Below, one piece after another: positions 1 through 64,000 of a DNA stretch of 64,000 nucleotides (position 1 is its first letter; each line of letters opens with the position of its first letter). The DNA comes from Streptomyces sp. L2 (GTDB lineage Bacteria; Actinomycetota; Actinomycetes; Streptomycetales; Streptomycetaceae), in NCBI RefSeq assembly GCF_004124325.1, contig NZ_QBDT01000001.1, positions 2,232,001 through 2,296,000 on the forward strand. Reading direction: 5' to 3'. The notes beneath the pieces are model-generated. The model was not told where the DNA came from. It searched no databases and worked only from the letters and a program-made list of their open reading frames with translations. The translations under genes and the position numbers were made by a program.

Positions 1-846
<846 letters not shown>

Positions 847-927
847 GACGCACTCCGGACACTCGGAGGATGAGGTACGTCCAATGTATGCCGGGTCCTG
901 GCGGACTGCCTGGCGCCGGTACGCCCC

Positions 928-1372
928 CGGGCGGGGGGTGCTGGTTCGCCGGCGACTACGGCCCGCCGTGGCCGCTCGCGCAGTTCCCCGCGCCCCTGAC
1001 GGGGCACGCTGCAGCCGGCCGGCAGCACCCCCGGCCCCGGAGCTCGGGAGGTGCTCGTTCGCCGGCGACTGCGGACTTTCGTGGCCGATCCCGCAGTTCC
1101 CCGCGCCCCTGACGGGGCACGCTGTGCCCGGTCGGCAGCGCCCCGCCCCAGAGCTCGGGAGGTGCTCGTTCGCCGGCGACTGCGGACCTTCGTGGCCGAT
1201 CCCGCAGTTCCCCGCGCCCCTGACGGGGCACGCTGTGCCCGGTCGGCAGCGCCCCGCCCCAGAGCTCGGGAGGTGCTGGTTCGCCGGCGACTGCGGGCCC
1301 GGCCCGCCGTGGCCGATCGCGCAGTTCCCCGCGCCCCTAGCGGGGCGTGCTGTGCCTGGCCGGGGCTGCGCC
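928..1372. repeat. Tandem 111-117 bp repeats with embedded hairpin, between glyA and the phosphatase gene
   Basis: The 847-1540 spacer has no credible gene. Four tandem units begin with GCAGTTCCCCGCGCCCC at 980, 1093, 1204 and 1321 (periods 113, 111, 117). Each contains a hairpin built on GCGCCCCTGACGGGGC, followed by a conserved arm with GCTCGGGAGGTGCTCGTTCG. Units 2 and 3 are nearly identical. The same core motif recurs at 49.7-50.0 and 55.6-55.9 kb, so this is a dispersed chromosomal repeat that has amplified locally. Confidence 0.85.
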
Positions 1373-1540
1373 CGCGCCCCTGTCCGCCCGGGGTCGCGCC
1401 ACCGCTCTCGGCGTGCGCGAGGCTCGCCGCCCACCGCCGTGGGCAGGCGTTCCGCGGGGCGGGACGGGTGGGCACGGCCTGCGGTGCCGGGTGCCGGTTC
1501 GACGCCGGGTAAGGGGAGCCGGGCAGTCGCCCAAGCGCCG

Positions 1541-2218
1541 CTAGGCCCTTGCTGAGACGCCGGTCAGGGCTGTTACCACCGGGTCCAGGGACTGGTGTAT
1601 TTCCTCCCCTATGGAGCGGAAGAAGGGCAGGGGCGCGCCGTAGGGGTCGTAGACCTCGTCCGCCTCGGCCGTAGGCGCCAGCAGCCACCCGCGTAGAGCG
1701 GCCGCCGCACGGACGAGCGCGCGGGCGCGCATGACCACGCCCTCGTCCAGCGGCGGCAGCGTCGCGGGGTCGATGGCCCGCACCAGCCGGGTGAACTCCT
1801 TCAGCGTGAAGGTGCGCAGCCCCGCCGAGTGCCCCATGGAGATGACCTGCGCCCGATGGTCACGCGTCGCCGTCAGCACCAGGTCCGCCATGATGACGTG
1901 CTCGTCCAGCAGCTCCCGCCCCGTGAACCCGGAGGCGTCCGCGCCGAATTCCGTCAGCACCGTCTCCGCGTGGGACTCCATCGGCGCGCCCTCGTGCCCC
2001 CAGGTGCCCGCGCTCTCCACGACCAGCCCACCGCCGAGCACCCCGAGGCGCTGGGCGACGAAATGCCGGGTCAGCCGCTCGGTGATCGGCGAGCGGCACA
2101 CGTTTCCGGTGCTGACATGGAGGATGCGGAAGCTGTCGCGCGGAAACCCGAACGTGGTCGTCTGTTCGGCCGCGCGTTCCCCGTCGCCTATGCCACGCCC
2201 CGCGTCAGGGGCCGTCAA
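1541..2218 (-). CDS. Low-molecular-weight protein-tyrosine phosphatase
   Basis: Cytoplasmic LMW-PTP, hydrolysing phosphotyrosine on protein or peptide substrates. About 225 residues if translation begins at the TTG that overlaps the stop of the upstream synthase gene (TTGA). The P-loop appears as STGNVCRSP (C-X5-R form) near residue 38, and the general-acid DPYG loop lies near the C-terminus as YDPYG. The N-terminal extension before the catalytic domain is about 30 residues and the protein is longer than the usual 150-190, so a start closer to the P-loop is possible. The overlap with the threonylcarbamoyl-AMP synthase gene implies translational coupling, an arrangement common in Streptomyces. 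Confidence 0.88.
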
Positions 2219-2862
2219 TTCGCCACCTCGAGGTCGGGTACGACCTTGCGCAGCTCGTCCGGCGACAGCGCGCCCTCGCGCAGCAGCACCGGCACCTCGC
2301 CGGTGACGTCGACGATGGACGACGGCACGTTCCCGGGGGTCGGGCCGCCGTCGAGGTAGACGGAGACCGAGTCGCCGAGCATGTCCTGCGCGGCGTCGCA
2401 GTTCTCCGGCGCCGGGTGCCCGGTCAGGTTCGCGGAGGAGACGGCCATCGGGCCGAACTCGGTGAGCAGTTCGATGGCGACCGGGTGCAGCGGCATCCGG
2501 ATGGCGACCGTGCCCCGGCTGTCCCCGAGGTCCCATTGCAGGGACGGCTGGTGCCGGGCGACGAGCGTGAGGGCGCCCGGCCAGAACGCGTCGACGAGCT
2601 CCCAGGCCATCTCGGAGAAGTCCGTGACGAGCCCGTGGAGGGTGTTCGGGGAGCCGATGAGGACAGGGGTGGGCATGTTGCGGCCCCGCCCCTTGGCGGC
2701 CAGCAGGTCGCTCACGCCCTCGGAGGAGAACGCGTCGGCGCCGATGCCGTACACGGTGTCGGTCGGGAGGACCACCAGCTCGCCCCGGCGGACGGCGGAC
2801 GCGGCCTCGCGCAGACCGGTCACACGGTCGGTCGCGTCGTTGGTGTCGTATCGCCGTGCCAT
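2215..2862 (-). CDS. L-threonylcarbamoyladenylate synthase (Sua5/YciO/YrdC/YwlC family)
   Basis: Makes threonylcarbamoyl-AMP from threonine, bicarbonate and ATP, the first step of the t6A37 modification of ANN-decoding tRNAs. 215 residues, a YrdC-type single domain without the C-terminal Sua5 extension. Diagnostic blocks are the LPTDTVYGIG segment near residue 32, the K-X-R motif (AAKGRGRNMP), and SSANLTGHPAP near residue 145. ATG start at 2862. The gene sits downstream of prmC with about 70 bp between and overlaps the phosphatase gene by 4 bases, so prfA-prmC-this gene-phosphatase probably form one transcript devoted largely to translation. Confidence 0.93.
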   Translation of the reverse strand: MARRYDTNDATDRVTGLREAASAVRRGELVVLPTDTVYGIGADAFSSEGVSDLLAAKGRGRNMPTPVLIGSPNTLHGLVTDFSEMAWELVDAFWPGALTLVARHQPSLQWDLGDSRGTVAIRMPLHPVAIELLTEFGPMAVSSANLTGHPAPENCDAAQDMLGDSVSVYLDGGPTPGNVPSSIVDVTGEVPVLLREGALSPDELRKVVPDLEVAN

Positions 2863-2935
2863 GTCTAGCGGGCCTCCTCATACGCGTACTGCGGGACATA
2901 CCGGTGCTGCGGGAACGACGACGTCCCGGCCGTAC

Positions 2936-3817
2936 TCACGGCAGCGCCTTGCGGGCCGTCGCGAAGCGGGGCCGGTTGTTCAGGTCGGGGTGGTCGGCCG
3001 CGTCCGCCCAGCCGCGTTCCTCGGTGAAGATCCACGGCACCTGTCCGCCCTGGGTGTCGGCGTGCTCGATGACGACGACCCCGCCCGGGCGCAGCAGCCG
3101 GTGCGCGGTGCGTTCGATGCCGCGGATCAGGTCGAGGCCGTCCTCACCGGAGAACAGCGCGAGCTCCGGGTCGTAGTCGCGGGCCTCGGGGGCGACGTAC
3201 TCCCATTCGGTGAGCGGGATGTACGGCGGGTTGGACACGACGAGGTCGACCTGGCCGTCCAGGTCGGGGAAGGCGGTGAGCGCGTCGCCCTGGCGCAGGT
3301 CGACCCTGGACCCGGCGACGTTCTTGCGGGTCCACACCAGGGCGTCCTCGGACAGCTCGACGGCGTGCACGCGCGAGCGCGGGACCTCCTGGGCGAGGGC
3401 GAGCGCGATGGCGCCCGAGCCGGTGCACAGGTCGACGATGCAGGGCTCGACGACGTCCATGGCGCGTACGGCGTCTATGGCCCAGCCGACCACGGACTCG
3501 GTCTCCGGCCGCGGCACGAAGACACCCGGGCCGACCTGGAGCTCCAGATAGCGGAAGTAGGCCCGTCCGGTGATGTGCTGGAGCGGCTCGCGCTGCTCGC
3601 GGCGGGCGATGACCTCCCAGTACCGGGCGTCGAAGTCGGCGTCCTTGACCGAGTGCAGCGCGCCCCGCTTCACGCCGTGCACGAACGCGGCCAGCTCCTC
3701 CGCGTCGGTGCGCGGCGAGGGCACGCCCGCGTCGGCGAGTCGCTGGGTGGCCTGGGCCACCTCCGCGAGCAGCACGCTCCGGGGGCCTGGGGGTCGCTCC
3801 CCAAAATGTTGCTGCAC
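2936..3817 (-). CDS. prmC: Peptide chain release factor N5-glutamine methyltransferase
   Basis: Methylates the GGQ glutamine of release factors RF1/RF2 using S-adenosylmethionine. 293 residues: an N-terminal helical release-factor-binding domain (about 1-80) and a Rossmann methyltransferase domain with the SAM motif DLCTGSGAIAL near residue 130 and the catalytic NPPYIP near residue 195. The GTG start at 3817 has an excellent GGAGG 7 bases upstream; an internal GTG (VLLAEVAQ) could also serve but its spacing is poorer. The substrate gene prfA lies directly upstream with 30 bp between, the normal bacterial pairing. Confidence 0.95.
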   Translation of the reverse strand: MQQHFGERPPGPRSVLLAEVAQATQRLADAGVPSPRTDAEELAAFVHGVKRGALHSVKDADFDARYWEVIARREQREPLQHITGRAYFRYLELQVGPGVFVPRPETESVVGWAIDAVRAMDVVEPCIVDLCTGSGAIALALAQEVPRSRVHAVELSEDALVWTRKNVAGSRVDLRQGDALTAFPDLDGQVDLVVSNPPYIPLTEWEYVAPEARDYDPELALFSGEDGLDLIRGIERTAHRLLRPGGVVVIEHADTQGGQVPWIFTEERGWADAADHPDLNNRPRFATARKALP

Positions 3818-3847
3818 GCTGGTCCTCCGTTGGTACTCGTACGTCCG

Positions 3848-4936
<1,089 letters not shown>

Positions 4937-4980
4937 CTTTCGGCTCCTGATACTGCGGGTGTGGTGAAGGGGCGGGCGAC

Positions 4981-5033
4981 CAAAAACGCCGGTCCCGGAC
5001 GCACCCGGCGAGGGGCGCGGCCGGGGACCGGCG
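4981..5033 (-). terminator. Hairpin plus U-run after rpmE
   Basis: On the minus strand CGCCGGTCCC pairs with GGGACCGGCG (arms 5024-5033 and 4987-4996) and is followed by five T residues, an intrinsic-terminator form placed 12 bp after the rpmE stop and before prfA. Confidence 0.7.
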
Positions 5034-5045
5034 AAGAGGGGCTCG

Positions 5046-5270
5046 CTACTTCTTGGAGCCGGCGGCAGCCTTGCCGAAGCGGGCCTCGAAGCGGGCCACG
5101 CGGCCACCGGTGTCGAGGATCTTCTGCTTGCCCGTGTAGAACGGGTGGCACTCGGAGCAGACCTCGGCACGGATGGTGCCGGAACCGATGGTGCTGCGGG
5201 TGGTGAACGACGCGCCACAGGTGCAGCTGACCTGCGTCTCGACGTACTCGGGGTGGATGTCGCGCTTCAA
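5046..5270 (-). CDS. rpmE: 50S ribosomal protein L31, zinc-binding (C+) form
   Basis: Large-subunit ribosomal protein, 74 residues. Four cysteines in the C+ pattern (CTCGASF near residue 16 and CSECHPFY near residue 37) bind zinc, distinguishing it from the zinc-free paralogue. The start is a TTG (read as Met, then KRDIHPEY) preceded by GGAGACACC; the frame is open further upstream but only this start gives the canonical L31 N-terminus. An exact sigma-R-type promoter lies about 105 bp upstream. In S. coelicolor, rpmE is a known sigma-R target, in keeping with control of zinc-binding ribosomal proteins under thiol stress. Confidence 0.95.
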
Positions 5271-5375
5271 GGTGTCTCCTAGGTATCGGGAGGGCGCCGG
5301 GTCGCTGCCGCGGGGCTGCGGGAGCGTGAACCGGGGCCGACGTACCAGTCTGCCAGGACTGGTGCCATCCCCCAA

Positions 5376-5401
5376 AACCGGGGGGCGGTGTTCTTTATTC
5401 C
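5376..5401 (-). promoter_or_regulatory. Sigma-R type promoter for rpmE
   Basis: On the minus strand GGAAT (5401-5397), an 18-base spacer and GTT (5378-5376) match the established sigma-R consensus GGAAT-N18-GTT. It points at rpmE, with its start about 105 bp downstream. A 6-bp stem (CCAGTC/GACTGG, near 5346-5363) would lie in the leader. Confidence 0.75.
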
Positions 5402-5430
5402 GGGCGGGCGTCCGTGCGGGTCTCCGCCCC

Positions 5431-6567
5431 TTAGGAGGCGCTCACCACGCCCTTGGCCTCCCCGGTGGCCGTACCCGCCGTGGCCGCCTTGGGGATGGGC
5501 TTGTCGTGCTTCAGGGCCGTCCAGACCAGGCGGGCCTGGGCCGGGGCCATGATCACGCGGTTGGGGTTGGCCGGGTCGTACTGGACCGGCATGGTGATCA
5601 TCTTCATGTGGGAGGAGCTGATGCCCTTGAGGCCGCCCGCGAAGTCCATGAGGGAGTTCACCGAGCCGAGGTCGGAGTCGGTGGTGACGGCCTTGGTGGC
5701 GGTGTCGGCGAGGTCGTACAGCTTCTTGGGGTTGCTGAACACGCCGACGTGCTTGACCTGGTTGATCAGGGCCTTGATGAAGGCCTGCTGGAGCTGGATG
5801 CGGCCCAGGTCGGAGCCGTCGCCGACGCCGTGCCGGGTGCGGACGAGACCGAGGGCCTGCTTGCCGGTCAGCGTGTGCGCGCCGGCTTTCAGGTCCAGGT
5901 GGCTCTGGGGGTCGTCGATGTTCTTGGTCGTGGTGACCTGGACCCCGCCGAGGTCGTCGATCAGCTTCTGGAAGCCGGCGAAGTCGACCTCCAGGTAGTG
6001 GTCCATGCGGATGCCGGTGAGGGACTCGACGGTCTTCACCGCGCAGGCCGCGCCGCCCGTGGAGTACGCGGAGTTGAACATCACCCCGGACGCGGCCGGA
6101 TACGTCGTGCCCTTGGTGTCCGTGCAGGCGGGGCGGTCGATCAGGGTGTCCCGGGGCACGGAGACCACGGCGGCCTTCTTGTGGCCCTTGTACACGTGCA
6201 CGATCATCGCCGTGTCGGAGCGGGCGCTGCCGTCGTCGGTGCCCCCGCCGAGCTTCTTGTTGGCGCCCGAACGGGTGTCCGAGCCGAGGACCAGGATGTT
6301 CTCGGAGCCGTTGTCGACCTTCGCGGGCCGGTGCGTGCCGAGCGCCCCGTTGATGTCGACGCTCTTGAGGTTGCCGTTGAGCTTGAAGTACAGGTACCCG
6401 GCGCCGGTGCCGCCCAGCACGACCACGCCCGCGGCCGCCCAGGCCGTGACGAGCAGGGCCTTGTGGCGTTTGCTGCTCGCCTTGCGGCGGCGGCCCTTGC
6501 CCCGGTGGCGGGGGCCGGTCGAGGCCGGCTCCGTTATGCCGGGTTCCGGCGTGCTCTCGGCGGACAC
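5431..6567 (-). CDS. LytR-CpsA-Psr (LCP) family cell-wall glycopolymer ligase
   Basis: Membrane-anchored enzyme that transfers lipid-linked anionic glycopolymers to peptidoglycan outside the cell. 378 residues from the GTG ([10 protein letters not shown]) with GAGGAG just upstream. Order: a basic cytoplasmic segment (to about 37), one transmembrane helix (about 38-62), and the LCP domain with the conserved blocks [18 protein letters not shown] and SVPRDTL that form the pyrophosphate/lipid pocket with its arginines and aspartates. The C-terminal 130 residues follow the usual fold. It lies between rho and rpmE with its own upstream spacer of about 440 bp, so it is likely monocistronic. Confidence 0.92.
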
Positions 6568-6837
6568 GTGACTCCTCGGGTTGTGATCCGGTCGGTTACC
6601 CCCTGCTTTCAGGGACAGGCATTGGCCGCGAAACGACGCGTACCCCACCATCGTGACCCCGCCAGGTCAGACGGAGAAACTCGGGCAAGGGTTGCACGAC
6701 GCAAAGTGCCCGGCAGTGCGGCCAGAGTCACCAAGCGTAACCATCCGCTACCGCCCCAGCCGCACTCACCTGCACTTTCCCCCGGTGAACCCGCGCGACC
6801 ACCGCCGGCCCCCTGTGGCAAACGTCTCTCCGGCCGC

Positions 6838-6888
6838 AAAAAAAAAGCTCGCCTCCTGCCCCAAAGGACAGAAGGCGAGCTTTTAAAA
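6838..6888. terminator. Bidirectional terminator between rho and the LCP gene
   Basis: AAAAGCTCGCC pairs with GGCGAGCTTTT around a CCAAAGG loop, with A-run and T-run flanks on both sides; this is the strongest classical terminator in the first 16 kb. It lies 120 bp after the rho stop. Confidence 0.85.
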
Positions 6889-6899
6889 CTCCCCGAGGC

Positions 6900-6985
6900 G
6901 CAGCGCCCCCGAAGGGGCGCGGGGCCCTATTGATGTGCGGCTCCGCCGCGTGGGCGCGATCAGCCACACCCGACCGGCAGCCGCC
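6900..6985 (+). repeat. Dispersed repeat, copy 1 (TGCGGCTCCGCCGCGTGGGC type)
   Basis: Core GATGTGCGGCTCCGCCGCG, then TGGGCGCGATCAGCCACA, preceded by GGGGCGCGGGGCC. Near-identical copies occur at 55513-55583 and 59556-59635. The core folds as CGGC-TCC-GCCG. It sits between the rho stop and the terminator. No coding sense is apparent. Confidence 0.8.
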
Positions 6986-7009
6986 CGACGACAGTCACCT
7001 CAACGGCGC

Positions 7010-9052
7010 TCAGTCGCCATTGCCCGGCGCAGGCGTCGTCTTCTGAATCTGCATCAGAAACTCGACATTCGACTTCGTCTGCTTCATCTTGTCCAGCAAC
7101 AACTCGATCGCCTGCTGCTGATCCAGCGCGTGCAGCACCCGCCGCAGCTTCCAGACGACCGCCAACTCCTCGCTGCCCAGCAGAATCTCTTCCTTACGGG
7201 TACCGGACGCGTCCACGTCCACCGCCGGGAAGATCCGCTTGTCGGCCAGCTTGCGGTCGAGCTTGAGCTCCATGTTGCCCGTGCCCTTGAACTCCTCGAA
7301 GATCACCTCGTCCATGCGGGACCCGGTGTCCACGAGAGCCGTGGCCAGGATGGTGAGCGAGCCGCCGTCCTCGATGTTCCGCGCCGCACCGAAGAACCGC
7401 TTCGGCGGGTACAGGGCCGTCGAGTCGACACCACCGGACAGGATGCGGCCGGAGGCCGGCGCCGCCAGGTTGTAGGCGCGGCCCAGACGGGTGATGGAGT
7501 CGAGCAGCACGACCACGTCGTGGCCCAGCTCGACGAGCCGCTTGGCGCGCTCGATGGCCAGCTCGGCGACCGTGGTGTGGTCCTCGGCCGGGCGGTCGAA
7601 GGTCGAGGAGATGACCTCGCCCTTCACCGACCGCTGCATGTCGGTGACCTCTTCCGGACGCTCGTCGACGAGGACGACCATCAGGTGGCACTCGGGGTTG
7701 TTGTGCGTGATCGCGTTGGCGATCGCCTGCATGATCATGGTCTTGCCGGTCTTCGGCGGGGCCACGATCAGACCGCGCTGGCCCTTACCGATGGGCGAGA
7801 CGAGGTCGATGATGCGGGTGGTGAGCACGCCCGGGTCGGTCTCCAGGCGGAGCCGGTCCTGCGGGTAGAGCGGGGTCAGCTTGTTGAACTCCGGCCGTCC
7901 GCGGCCGTGTTCGGGCGCCATGCCGTTGACGGAGTCGAGGCGGACCAGCGCGTTGAACTTCTCGCGCCGCTCGCCTTCCTTGGGCTGACGGACCGCACCG
8001 GTGACGTGGTCGCCCTTGCGCAGGCCGTTCTTGCGGACCTGGGCGAGGGAGACGTACACGTCGTTCGGACCCGGGAGGTAGCCGGACGTCCGGATGAAGG
8101 CGTAGTTGTCGAGGATGTCCAGGATGCCCGCGACGGGGATCAGGACGTCGTCCTCGGCGACCTGCGGCTCGGCGATGTCGTCACGGCCCCGACGGCCACG
8201 GCGGTCCCGGTAGCGGCCGCGACGGCCCCGGCGGCCACCGTCGAAGTCGTCCCCGTCCTCGTCGGCCCGACGGTCCTGGCGGTCCTGCCGGCCGCCGCCC
8301 TGCTGGCCCTGCTGGCGCTGACCGCCGCCGCCCTGCTGGTCGTCGCCCTTGTTGCGGCGGTCGCGGTCACGGTCACGGTCACGGCCGCGCTCACGGCGGT
8401 CACGGCGGCTGCGGCCCTCGCCGTCACCGGCGTCGCCCTTGGCCTCGCCCTGCGGCTGCTGGCCCTGGGACTCGTTCTTCTGCTCGCCGCGCGTCTCGCT
8501 CCTGGACTCGCCCTTCGCCTCGGCGACGACCGTCTCCGTGGCGTTCCCGGCGGGGCTGCCGGCCTCGGCGGTGGCGCGGCGACGGCGGCGCTCGGCCGGC
8601 GCGTCGGCGGCGGGGGCCGCCTGCTCCTGCGCGGCGGCGGCCTTCGGGGAGCCCTGGCCGGGGATCTCGATCTGCTGCTGCGCGGCGGTCTTCTCGGCGG
8701 GGGCCGCGGTGGCCTTCTCCGCCTTCTTGCCGTCGGCGTCCTCACCCGTACGGGCCTTGGAGGTGGCCCGGCGCTTGGGCTTGGTCTCGGTGGCGGCCTC
8801 GGCCTTGGGGGCGCCGCCCCCGGCCTGGGCCTCCTTGATGACCTCGATCAGCTGGCTCTTGCGCATCCGCGCCGTGCCCCTGATGCCGAGGCCCGAGGCG
8901 ACCTGCTGCAGCTCGGCCAGCACCATGCCCTCAAGGCCGGTACCGCGGCGCCGCCGGGAGCCGGCACCGGTGGCAGGCGCGGAGGCGTCCGTGGCGGGCG
9001 CGGCAGCGGTCTCCTCGACACGTGCGCCCATCAGATCGGTGGTGTCGCTCAC
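7010..9052 (-). CDS. rho: Transcription termination factor Rho, extended actinobacterial form
   Basis: Hexameric RNA-dependent ATPase that ends transcription. 680 residues from the GTG ([15 protein letters not shown]) behind GAAGGA. Order: Rho N-terminal SAP-like domain (about 41-77), a long low-complexity insert rich in Arg, Gly, Asp and Gln (about 80-290), the primary RNA-binding domain ([18 protein letters not shown]), then the ATPase core with Walker A PPKTGKT, Walker [12 protein letters not shown] and secondary RNA-binding loops. E. coli Rho has 419 residues, so the insert accounts for the difference; such inserts are typical of high-GC actinobacteria and are known to bind RNA. Longer upstream open frame is excluded because homology begins here. 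Confidence 0.96.
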
Positions 9053-9481
9053 GAAGGGTCCTTCCCTGGAGCGGACGTCGGCCTGTCTGGCTCGGCGACC
9101 GGTTGTGCTGTCCGGCTTCGGTCCTGTCTTCGAGTGGTCCGAGCCGGGGCGGTGGTCCGCCAAAGCGGCGGAAGAGATTTGCTGGTGATGGCGCTTCCGC
9201 GTGGCACCCAGTGTCACGCGGCGTGGTAGCACCGATTCCGGAGCTCCCCCAGAGGGGGTACCCCCACCGGCGGCTCGCTCAGTGCCCGCATGCGACGTAC
9301 TGCCCAGGTACGGCGCACGGAACACGGAGTGGCTTGGGAGGCTCCCGGAAGAATGTCTGTCCCGGACGGGGACACGAAGCACCTCGCCATGGTGAGGTCG
9401 GGTGCAGACTTGAGGTTAACACTACCGGATCCAACAAACATTCCCCCTCTCCAAAACATCCGGCATCCGAGCTACCGCGTT
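9053..9481 (-). promoter_or_regulatory. rho leader / thrB-rho spacer
   Basis: 429 bp without a convincing gene. It includes a hairpin-type stretch at 9246-9263 (CCCCC-AGA-GGGGG then CCCCC) and a relatively AT-richer block near 9410-9470 that could hold the rho promoter (minus strand). Short ORFs here are in low-complexity sequence. No specific promoter elements can be assigned with confidence. Confidence 0.4.
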
Positions 9482-10399
9482 TCAGGTCGCGAGCGGCAGC
9501 ACGCTCGCTCCCTGTACGTCGAGGTCGAGCCGGTTGGCGGCCCATTCGGCGCCCGCCAGGGCCTGGACCTTGTCGGCCGTCCCGGCGTCGGCCAGGGCCA
9601 TGACGGTGGGCCCGGCGCCCGAGATGACGGCCGGGACGCCCTCGGCGCGCAGCCGCTCCACCAGGGCGGTGCTCTCCGGCATGGCCGGGGCGCGGTACTC
9701 CTGGTGCAGGCGGTCCTCGGTGGCGGGCAGCAGCAGCTCGGGGCGCCTGGTCAGGGCCTCGACGAGCAGGGCGGCGCGGCCAGCGTTGGCGGCGGCGTCG
9801 ACGTGCGGCACGGTGCGCGGGAGGAGACCGCGGGCGGTCTCGGTCAGTACCGGCTTTCCGGGTACGAAAACCACCGGAACGATGGAATGGTGCGGCTCCA
9901 TCCTGATCGCCCGGGCGGCCCCCGATTCCATCCAGGACAGGGAGAAACCGCCGAGCAGGCAGGCCGCCACGTTGTCCGGGTGGCCCTCGATCTCGGTGGC
10001 GAGCTCCAGCAGGGCGGCGTCGTCGAGCCGGGCCTCGCCGCCTATGGTCACCGCGCGCGCGGCGACGATGCCGGCGCAGATGGCGGCGGAGGAGGAGCCC
10101 AGGCCACGGCCGTGCGGGATGCGGTTGGCGCAGACGATCTCCAGGCCGCGGGGCTGTCCGCCCAGCAGGTCGAAGGCGGTGCGCAGGGAGCGGACCAGGA
10201 GGTGGCTCTCGTCGCGCGGGAGGGTCTCGCTGCCCTCGCCCGCGATGTCGACGTCCAGTCCGGAATCGGCCACCCGGACGACGACGTCGTCGTAGAGCCC
10301 CAGCGCGAGGCCGAGGGCGTCGAAGCCCGGGCCGAGGTTGGCGCTGGTGGCGGGAACGCGCACCCGTACGGCGGCGGCGCGGAACGCTGGACCGGCCAT
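9482..10399 (-). CDS. thrB: Homoserine kinase
   Basis: Phosphorylates homoserine to O-phosphohomoserine for threonine synthesis. 305 residues of the GHMP kinase family: N-terminal VRVPATSANLGPGFDALG, the ATP-binding GRGLGSSSAAICAG loop near residue 95, and a C-terminal GAGPTVMAL motif. The ATG start (MAGPAFRAAAV) has AAGGAGAG about 12 bases upstream. It is the last gene of hom-thrC-thrB, separated from thrC by 348 bp, an unusually wide gap for this operon, which holds hairpins and a GAACTC microsatellite. Confidence 0.96.
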   Translation of the reverse strand: MAGPAFRAAAVRVRVPATSANLGPGFDALGLALGLYDDVVVRVADSGLDVDIAGEGSETLPRDESHLLVRSLRTAFDLLGGQPRGLEIVCANRIPHGRGLGSSSAAICAGIVAARAVTIGGEARLDDAALLELATEIEGHPDNVAACLLGGFSLSWMESGAARAIRMEPHHSIVPVVFVPGKPVLTETARGLLPRTVPHVDAAANAGRAALLVEALTRRPELLLPATEDRLHQEYRAPAMPESTALVERLRAEGVPAVISGAGPTVMALADAGTADKVQALAGAEWAANRLDLDVQGASVLPLAT

Positions 10400-10417
10400 C
10401 GCTCGTTGACTCTCCTT

Positions 10418-10438
10418 GAACTCGAACTCGAACTCGAA
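10418..10438. repeat. GAACTC hexamer microsatellite in the thrB leader
   Basis: Three perfect tandem GAACTC units plus a partial fourth (GAA), immediately upstream of the thrB ribosome binding site (about 20 bp before the ATG on the minus strand). Copy-number change would alter the leader length but not the coding sequence. Confidence 0.8.
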
Positions 10439-10677
10439 GTGCGTGCCGCCGGATGACGCGAAAGGTCTTCGGCGGACATTCGGTGGGGACATTCGACGGA
10501 TGGGGAAACCGGGGCCGGCCGCGGACGTGGGCCGCGGACACGACGCGGCCCGTGCCACACGCGGAGGCATATGCGGTAGGCGGGTTCACCACAGCCTATC
10601 GAAGGAAGGTTCCGTGGCGACATAGGGCGCACCGGGGGCGCACGATGCGTGTCATAAGCCCCCTGTGCACCCCTGTC

Positions 10678-10706
10678 AGGGATTCTCCCGGTGTCGGGGA
10701 ATCCCT
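10678..10706 (-). terminator. Hairpin after thrC (possible attenuator before thrB)
   Basis: AGGGATT pairs with AATCCCT, with an inner CCC/GGG pairing, 42 bp after the thrC stop. A second related set of CCCTGTCAGGGA and GGGGATTCCCC segments lies at 10707-10745. There is no clear U-run, so either a Streptomyces-type terminator or an mRNA-stabilising structure is possible. Confidence 0.5.
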
Positions 10707-10747
10707 GGAATTCCCCCTGTCAGGGACTCCCGGGGATTCCCCGCGGC

Positions 10748-11806
10748 TCAGGCCAGGCCGAGGCGCTCGGCCGCGGTGGCCGCGTCGACCGGGACGGTGA
10801 CCGGCTGCGGCGCGCCGGCGACGGCCCAGTCGGGGTCCTTCAGGCCGTTGCCGGTGACCGTGCAGACGATCCGCTGGCCCGGGTCCACCTTGCCCTGTTC
10901 GGCGGCCTTGAGCAGACCGGCCACGGACGCGGCGGACGCGGGCTCCACGAAGACGCCCTCCTGCGCGGCCAACAGGCGGTAGGCGCGCAGGATCTCACGG
11001 TCCGTCACCTCGTCGATGGCGCCGCCGGACTCGTCGCGGGCGGCGAGGGCGAACTGCCAGGAGGCGGGGTTGCCGATGCGGATGGCGGTGGCGATGGTCG
11101 AGGGGTCCTTGACGACCTCGCCGCGCACGATCGGCGCGCTGCCGGAGGCCTGGAATCCCCACATGCGAGGGGTCCGCGTGGCGATGCCGTCGGCGGCGTA
11201 CTCCCGGTAGCCCTTCCAGTAGGCGGTGATGTTGCCCGCGTTGCCCACCGGGAGGACGTGGATGTCGGGCGCGTCGCCGAGCATGTCGACGATCTCGAAG
11301 GCGGCCGTCTTCTGGCCCTCGATCCGCACCGGGTTGACCGAATTGACCAGCGCCACCGGGTAGTTCTCGCTCAGCGAGCGGGCGAGGGTGAGGCAGTCGT
11401 CGAAGTTGCCGTCGACCTGGAGGATCTTCGCGCCGTGCACGAGGGCCTGGCCCATCTTGCCGAGCGCGATCTTCCCCTGCGGGACGAGCACGGCGGAGAC
11501 CATGCCCGCGCGTACGGCGTAGGCGGCGGCGGAGGCGGAGGTGTTGCCGGTGGAGGCGCAGATGACCGCCTTCGCCCCCTCCTCCTTCGCCTTGCTGATG
11601 GCCATGGTCATGCCGCGGTCCTTGAAGGAACCGGTGGGGTTGGCCCCCTCCACCTTCAGGTGGACCTCACAGCCCGTGCGCTCGGAGAGCACCTGCGCGG
11701 GCACGAGGGGCGTGCCGCCCTCGCGGAGCGTCACGACCGGCGTGGTGTCGGATACCGGCAGCCTGTCCCGGTACTCCTCGATGATTCCGCGCCACTGGTG
11801 GGTCAT
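10748..11806 (-). CDS. thrC: Threonine synthase
   Basis: Converts O-phosphohomoserine to threonine with PLP. 352 residues, the short actinobacterial class. The PLP lysine is in GSFKDRGM near residue 62, with the phosphate-binding [14 protein letters not shown] near residue 85 and the C-terminal [15 protein letters not shown] start at 11806 with GGAG-type signal upstream. Only 6 bp separate it from the hom stop, so hom and thrC are co-transcribed and probably translationally linked. Confidence 0.96.
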
Positions 11807-11812
11807 TGCTGG

Positions 11813-13105
11813 TTACTCTCCTTCAACCCGCATGATGCTGGCGACACCCCGCACGGTGTCGAGCTTGCGCAGCGCCTCGACGGTCCCGCTGAGGGAGGCG
11901 TCGGACGCGCGATGGGTGACGACGACGAGGGAGGCCTCGCCGTCCTTGCCCGACTGGCGCACCGTATCGATCGACACGCCGTGCTCCGCGAACACGGTCG
12001 CGACCTGGGCGAGGACACCCGGTTTGTCGGCGACGTCGAGGCTGATGTGGTAGCGCGTCACGACCTCGCCCATGGGCGAGACGGTCAGGGCGGCGTACGC
12101 CGACTCTCCGGGCCCCGTTGCACCGTTGAGCCGGTTGCGGCAGACGGCGACGAGGTCGCCGAGCACGGCCGAGGCGGTCGGCGAACCGCCGGCGCCGGGG
12201 CCGTAGAACATGAGCTGTCCGGCCGCGTCGGACTCCACGAAGACGGCGTTGTACGCGCCGCGCACGGAGGCGAGCGGATGGGTCAGCGGGATCATCGCGG
12301 GGTGTACGCGCGCGGTGACGGAGGCGCCGTCGGCCGCCCGCTCGCAGATGGCCAGCAGCTTGATGGTGCAGCCCATCTCCTTCGCCGAGCGGAAGTCGGC
12401 GGCGGTGACCTCGGCCATGCCCTCGCGGTAGACGTCGTCGAGGCGCACGCGCGTGTGGAAGGCGATCCCGGCGAGGATGGCGGCCTTGGCGGCGGCGTCG
12501 AAGCCCTCGACGTCGGCGGTGGGGTCGGCTTCCGCGTATCCCAGGGCGGTGGCCTCGTCGAGCGCCTCCTGGTACCCGGCGCCGGTGGAGTCCATCTTGT
12601 CGAGGATGAAGTTGGTCGTGCCGTTGACGATCCCCAGCACCCGGTTGACCTTGTCGCCGGCGAGGGACTCGCGCAGCGGCCGGATCAGCGGGATGGCACC
12701 GGCGACGGCGGCCTCGTAGTAGAGGTCCTTCTTGTTCTCGATCGCCGCCGCGTGCAGGGCGGCCCCGTCCTGGGCGAGCAGGGCCTTGTTCGCGGAGACG
12801 ACGGACGCGCCGTGCTCGAACGCGGTGGTGATGAGGGTCCGGGCCGGCTCGATGCCGCCGATCACCTCGACGACGACGTCGATGTCGCCGCGTTTGACGA
12901 GGGCGGTGGCGTCGGTGGTGACGAGGGCCGGGTCGATGCCCTCGCGCACCTTGCCGGTCCGCCGGACCGCGACCCCGGCGAGCTCGACCGGGGCCCCGAT
13001 CCGGGCCGTGAGGTCGTCGGCGTGCGTCGTCATGATGCGCGCCACCTCTGAGCCGACGACCCCACAGCCCAGCAGCGCCACCTTCAGCGGACGCGTACGC
13101 ATCAT
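11813..13105 (-). CDS. hom: Homoserine dehydrogenase with ACT domain
   Basis: NAD(P)-dependent reduction of aspartate semialdehyde to homoserine. 430 residues: NAD-binding Rossmann start (VALLGCGVVGSEVA), catalytic domain with GIVNGTTNFIL and the ADPTADVEGFDAAAK segment that bears catalytic Asp and Lys, and a C-terminal ACT domain (about 355-425) that normally senses threonine for feedback inhibition. Start chosen at MMRTRPLKV with GAGG 4-8 bases upstream; the ORF is open 16 codons further but without a matching ribosome site. First gene of hom-thrC-thrB. Confidence 0.96.
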   Translation of the reverse strand: MMRTRPLKVALLGCGVVGSEVARIMTTHADDLTARIGAPVELAGVAVRRTGKVREGIDPALVTTDATALVKRGDIDVVVEVIGGIEPARTLITTAFEHGASVVSANKALLAQDGAALHAAAIENKKDLYYEAAVAGAIPLIRPLRESLAGDKVNRVLGIVNGTTNFILDKMDSTGAGYQEALDEATALGYAEADPTADVEGFDAAAKAAILAGIAFHTRVRLDDVYREGMAEVTAADFRSAKEMGCTIKLLAICERAADGASVTARVHPAMIPLTHPLASVRGAYNAVFVESDAAGQLMFYGPGAGGSPTASAVLGDLVAVCRNRLNGATGPGESAYAALTVSPMGEVVTRYHISLDVADKPGVLAQVATVFAEHGVSIDTVRQSGKDGEASLVVVTHRASDASLSGTVEALRKLDTVRGVASIMRVEGE

Positions 13106-13276
13106 CCGACCTCGTTTCCTCATACCGTCTACGGTTGGACCAGTCTCACTCACCGGACGGGAGTTTCTACCCTTCGTCCGGATCGTGAGACATCTATTTC
13201 ATTTCCACGGACCCGCCGGACAGGAGATCTTCCGGACCCCTTGTCGGCTTCCGGGCCCCTTATGGGCTTCCGGAAC

Positions 13277-14668
13277 TCACCCCACGTCGAGGCGCAGCAG
13301 ATCCTCCTCCGTCTCACGCCGGACGATGACCCGGGCCTCGCCGTCCTTCACCGCGACGACGGGCGGCCGGAGAGCGTGGTTGTAGTTGCTGGCCATGGAC
13401 CGGCAGTACGCACCGGTGGCGGGTACGGCGATCAGGTCGCCCGGCGCCAGGTCCCCCGGCAGGAACGCGTCCTTGACCACGATGTCCCCGCTCTCGCAGT
13501 GCTTGCCGACGACCCGCGTGAGCATCGGCTCGGCGCTGGAGGTCCGGGACACGAGGGCGACGCTGTACTCGGCGTCGTACAGGGCGGTCCGGATGTTGTC
13601 GGACATGCCGCCGTCGACGGAGACGTACGTCCGCAGCCCCTCCAGCGGCTTGACCGTGCCGACCTCGTACAGCGTGAAGGCGGTGGGCCCGACGATGGCG
13701 CGGCCGGGCTCGACGGAGATCCGGGGGGTCCGCAGCCCGGCGCCCTCGCACTCGCGGGTGACGATCTCGGTCAGCGCCTTGGCGATCTCGTGCGGCTCAC
13801 GCGGGTCGTCGTCACTGGTGTAGGCGATCCCGAGGCCGCCGCCGAGGTCGATCTCGGGCAGCTCGACCCCGTGCTCGTCCCTGATGTCCTTCAGCAGCCG
13901 CACCACCCGGTGCGCGGCGACCTCGAACCCGGACATGTCGAAGATCTGCGAGCCGATGTGGCTGTGGATCCCGATGAGCTCCAGCCCGTCGAGCTGCAGC
14001 GCCCGCCGTACGGCCTCGGCGGCCTGGCCGCCCGCCAGCGGAATCCCGAACTTCTGGTCCTCGTGGGCGGTGGCGATGAACTCGTGCGTGTGCGCCTCGA
14101 CGCCCACCGTGATCCGGATCTGGACCTTCTGCCGCTGCCCCAGCGACTGGGCGATGTGCGCGACCCGCACGATCTCCTGGAACGAGTCGAGTACGATCCG
14201 CCCGACCCCGGCCTCTACGGCCCGCCGGATCTCGTCGCCGGACTTGTTGTTCCCGTGGAAGGCGATGCGCTCGGCGGGCATCCCGGCGGACAGCGCGGTC
14301 GCCAGCTCGCCACCCGAGCACACGTCCAGATTCAGCCCCTCCTCCGCGAGCCACCGTACGACGGCGCGCGAGAGGAAGGCCTTGCCGGCGTAGAACACGT
14401 CGGCGTCGGCCCCGAAGGCGGTACGCCAGGCCCGCGCCCGGGCCCGGAAGTCGGCCTCGTCGAGGATGTAGGCGGGAGTACCGAACTCCTCGGCCAGCCG
14501 GGTCGCGCTGACGCCTCCGACAGTCAGCACCCCACCCTCGTCCCGCCCCACGGTCTGGGCCCACACCTTGTGGTCGAGGACGTTGAGGTCGGCGGGCGGG
14601 GCGGAGTAGTGCCCCTCGGGCAGGACATCGGCGTGGCGGGGCCCGGCGGGGTGGGCGGAACGGCTCAT
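13277..14668 (-). CDS. lysA: Diaminopimelate decarboxylase
   Basis: Last step of lysine synthesis: decarboxylates meso-diaminopimelate using PLP. 463 residues, alanine-racemase-like barrel plus beta domain. PLP lysine in VFYAGKAFLS near residue 95, HSHIGSQ near residue 236, GGGLGIAY for phosphate binding, and the active-site cysteine segment KHCESGD near residue 388 followed by YCRSMASNYN. ATG at 14668 with a weak GAGAG upstream. It precedes hom by about 170 bp, and aspartate-family genes lysA-hom-thrC-thrB thus lie together. Confidence 0.96.
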   Translation of the reverse strand: MSRSAHPAGPRHADVLPEGHYSAPPADLNVLDHKVWAQTVGRDEGGVLTVGGVSATRLAEEFGTPAYILDEADFRARARAWRTAFGADADVFYAGKAFLSRAVVRWLAEEGLNLDVCSGGELATALSAGMPAERIAFHGNNKSGDEIRRAVEAGVGRIVLDSFQEIVRVAHIAQSLGQRQKVQIRITVGVEAHTHEFIATAHEDQKFGIPLAGGQAAEAVRRALQLDGLELIGIHSHIGSQIFDMSGFEVAAHRVVRLLKDIRDEHGVELPEIDLGGGLGIAYTSDDDPREPHEIAKALTEIVTRECEGAGLRTPRISVEPGRAIVGPTAFTLYEVGTVKPLEGLRTYVSVDGGMSDNIRTALYDAEYSVALVSRTSSAEPMLTRVVGKHCESGDIVVKDAFLPGDLAPGDLIAVPATGAYCRSMASNYNHALRPPVVAVKDGEARVIVRRETEEDLLRLDVG

Positions 14669-14718
14669 GACGTGACTCTCAGACTCTCTGTCTCTCTCCG
14701 CGGCGGCCCGGGGCCGCC

Positions 14719-15732
14719 TCAGAGGTGTTCGGGTGCGTCGATGCCGAGCAGGGACAGGCCACCGGCCAGCACCGTCCCGGCGGCTTCGGCGAGGGCGAGC
14801 CGGGCACGGTGGGCGGCCGAGGGTTTCTCCTCGCCACTCGGCAGCACGGTCGGTACGAACGGCAGCACGGCATCGGCGACGGTGACGAGATGCCGGGCGA
14901 CCCGGTCCGGGGCGCGATGGGTGGCGGCCGCGGCGAGGATGCGGGGGTGGGCGGCGAGGGCGGCGACGAGGGGGCGTACGAGGGCGACGTCACCGGTGCC
15001 GGTGGGGTTGGCGTCGGTGTCGGCGAGCGGGCCGGCGTCGGCGTCGAACCCCAGGCGGGCGGCGTTGCGGCTGACGGACCTGACGCGGGCGTGGGCGTAC
15101 CGCACCCGGAACAGCGGATTGCTCTCGCGCTGCACGAGGTGGTCGGCGGTGATCCGGGGCCGGTCGTGCGCGGCCGGGTACAGCAGGGCCCACTGCGCGG
15201 CGTCGGCCCCGAGCGGGGCGGGGTCCTCGGCCGCCGGAACGGGCCGCAGATTGACGGGCTCCCCGTGCTCGACCTCGGCCCGCCCGCCCTGGGTGGCCAC
15301 GATCCGCGCCACCGCGTCGGCGACGACCTCGGCACGGACGTCGTACGGCACACGCAGCACGACGACTTGCCCGGCGAGCTCCTCACCGCACCCGTAGCCG
15401 GCGCCGAGCTCGCGAATCTCACGGACGACCCCCGGCGCGGGATCGGCGCTCCGACTGAGGCTGATGTTGAGGAACCCGGGTCCGGTGATGACGACGTCCC
15501 GGATCCCGTCCACCTCGACAAGCCGCGCACGCAGCACCTCGGCGACCTCAAGAGGCTTCCGTCCGGCGGCACCGGCGATCCGCAGCGCGACGTTGGTGGC
15601 GTAGTCCCCGCACCCACCGGGCCCGGGCTCCCCCACCACGACCCGCTCCGGCACAGTCACCTTCAGCTCCCCCGCGTCCACAGCACGACGCACCGCGTGC
15701 AACACGGTGCGGGAGAGCTCGACGGGGGTCAC
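14719..15732 (-). CDS. nrtL: ArgRS-like anticodon-binding protein (NrtL-type)
   Basis: 337-residue protein with the N-terminal Add-1-like domain (GDYATNVALRIA near residue 42) and C-terminal DALR anticodon-binding domain (ESNPLFRVRYAHARVRSV near residue 205) of arginyl-tRNA synthetase, but with no HIGH or KMSKS catalytic motifs and about 200 residues shorter than ArgS. Therefore it cannot be a functional synthetase; proteins of this type are conserved beside lysA in Streptomyces and are named NrtL. The GTG start (MTPVELSRTVL) has a weak ribosome site. It is 50 bp from lysA on the same strand. Function unknown; tRNA binding or regulation is inference. Confidence 0.85.
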   Translation of the reverse strand: MTPVELSRTVLHAVRRAVDAGELKVTVPERVVVGEPGPGGCGDYATNVALRIAGAAGRKPLEVAEVLRARLVEVDGIRDVVITGPGFLNISLSRSADPAPGVVREIRELGAGYGCGEELAGQVVVLRVPYDVRAEVVADAVARIVATQGGRAEVEHGEPVNLRPVPAAEDPAPLGADAAQWALLYPAAHDRPRITADHLVQRESNPLFRVRYAHARVRSVSRNAARLGFDADAGPLADTDANPTGTGDVALVRPLVAALAAHPRILAAAATHRAPDRVARHLVTVADAVLPFVPTVLPSGEEKPSAAHRARLALAEAAGTVLAGGLSLLGIDAPEHL

Positions 15733-15855
15733 GGGACAAGCGTAGGGGAGGAGGGGGGTGGGTATGCGAACCGGTTTCGGGTGGTGGGACGGCGGGGCCG
15801 AGGGAGCTACACAACAGGAGGGGAGGAGCTAGGCAACAGAACCGGCGGACACGGA

Positions 15856-16407
15856 CTAGGCAACAGGCCCGGAAACGGGCCCGGAAACGGGCCCGGAAAC
15901 GGGCCCGGAAACCTCCCCGATCACTTCCCCGTCCTCACCACCGTCTTCTCCCTCACCCTCATCACCCTGCCCACCATCACGAGGCCGAGACCCCTCACAG
16001 GCCCCTCCCCCTCCCCGCCCCCGTCCCCCACTGCCACGCTCAAGCAGCTGCTTCACGAGGCGGACGAGCTCGGCCGGCTCGAAGGGCTTGGCCAGAAAGG
16101 CGTCGACACCGACGCCGATCCCGGCCTCGACCTCGTACTGCGTGCAGGCGCTGATGATGGCGAGGGGAAGATGACGGGTCCGGGGATCCTCACGCAGCCG
16201 CTCCGCGGTACGCAGCCCGTCCAGTCGCGGCATGACGACATCAAGAGTGACGACGTCGGGGCGCACCTCGTGCACCACATCCAGACACTCGGCACCATCG
16301 GCCGCGGTCACGACCTCAAGCCCCTCAAGCTCAAGGTTGACCCTGATCAGCTGCCGGATGACCTTGTTGTCGTCCACAACAAGCACCCGGCCCGACGCCC
16401 CTGGCAC
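15856..16407 (-). CDS. Single-domain response regulator with repetitive tail
   Basis: CheY-like receiver of about 120 residues: acidic pair VVDDN (near residue 11), phosphoacceptor Asp in TLDVVMPRLDG (near 55), and the conserved lysine in FLAKPFEP (near 108). No DNA-binding output domain follows; instead there is a 60-residue Gly/Glu/Asp-rich tail that ends in four VSGP units encoded by a 12-bp tandem repeat (15865-15912). GTG start. It is the gene nearest to the tRNA-Arg used by the AICE. Partner kinase not visible. The tail is probably disordered and could vary in length between strains. Confidence 0.88.
   Translation of the reverse strand: MPGASGRVLVVDDNKVIRQLIRVNLELEGLEVVTAADGAECLDVVHEVRPDVVTLDVVMPRLDGLRTAERLREDPRTRHLPLAIISACTQYEVEAGIGVGVDAFLAKPFEPAELVRLVKQLLERGSGGRGRGGGGACEGSRPRDGGQGDEGEGEDGGEDGEVIGEVSGPVSGPVSGPVSGPVA
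15865..15912. repeat. 12-bp tandem repeat GGGCCCGGAAAC inside the response regulator gene
   Basis: Four in-frame units encode (VSGP)4 at the extreme C-terminus; being a multiple of three, copy changes keep the frame. Confidence 0.85.
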
Positions 16408-16572
16408 AACTCGAGACTAGGTCCGGACCGGCCACCGCGTCCGGGTTTTCCCCACTTCCACCCCGTCCGGGGGACCCACCCCGCCTGCCCGTGGAAACCC
16501 GTTCCTGATCACCCCGCGGAACCTGCTAGGGTTCTACCCGTCGCCACCGAGCACCAGCTCAAAGCCTGACAC

Positions 16573-16644
16573 GCCCCCGTAGCTCAGGGGATAGAGCAAC
16601 GGCCTCCGGAGCCGTGTGCGCAGGTTCGAATCCTGCCGGGGGCA
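16573..16644 (+). tRNA. tRNA-Arg(CCG)
   Basis: 72 nt cloverleaf: acceptor GCCCCCG pairs with CGGGGGC; D-arm with GCTC-AGGGGATA-GAGC; anticodon stem ACGGC/GCCGT with loop CTCCGGA, giving anticodon CCG for CGG codons; T-arm CAGG-TTCGAAT-CCTG; discriminator A. CCA is not encoded. Its 3' part (from the anticodon loop) is the AICE attachment site and stays intact after integration. Confidence 0.97.
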
Positions 16645-16645
16645 C
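16604..16645 (+). other. Left attachment site (attL) of the AICE, inside tRNA-Arg
   Basis: A 42-bp segment from the anticodon loop to one base past the tRNA end is repeated without a mismatch at 32970-33011. Bases on either side differ. This is the standard AICE integration pattern in which the tRNA gene is restored. Confidence 0.93.
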
Positions 16646-16699
16646 TCGCCAGTCAGCCAGCAAGAATCATGCTCTGACCAGTGCGGATGCCGACATGAG

Positions 16700-16738
16700 A
16701 GAGCGGGAGTCAGTCTCACTGACTCCCGCTCTTTCTCG
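16700..16738 (+). terminator. Terminator downstream of tRNA-Arg
   Basis: A perfect 15-bp stem (16700-16714 with 16718-16732, loop CTC) followed by TTCTCGTT. It lies on the element side of attL, so the AICE supplies the tRNA with a terminator on integration. Confidence 0.85.
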
Positions 16739-16858
16739 TTGTCTCTCACCGTTCGCGCACCATCTGCGATACACGCGACACAGCTCCGATACACCCACGC
16801 GCTCCTCACGCGGAGGGCACCCCTGACGACGTCAGGGACTGTACGGAAGGATGTCGAC

Positions 16859-17092
16859 ATGCCCACAGCAAAGAGCTTCACAGCGTGGTTGAAGACCCAA
16901 ACCGATCGGGAGAGTGGCATCGGCGACCTCGCCCGCGACGTCTCCAATGATCCCGACTGGCCTTCACGGAAGGGGCAGTCGGGGCAGCGGGCCTACCTCG
17001 AAGAGCGAGGCGCCATCCCAGCCGCCATCGAGATGTTCGAAGACGCATGGGTTCGATACGAGGCGTACCGGGCGCAGTCAGGCGACGCCTGA
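16859..17092 (+). CDS. YozE SAM-like domain protein
   Basis: 77 residues. The pattern SFTAWLKTQ-X5-GIGDLARDVSNDPDWP matches the YozE_SAM_like family, a small helical domain of unknown role found in Firmicutes and on actinobacterial mobile elements. ATG start with GGAAGGATG-type signal about 8-12 bases before. It is the only plus-strand gene at the left end and is followed 4 bp later by a strong hairpin. Function unknown; probably AICE cargo or an accessory. Confidence 0.75.
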   Translation: MPTAKSFTAWLKTQTDRESGIGDLARDVSNDPDWPSRKGQSGQRAYLEERGAIPAAIEMFEDAWVRYEAYRAQSGDA

Positions 17093-17096
17093 TCCG

Positions 17097-17133
17097 GTAG
17101 CGAGTGGCCAAAAGGGTTTTGGCCACTCGCTAC
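17097..17133. terminator. 17-bp perfect hairpin between convergent genes
   Basis: GTAGCGAGTGGCCAAAA pairs perfectly with TTTTGGCCACTCGCTAC around GGG. With A and T runs in the stem it can end transcripts from both sides: the YozE gene and the minus-strand cargo gene. Confidence 0.9.
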
Positions 17134-17159
17134 ACGCGGCGTACTTGCCACCGCTGGTT

Positions 17160-18350
17160 CTACAGGAGCGTCACCATCTCCCGGAGGACGGCGTTGAGGC
17201 GGATGGGGGTCGGAATGTCATCCATGGTGATGACGGGCACGCTCAGGCCGATGGGCCGGTGCATCACGTCGTCCCCGATGGTCTTGTAGTTCGCGAGGAA
17301 CTGGGCGTGCGCCTTGTCGGTCTGCTTCATCTTGAACGTGTGCTGGGACGCGACTTGCTTGAAGTCCGGCTGCCCGAATACCGGCGGAATGTGGTCCATG
17401 ACGGCCCGAATCATCGCAGCGCAGACATACGGGTTACCCGCCTTATAGGCGTCATTAAGGCCCTGACACAGGGCGATGAGCTTGTGCACCTTCCACTTGG
17501 TGCCCGCGGCCGCCTGTTCCAGGTCGTCGAGGAGGGCGAGGTCGACGTACGGCCCGCGCCCGAGAGCAGCGGCCGGCGGCGCCACCGCGATGGCGGGAGT
17601 GCCGTACTGGCCTGCCGTCGTGAAGACGATCTCGCAGGTCTTTTCGACGTACTCCTCCACGGTGCTCACCCCGCGGTACTGCAACACGCTCCGGGTGACC
17701 TCCCTCTCCCAGGAACCGTCGCCAAGGCCAGCACCGCTGCCGCTCAGGAGCGGCTCGACGTTGATCAGGTCGGGCAGCACCTTGACGAACCACGGCTTGA
17801 GGTGGGGAAGTGCGTCTGCCAGCTCACCGGAACGCAGCATGACAGTGGGCACCGTCTCGAAGTGCATCGGTCGGCTGGTGTACAGGTCGATCATGTGGCG
17901 GAGGGCCTGCACGAACGGCTCCCCGGCTGCCATCCGCACCTCGTTGAGCTTGATCGAGGCGGCCATAGTCAGCCGGACCCTGTCGTTCGCGCTGATGGGG
18001 GCACGCATGGGGGTGGTGAAGCCGTACCCGGCGGCGTACGGCGCGTCGAGCCCCACGCGCGGCAGCGAGTGGAAGATAGCATCGGCGTCCTGCCCGCGCA
18101 TGTCGAAGTGGTGCTGGATGTTGGCCCACAGCGGCCACTCGCCTCGGTTGAGCCACGGGTGGGCAATGGCGGTGAGAAGACTCCGCTGGTCCAGCGTGAG
18201 CTCCACCTTGAAGAGCGTGTCCAAGGAAACCTCTTGGTGCGAAGCGAGGGAGACGGGCGACCATGGATGCGTCCGCGTCCGACAGAGCGTCAGGCCGTTC
18301 ATCGTACCGAGCCCCGCCCCCCACTCGCCTCGCATAATTTGCGCCTTCAT
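17160..18350 (-). CDS. Unknown AICE cargo protein, wHTH-like N-terminus
   Basis: 396 residues at most. Not recognised as a named family. The N-terminal region after residue 45 (LTLDQRSLLTAIAHPWLNRGE) resembles a winged-helix-type segment, and the C-terminal 100 residues (MIRAVMDHIPPVFG then IGDDVMHRPIG) have conserved-looking His/Asp residues like those of several uncharacterised prokaryotic proteins found near defence genes; that link is a recollection, not shown here. Start uncertain: the ATG at 18350, an ATG giving MNGLTLCRT, or a TTG at 18224 behind AAGAGG. It lies between int and attL, a usual cargo position in an element, and is isolated from the int stop by 30 bp. Confidence 0.6.
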   Translation of the reverse strand: MKAQIMRGEWGAGLGTMNGLTLCRTRTHPWSPVSLASHQEVSLDTLFKVELTLDQRSLLTAIAHPWLNRGEWPLWANIQHHFDMRGQDADAIFHSLPRVGLDAPYAAGYGFTTPMRAPISANDRVRLTMAASIKLNEVRMAAGEPFVQALRHMIDLYTSRPMHFETVPTVMLRSGELADALPHLKPWFVKVLPDLINVEPLLSGSGAGLGDGSWEREVTRSVLQYRGVSTVEEYVEKTCEIVFTTAGQYGTPAIAVAPPAAALGRGPYVDLALLDDLEQAAAGTKWKVHKLIALCQGLNDAYKAGNPYVCAAMIRAVMDHIPPVFGQPDFKQVASQHTFKMKQTDKAHAQFLANYKTIGDDVMHRPIGLSVPVITMDDIPTPIRLNAVLREMVTLL

Positions 18351-18380
18351 CTCATCCGGAAGATGCGATGACGCCGACGG

Positions 18381-19838
18381 CTATACCGTGTCTCCGTCCT
18401 CCTCCAACGCTTTTGTGATCTTCGCGTTGGCGGCTTCCTCGTGACCGTCGATGCAGCCGTGATAGCGACGGTGGATCACCTCCGGCGAGTTGCCAACCCT
18501 CCGGGCAACCTCAGCGATCGGGACTCCCGCATTCAGCCACCGTGTGATGCAGGCGTGCCGCAGGTCGTACGGGCGTCCGGCCAACGGAGAAGCGACGCGC
18601 TCAGGCGGGAGCGCATACCCCCGCGCTTCCTCCCACACCCGCCAGTAGGTGGAAGAGCCGACCACTCCCCCGCGCTCGTTGCCGAACACACGCCCTTCCT
18701 TGGCCGTGCCGAATGTGTCCAGGTGCGTCCGCAGGATCGCAACCAGGACGGGCGGGATGGGCACCGGTCGGTCACTCTTAGCCTCTCGCGCCTTCAGCCC
18801 TCGCCGGTCGTGACGCTCGCCGGAATCGGTCCACTGCTTCCCGGAGACGGGGCGCGTCTCCCGGAGCGTCAGCGTGCCCCATCCCGCATCTGGGAGATCG
18901 CAGTCAGACAGTCTCAACCCGACCGCCTCAGCCGGACGCAAGCCCGCGTAGTACAGGACCGCGTAGAAGGCCGTCAGACGCCTGCCACGGCACCGATCCC
19001 ACGATCCGACGTAGGAGACCCCCGCGAGCAACTGACGGGCCTGTACGGCGTTCACGAGAACGCGCCGGTCCACCACGTCGTTGGAACCGACGTGCTTCCG
19101 GCGGGCGCGCTGAAGCGGGTTCTCCGGGAGTTCCCCCGCTACCACCGCGTGTTCGAGGGCGGTGTTCAGGGCCCGGCGGCGACGCCTGTACGTGTCGCCC
19201 GCCGCCGGGGTGCCGTCCAGCTTGTACCCGATGCGGTACAGCACGTCTTCGAACACTTCGGCACCGGTCACATCGAGGACCGGCCGATCCGCCGTCGTGA
19301 GCCAGTCGTACGCGGCCTTGAGTTCGGCCGGTGGATCCTCACCCGCGTTCGCGGGCACGATCCCCCACCGGAACGCCAACCGCAGTTGCTCATCCGGGGG
19401 AACACCGTCCCCCCGCTGGACCATGGCGAGACTCACGGCGGCAAGACCGTCCGCCATGCCCTCACGGGTCTTGGCCGCGCTCGTACGCCACCGCCCGGCG
19501 ACGTACTTGCGGCAGAACTCGAACCACCTCACCGGCTCCTCAGCCGCCGTTTCGGCCGCTTCCGCCGCCGCGCGGACTTCGGACTCAGGCTGTCCGCTTG
19601 CAATCTTGAAAGCCTCGCCGCGCCGCATGGCCTGCCGCAGTTCCGAACGTCGGCTCTCGGCAAGTGCCGACGTGGCGAACGTTGCGCTGCTCACCTTCCC
19701 GCCTACGACCCATCGGAGTTGGTACGGACGCGCCTTGCGGTTGACCTTCGTGACCTTCCACAGTCGGATGTCGAGGGAATACCCCGGCCGCGCCTCCCCG
19801 TGCGGACGGCGGACCGGCGTGTCGTCAGTCGTGCTCAC
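18381..19838 (-). CDS. int: Tyrosine recombinase, AICE integrase
   Basis: Site-specific integrase acting at tRNA-Arg. 485 residues from the GTG (MSTTDDTPVRR) with GGAGGACGC upstream. N-terminal arm-binding region (YSLDIRLWKV, QLRWVVGGK), a core-binding domain, then catalytic domain with Arg I in YYAGLRPAEAVGLR, box II PYDLRHACITRW, and the nucleophile in VIHRRYHGCIDG near the C-terminus. It overlaps xis by 4 bases (GTGA). It resembles the broken integrase at 33229-34636 throughout, including RVASPLAGRPYDLRH against VVASPLAARPYDLRH. Confidence 0.95.
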   Translation of the reverse strand: MSTTDDTPVRRPHGEARPGYSLDIRLWKVTKVNRKARPYQLRWVVGGKVSSATFATSALAESRRSELRQAMRRGEAFKIASGQPESEVRAAAEAAETAAEEPVRWFEFCRKYVAGRWRTSAAKTREGMADGLAAVSLAMVQRGDGVPPDEQLRLAFRWGIVPANAGEDPPAELKAAYDWLTTADRPVLDVTGAEVFEDVLYRIGYKLDGTPAAGDTYRRRRRALNTALEHAVVAGELPENPLQRARRKHVGSNDVVDRRVLVNAVQARQLLAGVSYVGSWDRCRGRRLTAFYAVLYYAGLRPAEAVGLRLSDCDLPDAGWGTLTLRETRPVSGKQWTDSGERHDRRGLKAREAKSDRPVPIPPVLVAILRTHLDTFGTAKEGRVFGNERGGVVGSSTYWRVWEEARGYALPPERVASPLAGRPYDLRHACITRWLNAGVPIAEVARRVGNSPEVIHRRYHGCIDGHEEAANAKITKALEEDGDTV

Positions 19839-20029
19839 GCAGCGTCCTCCCGCTCCGCAAGCCAACGGTCATACTCCGACCGCCGGATCCGCACGTCGCC
19901 GTTCGGGAGCTTGATCGAGCGGGGCCCCTTCCCGAGTTGACGCCACCGGTAGAAGGTCGACGGAGCTACCTTCAGGTCGGCGATGACCTCTTTGACGGTC
20001 ATCTTCTCGTCCTGCGTACGGGCGCTCAT
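19835..20029 (-). CDS. xis: Excisionase, small HTH (MerR-like) protein
   Basis: 64 residues; helix-turn-helix of the excisionase/MerR type: MTVKEVIADLKVAPSTFYRWRQLGKGPRSIKLPNGDVRIRRSEYDRWL contains the recognition helix and the GDVRIRRSEYDRWL wing. Overlaps the upstream ATPase gene (ATGA) and int, so replication, excision and integration genes are translationally coupled. Drives directionality of Int toward excision, as in pSAM2. Confidence 0.9.
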   Translation of the reverse strand: MSARTQDEKMTVKEVIADLKVAPSTFYRWRQLGKGPRSIKLPNGDVRIRRSEYDRWLAEREDAA

Positions 20030-21183
20030 TCCCTCTCCCCCTCGGCTTCGTCCGCACCGGACAGGCCGGACAGTTCCAATTCCGGCTGTCCGGGGTGTTG
20101 GTGCTGGTCAGATGGCGTAACCGGACAGCCGGACAGCGCGGACACCTCTGGCATGCCCTCTGTCCGGGTGTCGGTGTCCGGGTAGTACCGGCCGCCGGGG
20201 TCCTTGGTGAGCTGTCCGGCGTCGGCCATGCGGTTGCAGGTGCGCCGGATCGTGTCCAGGTCGACGTTCGGCAGCTCGCCCGCCATGTCCTTCGGCTTGG
20301 CGCCGGGGTGAGCGCGGACGTAACGCAAGATCGTGGCGCGGGTGTCGCCGACGGTGTGGTCGGACACCGGACCGTCCAACAAGTGCCAGGCCCCGGAGGC
20401 GGGTTGGAAGCTGAGGGCGTACTCGGCTTCGTCCACGTCGCGGCCGGTGACGTGCAGGATGCCATCTGCCTGTCCTCGCGCCCGCTTCAGTACGAGGGTG
20501 GCGTCAGCGGCTCCGGCGATGCCGTTGGTGCCGGAGACCTCGGTTAGGAAGTCCTCGGAGCCTGCCTTGCGAACGTGGTGGACGAGGATGACAGCCACGC
20601 CGTAGTGGTCGGCGAGCCGCTTGGCGTAACCAACGGCCACATAGTCCGAGTCGTAAGCCGAGACGCCGGCCGGAGCCTGGCCTCGCATCTTGGCAAACAC
20701 GTCGATGACGACCATGCGCGCATCGGGGTTGCGCTCCAGCCACTGGGCAATGGCCTCGATGCCGCCCTGAGGGAAGGGCGGACACTCGGTGACCAGGGTC
20801 AGACCGGCGGGCGCTGGCTGGCCCCCGAGTAGCTTGCCCATGCGAGTCTGGAGACGGCGCGGGGTGTCTTCCAGGGCGAGGTAGAGCACCGGTCCGCCCT
20901 GGACGGGGACGGAGTCGAACGCGCTGCCTCCGGCCGCGACCGAAAGACCCAGTCCGAGGGAGAGCCAGGACTTGCCGACCTTGGGCGGTCCGGCGAGCAC
21001 GCTGACGCCCTCAGCGAGGATGCCGGGTACGGCCCATTTCGGCTCGGGGAAGTGAGCGGCCATGAGCTGATCGGCCGTCCATGCGGTCCGTGGGCGCTCC
21101 CGCTTCGGCAGCGCCGCGGGTGCCGGTTCGGAGTCGCTAGGCACCGAGTACAGGTGCAGCGGTGGGATGGGGTTGGCGCTCAT
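20026..21183 (-). CDS. RepA-like RecA-fold ATPase (AAA_25), AICE replication
   Basis: 385 residues. Walker A GPPKVGKSWLSLG near residue 66, Walker B MVVIDVFAKM near 160, and a sensor-type HHVRKAGSEDFLTEVSGTNGIAGAAD stretch; C-terminal winged-helix-like region (DTRATILRYVRAHPGAKPKDMA) and a low-complexity tail. RecA-superfamily helicases of this type partner with prim-pol proteins in AICE and plasmid replication. Overlaps the prim-pol gene at ATGA and xis at ATGA. Likely acts as replicative helicase or initiator on the excised circle. Confidence 0.85.
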   Translation of the reverse strand: MSANPIPPLHLYSVPSDSEPAPAALPKRERPRTAWTADQLMAAHFPEPKWAVPGILAEGVSVLAGPPKVGKSWLSLGLGLSVAAGGSAFDSVPVQGGPVLYLALEDTPRRLQTRMGKLLGGQPAPAGLTLVTECPPFPQGGIEAIAQWLERNPDARMVVIDVFAKMRGQAPAGVSAYDSDYVAVGYAKRLADHYGVAVILVHHVRKAGSEDFLTEVSGTNGIAGAADATLVLKRARGQADGILHVTGRDVDEAEYALSFQPASGAWHLLDGPVSDHTVGDTRATILRYVRAHPGAKPKDMAGELPNVDLDTIRRTCNRMADAGQLTKDPGGRYYPDTDTRTEGMPEVSALSGCPVTPSDQHQHPGQPELELSGLSGADEAEGERE

Positions 21184-22079
21184 GCCGCGACCCTCCGGGG
21201 GCGCCGGGCTCCGGCCCTCAGGCCGGAAGCGATGGTGCGCCGTGCCTCGCGCTCGCCCTGCCCGACTTGGAGCGCGGCGGTGACGAGCCAGCCGGTGACG
21301 TCGGCCTCGCTCAGCTCACCCCCAGAGACGAGCTGTCCCAGAGCAACGGCGGCGATGTAGAGCGCGTTGTTGTGCTCGTGCGGGCCGGAGCCCGTGACTC
21401 GCTGCACTTCCCCGTTGATCGCGGAGCGGAGGAAGGCGGTGCGCCGTCCGTGGCCGGAGAGGGCGACCGTCATGGGCCGCTGCGGGGGCAACGGGGCCGG
21501 GCGCAGGAGTTCGGCGAGCCAGCCCGGCAGAGGCGCCACGGGGCCGTGGTTGGAAACCGCGTACGGGTGTCCGTCGTAGGTGCTGCCGGCGCCGACCACG
21601 AGTCCGCCCCACGCGCGGGTGTCGACCTTCCACCCCAGCCCACGAGCGCTGTCCCCGGCGGTGTTACGCAGGGGCTCGCCCTCCGGCGCGAGGAAGTACA
21701 GGTGGGTGCCGCCGCTCCATGTCCCGACCGTGTAGGTGTCGGCGGGAAAGGGCTGGCCGTGGCGCTCGCAGAGCACGGCCAGCACGTCGGCGCCGTCGGT
21801 GACGCCGTGCTCGGCCCAAGCGGCCGGCGGGGTGTCGCCGGGGTGCTTGGGCTTGTCCAGGTCGATCACGATCAGGCCGGACGGGCCGGTAGCGATGCCG
21901 ACGTTGAAGGCGCCCACGGACCAGGCGCGGGTAATGCGGTCCGGATCGGCGGTGGCGCGGGTCTCCCACTCGGAGACGGCCGGGCGCTTGTCACTGGGGA
22001 TGAGAGGGAAGACGCGCCAGTCACGCGACGCTGCGTCAAGCGCTGCGGTGAGCTGGGCAGAGCCGTCCTGGTGCGGCAT
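21180..22079 (-). CDS. Bifunctional primase-polymerase (prim-pol) domain protein
   Basis: 299 residues. The N-terminal AEP-type prim-pol domain is seen from WRVFPLIPSDKRPAV (near 20) through VIDLDKPKHPG (metal-binding Asp-X-Asp, near 70) to TWSGGTHLYF (conserved His near 125). Provides priming and DNA synthesis for replication of the excised element. The ATG has AGGAG upstream. A hairpin duplicated elsewhere in the element lies in the 90-bp leader. Confidence 0.9.
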   Translation of the reverse strand: MPHQDGSAQLTAALDAASRDWRVFPLIPSDKRPAVSEWETRATADPDRITRAWSVGAFNVGIATGPSGLIVIDLDKPKHPGDTPPAAWAEHGVTDGADVLAVLCERHGQPFPADTYTVGTWSGGTHLYFLAPEGEPLRNTAGDSARGLGWKVDTRAWGGLVVGAGSTYDGHPYAVSNHGPVAPLPGWLAELLRPAPLPPQRPMTVALSGHGRRTAFLRSAINGEVQRVTGSGPHEHNNALYIAAVALGQLVSGGELSEADVTGWLVTAALQVGQGEREARRTIASGLRAGARRPRRVAA

Positions 22080-22115
22080 GCTGGGGGTTCTCCTGTTCTG
22101 TCTACGGATGGGCAG

Positions 22116-22162
22116 GGAGAACCGCGGCGGCGGGCGACCTTGCTGGGGAGTCCCGCCGCCGC
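22116..22162 (-). promoter_or_regulatory. AICE leader hairpin, copy 1 (before prim-pol)
   Basis: On the minus strand CGGCGGCGGGACTCCCC pairs, through CGGCGGCGGG with CCCGCCGCCG, over a loop containing AGCAAGGTCG. A virtually identical sequence of about 46 bp is at 28553-28598. In both cases it is followed by CGGTTCTCCCTG and then, within 40-50 bases, by a gene with an AGGAG site. This may be an attenuator or processing signal shared by two genes of the operon. Confidence 0.65.
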
Positions 22163-22169
22163 GGCGTTG

Positions 22170-22634
22170 CTACTGGTTCTTGGCCCAGCGGGCGTACTGC
22201 TGGCGGACGTAGTGGCGCGGGTCACCGATGGTGGCCGTGTCGTCCAGCTCCATCAGCCGCTGCGCGGCCCGGGTGGCGAGGTCGACCGCATCGCTGGCGT
22301 CACTGTCCGCTTCGTTGCTCAGCGCGATCCGGTCCAACAGCGCGGCCTTGCGGAGCCAGAACTCCCGGTCCTGCCCGTCGTAGGACGGCCTGTCGGCCGC
22401 GGTCCGGGCGGTCCATCCGATCTCGCTGATGATGCTCGGGGCGAGCGCGTACGCCTCATCCGGTGTGGGCCAGGGCCCCGGCTCGGGCCGGTGATGGGCG
22501 GTGACATACAGCCGAGTGCGCTTGCCGTCCCGGGTGGGGTACTGGCGTGCCGAGCTGGTGTCGAACGCGACGGCCAGGGCGTGGCTGACGCGGTCCCTGT
22601 CGGCCGGGTCGCAGATGACGCGGATCTCGAACAT
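22170..22634 (-). CDS. Hypothetical AICE protein, 154 residues
   Basis: Not recognised as a characterised family. Starts MFEIRVICDPADRDRV, compact alpha/beta start, followed by a helical C-terminus (LATRAAQRLMELDD). No membrane segment or signal peptide. Placed in the transfer-replication operon: the next gene upstream stops 3 bp before its ATG, implying coupling. Similar small proteins occur in this position in other Streptomyces AICEs by recollection. Confidence 0.7.
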   Translation of the reverse strand: MFEIRVICDPADRDRVSHALAVAFDTSSARQYPTRDGKRTRLYVTAHHRPEPGPWPTPDEAYALAPSIISEIGWTARTAADRPSYDGQDREFWLRKAALLDRIALSNEADSDASDAVDLATRAAQRLMELDDTATIGDPRHYVRQQYARWAKNQ

Positions 22635-22637
22635 GGC

Positions 22638-23246
22638 TCAGTGCTCCTTGCTGATGTGGGCGGAAGGGAGTTCGGGCAGTCCGGCGGCTTCCAGGGCCTT
22701 GTAGTCGAAGCCGGGCAGGGCGGCGCGGGTGATGAGGGCGTGGGCGAGCTGTTCGGCGTAGGCGGCGCCAGTGCGGGCCGCCTCGATCTGGGCTCCGGCG
22801 CGCAAGGCCTCGACGCGCTCGATGTGGGCGTGTTCCTCGCGGCGTGCGCCGGTCTGTCGCTCGTAGGCGATCCGATCGCGGCAGTCGGTGCGCCAGTACC
22901 GTGCGGCGAGCCCGTAGGCGATGGCGGTGGCGAGCACCCAGAGGAGCAAGGGCAGGGACAGCCCGTCGGTGTATCCGGCGATCCCGGCGAGGGCGAGCCC
23001 GCCAGAGGCGGCGAACGCGGTTCCGGCGATCACGGAATCTCCGGCCCTGCCGACGCTCGCGCACACGCCGGCCGCCGCGGCGGCGAGGGACAACGCAGTC
23101 ATGAGCACGGCGTTGCCGACGGAGTGTGCAGCACCGTTGGCGTTCCAGATGCGGGCAAGGATCAGTACGGTGGACGTGGCCAGCGCGGGCGCCGCCTTGG
23201 GCGCGATGATGGCGAGCCAGTGCCGGGCGATGATCTGTTCGTTCAT
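22638..23246 (-). CDS. AICE membrane protein, spread-type
   Basis: 202 residues from the ATG (MNEQIIARHWLAI) with GGAG 7 bases upstream; the ORF is open five codons further. About four hydrophobic segments between residues 15 and 115, then a hydrophilic helical C-terminus (REEHAHIERVEALRAGAQIEA). Topology and position next to the translocase suggest a DUF2637/Spd-like role in intramycelial spread, but no diagnostic motif is visible. Confidence 0.7.
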   Translation of the reverse strand: MNEQIIARHWLAIIAPKAAPALATSTVLILARIWNANGAAHSVGNAVLMTALSLAAAAAGVCASVGRAGDSVIAGTAFAASGGLALAGIAGYTDGLSLPLLLWVLATAIAYGLAARYWRTDCRDRIAYERQTGARREEHAHIERVEALRAGAQIEAARTGAAYAEQLAHALITRAALPGFDYKALEAAGLPELPSAHISKEH

Positions 23247-23257
23247 GGCCGGACTCC

Positions 23258-23446
23258 TCACAGGTGCGGGATGGCGTCGATGACAGCGGCGGCGAGCTGG
23301 TTGATGGGGCCGGCGGCTCCGGTGGAGGCGAGGAAGAAGCCAAACCCGGCGGCGGTGAACGCGGCACCGTAGCTGACGGAGTTGGAGCGGAGCAGGAAGA
23401 ACAGGACGAGTCCGAACAGGGCCACGAGCGAGACGGTGACGGCCAC
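23258..23446 (-). CDS. Small membrane protein (Spd-like)
   Basis: 62 residues, ATG start with AAGGGAG upstream, two hydrophobic segments (VSLVALFGLVLFFLL and GAAFTAAGFGFFLA). Eleven bp before the 202-residue membrane protein. Typical of the small spread proteins that cluster near tra in AICEs and Streptomyces plasmids; family not certain. Confidence 0.7.
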   Translation of the reverse strand: MAVTVSLVALFGLVLFFLLRSNSVSYGAAFTAAGFGFFLASTGAAGPINQLAAAVIDAIPHL

Positions 23447-23479
23447 GGGGCGGAACTCCCTTCGGGTGTGTGGTGAGGG

Positions 23480-23731
23480 TCAGCGGGTGCCTTCGCGGTA
23501 GATCCGCTGTGCGCGATTGAAGAGCCAGCGCCCGGCGCGTATGCGCTTACCGGTGGCCTTGCAGCGACGGCAGCTCTTGCCGCGCTTGGGCCGTCCCTTG
23601 CGGTCGGTGTCCATGGCGAAGCCGAAGCCGTTGCACTTGCGGCAGGTGCCGAATGGGCTGCCAGCACATACAGCGCTGTAACCAAGCGTGACGATGAACA
23701 GGCAGGCGACAGCAAGCACGATGGGGGTCAT
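23480..23731 (-). CDS. Small membrane-anchored zinc-ribbon protein
   Basis: 83 residues. N-terminal hydrophobic anchor (about 3-22), then two DnaJ-like CxxCxGxG half-sites: CRKCNGFG near 30 and CRRCKATG near 54, which can bind one zinc. Basic C-terminus. First gene after the GTGCTA repeat cluster at the tra 3' end. Function unknown; perhaps an accessory of DNA transfer. Confidence 0.75.
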   Translation of the reverse strand: MTPIVLAVACLFIVTLGYSAVCAGSPFGTCRKCNGFGFAMDTDRKGRPKRGKSCRRCKATGKRIRAGRWLFNRAQRIYREGTR

Positions 23732-23773
23732 GAGGAGCCCTTCCAGGCGGTTTCCGGGGTTTCCGCAGGTGGG

Positions 23774-23861
23774 GTGCTATGCACTAGATCGCAGATCAGG
23801 TGCTATGCGGGGTGCTAGCGAGGGTGCTACCGGTAGCAGGGCGGCGTGCTACCAGTAGCAC
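23774..23861. repeat. GTGCTA iteron cluster with two phased palindromes, 3' of tra (candidate clt)
   Basis: Five direct GTGCTA repeats start at 23774, 23800, 23812, 23824 and 23846. The last two sit in TGCTACCGGTAGCA (23825-23838, perfect) and TGCTACCAGTAGCA (23847-23860, one central mismatch), whose centres are 22 bp apart, two helical turns. Intergenic, 10 bp after the tra stop. FtsK-like Tra proteins bind short repeats in clt loci near tra; this is the best candidate here. Confidence 0.7.
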
Positions 23862-23870
23862 CTTCCAGGG

Positions 23871-26126
23871 CTAGGCGGCGCCCCGCTTTTCATCACGCTC
23901 CGCAATCGACCTGGTGAGGTCGGCGCGGGCGATGCCTCGGCGGGTGGTGCGGGTTCCGTCGTCGGTGGTCCCGGCCACGTCGCGCGTCTTGATGCCGTGG
24001 GGCTTGAGCGCGCTGGTGACGTTCTCGCCCTTCCAGCCGCCATAGACCTCTGGCCGCAGTTCGGCGAGCCTGGCGGCGATCCGCTCGTTCCACACACGCT
24101 CCTCGGTCGGCGGCACGATGGCGGCGACGTCGGCGAGCAGGTCGTAGGACGGGGCCGACGTGCTCTCGGCTTCCTCGCCAAGCGCGTGCCCGGACAGCGT
24201 GCCCTCTGCCTTGCGCGTCGCGTGCGCGCGCTGAGCGATGGCGTGGGTGGCGTTGTCGTCCAGGTAGGCGGTGCGGACCACGACCGGCAGCGCGGTGGCC
24301 CCGGCGAGGTAGCCGTTACCGGCATCGATCTCCGGGCGGAACGAGGTGGCGCGCACGCCGTTCTTGTACGCGGACGTGCCGAGGATCATGTCGTTCTCGA
24401 CCTGGCCAGCGACCTTGAGGGCGAAGCGGATGGACACGTTGCCGCTGATCCCGGTGGGCAGCGAGTCCTTGTCCGGGCGCTGGGTGGCCAGGACTAGGAT
24501 CACACCGAGAGCGCGCCCCAGCTTGATGATGAACTCGGCGTCCTCGCCTGCCTGTTTGCCGTACTTGGGGTGGCCGAACAGGTTCTGGCACTCATCGAAC
24601 ACACCCACCAGCGGCCACAGCTTGAGCGAGCGCTTGTCGGCAATCTGCCGGGTGATGCGCTTGTCCGGGCACAGGTCCCGCGGCAGCTTCTTGATCGCCG
24701 CTGCGCGACGCATGACCTCCTCGCGCAGCAGCTTCAGGGAGTCGGCCGCGTACTTGATCGAGTCGTCGTCGATGCCGGAGACGAACCGGTGCGAGACGCA
24801 TTCCAGGGAGTCCAGGTCGCCGGTGCCCTTGTTCTCGTGGAGCCACAATTCCACGGACGGATCCAGGGCGGCGCCGCAGGCCAGCACACGCACCGAGGCG
24901 GTCTTGCCCTGGCCGGGCAGCGAGCCGATAAGGATGTTGTGCTGGATCATCGGCACGGACTGGGCCCGGCCGCGCGGGTCGATACCGAACGGGTTCCGCT
25001 TGAAGATGTCGTGCTTGCGGGCGGTGGCGAGCGGCCACTTGACGATGCCGGTCTTGGACAGGTCCCGGTCCCCTACCCAGAGGATGAGCCGCCCCTCGTG
25101 CTCGCTGGGGTCGGCGTCCGGCCACACGCAGCCGAGGGGGCGGCGCAGGCCGGAGGCGAGTCGGGCGCGCCGGTCGGCCACGTCCGCGACCGTGACGCCC
25201 AACGGCAGGTCGATGTCCGCGCGCCAGCCGGGCCCCTCGCGGGTGATCGGGGCGACGAACTTGATGCCGTCCTGGCCCTTGGCCACGGCGGAGGCGATCT
25301 GACCGATGCCGATGGACGCCATGGCCTTTACGACGATGTCGCTGGTCAGCTTCTGTACCTCGGTCTTGATGACCGCGCGGGTGGCCAGCGGCGCATCCGC
25401 CGGCGCACCCAGCCAGCCCAGTGTCAGCACGGTGACCATTGCGGCGACGGCCTGTGTGAGCGGCGCCGCGCCGAACACCAGGAACAGACCCATGACCAGG
25501 GCGGCCACGGTTCCGACGATGCTGACGATCATCCGCAGCCGTACCCGCCGGTCACGCTGCCGCGAGAGCTTCAGGTACAGCTCAGAGTTCTCCCGGCGCG
25601 CCTCGGCCTGCCGCAGCGGCTCGCCCTCCGCGTCGACCGCCCACCGGCTCACGCGAGACAGGGTGTTGGCCAGGCCGCGCGGCGAGCGCCAGACGAGCTT
25701 GGGCACGTACAGGAACGGCACGCGGACCGCGTGGAAGGCGATGGTGTGCCAGACGTGCCCGGCCAGCCATCGCATCGCGTCGGTGAACTCGGGACGCGAC
25801 TTCACCCACGCCGGGAGAACATCCAGCCGCTTGGAGTCGCGGATGCGGTCGATCAGACCGGGACCCGACTGAGTCGGCGTCGGACGGTCGACCAGACTCG
25901 GGCCAGAGTCGTCCGACTCCCCGTCGCCGGGGTCGGCCGACTCGGTCGGCGCCGGGGCACCCGACCGATCGGGCCCGGAGTCGGGCGACGCGTCGGGCGC
26001 ACGGTCGGCCGACTCGGTACGGGCCGACCGGGCCTTGCCCAGGTCGACCACGTCGCCCGCCGGGTCACTGGCCATCTCAGCTTCCAGCCGGTTGAAGAGT
26101 TCGTTGTCGTCGTCGGGGTGTTTCAC
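23871..26126 (-). CDS. FtsK/SpoIIIE-type DNA translocase (AICE conjugation)
   Basis: Hexameric membrane pump that transfers double-stranded DNA between mycelia. 751 residues from the GTG (MKHPDDDNELFNR) behind AAGGAA. N-terminal acidic, Ser/Asp-rich region (to about 110), two membrane helices near 215-260 (IVSIVGTVAALVMGLFLVFGA), motor domain with Walker A GSLPGQGKT near 402 and Walker B LVGVFDECQNLF near 509, arginine-finger-type region (ATQRPDKDS), and a C-terminal winged helix of gamma type expected to bind the clt repeats. Equivalent to TraSA of pSAM2 and TraB of Streptomyces plasmids. Confidence 0.93.
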   Translation of the reverse strand: MKHPDDDNELFNRLEAEMASDPAGDVVDLGKARSARTESADRAPDASPDSGPDRSGAPAPTESADPGDGESDDSGPSLVDRPTPTQSGPGLIDRIRDSKRLDVLPAWVKSRPEFTDAMRWLAGHVWHTIAFHAVRVPFLYVPKLVWRSPRGLANTLSRVSRWAVDAEGEPLRQAEARRENSELYLKLSRQRDRRVRLRMIVSIVGTVAALVMGLFLVFGAAPLTQAVAAMVTVLTLGWLGAPADAPLATRAVIKTEVQKLTSDIVVKAMASIGIGQIASAVAKGQDGIKFVAPITREGPGWRADIDLPLGVTVADVADRRARLASGLRRPLGCVWPDADPSEHEGRLILWVGDRDLSKTGIVKWPLATARKHDIFKRNPFGIDPRGRAQSVPMIQHNILIGSLPGQGKTASVRVLACGAALDPSVELWLHENKGTGDLDSLECVSHRFVSGIDDDSIKYAADSLKLLREEVMRRAAAIKKLPRDLCPDKRITRQIADKRSLKLWPLVGVFDECQNLFGHPKYGKQAGEDAEFIIKLGRALGVILVLATQRPDKDSLPTGISGNVSIRFALKVAGQVENDMILGTSAYKNGVRATSFRPEIDAGNGYLAGATALPVVVRTAYLDDNATHAIAQRAHATRKAEGTLSGHALGEEAESTSAPSYDLLADVAAIVPPTEERVWNERIAARLAELRPEVYGGWKGENVTSALKPHGIKTRDVAGTTDDGTRTTRRGIARADLTRSIAERDEKRGAA

Positions 26127-26202
26127 TGAGGGTTCCTTCTCTCGGGAGGGATGGCGGGGCCCGGCCGCTGCTTTGGTCGGTTGAGACCGGGCCCCGTACG
26201 GA

Positions 26203-26586
26203 TCAAGCGGCGCGCTGTTCCTCGGGGTAGGCGCAGAGGATGCACACCCCAAGCGAGGTCGGGATGCAGTAGCTGTAGGTGATCCGGCACTGCGGGCAGG
26301 TGCGACGGGCGAGCATCGCCAGGGCGAGCGCACCCCACTTGCGCGAAGTCATCGGCCGTACCGGCTTCGCGCGGTCGACGCGGTAGAGGTGGGCGACCTG
26401 GACACCTGCCTTGCGGCCCCGGTGGCTGCGCATCACCTGCGCGGCGACAGGCTGTCCGCCGGGCCGCAGCCCGATCGCACGCAACTGACGCCGGGTGGCG
26501 TAGCCGTCCGGGGCGAACCGCCACGGGTACGTGGGAATGCCGAACCGGGCGCCGGACGGGTCGAAGCACTTGCCGTAGGCAGACAT
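26203..26586 (-). CDS. RRQRL-motif zinc-binding protein
   Basis: 127 residues. Contains YPWRFAPDGYATRRQLRAIGL, the RRQ(R)L motif common in AICE-encoded proteins, and a C-terminal zinc ribbon with CPQC near residue 96 and CILC near 116. Its ATG overlaps the GGDEF gene stop (TGATG). Located between GGDEF and tra genes in the transfer operon. Function unknown. Confidence 0.8.
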   Translation of the reverse strand: MSAYGKCFDPSGARFGIPTYPWRFAPDGYATRRQLRAIGLRPGGQPVAAQVMRSHRGRKAGVQVAHLYRVDRAKPVRPMTSRKWGALALAMLARRTCPQCRITYSYCIPTSLGVCILCAYPEEQRAA

Positions 26587-27236
26587 CAGGCCACCACCTC
26601 TACGACCGGAGCATCGGTCCTGGCGCCGGAGCGGCCGGCACGCCGCCCGGTAACCGTGGCGAGCAGCCGCCCCAGCCCCGCCCGTCGGGTGCCAGCGCTT
26701 GACTGCTTGGCCGCGTACATCGCCTCATCCGCCCTCCTCAGCAGGGCGGACAGGTCGTCGCCGGGGAAGTCCGCGGCGCGCACCCACCCCAGCGAGACGG
26801 TGGTGTGTACGGCCGGGTCCTGGCCGTCGACCGGACGGGCGAGCACGCCGTGCAGGACGGCGAGCATGTCGGCGGCGGTGCCGTGGTCGTCGATCAGAAC
26901 GGCGGCAAACTCGTCGCCCCCGAGCCGCCCGGCGACACCAGAGCGTCCAACGTGGTGGGCGAGCCGGTCCGCGGTCGCTTTCAACAGCGAGTCTCCGGCC
27001 GTGTGGCCGAACGTGTCATTGATCCGCTTGAAGCGGTCGACGTCGGCCAGCACCACGACCGCACGGGAGTCCCGCAGCACAGCGGCAGCGCGACGGGTGA
27101 ACGCGTCGCGCGTCCGCAGGCCGGTCAGCGGGTCACGACGGGCGACGTTCAGACGCCGTCGCAGCCACAACGTGTGTGCCGTCCAACCGGAGGCGACAGG
27201 AGCCGCTGCGGCCAGCATGGTCAACATCGTGTTCAT
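26586..27236 (-). CDS. GGDEF-domain diguanylate cyclase carried by the AICE
   Basis: 216 residues. N-terminal membrane/hydrophobic segment (about 3-22), then a GGDEF domain (about 30-190) with intact active site GRLGGDEFAAV near residue 105 and substrate-binding ADVDRFKRINDTFGH. The RxxD inhibitory site normally five residues before GGDEF is missing. It should make cyclic di-GMP from two GTP without product inhibition. Coupled to the SpdB-like gene by ATGA overlap and to the zinc-protein gene. GGDEF proteins are reported on other AICEs; here it could affect BldD-dependent development of the host (inference). Confidence 0.9.
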   Translation of the reverse strand: MNTMLTMLAAAAPVASGWTAHTLWLRRRLNVARRDPLTGLRTRDAFTRRAAAVLRDSRAVVVLADVDRFKRINDTFGHTAGDSLLKATADRLAHHVGRSGVAGRLGGDEFAAVLIDDHGTAADMLAVLHGVLARPVDGQDPAVHTTVSLGWVRAADFPGDDLSALLRRADEAMYAAKQSSAGTRRAGLGRLLATVTGRRAGRSGARTDAPVVEVVA

Positions 27237-28228
27237 GCCGCCGCCCCCTCGGTTCCCTCGTGGTCACCGTCGATGGACTGCAGGCGGTGCCCCTCCGCTC
27301 GCTCGTTCAGCAAGAGGTCCCGCAACACGCGCGAGTTGGCAGCCGAACAGTGCAATGTGGTCCGGATGGCCTCTGCGTTGATCGCGTCATCGGCCCAGTC
27401 GGCCGTAGCCTCGCGCCCCTCGGCGAGTAGCTCCGCAGGAGTACGCGGCGCCTTGGCCGCCTTGGCCTTGCCCTTGGTGCTGGCCGCACGCTTCCGCGGC
27501 GCCTTGGGCGCTTCCGGCTTCGGCTTCGCCGATTCCTGGGGAAGCACGGGCGGGAGGTCCTCGCTCGCCGGGGCCAGCTCGCCCAACTTCAGCAGCACGC
27601 GTTCCGGGCGCGGGGTCTTCGACCGCCACCGCCGGCCGTGCCGCTCGCGCAGTGCCGCGCGGGCCAGTTGCCGTTCACGCTCGCGCTTTAGCGCGTCGGA
27701 GTAGGAGGTGATCTCCCACAGCGTCATCCGCCGCCACAGGGCGAACGTCGACACCGGGGCAAGCATCCAGCGGGAGAACCGCACCTTCTCCATCCGCCTG
27801 CCGGTCGCGGCGCCGATCCGTACGGCGTAGACGTGGGCGCCGATCTCGGAGAACACCACCCACAGCAGCGGCATCGTGCCGTGCGCGATCTTGGCCCACA
27901 GCGAGTGCCCGGCCGCGACGTTCAGCCCGCATGTGACCAGCGTCAGAGCCCACGGCACGAAGCGCACCCACGCCAACGCCATGTCCATCCGGATCAACAG
28001 CAGGTTGGCCACGGTGAACACAGGAATGGCCACGTCGATACCGACCGGCAGCATCCACGGCTCGCCGAAGCCCCACCGGGCAGCAGCAGAGGAGACCGCG
28101 TCGAACGAGGCGATCAGTCCCAGGGCGCCGACCCCGGCCGCAGTCAGCGCGCCCAGTCCGGCAAGGCCCATCTCCGGCTTCGTCAGCGGTGGCACCGCCG
28201 GCCGCATCGTCTCGGTTGCGGTCGTCAT
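27233..28228 (-). CDS. SpdB-like DUF2637 spread protein
   Basis: 331 residues from ATG (MTTATETMRPAVP), which overlaps the orf99 stop (ATGA). Four predicted membrane helices between about 25 and 140 match the DUF2637 pattern (FGEPWMLPVGIDVAIPVFT), then a long basic Lys/Ala/Pro-rich cytoplasmic region (about 210-280) and helical C-terminus. SpdB2-type proteins of pSVH1 and pSAM2 bind DNA and aid intramycelial spread; the basic tail fits DNA binding. Confidence 0.85.
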   Translation of the reverse strand: MTTATETMRPAVPPLTKPEMGLAGLGALTAAGVGALGLIASFDAVSSAAARWGFGEPWMLPVGIDVAIPVFTVANLLLIRMDMALAWVRFVPWALTLVTCGLNVAAGHSLWAKIAHGTMPLLWVVFSEIGAHVYAVRIGAATGRRMEKVRFSRWMLAPVSTFALWRRMTLWEITSYSDALKRERERQLARAALRERHGRRWRSKTPRPERVLLKLGELAPASEDLPPVLPQESAKPKPEAPKAPRKRAASTKGKAKAAKAPRTPAELLAEGREATADWADDAINAEAIRTTLHCSAANSRVLRDLLLNERAEGHRLQSIDGDHEGTEGAAA

Positions 28229-28524
28229 GCCGCCGCTCCCTTCCGGGCAGACCGGCGGCACCGGGCGGGGCGCGCCAGCGGGAGGACGTTGAACAGCTCC
28301 GGGGCGTGCGCCTCGATCACCTCGGCGGCGATGCGGGCCAAGTCATCCGGCAGACGGCTGTACTCGGAGTCGGCGAGGATGTCGCGCCCCGCGTCCAGGC
28401 GGGCCGCGCGCTCCATCTCGCTCTCGCCCTCCACCCCAAGCCACAGCTCAACCGGGGTGCCAAGGGCCAGCTCCACGAAGTCTTCAGCAGACACGGCCTG
28501 CTGATGACCGACGTACGTACGCAT
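28225..28524 (-). CDS. Hypothetical AICE protein, 99 residues
   Basis: Start MRTYVGHQQAVSAED with CAGGAG upstream. Acidic helical body (EGESEMERAARLDAGRDI, LPDDLARIAAEVIEAHAPEL) and a basic C-terminus (ARCRRSARKGAAA). First gene of the long minus-strand operon. Family not recognised. Its leader carries the second copy of the duplicated hairpin, so this is likely the point of entry of transcription. Confidence 0.7.
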   Translation of the reverse strand: MRTYVGHQQAVSAEDFVELALGTPVELWLGVEGESEMERAARLDAGRDILADSEYSRLPDDLARIAAEVIEAHAPELFNVLPLARPARCRRSARKGAAA

Positions 28525-28552
28525 GGGTGCTCTCCTGAGTCGAAGGAACAGG

Positions 28553-28598
28553 GAGAACCGCGGCGGCGGGCGACCTTGCTGGGGAGTCCCGCCGCCGG
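28553..28598 (-). promoter_or_regulatory. AICE leader hairpin, copy 2 (before orf99)
   Basis: Same 46-bp hairpin sequence as at 22116-22162, with stem CGGCGGCGGG/CCCGCCGCCG, located about 30 bp upstream of the first gene of the operon. Confidence 0.65.
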
Positions 28599-28599
28599 G

Positions 28600-28852
28600 C
28601 AGTCGTTGTGCATGTCGGGGCAGCCGTGACCGCCCCACCAGGCATGCGATACATGCTTGAGCATGTCCCTCACAGTGGCGTGCCCGATTACGGCTGTCAA
28701 GCCCTTCGCTGCGTTCGGGTGAGCCCCTGTGACGTGACATCAGGTTGCCCCTCAGGGGCAGGACGAAGTGACCACGCTGCTGGACGACTTGGGACGTCCT
28801 AGCTAGCGTTCTGTGCGTCACGCGCGTCCCTAGACGTCCCCGGGAGGGTGAG
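28600..28852. promoter_or_regulatory. Divergent regulatory region with palindromes
   Basis: No gene. Separates the minus-strand transfer operon from the plus-strand regulator. Palindromes: ACATGCTTGAGCATGT (28651-28666), TGCCCCTCAGGGGCA (28746-28760), and half-sites GGGACGTCCTAG (28791-28802) and CTAGACGTCCC facing each other across the likely promoter of the HTH gene. Plausible operators for the HTH and GntR regulators. Confidence 0.55.
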
Positions 28853-29596
28853 ATGGCGAACGAGCGCCTACGATCAGCGATGCTGACGCATGGCATCACG
28901 GTCGACGCCATGGCAGCCCACATCGGGGTGGACCCCAAGACTGTCGAGCGCTGGATTACGCAAGGGCGCGCGCCCTACCGGCGGCATCGCCTTGCCATCG
29001 CCGCACACCTACGGGAAGACGAGACGTACCTTTGGCCGGATGGCCTCTCCAGCAACCAGCGCCAGGACGCAGCCGACGCCGAGGTCCTCAAGGTGTACCC
29101 GCACCGTTCCTACGTCCCCCCGGAACTCTGGTTACAGCTCTTCAGCCGGGCACAGGGCGAAATCGGCGTACTCGTCCACGCCGGCGTGTTCCTGGCGGAG
29201 AATCCGCGATGGCCCCAGCTGCTCAAGCAGAAGGCATCGTCCGGCGTGCGGGCCCGGATCCTCCTGGGTGACCCCAACAGTCCAGAGATCCAGCGGCGAG
29301 GGGAAGAGGAAGAGATCGGCGAGGGCGTCGCGTACAAGGTGCGGGAGGTCATGAAACTCTATCGTCCGCTGTACTCAGTCGACGGCATCGAATTCCGGAT
29401 GCACAGGTCGACTCTCCACAACTCACTGTACCGCGCCGATGATGAGTGGCTGGTCAATACCCAGGTATACGGGGTGAGCGCCCCCATGGCCCCGGTGCTC
29501 CATCTGCGGCGCGTCGCCGGAGCGGAGCTAGTCTCGACATACCAGCAGAGCTTCGAAAAAGTGTGGTCCGAGGCAGTCCCCATCGAAAGGCCCTGA
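28853..29596 (+). CDS. HTH regulator with DUF5919/PLD-like C-terminal domain
   Basis: 247 residues. XRE-type HTH (MLTHGITVDAMAAHIGVDPKTVERWITQGR, near 10-40) followed by a domain that reads VLVHAGVFLAENPRW and later FRMHRSTLHNSLYRADDEWLVNTQVYG, a DUF5919-like arrangement reminiscent of phospholipase D folds but with no complete HKD motif. ATG preceded by GGGAGGGTGAG. Coupled to the Nudix gene by TGATG overlap. Likely regulates the element; the second domain may sense a ligand. Confidence 0.75.
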   Translation: MANERLRSAMLTHGITVDAMAAHIGVDPKTVERWITQGRAPYRRHRLAIAAHLREDETYLWPDGLSSNQRQDAADAEVLKVYPHRSYVPPELWLQLFSRAQGEIGVLVHAGVFLAENPRWPQLLKQKASSGVRARILLGDPNSPEIQRRGEEEEIGEGVAYKVREVMKLYRPLYSVDGIEFRMHRSTLHNSLYRADDEWLVNTQVYGVSAPMAPVLHLRRVAGAELVSTYQQSFEKVWSEAVPIERP

Positions 29597-30069
29597 TGAG
29601 TCGCCGTACCGACTACTTCAATGATCCCGCCGCGCCGAAAGCCAACAGCATCGTGCCCGCGGTAACCGCGTTCGTCCTGAACGACTCGGGCGAGGTACTC
29701 CTTGAGCGACGGTCGGACAACGGCCGATGGGGGATGCCGGGAGGTGTCCAAGAGATCGGGGAAAACATCGCCAGCACGGTCGTCCGGGAAGTCATGGAAG
29801 AGACCGGCATCCGGGTTGAAGTGGTGGGCATGGTCGGTACGTTCACAGACCCTGGACACGTCATCGCCTTCGCAGACGGAGAGGTGCGTCAGGAGTTCTC
29901 GTTGTGTTTCCGTGCTCGCCCGGTCGGCGGTGAGATCAAGGTGAGTTCGGAGTCCTTCGCAGTACGGTGGGTCCCCAGAACGGAGCTGGACTCTCTTGAC
30001 ATCTCGCCGACTACGCGTCAGCGTCTCGAACAGGGATTCCGCAATTCTGAAATTCCCCTGATCAACTGA
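29596..30069 (+). CDS. Nudix hydrolase, Pif-like
   Basis: 157 residues with a complete Nudix box starting at GGVQEIGEN and including REVMEETGI (pattern GX5EX7REUXEEXGU). pSAM2 carries Pif, a Nudix protein that blocks redundant transfer between element-bearing cells, and this gene has the matching neighbourhood. ATG overlaps the stop of the HTH gene. Its 3' end overlaps the convergent HD-domain gene by 8 bases. Confidence 0.85.
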   Translation: MSRRTDYFNDPAAPKANSIVPAVTAFVLNDSGEVLLERRSDNGRWGMPGGVQEIGENIASTVVREVMEETGIRVEVVGMVGTFTDPGHVIAFADGEVRQEFSLCFRARPVGGEIKVSSESFAVRWVPRTELDSLDISPTTRQRLEQGFRNSEIPLIN

Positions 30070-30625
30070 GCTTTGCCGCCGCCGCCTCGGCCCGTTGCCG
30101 TACCCGGGCCACCCTTTCCATGAGTTCAGGCCGGGCAGCGGACACCGCTCGAAAGACGACGTGCTCGGGACCGTACCGGTTCAGGACTTCGGCGAGCCTT
30201 TCGGCCGGGTCCACTAGGTCCCCGACCGGGCTACTGGTCAGGTCGCAGTAGGTGATCGCGTCGACCAATTCCGGCTCAGGGGGCCCGAACTCATCGAGTG
30301 CATCCCCCAACCCGAGTTCGGATGCCTCCCAAAACGACGACGTATGGAAAGCCACGATGCTGCATAGTCGGGGGGCGGCTCCCACAACGTCGCGCAGGTA
30401 CCGCGCCCCGTCGATCATGTGCTGTCCCGTGTCCACAGCGACCTGGGCATAGCCGACGTCGTGAGCGATGGCCGCGGCCGCCAGTACCTCGGCCTCTTCC
30501 TCGCCCATGATTGGCGCCAGAGTCAGCGCCTGAGAGTAGACCCGCTGGGAGTGAGCCCACCGTCGCGGCAAGCTGTCGGCCAACAGCGACTCAGCAAGGT
30601 CATGGGCCCACCTGGCCAGTTGCAT
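30062..30625 (-). CDS. HD-domain phosphohydrolase
   Basis: 187 residues. HD motif in AAAIAHDVGYAQ near residue 53, with preceding His in RRWAHSQRV and distal YCDLTSSP, the metal-ligand order of HD hydrolases acting on nucleotides or similar phosphates. ATG start. Convergent and overlapping with the Nudix gene, a recurrent AICE arrangement. Substrate not inferable. Confidence 0.82.
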   Translation of the reverse strand: MQLARWAHDLAESLLADSLPRRWAHSQRVYSQALTLAPIMGEEEAEVLAAAAIAHDVGYAQVAVDTGQHMIDGARYLRDVVGAAPRLCSIVAFHTSSFWEASELGLGDALDEFGPPEPELVDAITYCDLTSSPVGDLVDPAERLAEVLNRYGPEHVVFRAVSAARPELMERVARVRQRAEAAAAKLS

Positions 30626-30654
30626 CTTTCACTGCCTCCGAGGCAATCGGGAGT

Positions 30655-31092
30655 TCAGGAAGGAAAGCTGACGAACCGGCCGACTCCGTGCCTCGCCTCG
30701 ACGTGGCCGGCCGTCTCCAGCTCGCGTACGGCGCGGCGAACCGTGCCGCGAGCCACCCCGTACTTGTCGGCAAGGTCCGCCTCGCTCGGCAGACGCGTAC
30801 CGGGCGGCAGTTCGCCCCTCCGGATCTGCTCCAACAGGTCGGTCATGATCTGCTCGTACGGTGCGGTCCCCGCGCCCCCGGCGACACTGCGGCCAACGCC
30901 AGCGACGGTCTTGATGTCCCCCGACTCTTCGAGAGCATGCAGAGCACGCCGAACTGTCGTCCGGGCCACCCCGAACTCGCGCCCGATCTCGGCCTCTGAC
31001 GGCAAGCCGTCCACGTAGGCCCCAGCGGCAATCCGCTCGCGCAACGCCTGAGAGATCACCTGATACGTCCCGCGTGGGCTGGGGCTCGGCAC
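30655..31092 (-). CDS. GntR-family regulator with two winged-helix domains (KorSA-like role)
   Basis: 145 residues from the GTG with a strong AAGGAGG upstream. Two consecutive GntR-type wHTH units: residues about 8-70 (ALRERIAAGAYVDGLPSEAEIGREFGVARTTVRRALHALEE) and about 80-145 (DLLEQIRRGELPPGTRLPSEADLADKYGVARGTVRRAVRELE). There is no effector domain. pSAM2 KorSA is a single GntR repressor; this protein looks like an internal duplication and could bind paired sites. CTGTCCGG boxes cluster upstream. Confidence 0.85.
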   Translation of the reverse strand: MPSPSPRGTYQVISQALRERIAAGAYVDGLPSEAEIGREFGVARTTVRRALHALEESGDIKTVAGVGRSVAGGAGTAPYEQIMTDLLEQIRRGELPPGTRLPSEADLADKYGVARGTVRRAVRELETAGHVEARHGVGRFVSFPS

Positions 31093-31156
31093 GCTTTCCT
31101 CCTTCTCACACCGTCGCATCCCAGCTTCCCACGCCCACTCGTGTAGGTGGGGTGTC

Positions 31157-31240
31157 CTAGCTGTCCGGCTGTCCGGATATTCATTTGACCTGCGCAAACA
31201 GGCCGGACAGCTCTAAGTACCGCTGTCCGGGCTGTCCGGT
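31157..31240. promoter_or_regulatory. CTGTCCGG box cluster upstream of the GntR gene
   Basis: CTGTCCGG occurs in tandem at 31160 and 31168, inverted near 31203, and again in tandem at 31232 and 31241, with similar spacing of about 9 bp. The promoter of the double-wHTH gene should lie within. An arrangement of paired direct boxes suits a two-headed DNA-binding protein. Confidence 0.55.
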
Positions 31241-31332
31241 CACAGACGGCTGCAACACCCAGGGTGTGTTGCAGCCTGTCGGCGGAGCCGCCCTCTCAAT
31301 GAGCACAGAATCCGGAGGCGACTTCCGATCTC
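31231..31332 (+). ncRNA. Structured element A: long stem plus short hairpin (duplicated at 32714)
   Basis: From GCTGTCC to CGATCT. Hairpin 1 arms GGCTGCAACAC/GTGTTGCAGCC; hairpin 2 CGGC-GGA-GCCG; then CCTCTCAATG and GGAGGCGACTTCCGATCT. The copy at 32714 has the same flanks but a different, still fully paired, long stem. The pattern of preserved pairing suggests a functional RNA or DNA structure. Strand and transcription not established. Confidence 0.5.
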
Positions 31333-31663
31333 TTTGATTCACAAGACGTCCGCAGCCGGGGCTCAGCGTTTCACATCGAGAGGAGAAACCATCTGTGGCT
31401 GGGGCGGTCGGCTCCGCGACTTTATCCAGCCACTTTGGCGCGAGCCTCGAAGATCATGGCCCCAACGTCGTGCTTTAACGGGCAGGTCCACAGACTGCCC
31501 GACTCGCCATCAGCTTACGGGGCCACGATCACTCGCACCAAAGCAGCTACACCGACCGCGTGTGTCAGCCCGTGGCTTAGGAAGCCCCGGGTGGTCTAGA
31601 TATTTGTGCAGACGACGAGGCTGCGGCTCCCGGTAACACCCAGCCCAGCCGAGCGATTCTTGG

Positions 31664-32269
31664 CTACTTCGTGTTTTCTTCCGCCGCGAGTTGCGCGGCA
31701 TAGGCGTTCAGCGTCGTCACGTACTTGCTTGCGGCGCCCAAATCCTTGGGCTTCACGGTGCAACTAGTGACAGATCCATTAGCGACTTGGACATTGATCT
31801 GCGCGATCCCCTTGTTCTTACGACCCGACATCATAAGGCCCCCGCTGGCGACGCCGAGTGTGGCATTCGACATGAGTCTAGTAGCGGTCCAGGCCTTGTG
31901 TGCATCGGCGTTGAACAGCTCTGCATGTGCCCCGCTTACTGGCCCATTGGATAATTGACCGTGAGAGGCCTTGGGCCAGAGGTGAAGCATTGCTATCCTG
32001 TTCAGCTGAGTTTCGAGCGGGTGAGCAGCACGATACGCCGCCAGCTCTTCCTTCATGCGGCGCCGCTCCCCGTCTTGAGCTTCCTTCGCGACGCGCTGTG
32101 CTTCGCCCTGCCTAGCGAGTACCTCAGCCTCTTGCCGAGCCGATGATGCTCGCTGCCTATATTCGGCTGCCTTCTCAGGGTTCCTGTCAGCAAGCTTTGC
32201 TGCCTTGCGTTCAAACCGCTGGGCCTTACTGCGCTCAGTGCCCGCCTGCATTCTCTCTGTGAAGCCCAT
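31664..32269 (-). CDS. Unknown protein with coiled-coil N-terminus
   Basis: 201 residues from ATG (MGFTERMQAGTER) with AGGGAG about 6 bases upstream. Residues 5-90 are a charged Ala/Glu/Arg-rich helix, likely coiled coil. The C-terminal half (WTATRLMSNATLGVASGGLMMSG, then INVQVANGSVTSCTVKPKDLG) has a small glycine-rich hydrophobic patch and beta-prone end. Codon use is less GC-biased than neighbours, suggesting recent transfer. A perfect-arm palindrome lies 22 bp upstream. It sits alone between structured elements A and B near the right end of the AICE. Confidence 0.75.
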   Translation of the reverse strand: MGFTERMQAGTERSKAQRFERKAAKLADRNPEKAAEYRQRASSARQEAEVLARQGEAQRVAKEAQDGERRRMKEELAAYRAAHPLETQLNRIAMLHLWPKASHGQLSNGPVSGAHAELFNADAHKAWTATRLMSNATLGVASGGLMMSGRKNKGIAQINVQVANGSVTSCTVKPKDLGAASKYVTTLNAYAAQLAAEENTK

Positions 32270-32290
32270 GGGAACTCCCTGGTGTCCAAC

Positions 32291-32311
32291 CAGGTGATTA
32301 TGAATCACCTG
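32291..32311. promoter_or_regulatory. Operator-like palindrome upstream of the 201-residue gene
   Basis: CAGGTGATT-ATG-AATCACCTG, perfect 9-bp arms around three bases, 22 bp upstream of the start codon, where a repressor would block the promoter. Confidence 0.65.
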
Positions 32312-32713
32312 TATAGAGTGAAGTGTGAACCGGTTTCCTTGCCAGCGCTAGGGGTAGTTGACCACTTCCGGCGGCCACGCCTGGCTGCAGTTGGCGGCGC
32401 TGCTGTACAGCAGCGAGTACAGCAACTCGCGCGACCACTGCCGACCGGCAGCGACTCCAGACGCACGACGGACCAGTCCAGGAGACCTCAGCAAGTGCCC
32501 TTAGTTCGCATCGGGGGGCGACCTGACATCCACGGCTGATGTCACCGACGCCGGACGAGGGCGTACGCGAGCGCTTCCCTCCGAACGCAGGCGACGCCAG
32601 GCCACCACGTCGAGGCCAGTTCTAGATCGAACTCCCAAAGCGGCTGTCAGGCAGGAGCCACTAGGCGTTATGGCCGACCGTCAACTCTAGTCAGTCGAGC
32701 AGCGCGAACCAAG
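32312..32713. other. Gene-free stretch with 18-bp palindrome
   Basis: No ORF with a credible start or codon pattern in about 400 bp. It holds the perfect palindrome CGCTGCTGTACAGCAGCG (32398-32415), followed by GAGTACAGCAAC. Could be an origin or operator. Confidence 0.5.
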
Positions 32714-32824
32714 GCTGTCCAGTCACAGACGGGCTGTACCACCACCAGAGGTGGTGGTACAGCCCGTCGGCGAAAGCCGACCTCTCAATGGGGGTAGGAG
32801 CCGGAGGCGACTGCCGATCTGCTC
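32714..32824 (+). ncRNA. Structured element B: second copy with covarying stem
   Basis: Shares GCTGTCC-GTCACAGAC, GTCGGCG, CCTCTCAATG and GGAGGCGACT-CCGATCT with copy A. Its long stem is GGGCTGTACCACCACC/GGTGGTGGTACAGCCC (16 perfect pairs) where A has different bases, and its second hairpin is GTCGGC-GAAA-GCCGAC, a GNRA tetraloop. Confidence 0.5.
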
Positions 32825-32969
32825 TGCCTTTACGAGGGGTGCCGCAGCGCCGCTACCAGCCCGCTTCCTGCCAACTCGCACTATCTGCGATACAGGAGGG
32901 CACCGTACGGCCTCTGCGATCAAGGAACCTGCTGGTCAGTGCCCATTCGCAAGCCGAACACTGATTGTG

Positions 32970-33011
32970 CTCCGGAGCCGTGTGCGCAGGTTCGAATCCT
33001 GCCGGGGGCAC
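32970..33011 (+). other. Right attachment site (attR) of the AICE
   Basis: Exact 42-bp copy of tRNA-Arg 3' sequence (16604-16645). The 5' half of the tRNA is absent, so this is an attachment site and not a gene. Confidence 0.93.
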
Positions 33012-33028
33012 CCAGCATGAGGTGCCCA

Positions 33029-33068
33029 AAGACCCCGTCACCAGCGGAAACGCTGAGGCCGGGGTCTT
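33029..33068 (+). terminator. Hairpin after attR
   Basis: AAGACCCCG pairs with CGGGGTCTT; inside it CAGCG-GAAA-CGCTG. It is 18 bp past the att repeat, the place of a tRNA terminator before the present AICE inserted. Confidence 0.65.
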
Positions 33069-33228
33069 CGCGCATGTGCAGCTGTATGCCGCCCTGAGCG
33101 ACCGTATGTCGGGGTCCGTGGACTATTTGTGGACACGATCTTGAGGCAACGTCCCTGGTCAGCCCCGAGAACGGCGAAGGCCCCCGGACGAATCCAGGGG
33201 CCTGAAGCGTAGCGCGGCGCGTGTGGGA

Positions 33229-34636
33229 TCACTCGTACTCGCGCAACAGCTCTTCGATCTTGCGGTTGGCGATCTCCTGCCGACCGTCGATGCACTTCGC
33301 GTAGCGGCTCAGCAGGACCTCGACGCTGTTGCCCGCGCGCTCGGCGACCTCGGTCGCGTCGACACCGGCGTTGAGCCAGGTCGACAGCGCCGAGTGCCGC
33401 AGGTCGTACGGACGGGCGGCGAGCGGCGAGCGGCGAGCGGCGAGCGGCGAGCGGCGAGCGGCGAGGCAACAACGGCCGGCGGAAGAGCCAGCGCGCGAGC
33501 CTCCTGCCACACGCGGTAGTACGTGGACGAGCCGACCACTCCCCCGCGCTCGTTCGTGAACAGCCGCCCGTCCTTCGCAGTTCCGAACGTGTCGAGGTGA
33601 TCTCCGAGAATCGCCACGAGTTGAGGCGGGGTCGGCACGGGCCGGACCTCTTCGACGGGCCGGTTCTTGAGCCCGCGATCGTCGTGCGTCTCGCCAGAGT
33701 CGGTCCATCGCTTGCCGACGCTGGGGCGGGTGCGATTCAGCAGAGCCGTTCCCCAGCCCGTTTCCGGCAGTTTCAGGTCTGCCTCTTTGAGGCCGACAGC
33801 CTCAGCCGGGCGAAAGGCGCCGTAGTACATGCAGGCGAACAAGCCGACAAGTCGCCGGCCGCGCGCACGGCCATATCCGCCGACGTACGAGATAGCAGTC
33901 AGCAGAGCACGAGCCTGTTCGGGGTTCGCCACTACTCTGGGATCTACTTCCTTGACCACCTTCGGTTTCTTCCAGCGAACCGCAGTGATCGGATTCTCTT
34001 TGAATTCGCCGAGATCCACCGCGTAGTGCATGGCGTTGACCAGAGTCCGCCGCTTGCGCCGTACGGTTTCTGCCGCAGCCGCCGTTCCGTCGAGCTTGAG
34101 CTTCAGGGAATCCAGAACGGCCCTGCCGACCACGGCGTCAGCGAGGTCCGAGAGAGGGCGCGATGCCTTGGCCACCCAGTGGAGGGTGTTCGCGATCTCA
34201 GTCGGCAACTCGCGGTCGTCCGGGCCGGGAAGGACGAAAGCCCAGTTACGAAGCGCCTTCCTGAGGAGGCCATCAGCCGGCCGCCCAGGACGATCGTCGA
34301 GGAGAGCCACGGTGACAGCGGTCAACGACTCGTTGATCCCGTCGCGGGTGTTCGGCGCAGCGTGCGGCCACTTCATGGCTAGGTACTTCAAGGCGAAGGC
34401 GTACCACGTCATCGAGGGCGCCCTTTCGACCATCGTGTCCGGCAGCCCGGTAGCCGCGTCGAACTCCTCGCCGTCACGCATTGCACGCAGGAGCTTGGAA
34501 CGGTAGTTGTCCGCGAGTCCCTTGGTGCGGAACTGTTCGGAGAACACGTTCCCGGAGACGATCCACCTCACGTCATAGGACGGTTTTTGGTGTTCCTTTT
34601 CCGGACACCCCAGACCTTCACGTCGAGTGATTTCAC
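33229..34636 (-). pseudogene. Second tRNA-site integrase, disrupted by two frameshifts
   Basis: Tyrosine recombinase closely related to the AICE int (shared N-terminus SLD-I/V-W, core AFRPAEAVGL, box II RPYDLRH, nucleophile region LLSRYAKCIDG). The frame from the GTG at 34636 (MKSLDVKVWGVRK, with AGAGG upstream) is lost near 34580, where one base fewer gives MT-stop, although RPYDVRWIVSG resumes in another frame. It is lost again at 33416-33464, where 7 copies of a 7-bp repeat sit; removing five units restores ASPLAARPYDLRH. Catalytic residues survive in the separate frames. It lies 218 bp past attR with its 3' end toward the att site, as int does at attL, so it appears to be a relic of an earlier element at the same tRNA. 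Confidence 0.85.
33416..33464. repeat. Seven tandem copies of GCGGCGA in the integrase pseudogene
   Basis: Exact heptamers, 49 bp. On the coding strand the unit is TCGCCGC. Two copies would read SPLAARPYDLRH in frame, matching SPLAGRPYDLRH of the AICE integrase; seven copies shift the frame. Copy numbers 2, 5 or 8 are in frame. Confidence 0.95.
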
Positions 34637-34681
34637 GCCGCTACCTCTGCCCCGGAGGGCCCGTTCCGGTTGGAGGGACGG

Positions 34682-35191
34682 CTAGCGGTAGAAGACGGCC
34701 ACGCCGCCGTGGTGTGAGCAGGCTCCTTGGTGGTGGGCGGCGTACGAGTACGTGCCGTCGTTGCAGAGGGCTGTCGCGCCGCCGCCCGCGGAGCTGGAGC
34801 CGCCGGAGGAGGTGGAGCCGCCGCTGGACGAAGATCCGCCGGACGTCGAAGAGCCGTTCGTGCCCGAACCGGTGGCAGCGGCGTGTGCGGTGACCGTCAC
34901 CCTCACCTTGACCGTCTTCGTCACTGTCGGCGCGGGTTTCGGCTGTGCTGTCTCCGTCGCCGTGGCGGTCGCGGTGACCGTGGCCGTGACGGTCGGTCGC
35001 GCCGTGGCGTTGGCGACCGTCTTCGTCGTGTCCGTGTTCTGGCCGTCGGCGCCGGCGCTGCCTATGCCGATGAGGAACGCGAGGCCCAGGGCGGGCAGTA
35101 CGAATCGTTTGCGGGCCCACTTGGGTGCGGGACGCACGACCGGCGGTCCGGGCGGAGGCTGGAACGGCGGTTGCGGCTGGTAGTAGCTCAC
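34682..35191 (-). CDS. DUF3761 domain protein, membrane-anchored
   Basis: 169 residues. Pro/Gln-rich N-terminus (about 1-25), a transmembrane or signal segment near 30-47 (FVLPALGLAFLIGIG), Thr/Val-rich and Ser/Gly-rich linkers, and a C-terminal DUF3761 module (CNDGTYSYAAHHQGACSHHGGV) with two cysteines and clustered histidines. The function of DUF3761 is unknown; similar calcium- or metal-linked modules are found in secreted proteins. ATG start with a spacer of GGGGG-type. Monocistronic. Confidence 0.8.
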   Translation of the reverse strand: MSYYQPQPPFQPPPGPPVVRPAPKWARKRFVLPALGLAFLIGIGSAGADGQNTDTTKTVANATARPTVTATVTATATATETAQPKPAPTVTKTVKVRVTVTAHAAATGSGTNGSSTSGGSSSSGGSTSSGGSSSAGGGATALCNDGTYSYAAHHQGACSHHGGVAVFYR

Positions 35192-35365
35192 AGGTCCCCC
35201 CTGCTTCAGGTACGTGAGGGGTGAAACTACCTGCGCCAGGGCGTCAGATGTGAGGGATCAGTGAAGACAGTGATTCAGTTGTGACCTCGGCCTCGACCTC
35301 CCAGCTTCCGGCGCGTGCCCGCTCCTCGCGATCGATGAAGCTCCGTCGCAACAGGGGCAAGAGCC

Positions 35366-36160
35366 TCAAGAGCGCGTAACCGTACGGCTCGTCCGGGCGA
35401 GGTGGTCGTCGATCAGAGCGAAGGTCTCCTTGGGGCGCTCCAGTTGGGGAAGATGGCCCGCTTCGGGGATGACGGTGAGTCGGCCGTCGGAGAAGGCGTC
35501 TGCGTATGCCGCGCCGTAGGCAGGGGTGACTACGCGGTCGCTTTCGCCCCAGAGGAGCAGGGTGGGCTGGTGGACGCGGGCGAGGCGGTGGCGCAGCTTC
35601 GGGTCGTGCATGTAGGGGTCGCCGGCGAGCACCCGCATGGTCGCCATGTTGTCCCGCATGGTGGCGCGCTGGTCCGGTGGCAGGTCGGTGGGGTCGCGGT
35701 AGAAGCGGTCGGGGTCGTGCCAGCTGCGCTCGGCGAGGCCTCGGGGGTCGAGGGCGTAGACGTCGGCGATGGGTTCGCCCTCGACCCGTATGCCCACCGC
35801 GTCGACCAGGACGAGGCCGGTGATGGTGCCCGCGGTGTCGCGTACGGCCATTTCGGCGGCCGCCCAGCCGCCGAGGGAGGAGCCTACGACCAGTACGTCC
35901 GTCAAGTGCCGGTCCTGCAGGTAGTGCAGGTAGGCGAGGGCCAGGTCGTCGACGCCGGTGAGCCAGTCGGGGCGGTGCGTGCCGTTCCAGCCGGGGTGGA
36001 CGGGGGTGAGGGTGTGGGCGGTGGCGGCCAGGTGATCGGCGAGTCCGGCGACGGTCGCGGGGCCGCCTCCGCCGTGCAGGATCAGGACGGGTCGGCCGGT
36101 TCCGGCCTCGGACAGGGTGAGCGAGAGGTCGTGCGAGACGACCGCGGTGTGGTCTGACAC
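35366..36160 (-). CDS. Alpha/beta hydrolase
   Basis: 264 residues; alpha/beta hydrolase fold with oxyanion segment LILHGGGGP near residue 30, nucleophile elbow VGSSLGG near 95 (serine), acid region LLLWGESDRVV near 205, and catalytic His in PEAGHLPQLERP near 240. GTG start. Divergently arranged with a MarR gene 62 bp away, which probably controls it. Substrate unknown. Confidence 0.9.
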   Translation of the reverse strand: MSDHTAVVSHDLSLTLSEAGTGRPVLILHGGGGPATVAGLADHLAATAHTLTPVHPGWNGTHRPDWLTGVDDLALAYLHYLQDRHLTDVLVVGSSLGGWAAAEMAVRDTAGTITGLVLVDAVGIRVEGEPIADVYALDPRGLAERSWHDPDRFYRDPTDLPPDQRATMRDNMATMRVLAGDPYMHDPKLRHRLARVHQPTLLLWGESDRVVTPAYGAAYADAFSDGRLTVIPEAGHLPQLERPKETFALIDDHLARTSRTVTRS

Positions 36161-36189
36161 GCCGAAGACTCTAACTCAATATCTTTATA

Positions 36190-36201
36190 TAAGCTAGCTT
36201 A
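36190..36201. promoter_or_regulatory. Palindrome between hydrolase and MarR genes
   Basis: TAAGCTAGCTTA, a perfect 12-bp palindrome in an AT-rich stretch, between divergent starts; likely MarR operator. Confidence 0.6.
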
Positions 36202-36222
36202 GTTATGGGTTAGGATTCCCCT

Positions 36223-36633
36223 GTGAACGCTGAGCTGCAGGCCCTCGGCAGGGCGATCAAACAGGCGCAGTACCGTCAGCACCGTTCCCTCGACACGGCG
36301 TTGGCGGCGGCCGGGACGACCCTGGCCCAGTGGGATGCCCTGCGCGCGATCGACCGCTCCCCCGGCGCCTCGGCCCGCGCCCTGGCGGCGGCCACCTTCC
36401 AGAGCGAGCAGGCGTTCGGCACACTCGCCGGCCGCCTGCTGGCCCAGGGCCTGGTCGAGCGCCGGGCGGCGCACGGCCGGCGCAACGCGCACCACCTCAC
36501 ACCGGCGGGCGAGCGGGTCCTGGAGGCCGGCCACAAGATCGCCGACGAGGTGCTCGCCGACCGCTTCGCCCCCCTGCCGGACGAGGATCGGACGACCCTG
36601 CTGGAGCTGCTCCGGCGGCTTGCCGAAACGTGA
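36223..36633 (+). CDS. MarR-family transcriptional regulator
   Basis: 136 residues with a wHTH (LAQWDALRAIDRSPGASARALAAATFQSEQAFGTLAGRL) and wing AHGRRNAHHLTPAGERVLEAG, the MarR signature DxRxxx-LT. GTG start. Divergent from the alpha/beta hydrolase; autoregulation through the shared palindrome is probable. Confidence 0.9.
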   Translation: MNAELQALGRAIKQAQYRQHRSLDTALAAAGTTLAQWDALRAIDRSPGASARALAAATFQSEQAFGTLAGRLLAQGLVERRAAHGRRNAHHLTPAGERVLEAGHKIADEVLADRFAPLPDEDRTTLLELLRRLAET

Positions 36634-36904
36634 GGGCGCCGGGCGGCCTCTCGGTGACCGCCGGTGGCTCCGCTTCCGAGGGCCTCTGTTACGCGTCCAG
36701 CGCGTCGAGTTGGCGGTGCAGGAGGCTCTCCACGCCCTTGCGGTCCAGGGTCGCGGTGTCTTGCGGGGTGGGGCACGGAAGCCGGGCCCGGTTCACTCGG
36801 GAGGGTGGAAATCGTCCCGGGCGATCCTGGTACGCCTACGCCTACGCCTACGTCCTACGCCTGCGTTCTACGCCTGCGCCCGCGCCCCCTCCTTGGCCCC
36901 TCGC

Positions 36905-38404
36905 CTACGCCTGCCCCGGTCCGCCCGCCGCCCGCCGCGCCGGCGGCCTGGTGTGGACGTACAGCTTGCGGCGGTCGCCGACGTCCAGGTGCTGCGGCAG
37001 CGGGAGTTCGTAGCGGACCGGACGGGCGTGGTCGGAGAGCTGGCGGCCGGAGTTGTAGACGCGGTTGAACTTCCACAGCATGCGGGCGAAGTTGGTCTGG
37101 CCCCGGGCGAGGTTGCCGCCGAGGACGCGCAGGGCGCCGAAGGCGGTGCGCAGGCCCAGGTGCTTGCGGTTGATCACGGCCTGCGTCCTGACCAGTTCGC
37201 GGTAGAAGACGTCCAGCGGCAGGGTGGTGGGGACCACCGCGTGCTGGATGTCGAACAGGCGGTAGTCGCGGGTGGTGAGCCGGCGGGACTCGGTGTGCCA
37301 GATCTCCGTACCGGGGTAGGGAGTCATGACCGTGAGATGCACGATCTCCGGTACGGACATCGCGAACTCCCGCACGATCCGGAAGCGTTCCTCGTCCCAC
37401 GCCGGGTCCACGATGAGGTTGATCGCCACGCTCAGCCCGAGCCGGCGCGCCACCTCCAGGGCGCGGAAGTTCTCGTCGGGGCTGACCCGTTTGCGGAACT
37501 GGTCCAGGCCCTCGGCGTCGATGGCCTCCATGCCGAGGAACATGTAGCTCAGGCCGAGCCGGGCCCAGCGCTGGAAGACCTCCTCGTTGCGCAGCAGGAC
37601 GTCGCTGCGGGTCTCCAGGTAGTAGCGCTTGCGGATCTTCCGGCGTTCCAGTTCGGCGGCGATGGCGTGACCGTGTTCGGGGCGGATGAACGCCACGTCG
37701 TCGACGATGAACACGTTCGGTTCCCGGATGCTCGCCATCTCGGCGCCGGCCGCCTCGGGGGACGCCTTGCGGTAGCTGCGGCCGTAGAACGTCCAGGCGG
37801 AGCAGAAGGAGCAGTCCCAGGGGCAGCCCCGGGTGAACTCGATCGACGCGCACGGGTCGAGTTCCCCGATGAAGTACTTGCGCCGGTGCCGCATCAGGTC
37901 GCGTGCGGGCAGGGGGCTGTCGATGCTGTGCAGCAGCTTCGGCTCCGGGCCCCGGCCCGAGGGGGTGACGATTCCGGGTACGTCGTCCAGGCCGCCGTCC
38001 CGCAGCGCCGCGAGGAGGGCGAAGATGCCCGGCTCGCCCTCGCCGCGCAGGACCGCGTCGAGGTTCCCCTCGGCCTGTACGAGCACGTCCTCCGCCACGA
38101 AGGACACGCTGTGCCCGCCGAAGAAGACGAAGCAGTGCGGGGCGTCGCGCTTGGCCGCGCGGGCGATGTCGATGGCCTCGGGGATGTTGGCGAGGTAGTT
38201 CAGGGAGATGCCGAGGGCGTCCGGCCGGAAGGAGGCGAACTCGCGGGCCAGTTCGTCGATGCCGGTGACCTGGAGGTCCACGATCCTGACCTCGTGCCCC
38301 TCCGCCCGCGCCGCACCGGCCACCCGCTCCAGGCCGAGTGGCTCCAGACGCAGGAAGATCTCCGAGTACAGCAGGGCGCTGGGGTGGACGAGCAGCAGGC
38401 GCAT
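36905..38404 (-). CDS. hpnR: Radical SAM/B12-binding protein, hopanoid C-3 methylase type
   Basis: 499 residues from ATG (MRLLLVHPSALLYSE) with GAGGTCACC upstream. N-terminal B12-binding domain (about 1-140), radical-SAM core with the cluster motif in RGCPWDCSFCSAWTFYGRSYR (C-X3-C-X2-C near 195), and C-terminal segment ESRRLTTRDYRLFDIQHAV. These segments match HpnR as I recall it, including SALLYSEIFLRLEPLG and YFIGELDPCASIEF. HpnR methylates hopanoids at C-3 in methanotrophs and some actinobacteria. No other hopanoid gene is seen in the window; a related methylase with another substrate cannot be excluded. Confidence 0.78.
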   Translation of the reverse strand: MRLLLVHPSALLYSEIFLRLEPLGLERVAGAARAEGHEVRIVDLQVTGIDELAREFASFRPDALGISLNYLANIPEAIDIARAAKRDAPHCFVFFGGHSVSFVAEDVLVQAEGNLDAVLRGEGEPGIFALLAALRDGGLDDVPGIVTPSGRGPEPKLLHSIDSPLPARDLMRHRRKYFIGELDPCASIEFTRGCPWDCSFCSAWTFYGRSYRKASPEAAGAEMASIREPNVFIVDDVAFIRPEHGHAIAAELERRKIRKRYYLETRSDVLLRNEEVFQRWARLGLSYMFLGMEAIDAEGLDQFRKRVSPDENFRALEVARRLGLSVAINLIVDPAWDEERFRIVREFAMSVPEIVHLTVMTPYPGTEIWHTESRRLTTRDYRLFDIQHAVVPTTLPLDVFYRELVRTQAVINRKHLGLRTAFGALRVLGGNLARGQTNFARMLWKFNRVYNSGRQLSDHARPVRYELPLPQHLDVGDRRKLYVHTRPPARRAAGGPGQA

Positions 38405-38707
38405 GGTGACCTCGGCGACGTAGGGACGGGGGGCGAGGGACGGGGGCGAGGGCTGTACGAGGGGTGTGCGAGGGATACCGGTGACGCCGGGGGCCGGGCA
38501 CACCGGACGTGCCGGGGGTGCGGGCGTACCGGGGTTGCACGGCCGCGTGCACCTGCTTCACACGCGCTCGGCGCCGCACCCGAGGGCCGGTCCCGGCACC
38601 CTCATCCTCACCGCCCTTCGCCACCGGCGCCGGTCAGCGCGTCCGGACGAGTGAGAGCCGAGGGTCAAAAGAGCAGAGGGGCGGTGTGTCACACCCGCCT
38701 CGTCCGC
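38405..38707. other. Spacer between ku 3' fragment and hpnR
   Basis: About 300 bp. It should contain the hpnR promoter (minus strand). I see no gene, tRNA or clear hairpin; several direct GTGCCGGGG-like runs reflect GC bias. Confidence 0.4.
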
Positions 38708-39711
38708 TCAAGCCGAGCGCTTGCGGGACGACGTCGTCTTCTTGGCCGCTGTCTTCTTCGCCGCCGCCTTGGCGGTCGGCGTCGCCTTGGCAGCCGACTT
38801 GGCGGTGGACTTGGCGGCCGGCTTGGCCGTGGAGCCGCCGGTGGACTTGGCCGTGGACATCGACGAGGAGGACCTCGCCGCCGTCTTCTTCGCGCCCCGT
38901 TCCGGCTTGGCCGCCGTCTTCTTGGCGCGCGCCGCGGGGGCCGCCTTCTTGCGGGCCGTCTCCTTCGCTGCGGAGCGGCCCGCGTGCAGGCGTCTGACCT
39001 CGGCCCCCTCCTCCGGCTCAGGCTGCTCATGCTCCGGCTCCGCGCCGCCGCGCGACTCGCGGGCCGCGCGCACGCTGTTCTCCAGGGCCGCCATCAGGTC
39101 GAGGACCTTGCCGCCGGTCGCCGGCGCGGGGCTCTCCGGCGGGGCCTCGCCCGCCGCCTTCGCCGCGATGACCTCCTCCAGCGCCTCGCGGTACTCGTCG
39201 TGCAGCTCGGTCAGGTCGACCTCGCCGAGCGTGTCCATCAGGGCGTCCGCGAGGTCGAGTTCCTTGTCGCGGACAGTGACGTCGGCGTCCGGGGCGACGC
39301 CCTCGGGGGCGCGGACCTCGTCGGGCCAGAGGAGTCCGTGCATGGCGATGGCCTCGCCGACCACCCGCAGCATGCCCAGGCGTTCCCGGCCGCGCAGCGC
39401 GTACTTGGCGATGGCGACCTTGTTGCTGCGCTTGAGAGCCTCACGAAGCAGGGTGTACGGCTTCGCCGCGGGCGCGCCGCTCGCCGCCAGGTAGTAGGCG
39501 GCGCCCATCTGGAGGGGGTCGATCCGGTCGGCCGGTACGAAAGCGACGATCTCGATGGTGCGCGCGGTGGGGATCGGCAGGTGGGAGAGGTCCTCGTCGG
39601 TGATCGGGATCATCGAGCCGTCGGCGTCCTCGTACGCCTTGCCGATCTCGGCCTGGGTGACCTCGCGGTCCTCCAGTTCGCAGACCTTGCGGTAGCGGAT
39701 GCGGCCGTTGT
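38708..39711 (-). pseudogene. ku: Host ku, 3' fragment (codons 39 to end)
   Basis: The frame from NGRIRYRKVCELEDREV to the stop is a Ku protein lacking the first 38 residues, which are found at 45373-45486. It includes the beta-barrel and dimer region (DLSHLPIPTARTIEIV, GMLRVVGEAIAMHGLLWPDEVR) and a long Lys/Ala-rich C-terminal tail (TAKSTAKSAAKATPTAKAAAKKTAAKK) as in actinobacterial Ku. The break is at the left end of the Tn554-like element. A TTG in element sequence (39727) opens the same frame, so a truncated product is conceivable. Confidence 0.93.
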
Positions 39712-39791
39712 TCTCCGGGGGTCCCAAATATGTTGCGTGACGTTGCAGTGTGCTTCGTCGTTGAGGGTGCTGCGATGGTTCTCTGGGGGTG
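39710..39791 (+). repeat. Left-end paired sites GTTCTC(T/C)GGGGG
   Basis: GTTCTCCGGGGG at 39710 and GTTCTCTGGGGG at 39778, 68 bp apart, in the same orientation, the first at the host junction. The mirror image occurs at the right end with 65-bp spacing. Probable recombinase binding sites. Confidence 0.75.
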
Positions 39792-39843
39792 TTGCTCTGT
39801 GGTGGACCGTTGCGGTCTGTCCGTGGAGCAAGGAGATCAAGAG

Positions 39844-41007
39844 GTGCGTGCTTTCCCGGTCCGGATGCCGTCCGGTGCTGCGTACTGGACAGTGGTCGAT
39901 GCCGACGTGCAGGTGGTGAACGAAGCCGACCGGTATCTGCGGGGTCTCAGGTTGGGCAAGGACCGCGCCGAGTCGACGACGAAGGCGTACGCCGGAGCGA
40001 TCGCGCTGTTCCTGCGCTGGTGTACGGCTACAGGGCGGGACTGGCGTACAGCCGCCCGCGATTTGAGCTCCTTCATCCTCTGGCTGAAATGGCAACCGGC
40101 TGGGGCGGAGGGGCAGGCGACGGTCGTACCAGGGCCCGGCGGGAAGCCCGCCCGGGATGCACGCCGGATCAATGGCGTGCTCACAGCCGTTCGCGGCTTC
40201 CTGGCCCACGCGGTGACGGAGCGAGAAGTCCCGGGCTGGGTGCTGGAGCAGCTCTACCAGCTCGGCGACAGCTTGGACCTCCCCCTTCAGGCGCAGTCGG
40301 AAGATGGCAGGCTCCGCTACCGGCTCCAGGCTCAGCATCGCCTGCCGGAGGCTGAGAAGGCCGTGGATCGGGCCAGCGATGCGGAGATCGTGGCGATGTT
40401 CCGGGCCTGTCGCTCGGCACGCGACAGGTTGCTGATCCTGTTGCTGTCCCGGGTGGGTCTTCGCCGCGGGCAGGCTGCGGGCCTGCGTCGGGGCGACGCT
40501 CACCTGCTCGTTGACTCGACCACTCTGGGATGCCGCCTGGAAGGCGCTCACCTGCATGTCGTACGGCGGCAGAATCCGAACAACGCCTGGTCGAAGTCCC
40601 GCCGTCCCGTGGCGTTGCCTGTGGATTTCCTGGTGGTGCAGGCATTCGACCACTACGTATTGGAGCGGCACGATCGGCTCGGGCCGGAGGGCAGTGATTT
40701 CCTGCTGGTGAACCTCTTCCGTGAACCGTTGGGATCGCCGATCACACCTGATGCGATCGGCGAGACCGTGGAGGCCCTGGCCCGTCGTGCCGGGCTGGAC
40801 CGCAAGGTCACCCCACACATGATGCGGCACGCTTTCGCCAGCAATGTCGCGGACTCCGGCGGCTCGTTGGACGAGATCCAGTCTCTCCTGGGCCATAAGC
40901 ACCCGGACTCGGCTCGTCCCTACCTGCACCCCGCGCAGTCCCGGTTGCGCGAGGCGATCAGCCGCGTTCCCTCGCCGAGGGATCTGGGCAAGGAGTCGGG
41001 TCGATGA
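39844..41007 (+). CDS. tnpA: Tyrosine recombinase, TnpA of a Tn554-like element
   Basis: 387 residues from the GTG (MRAFPVRMPSGAAYW) with GGAG 8 bases upstream; the frame is open 38 codons more, but that part lies in the left-end site region. N-terminal SAM-like core-binding domain (about 20-140), catalytic domain with Arg I in SRVGLRRGQAAGLRRGD, box II TPHMMRHAFAS, second His in LLGHKHPDS and Tyr in RPYLHP. The stop overlaps the tnpB ATG (ATGA). Confidence 0.9.
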   Translation: MRAFPVRMPSGAAYWTVVDADVQVVNEADRYLRGLRLGKDRAESTTKAYAGAIALFLRWCTATGRDWRTAARDLSSFILWLKWQPAGAEGQATVVPGPGGKPARDARRINGVLTAVRGFLAHAVTEREVPGWVLEQLYQLGDSLDLPLQAQSEDGRLRYRLQAQHRLPEAEKAVDRASDAEIVAMFRACRSARDRLLILLLSRVGLRRGQAAGLRRGDAHLLVDSTTLGCRLEGAHLHVVRRQNPNNAWSKSRRPVALPVDFLVVQAFDHYVLERHDRLGPEGSDFLLVNLFREPLGSPITPDAIGETVEALARRAGLDRKVTPHMMRHAFASNVADSGGSLDEIQSLLGHKHPDSARPYLHPAQSRLREAISRVPSPRDLGKESGR

Positions 41008-43490
41008 CGCTCAGCGTGGTCCGCACCCAGCCTCTCGGGCAGGAGGTGGGAGAGGACGGTGCCGCGGCCCTGTGGGCGGCGGTGGACCTGGAGTTCCTGG
41101 CCCTCTTCGACTGGTCTCCGGAGACCGGTGTGCTGTTCTTCCCCGCGGATCACCCGCTGTTGGGCACACCGCTGTGCCGAGTGAAGGGCTGCGTGCAGAC
41201 CAGTGTCACCAGGCACTTGTGTTCCGGCTGCCGATTCCGGTGGAGGCAGGCGGGGAAGCCCCCGCTGGAGGAGTTCGCCGACATGGACCGCGGCTACTGG
41301 CGGCAGGTCGGGGTCGAGGACTGCTCGGTGTCCGGATGCCGGCGGCCGTTCTCGTCTTGGCGGCGGCCATTGTGCTCAACTCACCTCGCGCAGCTCAAGC
41401 GCCGGGGCGTGACTCTGGAGGAGTTCCTCGCCCTCGACGATGTCGTCGCACTGCCCGCGTTCGGCCCCTGCGAAGTCGCTGCCTGCCACCGGTACCGGGA
41501 CGGCGTATCTCCGTACTGTCACGCCCACCGGGAGCGCTGGCGGAACGCTGTCGCCCGCGGACGGAGCACGGAGGACGAGGAGCTGTGGCGGCGCACAACA
41601 GCTCCCGTGTCCGCGAACCACGAGGTCAGCCTGCGCGGACTGCCCGATCGTGTGGTTGCGGAGATCCTCTACGGAGTTCAGGCCCGAACACGCGAAGGAA
41701 TCCACACCACGCAGTTCCTGCTCCGCAATCTGACCAATCGTCTCCGCGAACTCCAACTGCCCTCGCTGACAGCAGTGGACCCGGCACATGTCTCCCGGGG
41801 TACGCGCGGACTCTGCGGCAGCCTGGTCACCCTCGTGGGTCGGTTCGGACTGACGCCGGAGGGCGAGCGGGGCAAGGACGTGTGGAACGGTGCCGCGTTC
41901 GGACACTCCGGGCATCTGCGTTTCACCGCGATCCACCAGTCCTGGCTGAGGACCGCGGCCAAGGAATGGGCGTTGTTCTCCCTGCCTCAGCGGCGTGGCA
42001 ATGTCATGAGCAGCATCCAGGACATCCTCAACGCGTTCGCCCTTCTGTCCGAGAGCCTGAGGCTTCAGCGCGAGGATCACGGCGATGACATCCGCGCGCT
42101 CAGCCGCCGGGACATCACCGCGTTCACCAACCGTCTGGCCTTCCTGCACCACAGCGGGGAGATTTCAGTGCACAGACGGGTCGTGGTCGTCCGCTACGTC
42201 CGTGCCCATCTCGCCCGCATGCGGTCACTGGGACTGACCCGGCCCGGTCAGCCGCTGCACGGGCTGCCGGATGACTTCGCGATCCTCGCGGAAGACGTTC
42301 CCGACGACCCCGAAGACGCAGAAGCCGGCAAGGACCTCCCTGCCGAGATCATGCGGCAGATCTGCGAGCAGTTGCCCTCCCTCGTCGGCCAGGCCCGGAA
42401 CGGCAACGAGAACCGAGTGGCCGTCGAACTGCTCATCGACACCGGGAGACGGCCTCAGGAGATCTGCCAGCTGCGCTGGGACTGCCTCAAGCAGGACGCC
42501 GACGGGCAGCACGTGCTGATCTACGACAACTACAAGGCCAACCGCCACGGGCGCCGACTGCCGATCTCCCAGGCCACGGCAGGAGTGATCACCAGACAGC
42601 AGGAACTGGTCCGCGCCGACTTCCCAAGCACACCGACCGACCGGCTGGTGCTGCTGCCCACGCGGGTGGCCAGCCCTCACGGCCTCAAGCCCATCACACC
42701 GGGATGGCTCTCCGGCCGCCACCGCGAGTGGGTACGGTCCCTGCCCGAGTTCCTGGTACACACTCGTGTCGAGATGGACGGTCTGCCGGTCACCAAGATG
42801 GTGCCCTTCGACAAGTCCAAGATCTTCCTTTACGCATACCGGCACACCTACTGCCAGCGACACGCGGACGCCGGGGTCGCCGTCGACGTTCTCAGGGCGT
42901 TGATGGATCACCGGCGTCTGGACACCACTCAGGCCTACTACCGTGTCACCGAAGAACGGCGCCGCGAGGCCGTGGACCGTGTCACCGAGATGCAGTTCGA
43001 CCGACACGGCAAGCGTATCTGGCGGCAGGCCAAGGCACTGCTCGACTCCGAGCACGCCCGTCGGGCCGTCGGCGAGGTCGCCGTCCCTTACGGCGTCTGC
43101 ACCGAGCCATCGAACGTGGCAGCGGGTGGACACGACTGTCCCGTCAGATTCCGCTGCGTGGGCTGCGGTCATTTCCGTACCGACGTCTCCTACTTGCCCG
43201 ATCTGGAGGCCTACCTCGCGGACCTGCTGCGCAACCGCGAGCGGATCGCCGCCGCGCTGGACGCGGACGACTGGGCCAAGGCCGAGGCGATGCCGTCGGA
43301 CGAGGAGATCAGCCGCGTGAGACGGCTCATCAAGCGGGTCAAGGAAGGCCTGGACGATCTCGACGCGAGCCAGCGCGCCGAGGTCGAGGAGGCCGTCTCC
43401 GTGGTCCGCCGCGGGCGGCAAAGCGTGCTGCTGGGGATGCCTCGGGTCCGCCAGCCTCTTCCCGATCTGCGTCCAGAAGGGCAACTGTGA
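41004..43490 (+). CDS. tnpB: Large tyrosine recombinase, TnpB of a Tn554-like element
   Basis: 828 residues. N-terminal 190 residues hold three Cys/His clusters (CRVKGC-X8-CSGC; CSVSGC-X10-CSTH; CEVAAC-X10-CHAH), each a possible zinc finger. Middle region helical. Catalytic domain in about 470-670: Arg I in GRRPQEICQLRWDCL, box II YAYRHTYCQRH, second His in LMDHRRLD, nucleophile in TQAYYRVT. A C-terminal zinc site follows (CPVRFRCVGCGHFRTD) and then a charged helical tail. Partner of TnpA in Tn554 transposition. This is not the IS605 TnpB nuclease despite the name. Confidence 0.9.
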   Translation: MTLSVVRTQPLGQEVGEDGAAALWAAVDLEFLALFDWSPETGVLFFPADHPLLGTPLCRVKGCVQTSVTRHLCSGCRFRWRQAGKPPLEEFADMDRGYWRQVGVEDCSVSGCRRPFSSWRRPLCSTHLAQLKRRGVTLEEFLALDDVVALPAFGPCEVAACHRYRDGVSPYCHAHRERWRNAVARGRSTEDEELWRRTTAPVSANHEVSLRGLPDRVVAEILYGVQARTREGIHTTQFLLRNLTNRLRELQLPSLTAVDPAHVSRGTRGLCGSLVTLVGRFGLTPEGERGKDVWNGAAFGHSGHLRFTAIHQSWLRTAAKEWALFSLPQRRGNVMSSIQDILNAFALLSESLRLQREDHGDDIRALSRRDITAFTNRLAFLHHSGEISVHRRVVVVRYVRAHLARMRSLGLTRPGQPLHGLPDDFAILAEDVPDDPEDAEAGKDLPAEIMRQICEQLPSLVGQARNGNENRVAVELLIDTGRRPQEICQLRWDCLKQDADGQHVLIYDNYKANRHGRRLPISQATAGVITRQQELVRADFPSTPTDRLVLLPTRVASPHGLKPITPGWLSGRHREWVRSLPEFLVHTRVEMDGLPVTKMVPFDKSKIFLYAYRHTYCQRHADAGVAVDVLRALMDHRRLDTTQAYYRVTEERRREAVDRVTEMQFDRHGKRIWRQAKALLDSEHARRAVGEVAVPYGVCTEPSNVAAGGHDCPVRFRCVGCGHFRTDVSYLPDLEAYLADLLRNRERIAAALDADDWAKAEAMPSDEEISRVRRLIKRVKEGLDDLDASQRAEVEEAVSVVRRGRQSVLLGMPRVRQPLPDLRPEGQL

Positions 43491-44020
43491 CCAGCAAGAA
43501 CAGTCTCCCCATGGCCGAAGGACGACGAGGCGACTCAGCACGCCGACGGCAGCGAGTCGAGAACGCCATCAGAGCCGCGGTCAAGGACGGCGGAGAGATC
43601 ACCGCATCCAGCATCGCCCGAACCGCCGGAGTCGACCGATCCTTCCTCTACCGCCACCGTGATCTGCTGCAACTCGTCCATACCGCGGCAACAGCGCCGT
43701 CGTCCAGCCAAGGCCCCGCCCAGGTCAGCAGGGCCTCCCTGCAAGCCGACCTGGCGAACGCCCTGGAGCGCACCGCCCGGCTCACGGCCCGCGTCCGGCA
43801 GCTGGAGAACCGGCTCTCCCAACAGCTCGGTGAAAAGGCCTGGCGCGACTCCGGCCTCGGAGCGCCCACCGACATCGACAACCTCCAGCGGCAGGTCACC
43901 ACTCTGGAACAGCGCGTGGTGGACCTCCAAGGCCAACTCGAAGACCGCGCCGAGGAACTACAGGCCGCACGTGCAGCCAACCGGGAGCTGACCCGAACCC
44001 TCAACCAGAACCACCACTGA
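43487..44020 (+). CDS. tnpC: TnpC-like accessory protein (DUF6262 type)
   Basis: 177 residues from the GTG that overlaps the tnpB stop (GTGA). HTH-like N-terminus (ENAIRAAVKDGGEITASSIARTAGVDRSFLYRHRDL) and a long coiled coil (LENRLSQQL, NLQRQVTTLEQRVVDLQGQLEDRAEEL). In Tn554 TnpC is not essential but affects the frequency and orientation of transposition. Followed 91 bp later by the cargo ku on the same strand. Confidence 0.85.
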   Translation: MTSKNSLPMAEGRRGDSARRRQRVENAIRAAVKDGGEITASSIARTAGVDRSFLYRHRDLLQLVHTAATAPSSSQGPAQVSRASLQADLANALERTARLTARVRQLENRLSQQLGEKAWRDSGLGAPTDIDNLQRQVTTLEQRVVDLQGQLEDRAEELQAARAANRELTRTLNQNHH

Positions 44021-44111
44021 CCGCTCCACTCCGAACCGTCCAGGTGGCGCCTGCCGGGATGCGATCAGCGGCAGACGGAGGTGCCATGGGCTAACAGGAG
44101 GTGGGAAGGCC

Positions 44112-45158
44112 ATGGCCCGAGCGGTCTGGAGCGGTGCTCTCTCATTCGGGCTCGTCGCCCTGCCGGTGCAGCTGTTCACGGCGACGGAAAGCCACACGAT
44201 CCGATTCAACCAGCTCCAACGCGGAACGTCGGACCGAGTGCGCAACAAGCGAGTCAACGAGCGCACCGGCGAGGAAGTCCCTATGGAGGAGATCGTCAAG
44301 GGCTTCGACATAGGGGACGAATACGTGGTCGTCGAGCCCGGCGAACTGGACGAGATCGCCCCTGGCCAGTCCAAGTCGATGGAGATCACCGGGTTCGTCG
44401 ACCTGGACCAGGTCGAGCCGGTCTTCTTCGACAAGACCTACTACCTGGCGCCCAAGGGCAAGGAGTACGCCAAGGTCTACGCACTGCTCCACAGCGCTCT
44501 TGCCCAGGCGAACAAGGTCGGTATCGCCACCGTCGTCATGCGCAACCACGAGTACCTGGTCGCCGTGAAGGCAGAAGGCGATGTCCTGGCTATGCACACC
44601 ATGCACTGGGCGGACGAGGTCCGCGATCCGCACCGGGAGATCGGGAGCCTCCCGGAGGAGACGCAGGTCGCCGACAAGGAGCTTCAGACGGCGGTGCAGT
44701 TGGTCGAGGCAATGAGCATCGACTGGAATCCGGAGGAGTACCACGACACCTACCAGGAGAAGGTGCTCCAGCTTGTGGAGGCCAAGCGCACCGGTCAGAC
44801 GGTGGAGAAGGGCGAGTCGGCACCGCGCTCCACCAACGTCATCGACCTCATGGATGCGCTGCGTGCCAGCGTCGAGCAGGCCGAGACGACAAGGGAAGGA
44901 GGCGGGAAGGGGCCACAGAAAGCCACAAGCACCAGCCCTCCTACACCGTTGAAGACAGCGGCTGAGAGACGCGCGGGCCGTTCGGCAGGAAAAGCGGCGC
45001 AGTCCTCGAAGGTTTCGGAGCTGGAAGGAATGAGTAAAGCCGAGCTCTACCAGCGCGCCTCCGAGGCCGACATTCCCGGTCGTTCTTCGATGACCCGCGG
45101 GGAACTACTCAAAGCCCTCAGCGGCAAGAAAGGGCGGCGCACCGCACGAGCTTCCTGA
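44112..45158 (+). CDS. ku: Complete Ku protein carried by the element
   Basis: 348 residues from ATG (MARAVWSGALSFGLV) with ACAGGAGG upstream. Full Ku beta-barrel/bridge domain (to about 260: FFDKTYYLAPKGKEYAKVYALLHSAL, VLAMHTMHWADEVRDP) that encircles DNA ends as a homodimer, and a C-terminal SAP-like segment (SKVSELEGMSKAELYQRASEADIPGRSSMTRGELL) ending in a short basic tail. It differs from host ku in sequence (for example DRVRNKRVNERTGEEV against GRIRYRKVCELEDREV), so it is a different Ku subfamily and not a duplicated host gene. Likely expressed with tnpABC. Role: replacement or altered NHEJ, inference. Confidence 0.93.
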   Translation: MARAVWSGALSFGLVALPVQLFTATESHTIRFNQLQRGTSDRVRNKRVNERTGEEVPMEEIVKGFDIGDEYVVVEPGELDEIAPGQSKSMEITGFVDLDQVEPVFFDKTYYLAPKGKEYAKVYALLHSALAQANKVGIATVVMRNHEYLVAVKAEGDVLAMHTMHWADEVRDPHREIGSLPEETQVADKELQTAVQLVEAMSIDWNPEEYHDTYQEKVLQLVEAKRTGQTVEKGESAPRSTNVIDLMDALRASVEQAETTREGGGKGPQKATSTSPPTPLKTAAERRAGRSAGKAAQSSKVSELEGMSKAELYQRASEADIPGRSSMTRGELLKALSGKKGRRTARAS

Positions 45159-45295
45159 CGCAGGGTCTCGGGGCGGTAGCCCCGCCAGGACCAACCACGG
45201 CAGGGACGCGCTCCAGATCGTCGGAGTCGACGCCTGCAGAGACTTTCGCGTGGCTTGCGAACCCACCATCCACCACAGTTGTTGCAGTTGACATA

Positions 45296-45370
45296 CCCAG
45301 AACAGCCGCTCCGACCTGCACCAACACCGTTCTCACCGCACCTGAACGCCTCTCACCCCCCAGAGAACCC
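45296..45370 (-). repeat. Right-end paired sites, inverted relative to the left end
   Basis: CCCAGAGAAC at 45296-45305 and at 45361-45370 (GTTCTCTGGG on the minus strand), 65 bp apart, the outer one next to the host junction. The rest of 45159-45372 has no gene. Confidence 0.75.
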
Positions 45371-45372
45371 AT

Positions 45373-45486
45373 GTCCTCGGTGTGGACCTGGCGGAAGGCG
45401 ATGGCGTGGCTCTCGGTGGCGTTCACCAGCTTGATCGGGATGCTGACGAGACCGAAGGAGATGGCGCCGTTCCAAATGGATCGCAC
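45373..45486 (-). pseudogene. ku: Host ku, 5' fragment (codons 1-38)
   Basis: MRSIWNGAISFGLVSIPIK to HTED is the N-terminus of Ku and ends at the right junction of the element; the frame then runs into element DNA to a stop at 45118, giving a 122-codon hybrid. The original promoter, shared in a 62-bp divergent spacer with the LigD-type gene, is still in place and now transcribes into the element antisense to its ku 3' end. Confidence 0.93.
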
Positions 45487-45548
45487 GTTCCGACCCTTTC
45501 CTGCCGATATATACTGTTACATCACTAATTCTCTGAGATTGTCATCCT

Positions 45549-46430
45549 ATGATGCCTATCACAGAGGTGGAGGGGCGCCGGGTCCCGCTGAGCAACCTGG
45601 AGAAGGTGCTGTATCCGGCGACCGGCTTCACCAAGGGGGAGCTGCTGCACTACTACGCGACGACCGCCCCCGTCCTGCTGCCGCACCTGCGCGACCGGGC
45701 GTTGTCGTTCCTGCGGTATCCGGACGGGCCGGACGGGCAGCTGTTCTTCGCGAAGAACGTGCCGCCGGGTACGCCCGAGTGGGTCATGACGGCTGAGGTC
45801 CCCCGGTCGGAGGGGCCGGCCCGGATGGTGGTGGTGCGGGATCTGGCGAGCCTGGTGTGGGCGGCGAACCTGGTCACCGAGTTCCACACGCACCAGTGGC
45901 TCGTGCGGTCCCCGGACGAGGCCGACCGGCTGGTCTTCGACCTCGACCCCGGGGCGCCCGCGACGATCGTGCAGTGCTGCGAGGTCGCGCTGTGGCTGCG
46001 CGAGCGGCTCGCCGCGGACGGGATCGAGGCGTACGCCAAGACGGCCGGGTCGAAGGGCCTGCATCTGCTGGCGGCGGTGCGCGGGGGCTCGTCGGAGGAG
46101 ACGTCGGAGTACGCGAAGGCGCTGGCGATGGAGGCGGAGCGGGCGATGCCCCGGCTCGTGGTGCACCGGATGACGAAGAGTCTGCGGCCGGGCAAGGTGT
46201 TCGTCGACTGGAGCCAGAACGCGGCTCGCAAGACCACGGCGGCGCCGTACACCGTGCGGGCCCGGCGGACCCCGCTGGTGTCGGCGCCGGTGACCTGGGA
46301 GGAGGTCGCGGACTGCGGGGCACCGGCCCAGCTGGAGTTCGTCGCCGAGGACCTCGCGCCGCGGATCCAGGACTACGGGGACCTGCTGGCCCCGCTGCTG
46401 GACCCCAAAGGGGCGGCACGGCTGCCGTGA
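45549..46430 (+). CDS. ligD: LigD-type primase-polymerase of NHEJ
   Basis: 293 residues; stand-alone polymerase domain of bacterial LigD (AEP superfamily). Features: LSNLEKVLYPATGFTKGELLHYY, metal-binding DLDPG (D-X-D near residue 137), KTAGSKGLHLLAAV near 165, and DWSQNAARKTTAAPYTVRARRTP near 220. It fills gaps with ribonucleotides at DNA ends bound by Ku. No ligase or phosphoesterase domain, so LigD functions are split in this strain. The ATG gives MMPITEVEGR. Divergent from host ku, the normal NHEJ pair. Confidence 0.93.
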   Translation: MMPITEVEGRRVPLSNLEKVLYPATGFTKGELLHYYATTAPVLLPHLRDRALSFLRYPDGPDGQLFFAKNVPPGTPEWVMTAEVPRSEGPARMVVVRDLASLVWAANLVTEFHTHQWLVRSPDEADRLVFDLDPGAPATIVQCCEVALWLRERLAADGIEAYAKTAGSKGLHLLAAVRGGSSEETSEYAKALAMEAERAMPRLVVHRMTKSLRPGKVFVDWSQNAARKTTAAPYTVRARRTPLVSAPVTWEEVADCGAPAQLEFVAEDLAPRIQDYGDLLAPLLDPKGAARLP

Positions 46431-46531
46431 GCGGACCGGCTGCCGTGAGCGGACCGACCGGCGTGAGGCGAGGGCCGAGCCTGAAGCGAGGCGGGGAGAA
46501 GCGACGCGGGGAGAAGCAAGGCCGGAAGACC

Positions 46532-47329
46532 CTACGCCCACGTGTTCCGGTCGCGTGCCATCGCGTGCAGCGCCTCCACGTCCGCCGGTTTCAGCACGGC
46601 GCCCAGCCCGGTCAGCCCCGGCAGCTCGGTGTCCCGCAGGACGTGCAGGGAACGCGGGGGTGCCGTGACCATGAGGCCGGCGGGGCTCGCCAGCGCGAGG
46701 ACCGGGCGGACCTCGGCGGTCAGGGCGTGGGAGGCGCGGTCGGCGTCGGCGCGCAGGCGGCGCAGCAGCGGCTCGGCGTCGTGGCGGCCGACGGTGACCA
46801 GCGGGTCGTCCACCCTGACCCGCTGCTTGCGGGCGTAGAGGGCGTGTACGGCGAAGAGGCCGCCGGGGCCGATCAGCAGGTGGTGGACACGGTCGCCGCC
46901 GGGGAGCGGGAGGGAGTGCAGGGTGTGCCAGCCGGCGCCCTCCATCCGGTCCAGGGCCTCGCCGACGGTCTGCTCGGCGGCCAGGGCGTGCCGGCGCGGG
47001 TCGGGGCGGAACCGGTGGGCGGGGCCGGGGTCCCGGTCAAGGGCGACGAGCAGGGCCTCGCCGGGGCGGTTGGGCGCGAGGTCGTCGTCCGGGTGGAGGG
47101 TGAGCCGCGCCATCTCCGCGGGTGTGGGGACGGGCGGCGGGCCCACGGCCACCGGCCCGGCCAGGAACGGTTTCAGGGCTTCGAGTACGGCCTCCCGGTG
47201 GTCCTCGCCGAGCAGGTTGACCCGGCCGGACTCCGGGTCGTACCAGGCGACGTTGCTTCCGTCCCGGCGGCAGACGTACAGCCGTTCGCGGCCGTGCCGC
47301 CAGGTCGGCACCACGCGTAGTGCGCTCAT
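46532..47329 (-). CDS. NERD (nuclease-related) domain protein
   Basis: 265 residues. N-terminal region reads MSALRVVPTWRHGRERLYVCRRDGSNVAWYDPE; central NERD domain about 115-220 (AAEQTVGEALDRMEGAGWHTLHSLPLPGGDRVHHLLIGPGGLFAVHAL), with the Asp-X-hydrophobic pattern DRVHHLLIG of nuclease-related folds. ATG with GAGGGG upstream. It converges with the polymerase gene, with about 100 bp of short direct repeats (GCTGCCGTGAGCGGACCG-like) between. Role unknown; the link to DNA processing is by domain only. Confidence 0.82.
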   Translation of the reverse strand: MSALRVVPTWRHGRERLYVCRRDGSNVAWYDPESGRVNLLGEDHREAVLEALKPFLAGPVAVGPPPVPTPAEMARLTLHPDDDLAPNRPGEALLVALDRDPGPAHRFRPDPRRHALAAEQTVGEALDRMEGAGWHTLHSLPLPGGDRVHHLLIGPGGLFAVHALYARKQRVRVDDPLVTVGRHDAEPLLRRLRADADRASHALTAEVRPVLALASPAGLMVTAPPRSLHVLRDTELPGLTGLGAVLKPADVEALHAMARDRNTWA

Positions 47330-47604
47330 GCGCCATCACCCCTCGACCATGGGAACAGGCGGGGCGCTCCCTGGGCAAGAACCCGGCCAAGAACCCGGCT
47401 ACCGTGGAACGCGCCCGGTGAAACGGGGCGAAACGAGGCCGCCTGGAGGCGCGGCGTACCGGCGGGCCGGCGCGCGGACCGCTCTGCTGCCGGGAAAACC
47501 GGCCGAGTAGCCTCTTCCGGAGTACCGCCTGCGGTGCGCAAAAAGGACTTCCGTACGAATAATGTGTACGGGCCGTTCTGCCCTCCCCTCAGCTCAGGAG
47601 CCCC

Positions 47605-48396
47605 GTGCCAGCCCGTCGCCCCGCGCGTACCGCCCTCGCCGCGGCCGCCGTCGCGTTGCTCTCGGCTACGGCTGTGGCCTGTGGGGACTCGGGGGGCCTC
47701 CAGTCTGCGGGGGCCACGCCGACCGCCGTCAGTCCGGCCAAGCTGTGGCCGGACCTGCGCCCCGCGTCCAGCCCGGCCTGGCCGTACGACGAGGCGGAGC
47801 GGGAGGTCGTCAAGGGAATCCGCGTGCCCGGGGACGACATCCGGAAGGTGGCCCCGGTGGACGTCGTACGGGCGGAGATCTCGGCGCATCCGGACGACTA
47901 CGGGTCGAAGGGGGCGTACCACGCGACGGTGGACCGGGTGAAGGAGTGCGAGCCGGGCGGGGACCGGGCGCGGTGCCCGGTGCTGAAGGCGTACTACCGC
48001 GATCTGACCGGTGACGGCCGGGACGAACTGGCGCTCGGTTTCCGGCTGTACCCGACCAACCAGACGGCGGTGCGGATCTACACGGTCGAGAAGCACCGGC
48101 TGGTGCAGGTGCTGGCCGACAACGACGCGATCATCGGGGTGGAGCTGGCCGGGCGCGCGGTGATCGTGCGCTCCCCGGCGGGGATCACCGGCTACGAGTA
48201 CCGCACCAGCTGGGCGTGGGACCCCGAGCAGCGGGCGATGGTGTTCTCCCGCGACGAGTTCCTGCGCACGGGCGGCGGCCGGCACACACGCAGGCCGTCG
48301 GCGTCCCCGTCACCGTCGTTGACGCCTTCGCCGTCCCTCACCCCCTCGTCGGCGGTTACGCCCTCGTCGGGTACGACCGCGTCGGCGGGCGAGTGA
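47605..48396 (+). CDS. Secreted lipoprotein, operon with sensor kinase
   Basis: 263 residues from the GTG (MPARRPARTALAAAAVALLSATAVACGD) behind CAGGAG. Signal peptide ending in a lipobox-like AVAC at about residue 26. Body with repeat-integrin-like YYRDLTGDGRDELALGFRLY (Asp-rich, calcium-like) and a Ser/Pro/Thr-rich C-terminus with PSPSLTPSPSLTPS. Coupled to the kinase gene by TGATG overlap; probably senses envelope state or modulates the kinase. Confidence 0.82.
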   Translation: MPARRPARTALAAAAVALLSATAVACGDSGGLQSAGATPTAVSPAKLWPDLRPASSPAWPYDEAEREVVKGIRVPGDDIRKVAPVDVVRAEISAHPDDYGSKGAYHATVDRVKECEPGGDRARCPVLKAYYRDLTGDGRDELALGFRLYPTNQTAVRIYTVEKHRLVQVLADNDAIIGVELAGRAVIVRSPAGITGYEYRTSWAWDPEQRAMVFSRDEFLRTGGGRHTRRPSASPSPSLTPSPSLTPSSAVTPSSGTTASAGE

Positions 48397-49658
48397 TGGG
48401 GCTCGCGCTGCCCCGGTGGGCGGGGACGCTCGCCGTGAAGTCGGCCGCGTTCATCACGGTGATGTGCTGTGCGCTGGCCGCGCTGCTCGGTGTCCTGGTG
48501 CATGTCTCGGTGACCGACCAGACCGTGAGTCAGGCCCGTGACCAGGCGCTGAGCCGGCTGGCGGATGCCACGGACGCCTATCAGGCGGGGGACGCCCTGC
48601 GACCGGGCGCCGGGGTGGACCCGCCGGGGCTGCCCGCGCCGCTGCGGAGGCTGGCGGTGTCCGGGAAGCGCGCCACGATGGTCTCCTCGCAGGACGGGCG
48701 CCCCACGATGTGGGCGGCCGGGCCGGCCGACGGGCACCGGGCGCTCGCCGTGCGGGTCGACTACGGGCAGCAGTCCCGCACGATCGAGGGGCTGGACACG
48801 TCGATCCTTTGGTCCTCCGTGCTGGCCATCGGGGTGACGGTGCTGGTCGGGTTGTTCGCGGTGACCCGGGTGACGAGGAGGCTGCACGGCACGGCGCGGG
48901 TGGCCCGGCGGATCAGCGCGGGGGACCTGGACGCCCGGGTGAACGACCCGCGGACCCGGGACCCTTCGCGGCCGCAGGACGAGGTGGCCTCGGTGGCGGC
49001 GGCGCTGGACGGCATGGCGGCGTCGCTGCAGGGCAAGCTGCTGAGCGAGCAGCGGTTCACGGCGGACGTGGCGCATGAGCTGCGTACGCCGCTGACGGGG
49101 CTGCACGCGGCGGCCGAGCTGCTGCCTCCCGGCCGGCCTACGGAGCTGGTCCGGGACCGGGTGGCGGCGCTGCGCACGCTCACCGAGGACCTGCTGGAGA
49201 TCTCCCGGCTGGACACCGGCCGTGAGACGCCGGCGGTGGACACCGAGGAGCTGGGTGCGCTGGCGGCGCGGGTGGTGCGGGCGTCGGGGACCGACACCGA
49301 CGTGCGGGTGGTGCGGGACGCCCGGGTGGAGACCGACCGGCGGCGGCTGGAGCGGGTGCTGGGGAATCTGGTGGCCAACGCGCACAAGCACGGGCGGGGG
49401 CCGGTGGTGGTCACGGTGGAGGGGCCACGGGTGACGGTGCGGGACCACGGGGAGGGGTATCCGGAGTACCTGGTGGTGCATGGTCCCCAGCGCTTCCGGA
49501 CGGAGGGGGGTGCCCGTGGGCACGGGCTGGGCCTGACGATCGCGGTGGGGCAGGCGGAGGTGCTGGGGGCGAGGCTCTGCTTCTCGAATGCGGCCGACGG
49601 AGGCGCGGTGGCCTCCCTGACCCTCCCCACCCCTCCGCCGCAGACCGTCCGTACCTGA
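48396..49658 (+). CDS. Sensor histidine kinase
   Basis: 420 residues. TM1 near 15-38, extracytoplasmic loop to about 140, TM2 near 141-165, HAMP (VTRRLHGTARVARRISAGDLDARV), HisKA with phosphoacceptor His in ADVAHELRTPLTG near residue 226, and HATPase_c with N-box LGNLVANAHKHG, G1 VRDHGEGYP and G2 GGARGHGLGLTIA. The start ATG overlaps the lipoprotein stop; a GTG one codon earlier is possible. No response regulator is next to it. Lipoprotein plus kinase recalls CseA-CseC organisation but similarity is not sufficient to name it. Confidence 0.88.
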   Translation: MGLALPRWAGTLAVKSAAFITVMCCALAALLGVLVHVSVTDQTVSQARDQALSRLADATDAYQAGDALRPGAGVDPPGLPAPLRRLAVSGKRATMVSSQDGRPTMWAAGPADGHRALAVRVDYGQQSRTIEGLDTSILWSSVLAIGVTVLVGLFAVTRVTRRLHGTARVARRISAGDLDARVNDPRTRDPSRPQDEVASVAAALDGMAASLQGKLLSEQRFTADVAHELRTPLTGLHAAAELLPPGRPTELVRDRVAALRTLTEDLLEISRLDTGRETPAVDTEELGALAARVVRASGTDTDVRVVRDARVETDRRRLERVLGNLVANAHKHGRGPVVVTVEGPRVTVRDHGEGYPEYLVVHGPQRFRTEGGARGHGLGLTIAVGQAEVLGARLCFSNAADGGAVASLTLPTPPPQTVRT

Positions 49659-49699
49659 TGCCCCTGAGGGGCCGTACCCGCCGCCGTCAGCCGCGGGCC

Positions 49700-50045
49700 C
49701 GTCGTGGCTCTTCGCGCAGTTCCCCGCGCCCCTAGGGGGTGACACGCGCCGTCGTCAGGCGCAGGCCCGTCGTGGTTACTCGCGCAGTTCCCCGCGCCCC
49801 TTTGGGGCGCCCCAGCGGGCCGGTGTCGCATCCACATGCCCGACAGCCGAACAACGACCGAACACCCCCAAGGGGCCCGAGGAAGCACGACCACCCCCCA
49901 AAGGGGCGCGAGGAACTGCGCGACCAGCCCCGGACGGGCCGCACCCGACACACGACCGCAACCACCCCGGAAGGGGCGCGGCGAACTGCGCGATCAGGTT
50001 CGGGCGGGCCGCGGCCGACACACGACCGCGGCACCCCGAGGGGCC
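49700..50045. repeat. Cluster of GCGCAGTTCCCCGCGCCCC hairpin repeats in both orientations
   Basis: Spacer 49659-50159. Plus-oriented copies near 49714-49739 and 49782-49810 (with GCGCCCC-TTT-GGGGCGC, perfect); inverse copies near 49899-49922 and 49970-49992; a degenerate one near 50034. The same family as at 0.98 and 55.6 kb. No gene; spurious ORFs cross the repeats. Confidence 0.8.
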
Positions 50046-50159
50046 CGGGGAAGGTGGCCGTACTCGCGCGTCACCCGTTGGCCCACTGTGAGGGGCGTGT
50101 CGGCCGGGCTCCTCCTAATGTGGCGGTCAGTCAGACCGAGTCCGCCCCCGGGAGGCCCC

Positions 50160-50444
50160 ATGTCCCTGCGTTTCGCCGTCACGGCTGCCGGCGACGACCG
50201 GCACCCTCGGCTGCACCAGGGCATCCTCACCGCCAGGAACGGCATGCAGCTGCGGGACCGGCCGGGCCGGGGCAGCCGGCGGATCCGGTTCGGGCGGCAG
50301 GGCGAGACCGTGTCGATCTTCCGCAGGACCCGCGGCCCGAGCGTCCGCGGCAACCCCCGCTGGTACCTGCCGGCCGACGGCACCCGGGCCTGGGGCGCTG
50401 CCCGCTACATCGACAACGTCGCCCCCGCGCCACGCTGGTGCTGA
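50160..50444 (+). CDS. Small SH3-like domain protein
   Basis: 94 residues, ATG (MSLRFAVTAAGDD) with GGGAGG 5-8 bases upstream. Pattern GMQLRDRPGRGSRRIRFGRQGETVSIFRR, then NPRWYLPADG and GAARYIDNV resembles a bacterial SH3 (SH3b) fold. No signal peptide. Standing 43 bp before the rodA-like gene. Function unknown. Confidence 0.65.
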   Translation: MSLRFAVTAAGDDRHPRLHQGILTARNGMQLRDRPGRGSRRIRFGRQGETVSIFRRTRGPSVRGNPRWYLPADGTRAWGAARYIDNVAPAPRWC

Positions 50445-50487
50445 TCAGCACGGCACACAACACGACCTATTTGGGTAGGTTCCGGAC

Positions 50488-51849
50488 ATGACGAAGGCCG
50501 GAACCACCCTCACGGCGACCCAGGCCCCGCCCCCCGTCGTACGGCTCCCCCGCCGCCGCGGCATCGAACTCGCCCTGATCGTGCTGGCCGTCGTGCTGTC
50601 GGTGTACGGCTACTGTGCCGTCGGCCTCGCCCGCACCGGCACCGTCCCGCCCGGCGCGGTCGGCTACGGCGCCGGACTCGGCGTCCTCGCCCTGTGCGCG
50701 CACATCGCCGTCCGCATCCGCGCGCCGTACGCCGACCCCCTGCCGCTGCCCATCGGCGTGCTGCTCAACGGGCTGGGCCTGGTGCTGATCTACCGGCTCG
50801 ACCTGGAGACCCCGCACGACCAGGCGGCCCCCACCCAACTGGTGTGGTCCACCCTCGGGGTGGGCCTGTTCATCGCCGTCGTCCTCGTGCTCCGCGACCA
50901 CCGGGTCCTCCAGCGCTACTCGTACGTCTGTGTGGTCGCCGCCCTCGCGCTACTGGTCCTGCCGATCCTGTTCCCGGCGGTCAACGGCGCCCGCATCTGG
51001 ATCCGGATCGCCGGATTCTCCATCCAGCCGGGCGAGTTCGCGAAGGTGCTGCTCGCCGTGTTCTTCGCCGCCTATCTGGCCGCCAACCGCAACGCGCTGG
51101 CGTACACCGGCCGCCGGGTGTGGCGGATGCAGTTGCCGACCGGTCGCGTACTGGGCCCGATCGTGGCGATCTGGCTGCTCAGCGTCGGCGTCCTGGTGCT
51201 TGAGCGCGACCTCGGCACCTCCCTGCTCTTCTTCGGCCTGTTCGTCGTCCTGCTGTACGTCGCGACGGGCCGGACCGGCTGGATCGCGGTCGGCCTGCTG
51301 CTCGCCACGCTCGGCGCGGTCGCCGTCGGCCACCTGGAGCCGCACGTGCACGGCCGGATCGAGGACTGGCTGCACCCCTTCGCCACGATCGACGCCGGTC
51401 AGGGCCCCAACCAGGTCGCGCAGTCGCTGTTCGCGTTCGCCGCGGGCGGCATCCTCGGGACCGGCCTGGGACTGGGCCACTCCGTCCTGATCGGGTTCGC
51501 CACCAAGTCCGACTTCATCCTGGCCACGGCGGGCGAGGAGCTGGGGCTGGCCGGCCTCTCGGCGATCTTCCTGCTGTACGCCCTGCTCGTGGAGCGCGGC
51601 TACCGGGCCGGCCTCGCCCTGCGCGAACCGTTCGGCCGGCTGCTCGCCGTCGGCCTCGCCTCGATCGTCGCGCTCCAGGTGTTCGTGATCGCGGGCGGCG
51701 TGACCGGGCTGATCCCGCTGACGGGCATGGCGATGCCGTTCCTCGCCCAGGGCGGTTCCTCGGTCGTCACCAACTGGGCGATCGTGGCGCTGCTGATCCG
51801 CGTGAGCGACTCGGCCCGCAGCCAGTACGACGGGCAGGTGGCACCGTGA
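50488..51849 (+). CDS. FtsW/RodA/SpoVE-family peptidoglycan glycosyltransferase
   Basis: 453 residues, about ten membrane helices. SEDS hallmarks: ARIWIRIAGFSIQPGEFAKVL (catalytic-loop region), VLVLERDLGTSLL with the key Asp, and GLIPLTGMAMPFLAQGGSS near the C-terminus. Polymerises lipid II with a cognate class B PBP, encoded 49 bp downstream. An extra pair beside the division or elongation complexes is usual in Streptomyces. Weak ribosome site before the ATG. Confidence 0.92.
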   Translation: MTKAGTTLTATQAPPPVVRLPRRRGIELALIVLAVVLSVYGYCAVGLARTGTVPPGAVGYGAGLGVLALCAHIAVRIRAPYADPLPLPIGVLLNGLGLVLIYRLDLETPHDQAAPTQLVWSTLGVGLFIAVVLVLRDHRVLQRYSYVCVVAALALLVLPILFPAVNGARIWIRIAGFSIQPGEFAKVLLAVFFAAYLAANRNALAYTGRRVWRMQLPTGRVLGPIVAIWLLSVGVLVLERDLGTSLLFFGLFVVLLYVATGRTGWIAVGLLLATLGAVAVGHLEPHVHGRIEDWLHPFATIDAGQGPNQVAQSLFAFAAGGILGTGLGLGHSVLIGFATKSDFILATAGEELGLAGLSAIFLLYALLVERGYRAGLALREPFGRLLAVGLASIVALQVFVIAGGVTGLIPLTGMAMPFLAQGGSSVVTNWAIVALLIRVSDSARSQYDGQVAP

Positions 51850-51898
51850 TCACGCTCGCCAGGCACCGGACGACCACGACCTACCGAACAGGTGGCCG

Positions 51899-53359
51899 AT
51901 GAGCACGTACATCAAGCGCGCGTCCGCGTTCTGCGTCCTGCTGCTGGTGGCGCTGCTGGTCAACGCCGCCCGCGTACAGGTGGTGCGGGCCGGCGACTAC
52001 GACCGCAACCCGGCCAACCGGCGTGCCACGATCGCCCGTTACAGCCAGCCGCGCGGCGACATCGTCGTGGACGGCCGGGCGGTCACCGGCTCCGTCGACA
52101 CCGGTGAGCAACTGCGCTACGAACGGAGGTACCTCGACGGCCCGTTGTACGCGCCGGTCACCGGCTTCGCCTCCCAGCTGTACGGCACCACCCTGCTGGA
52201 GCACACCTCGGACGGGATCCTCTCCGGCACCGACTCGATCCTCTCGCCGCTCCCCCTGTGGAACGACGTGACGCGCGCGCAGAACCCCGGCGGCGACGTC
52301 GTCACGACCCTGAACGCGGACGCGCAGGAGGCCGCGTTCCGGGGCCTGGACGGGCGCAAGGGCGCGGTGGCGGCGATCGAGCCGGCCACGGGCCGGGTGC
52401 TGGCGCTGGTGTCGAGTCCGTCGTACGACCCCTCGGAGCTGTCCGGCAACGGCGAGGCGGTGACGTCGGCGTGGGCGCGGCTCGGGCACGACCCGGAGAA
52501 GCCGATGCTGGACCGCGCCGTACGGCAGACCTATCCGCCGGGGTCGACGTTCAAGGTGGTCACCGCGGCGGCGGCGCTGGACTCGGGGGTGATCACCGAC
52601 CTGGACGAGCCGACCGACTCCCCCGACCCCTACCGGCTGCCCGGCACCACCACGCGGCTCACCAACGAGACCGACGGCTGCGCCGACGCCTCGCTGCGCA
52701 CGGCGTTCGAGTGGTCCTGCAACACGGTGTTCGCCAAGCTGGGCGTGGACGTCGGAGTGCGGGACATGGCGGCCACGGCGCGGGCGTTCGGCTTCAACGA
52801 CGACCGGCTGCGCGTCCCGTTCTCGGTGGCCCGCTCCACGTTCGACACGCACGTGGACGACGCCCAGCTCGCACTGTCGTCGATCGGGCAGTACAACACG
52901 CGGGCGACCCCGCTGCAGATGGCGATGGTCGCGGCGGCCGTCGCCAACGGGGGCCGGCTGCGGCTGCCGTACCTGGTGGAGCGCAGCACCCGGCAGGGCG
53001 GGGAGACCGTCGCGGGCAGCGGGGTGCGCCCGGCCCGGCAGGTGATGCGCCCGTCGACGGCCGTGAAGCTGAAGGAGCTGATGACCGGCGTGGTCGACGA
53101 GGGCACCGGCACGAACGCGGCGATCCCCGGCGCGCTGGTCGGCGGGAAGACGGGGACCGCGCAGCACGGGGTCGACAACTCCGGTGTCCCCTACGCCTGG
53201 TTCGTCTCCTGGGCGCGGGCCGACGACGCGATGGAGCCGCAGGTGGCGGTCGCGGTGGTGGTCGAGGACGCGTCGGCGAACCGGCGCGACATCAGCGGCG
53301 GCGGGGTGGCGGCGCCGATCGCGAAGGCGGTGATGGAGGCGGTCCTCGGATCGTCGTGA
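51899..53359 (+). CDS. Class B penicillin-binding protein (PbpA-like transpeptidase)
   Basis: 486 residues: short N-terminal membrane anchor (about 8-28), dimerisation region, transpeptidase domain with STFK (near 215), SCN (near 272) and KTGTA (near 417). Cross-links peptidoglycan with the SEDS partner. ATG start with AGGTGG upstream. Same operon as the FtsW/RodA gene. Confidence 0.94.
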   Translation: MSTYIKRASAFCVLLLVALLVNAARVQVVRAGDYDRNPANRRATIARYSQPRGDIVVDGRAVTGSVDTGEQLRYERRYLDGPLYAPVTGFASQLYGTTLLEHTSDGILSGTDSILSPLPLWNDVTRAQNPGGDVVTTLNADAQEAAFRGLDGRKGAVAAIEPATGRVLALVSSPSYDPSELSGNGEAVTSAWARLGHDPEKPMLDRAVRQTYPPGSTFKVVTAAAALDSGVITDLDEPTDSPDPYRLPGTTTRLTNETDGCADASLRTAFEWSCNTVFAKLGVDVGVRDMAATARAFGFNDDRLRVPFSVARSTFDTHVDDAQLALSSIGQYNTRATPLQMAMVAAAVANGGRLRLPYLVERSTRQGGETVAGSGVRPARQVMRPSTAVKLKELMTGVVDEGTGTNAAIPGALVGGKTGTAQHGVDNSGVPYAWFVSWARADDAMEPQVAVAVVVEDASANRRDISGGGVAAPIAKAVMEAVLGSS

Positions 53360-53424
53360 GGTGAGGGGCGCACCGGGGCGCGGCGCGGCCGGCGTACGGC
53401 CCGCGGGGCGTACGCCGGCCGGGA

Positions 53425-54258
53425 TCAGTTGGCCGGCTTGATCATCTCGGAGCGGACGGTGAGGGTGTCGCGGGCGGCGGCCGCGATGTCCACGTCGGAC
53501 GCGTCCTTGTGCTCCACGTCGATCTCGCCGACCACCGCGGCGGTGTTGCCGTCCGCCCATGCGCAGATCGGGTAGGTGACGGTCACGAGGGACTCCTGCT
53601 GGGAGACCACTTCGCAGGTGATGGTGGTCTGCGCGCCGGGCGGGGTGGCATCCTTCTCGGGCTGCACGAGCGTCACGCCGTCGGCGTCGGCGGCGCCCTT
53701 GAGCATGCCGTGCCGGACGTCGGCCTCGTGCTTGAACCGGCCGTACATGCTCGACACCACGAGCAGACCCTTGGACGGGTCGCCCCCGCGGTCGTAGCGG
53801 GCGCCCAGGGCGTGGATGTCCTCGGCGTCCCAGGCGCTGTTGGCCTCGTCCTCGATCTTGCCGGTCTGGCTCGCCGGCATCTTCTCGGCGAACTTGTACT
53901 GCCCGTCCACCAGGGTGCCGGGCAGTGTGAGCTTGTTCTCCGCCTTCGGCAGGCTCTTCTCGATCTGCCAGCCGAGCACGCCGAGCGCCACCAGCCCGCC
54001 GACGATCAGGACGACGACCCCGCCGACGATGCCGAGGACGAGACCGACCCGGCTCTTCTTCGGCGGCGGCCCCATGGGCGGCATCCCCCACGCCGGGTAC
54101 GGCTGCTGGGGCGGGTACGGCTGCTGCGGGGGGTACGGCTGAGCGCCGTACGGCGGCTGGGGCTGGGGGCCGGGCGGCGGACCGTACGGGTCGGGGCCCT
54201 GCGGGGGCTGCTGGCCGTACGGGTTCTGGGGCTGCTGCGGCGGCGGAGGCATGGACAC
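53425..54258 (-). CDS. Pro/Gln-rich membrane protein with extracellular domain
   Basis: 277 residues. N-terminal Pro-Gln-Tyr-Gly repeats (QQPYPPQQPYP) to about 68, one TM helix (VGLVLGIVGGVVVLIVGGLVALGVLGW), then an extracytoplasmic domain with two cysteines (TCEVVS, YPICAW). GTG start; an ATG two codons later also fits. Convergent with the PBP gene. Family not named; similar proteins are common in Streptomyces. Confidence 0.75.
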   Translation of the reverse strand: MSMPPPPQQPQNPYGQQPPQGPDPYGPPPGPQPQPPYGAQPYPPQQPYPPQQPYPAWGMPPMGPPPKKSRVGLVLGIVGGVVVLIVGGLVALGVLGWQIEKSLPKAENKLTLPGTLVDGQYKFAEKMPASQTGKIEDEANSAWDAEDIHALGARYDRGGDPSKGLLVVSSMYGRFKHEADVRHGMLKGAADADGVTLVQPEKDATPPGAQTTITCEVVSQQESLVTVTYPICAWADGNTAAVVGEIDVEHKDASDVDIAAAARDTLTVRSEMIKPAN

Positions 54259-54436
54259 GCCAGCACGCTACTGCACGCGGGTGACAGCGCCGTACGGCAG
54301 CACCCGCGCCCCGCGTCGGCGCCCGGCTTCATAGACGAACAGTCAACAAGTGGCGCGCAGAGGATTGACGAGCTTGCTGACAGGCAGTCTCATAAGAGGC
54401 GGACGACATACCCCCGGGCAACGAGGTGAGCAATCC

Positions 54437-55375
54437 ATGACGACCGTGACGGAAGCGGACGCTCTCGACGGGCTGCGCGACGCGCTCGGCCTGCTCAAGG
54501 ACCGGGAACAGGTTGCCGAACGGCTGCTCGTCTCTTCCGCCAAGCACTCCTTCGACCCGGACAAGGAGCTGGACTGGGACGCCCCCTTCGAGGAGGGCAA
54601 GTGGTTCTGGCCGCCGGAGCTGGTGTCGCTGTACGGCACCCCGATGTGGAAGCGGATGAGCGAGGAGCAGCGGATCCTGCTCTCCCAGCACGAGGCCGCG
54701 GCGCTGGCGTCCCTCGGCATCTGGTTCGAGCTGATCCTGATGCAGCTGCTCGTCCGGCACATCTACGACAAGGCGGCGACGAGCGCGCACGTGCGGTACG
54801 CGCTGACCGAGATCGAGGACGAGTGCCGGCACTCGAAGATGTTCGCGCGGGTGATCTCGCGGGGCGGGACGCCCTGGTACCCGGTGAGCCGGGCCCACCA
54901 GAACCTGGGGCGCCTGTTCAAGACGATCTCCACGACCCCCGGGTCCTTCACCGCCACGCTCCTCGGTGAGGAGGTGCTGGACTGGATGCAGCGACTGACG
55001 TTCCCGGACGAGCGGGTGCAGCCGCTGATCCGGGGCGTCACGCGGATCCATGTCGTCGAGGAGGCGCGGCACGTGCGGTACGCCCGCGAGGAGCTGCGCC
55101 GGCAGATGCTGACGGCGCCGAAGTGGTCCCAGGAGTTCACGCGGGTCACGTCCGGGGAGTTCGCGCGGGTGTTCTCGGTCGCGTTCGTGAATCCCGACGT
55201 GTACGCGAACGTGGGGCTGGACAAGCGGGAGGCTATGGCCCAGGTGAAGGCGAGCGGGCACCGCCAGGAGGTCATGCAGACCGGCGCGAAGCGGCTGACG
55301 GACTTCCTGGACGACATCGGCGTCCTCCGAGGCGTCGGCCGCCGCCTCTGGAAGTCCTCGGGCCTGCTGGCGTAG
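54437..55375 (+). CDS. Diiron oxygenase, AurF-like (ferritin-fold)
   Basis: 312 residues from ATG (MTTVTEADALDGLRD) with GAGGTGAG upstream. Metal-ligand helices: EIEDECRHSKMF near residue 125 and VVEEARHVRYAREEL near 207, with earlier QHEAAALASLGIWFELILMQ. This is the AurF N-oxygenase/diiron family, oxidising amines or related substrates; natural substrate unknown. A TetR gene lies downstream in the same direction. Confidence 0.85.
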   Translation: MTTVTEADALDGLRDALGLLKDREQVAERLLVSSAKHSFDPDKELDWDAPFEEGKWFWPPELVSLYGTPMWKRMSEEQRILLSQHEAAALASLGIWFELILMQLLVRHIYDKAATSAHVRYALTEIEDECRHSKMFARVISRGGTPWYPVSRAHQNLGRLFKTISTTPGSFTATLLGEEVLDWMQRLTFPDERVQPLIRGVTRIHVVEEARHVRYAREELRRQMLTAPKWSQEFTRVTSGEFARVFSVAFVNPDVYANVGLDKREAMAQVKASGHRQEVMQTGAKRLTDFLDDIGVLRGVGRRLWKSSGLLA

Positions 55376-55499
55376 GCGGGACGCCCCGGGGGTGGGCCCG
55401 CTCCCCGGCGCTTGCCGGGTGCCGCTGCGCCCACCCGTGCCGCCCTGGGGCTCCCCCCAGGCCCTTAAGGCACTGGGGGAGGCACGCATGCCCGCAGCT

Positions 55500-55870
55500 A
55501 CGAAAGCCCCGCAAGGGGCGCGGGGCTGTGTCGATATGCGGCTCCGCCGCGTGGGCGCGACCAGCCACCACGCGCCCGCAGCCAAAGACGGCGCACGCGG
55601 GGCACCGCCCCGTCAGGGGCGCGGGGAACCGCGCGACCAGCCACAGCGCGCCGGCAGCCGGAGACGGCGCAGACCGGGCAGCGCCCCAAAGAGGCGCGGG
55701 GAACCGCGCGACAAGCCACCGCGCGCCCGCAGCCAAAGACGGCGCAGACCGGGCAGCACCCCAAAGAGGCGCGGGGAACCGCGCGACAAGCCACCGCGCG
55801 CCCGCAGCCAAAGACGGCGCAGACCGGGCAGCACCCCAAAGGGGCGCGGGGAACTGCGCGAGCGGCCACA
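55500..55870. repeat. 75-bp tandem repeats and dispersed repeat copy 2
   Basis: Four units with GCGGGGAACCGCGCGAC starting at 55621, 55696, 55771 and 55846 (exact 75-bp period), each with CCCCAAAGAGGCGCGGGG. Preceded at 55513-55583 by a copy of the TGCGGCTCCGCCGCGTGGGC repeat. 75 bp keeps all frames open and explains long false ORFs. No gene in 55376-55984. Confidence 0.88.
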
Positions 55871-55984
55871 ACGGGGCCGGGGTCGGCGGGCGGCCGGAGC
55901 CGGGCGGCGCGCTGCCGCCGGGGCCGGGGCGGCGCGCTGCGGGCGGAGGTCGACCGGGCGCCCCCGGCGACTACGCTGACGTGC

Positions 55985-56635
55985 ATGACCCCGGCCGCCA
56001 CCCCCGCCTACCGAAGGCTCAGCGTGGAGGAGCGCCGTACCCAGCTCCTCGACGCCGCCCTCTCCCTCTTCGCGCACCGCGCCCCCGAGGAGGTCTCCCT
56101 CGATGACGTGGCGGAGGCGGCCGGAGTCTCCCGCCCCCTGGTGTACCGCTACTTCCCCGGCGGCAAGCAGCAGCTGTACGAGGCCGCGCTCGGATCCGCC
56201 GCCGAAGAACTCCAGCACTGCTTCGCCGAACCCCGCCAGGGCCCCCTCCTCCCCCGCCTGTCCCGCGCCCTCGACCGCTACCTGGCCTTCGTCGACCAGC
56301 ACGACACCGGCTTCAGCGCCCTCCTCCAGGGCGGCAGCGTGGTGGAAACGTCCCGGACCACCGCCACCGTGGACGGCGTACGCCGCTCCGCCGCCGAGCA
56401 CATCCACAACCACCTCGGCGTCTCCGACCCCGGCCCGCGTCTGCGCATGACCGTCCGGGTGTGGATCACGGCCGTCGAGGCGGCCTCCCTCATCTGGCTC
56501 GACGAGGACAAGCAGCCCCCGGCCGACGAGCTGCGCGACTGGCTGGTCGACGAGTTCGTCGCGATGCTCACGGTGACCGCCGCCCGCGACCCGGAGACCG
56601 CCGAGCTGGTCGGCGCGCTCGCCGAGGATGTCTGA
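55985..56635 (+). CDS. TetR-family transcriptional regulator
   Basis: 216 residues. HTH near 35-65 (VSLDDVAEAAGVSRPLVYRYFPGGKQQLYEAAL), ligand domain with LLQGGSVVETSRTTATVDGVRRSAAEHI. ATG start. Neighbours: diiron oxygenase upstream on the same strand; probable control of that gene (inference). The IS605-type element ends 11 bp after its stop. Confidence 0.92.
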   Translation: MTPAATPAYRRLSVEERRTQLLDAALSLFAHRAPEEVSLDDVAEAAGVSRPLVYRYFPGGKQQLYEAALGSAAEELQHCFAEPRQGPLLPRLSRALDRYLAFVDQHDTGFSALLQGGSVVETSRTTATVDGVRRSAAEHIHNHLGVSDPGPRLRMTVRVWITAVEAASLIWLDEDKQPPADELRDWLVDEFVAMLTVTAARDPETAELVGALAEDV

Positions 56636-56639
56636 GACT

Positions 56640-56740
56640 GGTGCCGTCAACTACCCGGCCCTGAGGGACCGGGCTTGCAGGCAGAGTGAGACGGAAAGCT
56701 GATGCCCCACCATGAAACCCTGCGTCCGGAACGCCTACGG
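56640..56740 (-). ncRNA. Probable omega RNA at the tnpB 3' end
   Basis: TnpB nucleases use an RNA that overlaps the tnpB 3' end and runs to the right end of the element. Downstream of the tnpB stop the minus strand has the AACGCCGTAGGCGTT hairpin and the GGGCCGGG end hairpin, the right place for this RNA. Position inferred. Confidence 0.55.
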
Positions 56741-58050
56741 CGTTCTGGGGCGGTTGACTGCGCCCCGCTGCCACGCGGCGTCGGCCCGGTGGGCGATGTT
56801 GCGGGAGCCGTTGTAGTCCGCGTGCAGGACGATCCCGCAGGACCGGCAGGCGAACCGTGCTTGATCCACTCGGTTGGTCCGGTGGGTGTGCCAGCACTCG
56901 GAGCACTGGCGGGAGGTGTCGCGCGGGTCCACATGGACCACGGCAACACCGGCCCGCTTCGCTTTGTACTCGACAAAGGCGTCGAGCTGGGCGAAGGCCC
57001 AGGAGTGCAGTCGTGCCCGCTGGTCTTTCCTGGCCGTAACCCTCTGCCGGATACCGGTCAGGTCTTCCAGACCGATACCCCGCGAGGTGCGTTCAGCGGT
57101 AGCGACGAGCTTCTTGGCGATGATGTGGTTCCGCTGGGTGGCGTACCGGGCTTCCTTGCGCCGCTGGCGCTTGAGGACACGGGCCGCGCTCTTGGTGCGC
57201 TTCTTCTGCAGCTTGCCGCGCAGGTCGCGCTTGCGCTGCCGGTAGCGGTTGATCTGACGGCTGGACATGATCTGGCCGTCCGAGGTGGTGGCGATGTTGA
57301 CGATCCCCAGATCCACGCCGAGAAAGCCGTCAGGCTTGATCACGGTAGGTTCGGGTATGTCGATGGTGGCGATGACGAAGAACATGCCGTCCCACATCAC
57401 CAGGTCGGATTCGCCCTTACGCGAGGCGAGCAGGTTCATGGCCTGATCGGAGCAGACGAACGGGATGCCCTTCAGTCGTCCGGCCACCGTCCAGATGGAC
57501 ACGGTCCGGGTATCCCGGTTGGTCAGCATCCGGTCATCAAAGGGCTGTGCCGACTCCTCGCGGAACCGGATCGGCTTCGACTCCGCCTTGGCGCGGCGCT
57601 TGGAGCCTTCCGCGCCGTAGTTCCCGGCCCGCAGGTTCGCCTTGAACGTGGCGTAGGCATCGCACACCTTCTTGACCGTGCGTACGGCCGCCTGCGCCCC
57701 GAAATCAAAGTCAGCCTTGATTCGGTGGTACACGGCCTCTTGCAGCACGTTCCGGCGCTTGAAGTCCTTGGCGAAGGCCACTTCCGAGGCCGCGTTCGCG
57801 GCCCGGTTACAGGCACGCAGGGTCGCTGCCAGTGCGTCCGCGTCATGCGAGGACGCAGGCAACGATTTCACCTGCGCAGTTATCTTCACGCAAATGACGC
57901 TGGTAGACCGCTGGGAAGCCAGTCAACTCGGGGCTACCCGAGGGAAGTCCGGGGGCAACGGCGATCCGCCGTGACGGCGAATCGCCGCTCCTTGCCCTGC
58001 TCCGCAGGAGCTTCGATTCCTCCCCGCCCTAGAGAACGGGGCATCCCAGA
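56646..58050 (-). mobile_element. IS605/IS1341-type element with tnpB only
   Basis: Right end on the minus strand: GCCCGGTCCCTCAGGGCCGGG hairpin, then TAGTTGAC, at 56646-56680. Left end: CCCCGTTCTCTAGGGCGGGG hairpin at 58022-58041. No tnpA (Y1 transposase) is present. Ends are approximate. Confidence 0.78.
56735..57889 (-). CDS. tnpB: RNA-guided nuclease TnpB (IS605 OrfB family)
   Basis: 384 residues from GTG (MKITAQVKSLP). RuvC-type active site: Asp in LGVDLGIVNIA near 196, Glu in GIGLEDLTGIR near 278, Asp in HADYNGSRNIA near 362, and a zinc ribbon CSEC-X12-CRSC near 340. All catalytic residues are present, so it may be an active omega-RNA-guided endonuclease. Lies between TetR and an unrelated small gene, convergent with TetR. 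Confidence 0.93.
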   Translation of the reverse strand: MKITAQVKSLPASSHDADALAATLRACNRAANAASEVAFAKDFKRRNVLQEAVYHRIKADFDFGAQAAVRTVKKVCDAYATFKANLRAGNYGAEGSKRRAKAESKPIRFREESAQPFDDRMLTNRDTRTVSIWTVAGRLKGIPFVCSDQAMNLLASRKGESDLVMWDGMFFVIATIDIPEPTVIKPDGFLGVDLGIVNIATTSDGQIMSSRQINRYRQRKRDLRGKLQKKRTKSAARVLKRQRRKEARYATQRNHIIAKKLVATAERTSRGIGLEDLTGIRQRVTARKDQRARLHSWAFAQLDAFVEYKAKRAGVAVVHVDPRDTSRQCSECWHTHRTNRVDQARFACRSCGIVLHADYNGSRNIAHRADAAWQRGAVNRPRTP

Positions 58051-58059
58051 AGGAGACAG

Positions 58060-58389
58060 GTGAAGAGCCAGGACACTCCCTTCGAGGGCGGCCCCATGGA
58101 CGGCCGGGTGCTCCCGGTCCTGCTGGGCCCCACCGGGCACCCCCCGAAGACGTACCGCATCCCCGTCCCCGACGCGGCCGGCGGCCCGCCCACCGTGCTC
58201 GTCTACCACCGTGTGCCCAGGGGCCACAGCAAGCGGCTGGGCCTGGTCCAGGGCTGGAAGTACCTCTACGACCCCGACGACAAGTACGGCGGAAGGCTCA
58301 GGTGGCCCTGGTCCAGGCCGGAGCCCCGGCCCTCGGGGCCGGCGCCACACACCACGCCGTCCGGCAAGCCGGACGACACCGACGGGTGA
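58060..58389 (+). CDS. Hypothetical protein, 109 residues
   Basis: GTG start with AAGGAGACAG. Reads MKSQDTPFEGGPMDGRVLPV, LVYHRVPRGHSKRLGLVQGWKYLYDPDD and a Pro-rich tail. No known domain. Its ribosome site lies 10-20 bp past the left-end hairpin of the IS605 element, so the insertion may have removed its original promoter. Confidence 0.7.
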   Translation: MKSQDTPFEGGPMDGRVLPVLLGPTGHPPKTYRIPVPDAAGGPPTVLVYHRVPRGHSKRLGLVQGWKYLYDPDDKYGGRLRWPWSRPEPRPSGPAPHTTPSGKPDDTDG

Positions 58390-58500
58390 CACGATTACGC
58401 CGGACCGCGCACGCTCGCCGCGCGGACCGCGCGAACCCGTGCCCAAGCTGCCGGTGCCCGGGAAGCGGAAAAGCCGCCTCCCCGCACCGGAGGTGATGAC

Positions 58501-59526
58501 GTGTCAGGAGTGCTTCTCCGTCTGGCCTGTACGGCGGCGATGGCGGCCCAGGCCGCCCTCGCACCGGTCCCCGCGGTCGCCGCACCCCAGCCGCAGCGGA
58601 CCGTCGCCCAACTGCTGACGGACCTTCAGCGGCTGTACCAGCAGGCGGAGGAGGCCACCCAGACCTACGACGGCACCCAGGAGAAGCTCACACGGCAGCG
58701 CGCCGAGGTCGGCCGCCTCGACGCCGCCCTGGCCCACGCCCGCCTCTCCCTCCAGGACAGCCGGACCGCCGTGGGACAACTGGCCCGCCAGCAGTACCAG
58801 GGGGCCGACGACATCTCCCCCTACGTCCGCCTCCTCCTCGCCCCCGACCCCCAGCACGCCCTGGACGAAGGCCACGTCATCGGCGAACTCGCCGAGCAGC
58901 GCACCCGGACCGTGGGCCGCCTGACCGGCGCCGAGAAGAAGCAGGACGCCCTGGCCAAGGCCGCCCGCGAGGCCCTGGACACCCGGCTCACCCTGGCCGG
59001 AAAGCAGAAGAAGGCACGGGACGACGTGCAGGCCAGGCTCGGCGACATCGAACGCCTTCTGGCCACCCTCACCCCCGAGCAGCTCAGCGAGATCGCGAAG
59101 CTGGAGCAGGCCGGCGTCACCGACGCCCAGCGCAGCCTCACCACCTCCGGCGCCCTCAGCGGCGACGACCGCCCCCCGACCCCGACCGCCCGGCGTGCGG
59201 TCGGCTACGCCCTGGCCCAGGTCGGCAAGCCGTACGCCTGGGGAGCGCAGGGCCCGGCGTCGTACGACTGCTCAGGCCTGACCGCCCAGGCCTGGGCCCA
59301 CGCCGGCACCCCCATCCCCCGCACCAGCCAGGACCAGTGGTCCCGCCTCCCCAAAATCCCCCTCGACCAACTCCGCCCCGGCGACCTCATCGTCTACTAC
59401 CCCAAGGCCACCCACGTCGCCCTCTACATCGGCGACAAACAGGTGGTCCAGGCCCCCCGCCCAGGAGAAAAGGTCAAGGTCTCACCCCTGGCGAGCTATC
59501 CAGTCCTGGGCGCGGTCCGCCCTTGA
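58501..59526 (+). CDS. Secreted NlpC/P60 endopeptidase with coiled coil
   Basis: 341 residues, GTG start. Signal peptide (about 1-28), coiled coil (about 40-200: LTDLQRLYQQAEEATQTYDG etc.), C-terminal NlpC/P60 domain with catalytic Cys in SYDCSGLTAQA near 257 and His in ATHVALYIGD near 305. Hydrolyses peptidoglycan stem peptides. GGAGG 8-12 bases upstream. Confidence 0.93.
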   Translation: MSGVLLRLACTAAMAAQAALAPVPAVAAPQPQRTVAQLLTDLQRLYQQAEEATQTYDGTQEKLTRQRAEVGRLDAALAHARLSLQDSRTAVGQLARQQYQGADDISPYVRLLLAPDPQHALDEGHVIGELAEQRTRTVGRLTGAEKKQDALAKAAREALDTRLTLAGKQKKARDDVQARLGDIERLLATLTPEQLSEIAKLEQAGVTDAQRSLTTSGALSGDDRPPTPTARRAVGYALAQVGKPYAWGAQGPASYDCSGLTAQAWAHAGTPIPRTSQDQWSRLPKIPLDQLRPGDLIVYYPKATHVALYIGDKQVVQAPRPGEKVKVSPLASYPVLGAVRP

Positions 59527-59554
59527 AGCCCACAGAAGGGGCAGCCAACCTGAA

Positions 59555-59635
59555 GCGGCGCGGGGCTGAATCGATGTGCGGCTCCGCCGCGTGGGCGCGA
59601 CAAGCCACAACGCGCCGGCAGCTGCCGAACAGCCC
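59555..59635 (+). repeat. Dispersed repeat, copy 3
   Basis: GATGTGCGGCTCCGCCGCG, then TGGGCGCGACAAGCCACAACGCGCC, matching the copies at 6900-6985 and 55513-55583. Between the NlpC gene and the monooxygenase stop. Confidence 0.8.
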
Positions 59636-59650
59636 CCGCCCCTACGGCGA

Positions 59651-60898
59651 TCAGGCCACCGAAGCGAGGTACGCCTGACACTTCTCCGGCTCGAAGAAGA
59701 AGTTCTCGAAGTCGGCCGGATCATTGAACGCATTGGCGAACCGATCAGCCACCGGCTGCAACTCCCCCGCGGCCCCGATGAGGTTCAGCACATGCTCAGG
59801 CGGCGGACCCAGCATCGCGTTGGTCCACTTGGTGACATGCTGCGCCGTCCCCCAGTACCGGTCGAACGCCCCCCGCATCCATTCCTCGTCGAACGGCAGG
59901 TCCCCCCGCTCCAGGATGGAGGCGAGGTAGGCCGCCGCGCACTTGGACGCCGAGTTGGAGCCCTGGCCGGTGATGGGGTCGTTGGCGACGACCACGTCGG
60001 CCACGCCGAGGACCAGGCCGCCGCCGGGGAGCCGGCCGACCGGGTTGCGGACGGTCGGCGCGTACCGGCCGGCCAGCGTGCCGCCGGCGTCCGTGAGTTC
60101 GACCTTGGTGGCCCGCGCGTACTCCCACGGCGTGAACTTCTCCATGAGTTCCAGGGTCAGGGAGAGGTGTTCCGCCGGGTCCTTGATCCCGCCGAAGGCG
60201 TCCAGCGGGCCGCCGGGTATGCCCTCCCAGAAGAGGATGTCGGCCGGCCCTGAGGTGGTCAGCGTCGGCATGATGAACAGCTCGCCGACGCCGGGGACCA
60301 GGTTGCAGCGCACGGCGTGGAAGCCGGGGTGCTCGGGGCGCGGGCCCAGCCCGTGGACGTAGGCCACCGCGAGCGCGCGCTGCGGCTCGCTGTACGGGGA
60401 GCGCTCGGCGTCGCGGGCGAACATCGACACCAGCTCGCCCTTGCCGGCGGACACCAGGACGAGGTCGTAGGTGCGGGAGAAGTAGTCGAGGTCGCCGACG
60501 GCCGCGCCGTGGATGACCAGCTGGCCGCCGCGCTGGGCGAAGGTCTCCATCCAGCCGGCCATCTTCACCCGCTGGTCGACGGACTGGGCGTAGCCGCCGA
60601 GCCTGCCCACCCAGTCGATGGCCCGCTGGGTCGGCCCGGGGTCGTGCGAGCCGGGGGCCGCGACCGAGACGCCGAGTCCCTCGATCTTCGGGGCCTGGGA
60701 CTCCCAGAAGTTCAGCTGGAGATCGCGCTCGTGCTGCAGGGCCGTGTCGAACATGCACTGCGTGGACATGACCCGGCCGGAGCGGATCTCGTCCGCGGTC
60801 CGGTTGGACATCAGTGTGACCTCGTAGCCGTGCGACTGCAGGCCGAGGGCGAGCTGGAGTCCGGACTGGCCGGCTCCGACGACGAGTATCTTCCGCAT
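59651..60898 (-). CDS. Styrene/indole monooxygenase-like flavoprotein
   Basis: 415 residues. N-terminal FAD Rossmann motif VVGAGQSGLQLALGL near residue 6; conserved SMO features such as VMSTQCMFDTALQHE and the C-terminal ANDPITGQGSNSASKCAAAYL that covers the flavin. Single-component StyA-like enzymes need an FADH2-supplying reductase (StyB-like), which is not seen here. ATG start with GGAGACG. It follows the conservon genes (cvnD start of 60996 is 97 bp upstream), and may be a fifth member of that operon. Confidence 0.88.
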   Translation of the reverse strand: MRKILVVGAGQSGLQLALGLQSHGYEVTLMSNRTADEIRSGRVMSTQCMFDTALQHERDLQLNFWESQAPKIEGLGVSVAAPGSHDPGPTQRAIDWVGRLGGYAQSVDQRVKMAGWMETFAQRGGQLVIHGAAVGDLDYFSRTYDLVLVSAGKGELVSMFARDAERSPYSEPQRALAVAYVHGLGPRPEHPGFHAVRCNLVPGVGELFIMPTLTTSGPADILFWEGIPGGPLDAFGGIKDPAEHLSLTLELMEKFTPWEYARATKVELTDAGGTLAGRYAPTVRNPVGRLPGGGLVLGVADVVVANDPITGQGSNSASKCAAAYLASILERGDLPFDEEWMRGAFDRYWGTAQHVTKWTNAMLGPPPEHVLNLIGAAGELQPVADRFANAFNDPADFENFFFEPEKCQAYLASVA

Positions 60899-60995
60899 AC
60901 GGGTGCGTCTCCTACGGGTCCTACTGGGCGGGCTTGCTGCGAAGGCTGGTGACGACGGTGGGGTGCCGGGGCCCGGACGGCGGCCCGGCCCGGGA

Positions 60996-61640
60996 CTACT
61001 CGGGGGTTTCGTCCAGGGCGTGGGCCACCAGGGCCAGGAGGGTCTCGATGGCCGAGATCCGCCGTCGCGCGTCCATGATCATGACAGGGACGTGCGGGGG
61101 GATCGTCAAGGCCTCGCGCACGTCCTCCGGCTCGAACCGCTCGGTGCCGTCGAAGTGGTTGACGGCGACGACGTACGGCATACCGCAGCTCTCGAAGTAG
61201 TCCAGCGCGGGGAAGCAGTCCTTCAGCCGGCGGGTGTCGGCGAGCACGACGGCGCCGATCGCACCGCGCACCAGGTCGTCCCACATGAACCAGAACCGCT
61301 GCTGGCCCGGCGTGCCGAACAGGTAGAGCACCAGGTCGTCATCGAGCGTGAGGCGGCCGAAGTCCATGGCCACGGTCGTCGACAGCTTGCCCGGCGTGGC
61401 GGTGAGGTCGTCGGTGTCCTCGCTCGCCTCGGTCATCAGCGCCTCGGTCTGCAGCGGAGTGATCTCCGAGACGGCCGTGACCAGGGTCGTCTTGCCGACG
61501 CCGAAGCCGCCGGCCACGACTATCTTCGTGGCGATCGGGGCCCGCGTCGGGTCCGTCTGCCAGGACCGCAGGTTCTCGTCGGGCTCGGGGCCGACGAGCG
61601 GGGAGACGCCAGGAGCGGCGTCAGAGACGACGGAGTCCAC
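60996..61640 (-). CDS. cvnD: Conservon small GTPase-like protein CvnD
   Basis: 214 residues. P-loop GGFGVGKTTLV near residue 44, switch region, LFGTPGQQRFW (G3), NHFDGTE (G4-like N-HFDG in place of NKxD). MglA/Rab-like ATP/GTP-binding protein of conservons, thought to form a membrane complex like a eukaryotic G-protein system. GTG start. Overlaps cvnC by 20 bases. Confidence 0.93.
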   Translation of the reverse strand: MDSVVSDAAPGVSPLVGPEPDENLRSWQTDPTRAPIATKIVVAGGFGVGKTTLVTAVSEITPLQTEALMTEASEDTDDLTATPGKLSTTVAMDFGRLTLDDDLVLYLFGTPGQQRFWFMWDDLVRGAIGAVVLADTRRLKDCFPALDYFESCGMPYVVAVNHFDGTERFEPEDVREALTIPPHVPVMIMDARRRISAIETLLALVAHALDETPE

Positions 61641-62058
61641 TCAGCACCCTTTCCAGCAGCGCGCGGTCCGGGCGGCCGGTGCCGTGCCCGGTCCCGGTGC
61701 CGTACACACGGATCTTTCCCTGGTCCGCGAGGTCGCTCAGCAGGACGCGGACCACGCCGAGCGGCATCTTCAGCAGCGCGGCGATCTCGGCCACCGTGCG
61801 CATGCGGCGGCACAGTTCGACGATGGCGCGCATCTCCGGCATGACCCGGGAGGCCGGGGCGCTCGTCAGTTCCCGGCGTTCCTCGGGGGCTTCGAGAGCG
61901 GCGGTGCTCCCGACGAACGTCTCCACCAGCAGGACGTGCCCGAAGCGGGTACGGCCGCCGGTCAGCGAGTAGGGGCGGACGCGGGCGGGCTTACGGGCGC
62001 CACCGCGCACGGGAAGGTGTTTGCGCGCGTTCCTCGCGCTTTTCGCAGGGCCGCTCAT
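61621..62058 (-). CDS. cvnC: Conservon DUF742 protein CvnC
   Basis: 145 residues from ATG (MSGPAKSARNARK), overlapping the cvnB stop (ATGA). DUF742 pattern: VRPYSLTGGRTRFGHVLLVET, RAIVELCRRMRTVAEIAALLKMPLGVVRVLLSDLADQG with an HTH-like segment. Confidence 0.92.
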   Translation of the reverse strand: MSGPAKSARNARKHLPVRGGARKPARVRPYSLTGGRTRFGHVLLVETFVGSTAALEAPEERRELTSAPASRVMPEMRAIVELCRRMRTVAEIAALLKMPLGVVRVLLSDLADQGKIRVYGTGTGHGTGRPDRALLERVLSGLRRL

Positions 62059-62552
62059 CGGGTGCTCCCGGTGGGCTCGGACGTCAGGGACTGGCGCAGT
62101 TCGCTGCGGAGTTCGGGGGTGAGGACGTGGCCGGCGCGGCCGACGAAGAGGGCCATGTGGTACGCCACGACGCTCATGTCGCACTCCGCGGAGCCGTGCA
62201 CGCCGAGGAGGGAGCCGTCACTGATCGACATCACGAACAGGCTGCCCTCGTCCATGGCGACCATGGTGTGCTTGACCCCGCCGAGGTCCATCAGCCTGGC
62301 GGCGCCGAGGGTGAGGCTGCCGATGCCGGAGACGATGGTGGCGAGGTCGGCGGAGGAGCCGCGGGGGCCCCGGGCGGGGCGGGCCTCTCGGGACGCCTGG
62401 GTGCGGGCGGGGTCGGAGGACAGGAGCAGCAGGCCGTCGGAGGAGACGACGGCGACGGACTGGATGCCGGGTACTTCCTCGACCAGGTTGGTCAGCAGCC
62501 AGTGCAGGTTGCGGGCTTCACTGCTCAGTCCATAGGTACTGGGCGCGGTCAA
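62055..62552 (-). CDS. cvnB: Conservon Roadblock/LC7 protein CvnB
   Basis: 165 residues from TTG (MTAPSTYGLSSEARN) behind GAGGAGG; the TTG overlaps the cvnA stop (TTGA). Roadblock domain: NLHWLLTNLVEEVPGIQSVAVVSSDGLLL and GVKHTMVAMDEGSLFVMSISDGS. Confidence 0.92.
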   Translation of the reverse strand: MTAPSTYGLSSEARNLHWLLTNLVEEVPGIQSVAVVSSDGLLLLSSDPARTQASREARPARGPRGSSADLATIVSGIGSLTLGAARLMDLGGVKHTMVAMDEGSLFVMSISDGSLLGVHGSAECDMSVVAYHMALFVGRAGHVLTPELRSELRQSLTSEPTGSTR

Positions 62553-64000
62553 CTGCTTGCCTCCTCGGCTGGGCCCCCCGTGACTGGTTCGGTGCGGTTC
62601 TCTTCTTCTACGGCCCGGTAGCCGGCCTGTGCGCCCTGGCGGAAGCCGCCGAGCCTGCGGCGGAGGGCTTCGGCGTCGAGGGATGCGGGGCGCTGGCGGG
62701 GCGGGGCGGTGGGTGCGGTGATCCTGGGTGTGCGCTTGGGGAGGCCCTTGCTGGTGACCGCCTCGCCTCCGGCTTCGGCGCGGTCTCCGTTCCCACCCGC
62801 ACCACCCGTGCGGCTTTCGCCGGGTGCGGGTGTCCCCAGCGGGGCGTCCTCACCGCCGGCGGCCGCGCGTGCGTCGTGGGGAGCGGCGGACTCACCGGTG
62901 CCCGTGCGGCTTTCGTCGCCGGGTGCGGGTGGCCCCAGCGGGGCGTCCTCACCGCCCGCGGCCGCGCGTGCGTCGTGGGGAGCGGCGGACTCACCGGTGC
63001 CCGTGCGGCTTTCGTCGCCGGGTGCGGGTGGCCCCAGTGGCGCGTCCTCACCGCCCGCGGCCGCGCGTGCGTCGTGGGGAGCGGCGGACTCGCCGGTGGC
63101 GGGGGCCGGGACAGCGGGGTGCGCGTGGTCCGTGGCGGACGGGCCGTCTGCGGGCCCTGCCGGTTCCTCGGGCTGCCCGGGGGCCGAGGGGTGCGCGGGG
63201 GCCGAGGCGGACGAGCCGTTCCCGGGCTGTGCGGCTTCCTCGGGCTGCCTGGGGGCCGCGAGGTCCGGGAGGAAGAGTTCCATCGTCGTCTCGGCGAACG
63301 TCTCCGGGGGGGCCTTCGGGCGGGACGGCTCCCGGGTGGACGGCTCCTCGGAGGACTCCGGCCGAGTGTGGGTCTCCGTGACCTGGTTCGGGGCGGCGGC
63401 CGCTTCCTGCCCGTCGGCAGCCCACGGGGTACCGAGCTCCTCGATCGCCGCCGGTCCCCCGGCCTCCCGGGCCTTCTCAGCCTTCTCGGCCTCACCGGCC
63501 TCGGTGGCCGCCGCCGGTCCCCCAGCCTCCCCGGCCTCACCGGCCTTCTTGAACTCCCCGACCTCACTGGCCTTCTTGGGCTCCCCGACCTCGTCGGTCC
63601 ACGCCGGTCCTCCGGCCTCCCCGGCCTCCCCGGCCTCGTCAGTCGCCGCCGGTCCCGCGGCCTCCCCGGCTTCCTCGGCCCCCGCGATCGCCGCAGCGTC
63701 CCCGGCCTGCCCGAACTCCTCAGGCGCCGCAGGCTCCCCGGTCTGACCGGCCTCCGCAGGTTCCCCGGCCTCCCGGGCCGTGTGTTCGGCGAGGGCTACC
63801 AGGGGGTCGACAGGCTTGGGGCGGGTGTGGAGGACGTTGGAGTTGGCCTCGGACTCGGCGCCGGGGAGGGTGAAGGTGTGGGTGGGGCCGGAGGCTGTCG
63901 CCGGGGGCGGGACCGCGGCTGTGGGCGGGCCGGTGAGGAGGGACTGGGGCAGGACGACGACCGCCGTGACACCCCCCTGCTTGGGATCGCGGAGCTGGAC
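62549..64000 (-). CDS. cvnA: Conservon sensor-like protein CvnA, C-terminal part only
   Basis: The minus-strand frame with stop at 62549 is open through the window end (64000); more than 480 residues visible. The end of the ATPase-like region reads VTAVVVLPQSLL near 63955; after it comes a long Ala/Glu/Pro-rich low-complexity tail typical of CvnA, with three 33-residue tandem units (GESAAPHDARAAAGGEDAPL), and a conserved C-terminus LGGFRQGAQAGYRAVEEENR. The kinase and N-terminal parts lie outside the window. Confidence 0.88.
   Translation of the reverse strand, partial: VQLRDPKQGGVTAVVVLPQSLLTGPPTAAVPPPATASGPTHTFTLPGAESEANSNVLHTRPKPVDPLVALAEHTAREAGEPAEAGQTGEPAAPEEFGQAGDAAAIAGAEEAGEAAGPAATDEAGEAGEAGGPAWTDEVGEPKKASEVGEFKKAGEAGEAGGPAAATEAGEAEKAEKAREAGGPAAIEELGTPWAADGQEAAAAPNQVTETHTRPESSEEPSTREPSRPKAPPETFAETTMELFLPDLAAPRQPEEAAQPGNGSSASAPAHPSAPGQPEEPAGPADGPSATDHAHPAVPAPATGESAAPHDARAAAGGEDAPLGPPAPGDESRTGTGESAAPHDARAAAGGEDAPLGPPAPGDESRTGTGESAAPHDARAAAGGEDAPLGTPAPGESRTGGAGGNGDRAEAGGEAVTSKGLPKRTPRITAPTAPPRQRPASLDAEALRRRLGGFRQGAQAGYRAVEEENRTEPVTGGPAEEASS
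62795..63091. repeat. 99-bp tandem repeats in cvnA
   Basis: Three units, the last two almost identical with 99-bp period (GGTGCCCGTGCGG boundaries at about 62896 and 62995), the first diverged by a 3-base deletion. They encode 33-residue units; frame is kept. Confidence 0.88.

Follow-up and report, generated by a model that had tools for sequence, protein, structure and literature searches.

The locus

The window, a stretch of 64,000 nucleotides (G000:C1:2232001-2296000) from a Streptomyces genome of 8.07 Mb, contains a 5.66-kb Tn554-type transposon that carries tnpA, tnpB, tnpC and a Ku gene and lies inside the host kuA, which is broken after codon 38, beside polK. The genes at the locus are as follows.

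About 38708-39712, minus strand: kuA 3' part, codon 39 to stop, frame still open; Ku_bact 216 bits, model positions 38-259
39730-41007, plus strand: tnpA, tyrosine recombinase of 425 aa; Pfam Phage_integrase 74 bits
41004-43490, plus strand: tnpB, long tyrosine recombinase of 828 aa; Pfam Phage_integrase 46 bits
43487-44020, plus strand: tnpC, DUF6262 protein; Pfam DUF6262 40 bits
44112-45158, plus strand: cargo Ku, KuB-like, intact, 348 aa; Ku_bact 305 bits, Pfam Ku 170 bits
45373-45486, minus strand: kuA 5' part, codons 1-38; Ku_bact 50 bits, model positions 1-37
45549-46430, plus strand: polK, LigD-type polymerase, intact, beside the kuA 5' part; Pfam LigD_Prim-Pol 266 bits

Together, the two kuA halves cover the Ku_bact model without a gap (1-37 and 38-259), in agreement with the original prediction of a host ku split after codon 38. 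The insert had been described as tnpA-tnpB-tnpC with a complete Ku, next to an intact LigD-type polymerase, and the domain searches recover each of these genes: the three tnp genes are co-directional, Phage_integrase is present in TnpA (425 aa) and TnpB (828 aa) and DUF6262 in TnpC, and the cargo Ku domain is complete (Ku_bact 305 bits for a cut-off of 150; Pfam Ku positions 1-189 of 190). It should be noted that the start of tnpA possibly lies later, for example at 39799. A working two-piece KuA assembled from the split halves is unlikely.

In Streptomyces, kuA-polK was found in all but one of 38 genomes, and KuB, a scattered Ku with a SAP domain that is distinct from the core kuA, in 8 of the 38 (PMC5124664). 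By this description, as given in the part of the paper available, the host gene corresponds to kuA and the cargo is KuB-like, the named KuB proteins (S. ambofaciens, SCO0601) standing outside our tree. Like KuB, the cargo is a Ku distinct from kuA; its SAP-like tail gives a weak Rho_N match of 21.6 bits, under the Pfam cut-off of 24.9. In the Ku tree it groups with other non-KuA Streptomyces Ku proteins, apart from KuA. A phage origin of the cargo was considered and rejected: 81 phage records matched, all at less than 60% identity (best listed, 37.6%). PADLOC returned no defence match for the cargo Ku, TnpA or TnpB.

Ends of the element and junction cores

The element is bounded by short inverted arms, and a 6-bp core lies at each junction.

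39705-39710, plus strand: core of the tnpA-side junction, CCGTTG; C-AAC-GG on the ku strand, D-N-G
39711-39721, plus strand: left terminal arm, TTCTCCGGGGG; most of the relatives shown have the motif at their left end too
39779-39789, plus strand: inner repeat of the arm motif, TTCTCTGGGGG, 68 bp in from the left end
45357-45367, plus strand: right terminal arm, CCCCCAGAGAA
45368-45373, plus strand: core of the tnpA-distal junction, CCCATG; C-ATG-GG on the ku strand, D-M-G

The inner copy of the arm motif is likely a second recombinase site. Of the 28 elements scanned, 12 have this repeat at a spacing of exactly 68 bp inward from the left end, namely that of the window and L035, L036, L039, L040, L043, L047, L049, L056, L070, L071 and L073; the spacing is 67 bp in L037 and 70 bp in L050, and the repeat was not seen as such in the rest.

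The cores of the elements found in ku, and of one locus described below (G367), are given as tnpA side/far side on the plus strand.

Window: CCGTTG/CCCATG
S. diastatochromogenes: CCGTTG/CCGTTG
MUM 203J: CCGCCG/CCGCCG
S. bicolor: CCGCCG/CCGCCG; the left arm differs, ATCTCCGGGGG
S. coeruleorubidus: CCCATG/CCCATG
G101: CCTCCG/GCCATG
CB02959: left CCGCCG; right end not found
G367: right CCGCCG

With the sole exception of the right core of G101, all read C-NNN-GG on the ku strand, that is, the D-x-G codons of ku. In movement of this type the tnpA-distal core derives from the donor site, according to the available parts of PMC12486829 and PMC10214605. By analogy with this rule, CCCATG at the far side of the window element may be read as a footprint brought from a donor site. 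Since this core matches the ku core of S. coeruleorubidus and is unlike the window's own target, movement from one ku to another would be the simplest reading. Read as sequence, the junctions would fit a short target core at one end and a donor core at the other.

Repeated insertion at one codon of ku

For comparison with empty sites, 18 ku regions were taken, 17 of them with a polK-like gene beside ku. The 15 that passed a score filter (first 38 codons closest to kuA) were read, and the site was uninterrupted in all of them; codon 39 encodes G in 12 of these sites, Q in two others and D in the last. The two ku parts of the window, predicted to be one gene in strains that lack the element, are thus joined in every kuA site read.

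Both kinship and name place the relatives in Streptomyces. TnpA matches (E 1e-30) occurred in 68 of 392 genomes of the genus, the window's own included, and we examined 34 regions around such matches and one around a subtelomeric ku of the window genome; L034 and L058, duplicates of L073 and L072, were removed before counting. A scan of GTDB contigs with the TnpB alignment gave five loci. The combination of tnpABC and Ku in kuA beside polK, at the same codon, was found in the window and in three further species: S. bicolor NRRL B-5348, Streptomyces sp. MUM 203J and S. diastatochromogenes DSM 40608. The search that had been proposed, for tnpABC with ku next to a split ku, was therefore productive. 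A one-off insertion or an assembly error is ruled out, the structure being common to four species, and we regard the anatomy and recurrence of the element as near certain.

In S. coeruleorubidus ATCC 13740, G101 and CB02959, an element without Ku cargo occupies the same codon of another ku; the CB02959 element is decayed, and the ku 3' piece alone was found there. In total, all seven elements of this TnpB clade sit at the homologous ku codon, which upholds ku as a fixed target, proposed at the outset. Relatives that insert elsewhere and lack ku had been named as counter-evidence. There are none within the ku-targeting TnpB clade, and they do exist outside it: more distant relatives sit in other genes, for example dprA, the halves of which flank L036.

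That dprA, a DNA-processing gene (L036 6681-7382 and 12271-12723, in G093), is split by a related element without dprA-like cargo. In L047, Ku was ruled out as cargo, the intact ku lying about 0.7 kb past the right end assigned to the element. Across the class, a TnpB match at E 1e-120 was present in 3 of 394 genomes, one of which is the window's own. On plasmids, 151 records matched TnpB (best listed, 57.8%), with no copy of the ku lineage among the best 30 listed. Of viral contigs, 74 stretches fitted a pattern and none encodes a relative of the element.

Phylogeny and horizontal movement

The TnpB tree covers 28 elements. All seven that target ku group in a single clade (100/100), and the four Ku carriers group in another nested within it (100/99). 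The simplest order is that ku targeting came first and Ku cargo later; the alternative is loss of cargo in the sisters.

Synonymous divergence was computed on genes trimmed to their starts. Between the window and S. bicolor, dS is 0.11 for tnpA, 0.17 for tnpB and 0.63 for polK; between the window and S. diastatochromogenes, the values are 0.96, 0.90 and 0.34, respectively. The element thus diverges less than the host gene in the first pair and more in the second, so it moves horizontally between lineages. Moreover, the dS of the cargo between the window and S. bicolor (0.46) exceeds that of tnpA, and S. bicolor pairs with S. diastatochromogenes in the Ku tree, by its cargo, and with the window in the TnpB tree. 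Given this conflict, cargo genes seem to have been exchanged between elements, and the histories of cargo and tnp genes are partly separate.

Target-like cargo in other relatives

Cargo open reading frames were compared with the flanks of their own element by tblastn with composition correction in 28 elements, of which L038 and L046 had no usable flank or cargo, leaving 26 testable. The right end was mapped in 16 of the 28; otherwise, 2.5 kb past tnpC was counted as cargo. Homology to the own target appeared in five of the 26, with E values of 1e-28 to 1e-36 for the four Ku carriers and of 4e-15 for L051 of G244, and was absent at E 0.01 in the other 21. Between elements, the best 40 of 81 matches all paired Ku with Ku but one.

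That pair joined a cargo frame of L047 to the right flank of L039 (E 2e-37). In L042 (9000-11060, G302), cargo frames within both ends resemble, by eye, a terpene synthase and a polyprenyl synthetase.

L051, whose TnpA is about 55% identical, splits a methyltransferase-NUDIX gene and carries a NUDIX domain immediately within its right end; the frame of this domain continues beyond that end (features at 2789-4264, 4218, 9397-9846 and about 9940). On this evidence L051 is a second, separate case of target-like cargo. Among the plasmid relatives, 14 of the 30 listed TnpB matches were tested with the left flank only: 12 gave no match to their own target at E 0.01, and none of the 14 was clear. The two uncertain cases are L120, with own matches in several frames (E to 6e-30), and L124, with one own match (E 3e-11) about 1 kb from the junction. 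Target-like cargo therefore recurs, but is a minority.

Two plasmid elements carry other annotated genes. The cargo of L119, a Tn554-type element (9271-13081, NBC_01220 plasmid), is annotated as DarT, ADP-ribosylglycohydrolase and 3'-5' exonuclease and is toxin-antitoxin-like. In L124 (9750-10718, R. erythropolis pRLLBG43), nrdF lies inside Tn554-type ends, with ligD beyond.

The cargo is the only complete Ku of its hosts

Whole-genome searches were made for Ku, and in all four carrier hosts the cargo proved to be the sole Ku with a complete Ku domain. In the assemblies searched, S. bicolor and MUM 203J have the cargo Ku, the split kuA and no other Ku. S. diastatochromogenes has an additional Ku fragment in a 116-aa frame. 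The window genome has an additional subtelomeric ku frame of 300 aa that matches just part of the Ku domain (G000:C1:131519-132406; L068 7520-8407); this KuB-type frame lacks part of the Ku core and contains no internal stop. As for the hosts of elements without Ku, S. coeruleorubidus and G101 retain an uninterrupted kuA beside polK, and CB02959 retains two Ku genes with domains complete or nearly so. Thus, Ku cargo is present in four of the four elements inserted in the primary kuA and in none of the three in a secondary ku, a small sample. At the level of sequence, this gives substance to the idea, put forward in the original prediction, that Ku is a target-complementing cargo.

Across the genus, 22 of the 392 genomes gave no Ku match. 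In G153, which also has a tnpA remnant, and in G102, weak Ku matches alone were found; these are possible further broken ku loci.

Among the four carriers, dN/dS of the cargo Ku is 0.16-0.24 (trimmed genes), and by this measure the gene is under purifying selection. We also searched for the 36-base kuA site. The best match scores 17-19 in the first 400 bases of six cargo-clade genes and 22 anywhere inside the window element; nine kuA sites score 26-36 on the same match. Judged by these scores, the element probably spares the divergent paralogue that it carries.

These data bear on whether kuB was a passenger acquired by chance, its match to the target being coincidental. Relatives do bear unrelated cargo, and 21 of the 26 testable elements have none that resembles their target. 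However, the cargo tracks the primary target and is under purifying selection, none of the four hosts has another complete Ku, and in G367, described below, the cargo-clade Ku outlasts tnpABC at the locus. We consider a chance passenger improbable, though the strongest of the alternatives.

Replacement-like loci

Cargo ku DNA matched 51 of the 392 genomes (E 1e-100), and 10 of the contexts were examined. In G367, polK is followed by a kuA 5' scar that stops where the right end of the element lies; after two further genes come an intact KuB of the cargo clade and an eroded 3' tail of kuA. No tnpABC was found at this kuA-polK locus, and the genome has one further complete Ku domain, in a divergent ku without polK. 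In G272, a KuB precedes polK with one gene between, and the genes beyond polK match those of the window. No kuA and no scar were found there, and this KuB is the only Ku in the genome; its clade and its locus suggest that it descends from such an element. On gene order and clade, G367 and G272 constitute two replacement-like loci.

The Ku tree comprises 69 rows, including 43 of 120 listed database proteins (2920 hits; duplicates of rows already present were omitted), and its bootstrap is not fully settled. It contains a cargo clade of 24 rows (99/97), formed by the four cargos, G367, G272 and 18 database proteins. All six members with a genomic context read sit at the kuA-polK locus, the other 18 being the database proteins, which come without context. 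Of the other eight contexts (L160-L167), seven are in the tree, all outside the cargo clade, and the broken L164 was left out; none has a clear polK alongside. The only Ku of genome G051 (L160, G051:C1:1052737-1053762) is KuB-type, lies outside the cargo clade and is in tandem with a polymerase 49% identical to polK.

The cargo might instead serve the element itself, with Ku protecting or helping to repair its DNA intermediates and host rescue as a side effect. Streptomyces Ku proteins do protect DNA ends in vitro (PMC5124664, available part); yet three sister elements at the same site manage without Ku, and G367 and G272 retain Ku without tnpABC, and we find this reading slightly less probable still than a chance passenger. 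A reversible switch, in which excision restores kuA and two Ku types alternate, is very improbable: both cores preserve the ku frame, either would leave D-x-G, and the 3' part of kuA has kept an open frame in the window, but comparable SE elements do not regenerate the empty site (PMC10214605, in the part available) and the loss in G367 and G272 is one-way.

Discussion

The explanation that we favour is a Tn554-type lineage whose fixed target is the conserved D-x-G stretch at codons 38-40 of ku. Insertion would proceed by tyrosine recombination through TnpA, TnpB and TnpC, with 6 bp of the donor site left as a footprint. One sub-lineage bears a divergent KuB-like gene that lacks the target sequence; on entering the primary kuA, it disrupts this gene and provides a Ku instead. 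The host thereby retains an intact Ku and would become dependent on the one that the element carries. The tnp genes and the remnants of kuA may later decay, until the ku that remains is the KuB next to polK. On these data, it is likely that the element's Ku takes over the function of KuA. The cargo Ku would restore end joining and be retained for that reason. It should be noted that bacterial end joining is not essential for growth (PMC5124664, available part), so the pressure to rescue may be weak.

Tn554-related transposons of actinobacteria are known from Streptomyces, Rhodococcus and Mycobacterium, and their kinship to Tn554 has been reported (PMC3414803). Like them, the ku element has two tandem tyrosine recombinases, one short and one abnormally long, and a TnpC-like third gene; unlike them, it has a ku target and a ku cargo, neither of which is reported for that class in the available part of this source. 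The closest precedent is Tn552-II of Staphylococcus aureus, described in 2025, which carries tnpABC and a 'target-gene-like' gene homologous to the gene it splits, and whose authors suggest that this gene may rescue the target (PMC12486829). Both elements share tnpABC, target-homologous cargo and, as the junctions are read here, a brought-in att footprint. However, Tn552-II splits a yolD-like gene and also carries a resistance operon, and a copy of the att site is present within its target-like gene; the cargo Ku, by contrast, reaches at most 19 of 36 against the kuA site. Moreover, the part of that paper available reports no replacement series of the kind seen for the ku element. SE elements resemble the ku element in having two tyrosine recombinases, terminal inverted motifs, a 6-bp footprint and few target sites, but differ in their four core genes and their occurrence mainly in Gammaproteobacteria, and no target-like cargo is mentioned for them in the accessible text (PMC10214605). 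Streptomyces KuB genes have been described as variable host genes, with no link to transposons reported in the portion of PMC5124664 at hand.

Titles and abstract starts of open-licence PMC papers, a search that does not cover subscription papers, gave no transposon in ku or with ku cargo. The original prediction knew of no described transposon with this target and cargo, and within this search that stands for ku; the class itself is known (PMC3414803), and target-like cargo as such has a precedent (PMC12486829), both sources being available in part. What is new is ku as a target, Ku as a target-like cargo, the repeated insertion at one codon and the two replacement-like loci.

A broader reading is that the element is a selfish one that acts by 'disrupt and rescue': it would break a conserved repair gene at a fixed codon, supply a divergent copy proof against its recombinase, gain the reliance of the host and in time replace the Ku of the species. 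Such a strategy would have at least three independent origins among Tn554-type lineages, those with Ku, with NUDIX and with the Staphylococcus YolD-like gene. In this full form we hold the reading tentatively, at a little under even chances. Engineered cleave-and-rescue drives are a parallel to such a break-and-replace ku element.

If this is true, a mobile element disrupts a DNA-repair protein that belongs to the core of its host and puts another in its place, and the intermediates can be seen: an empty kuA, a split kuA with the full element, a scar with KuB, and KuB alone beside polK. It may also be a route by which the scattered, variable Ku genes of Streptomyces spread, the origin of which was left open in the available part of PMC5124664. 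Moreover, the rescue idea proposed for Tn552-II becomes testable in Streptomyces, and target-complementing cargo would, if the reading holds, be a means by which fixed-site transposons have repeatedly come to exploit protein-coding genes.
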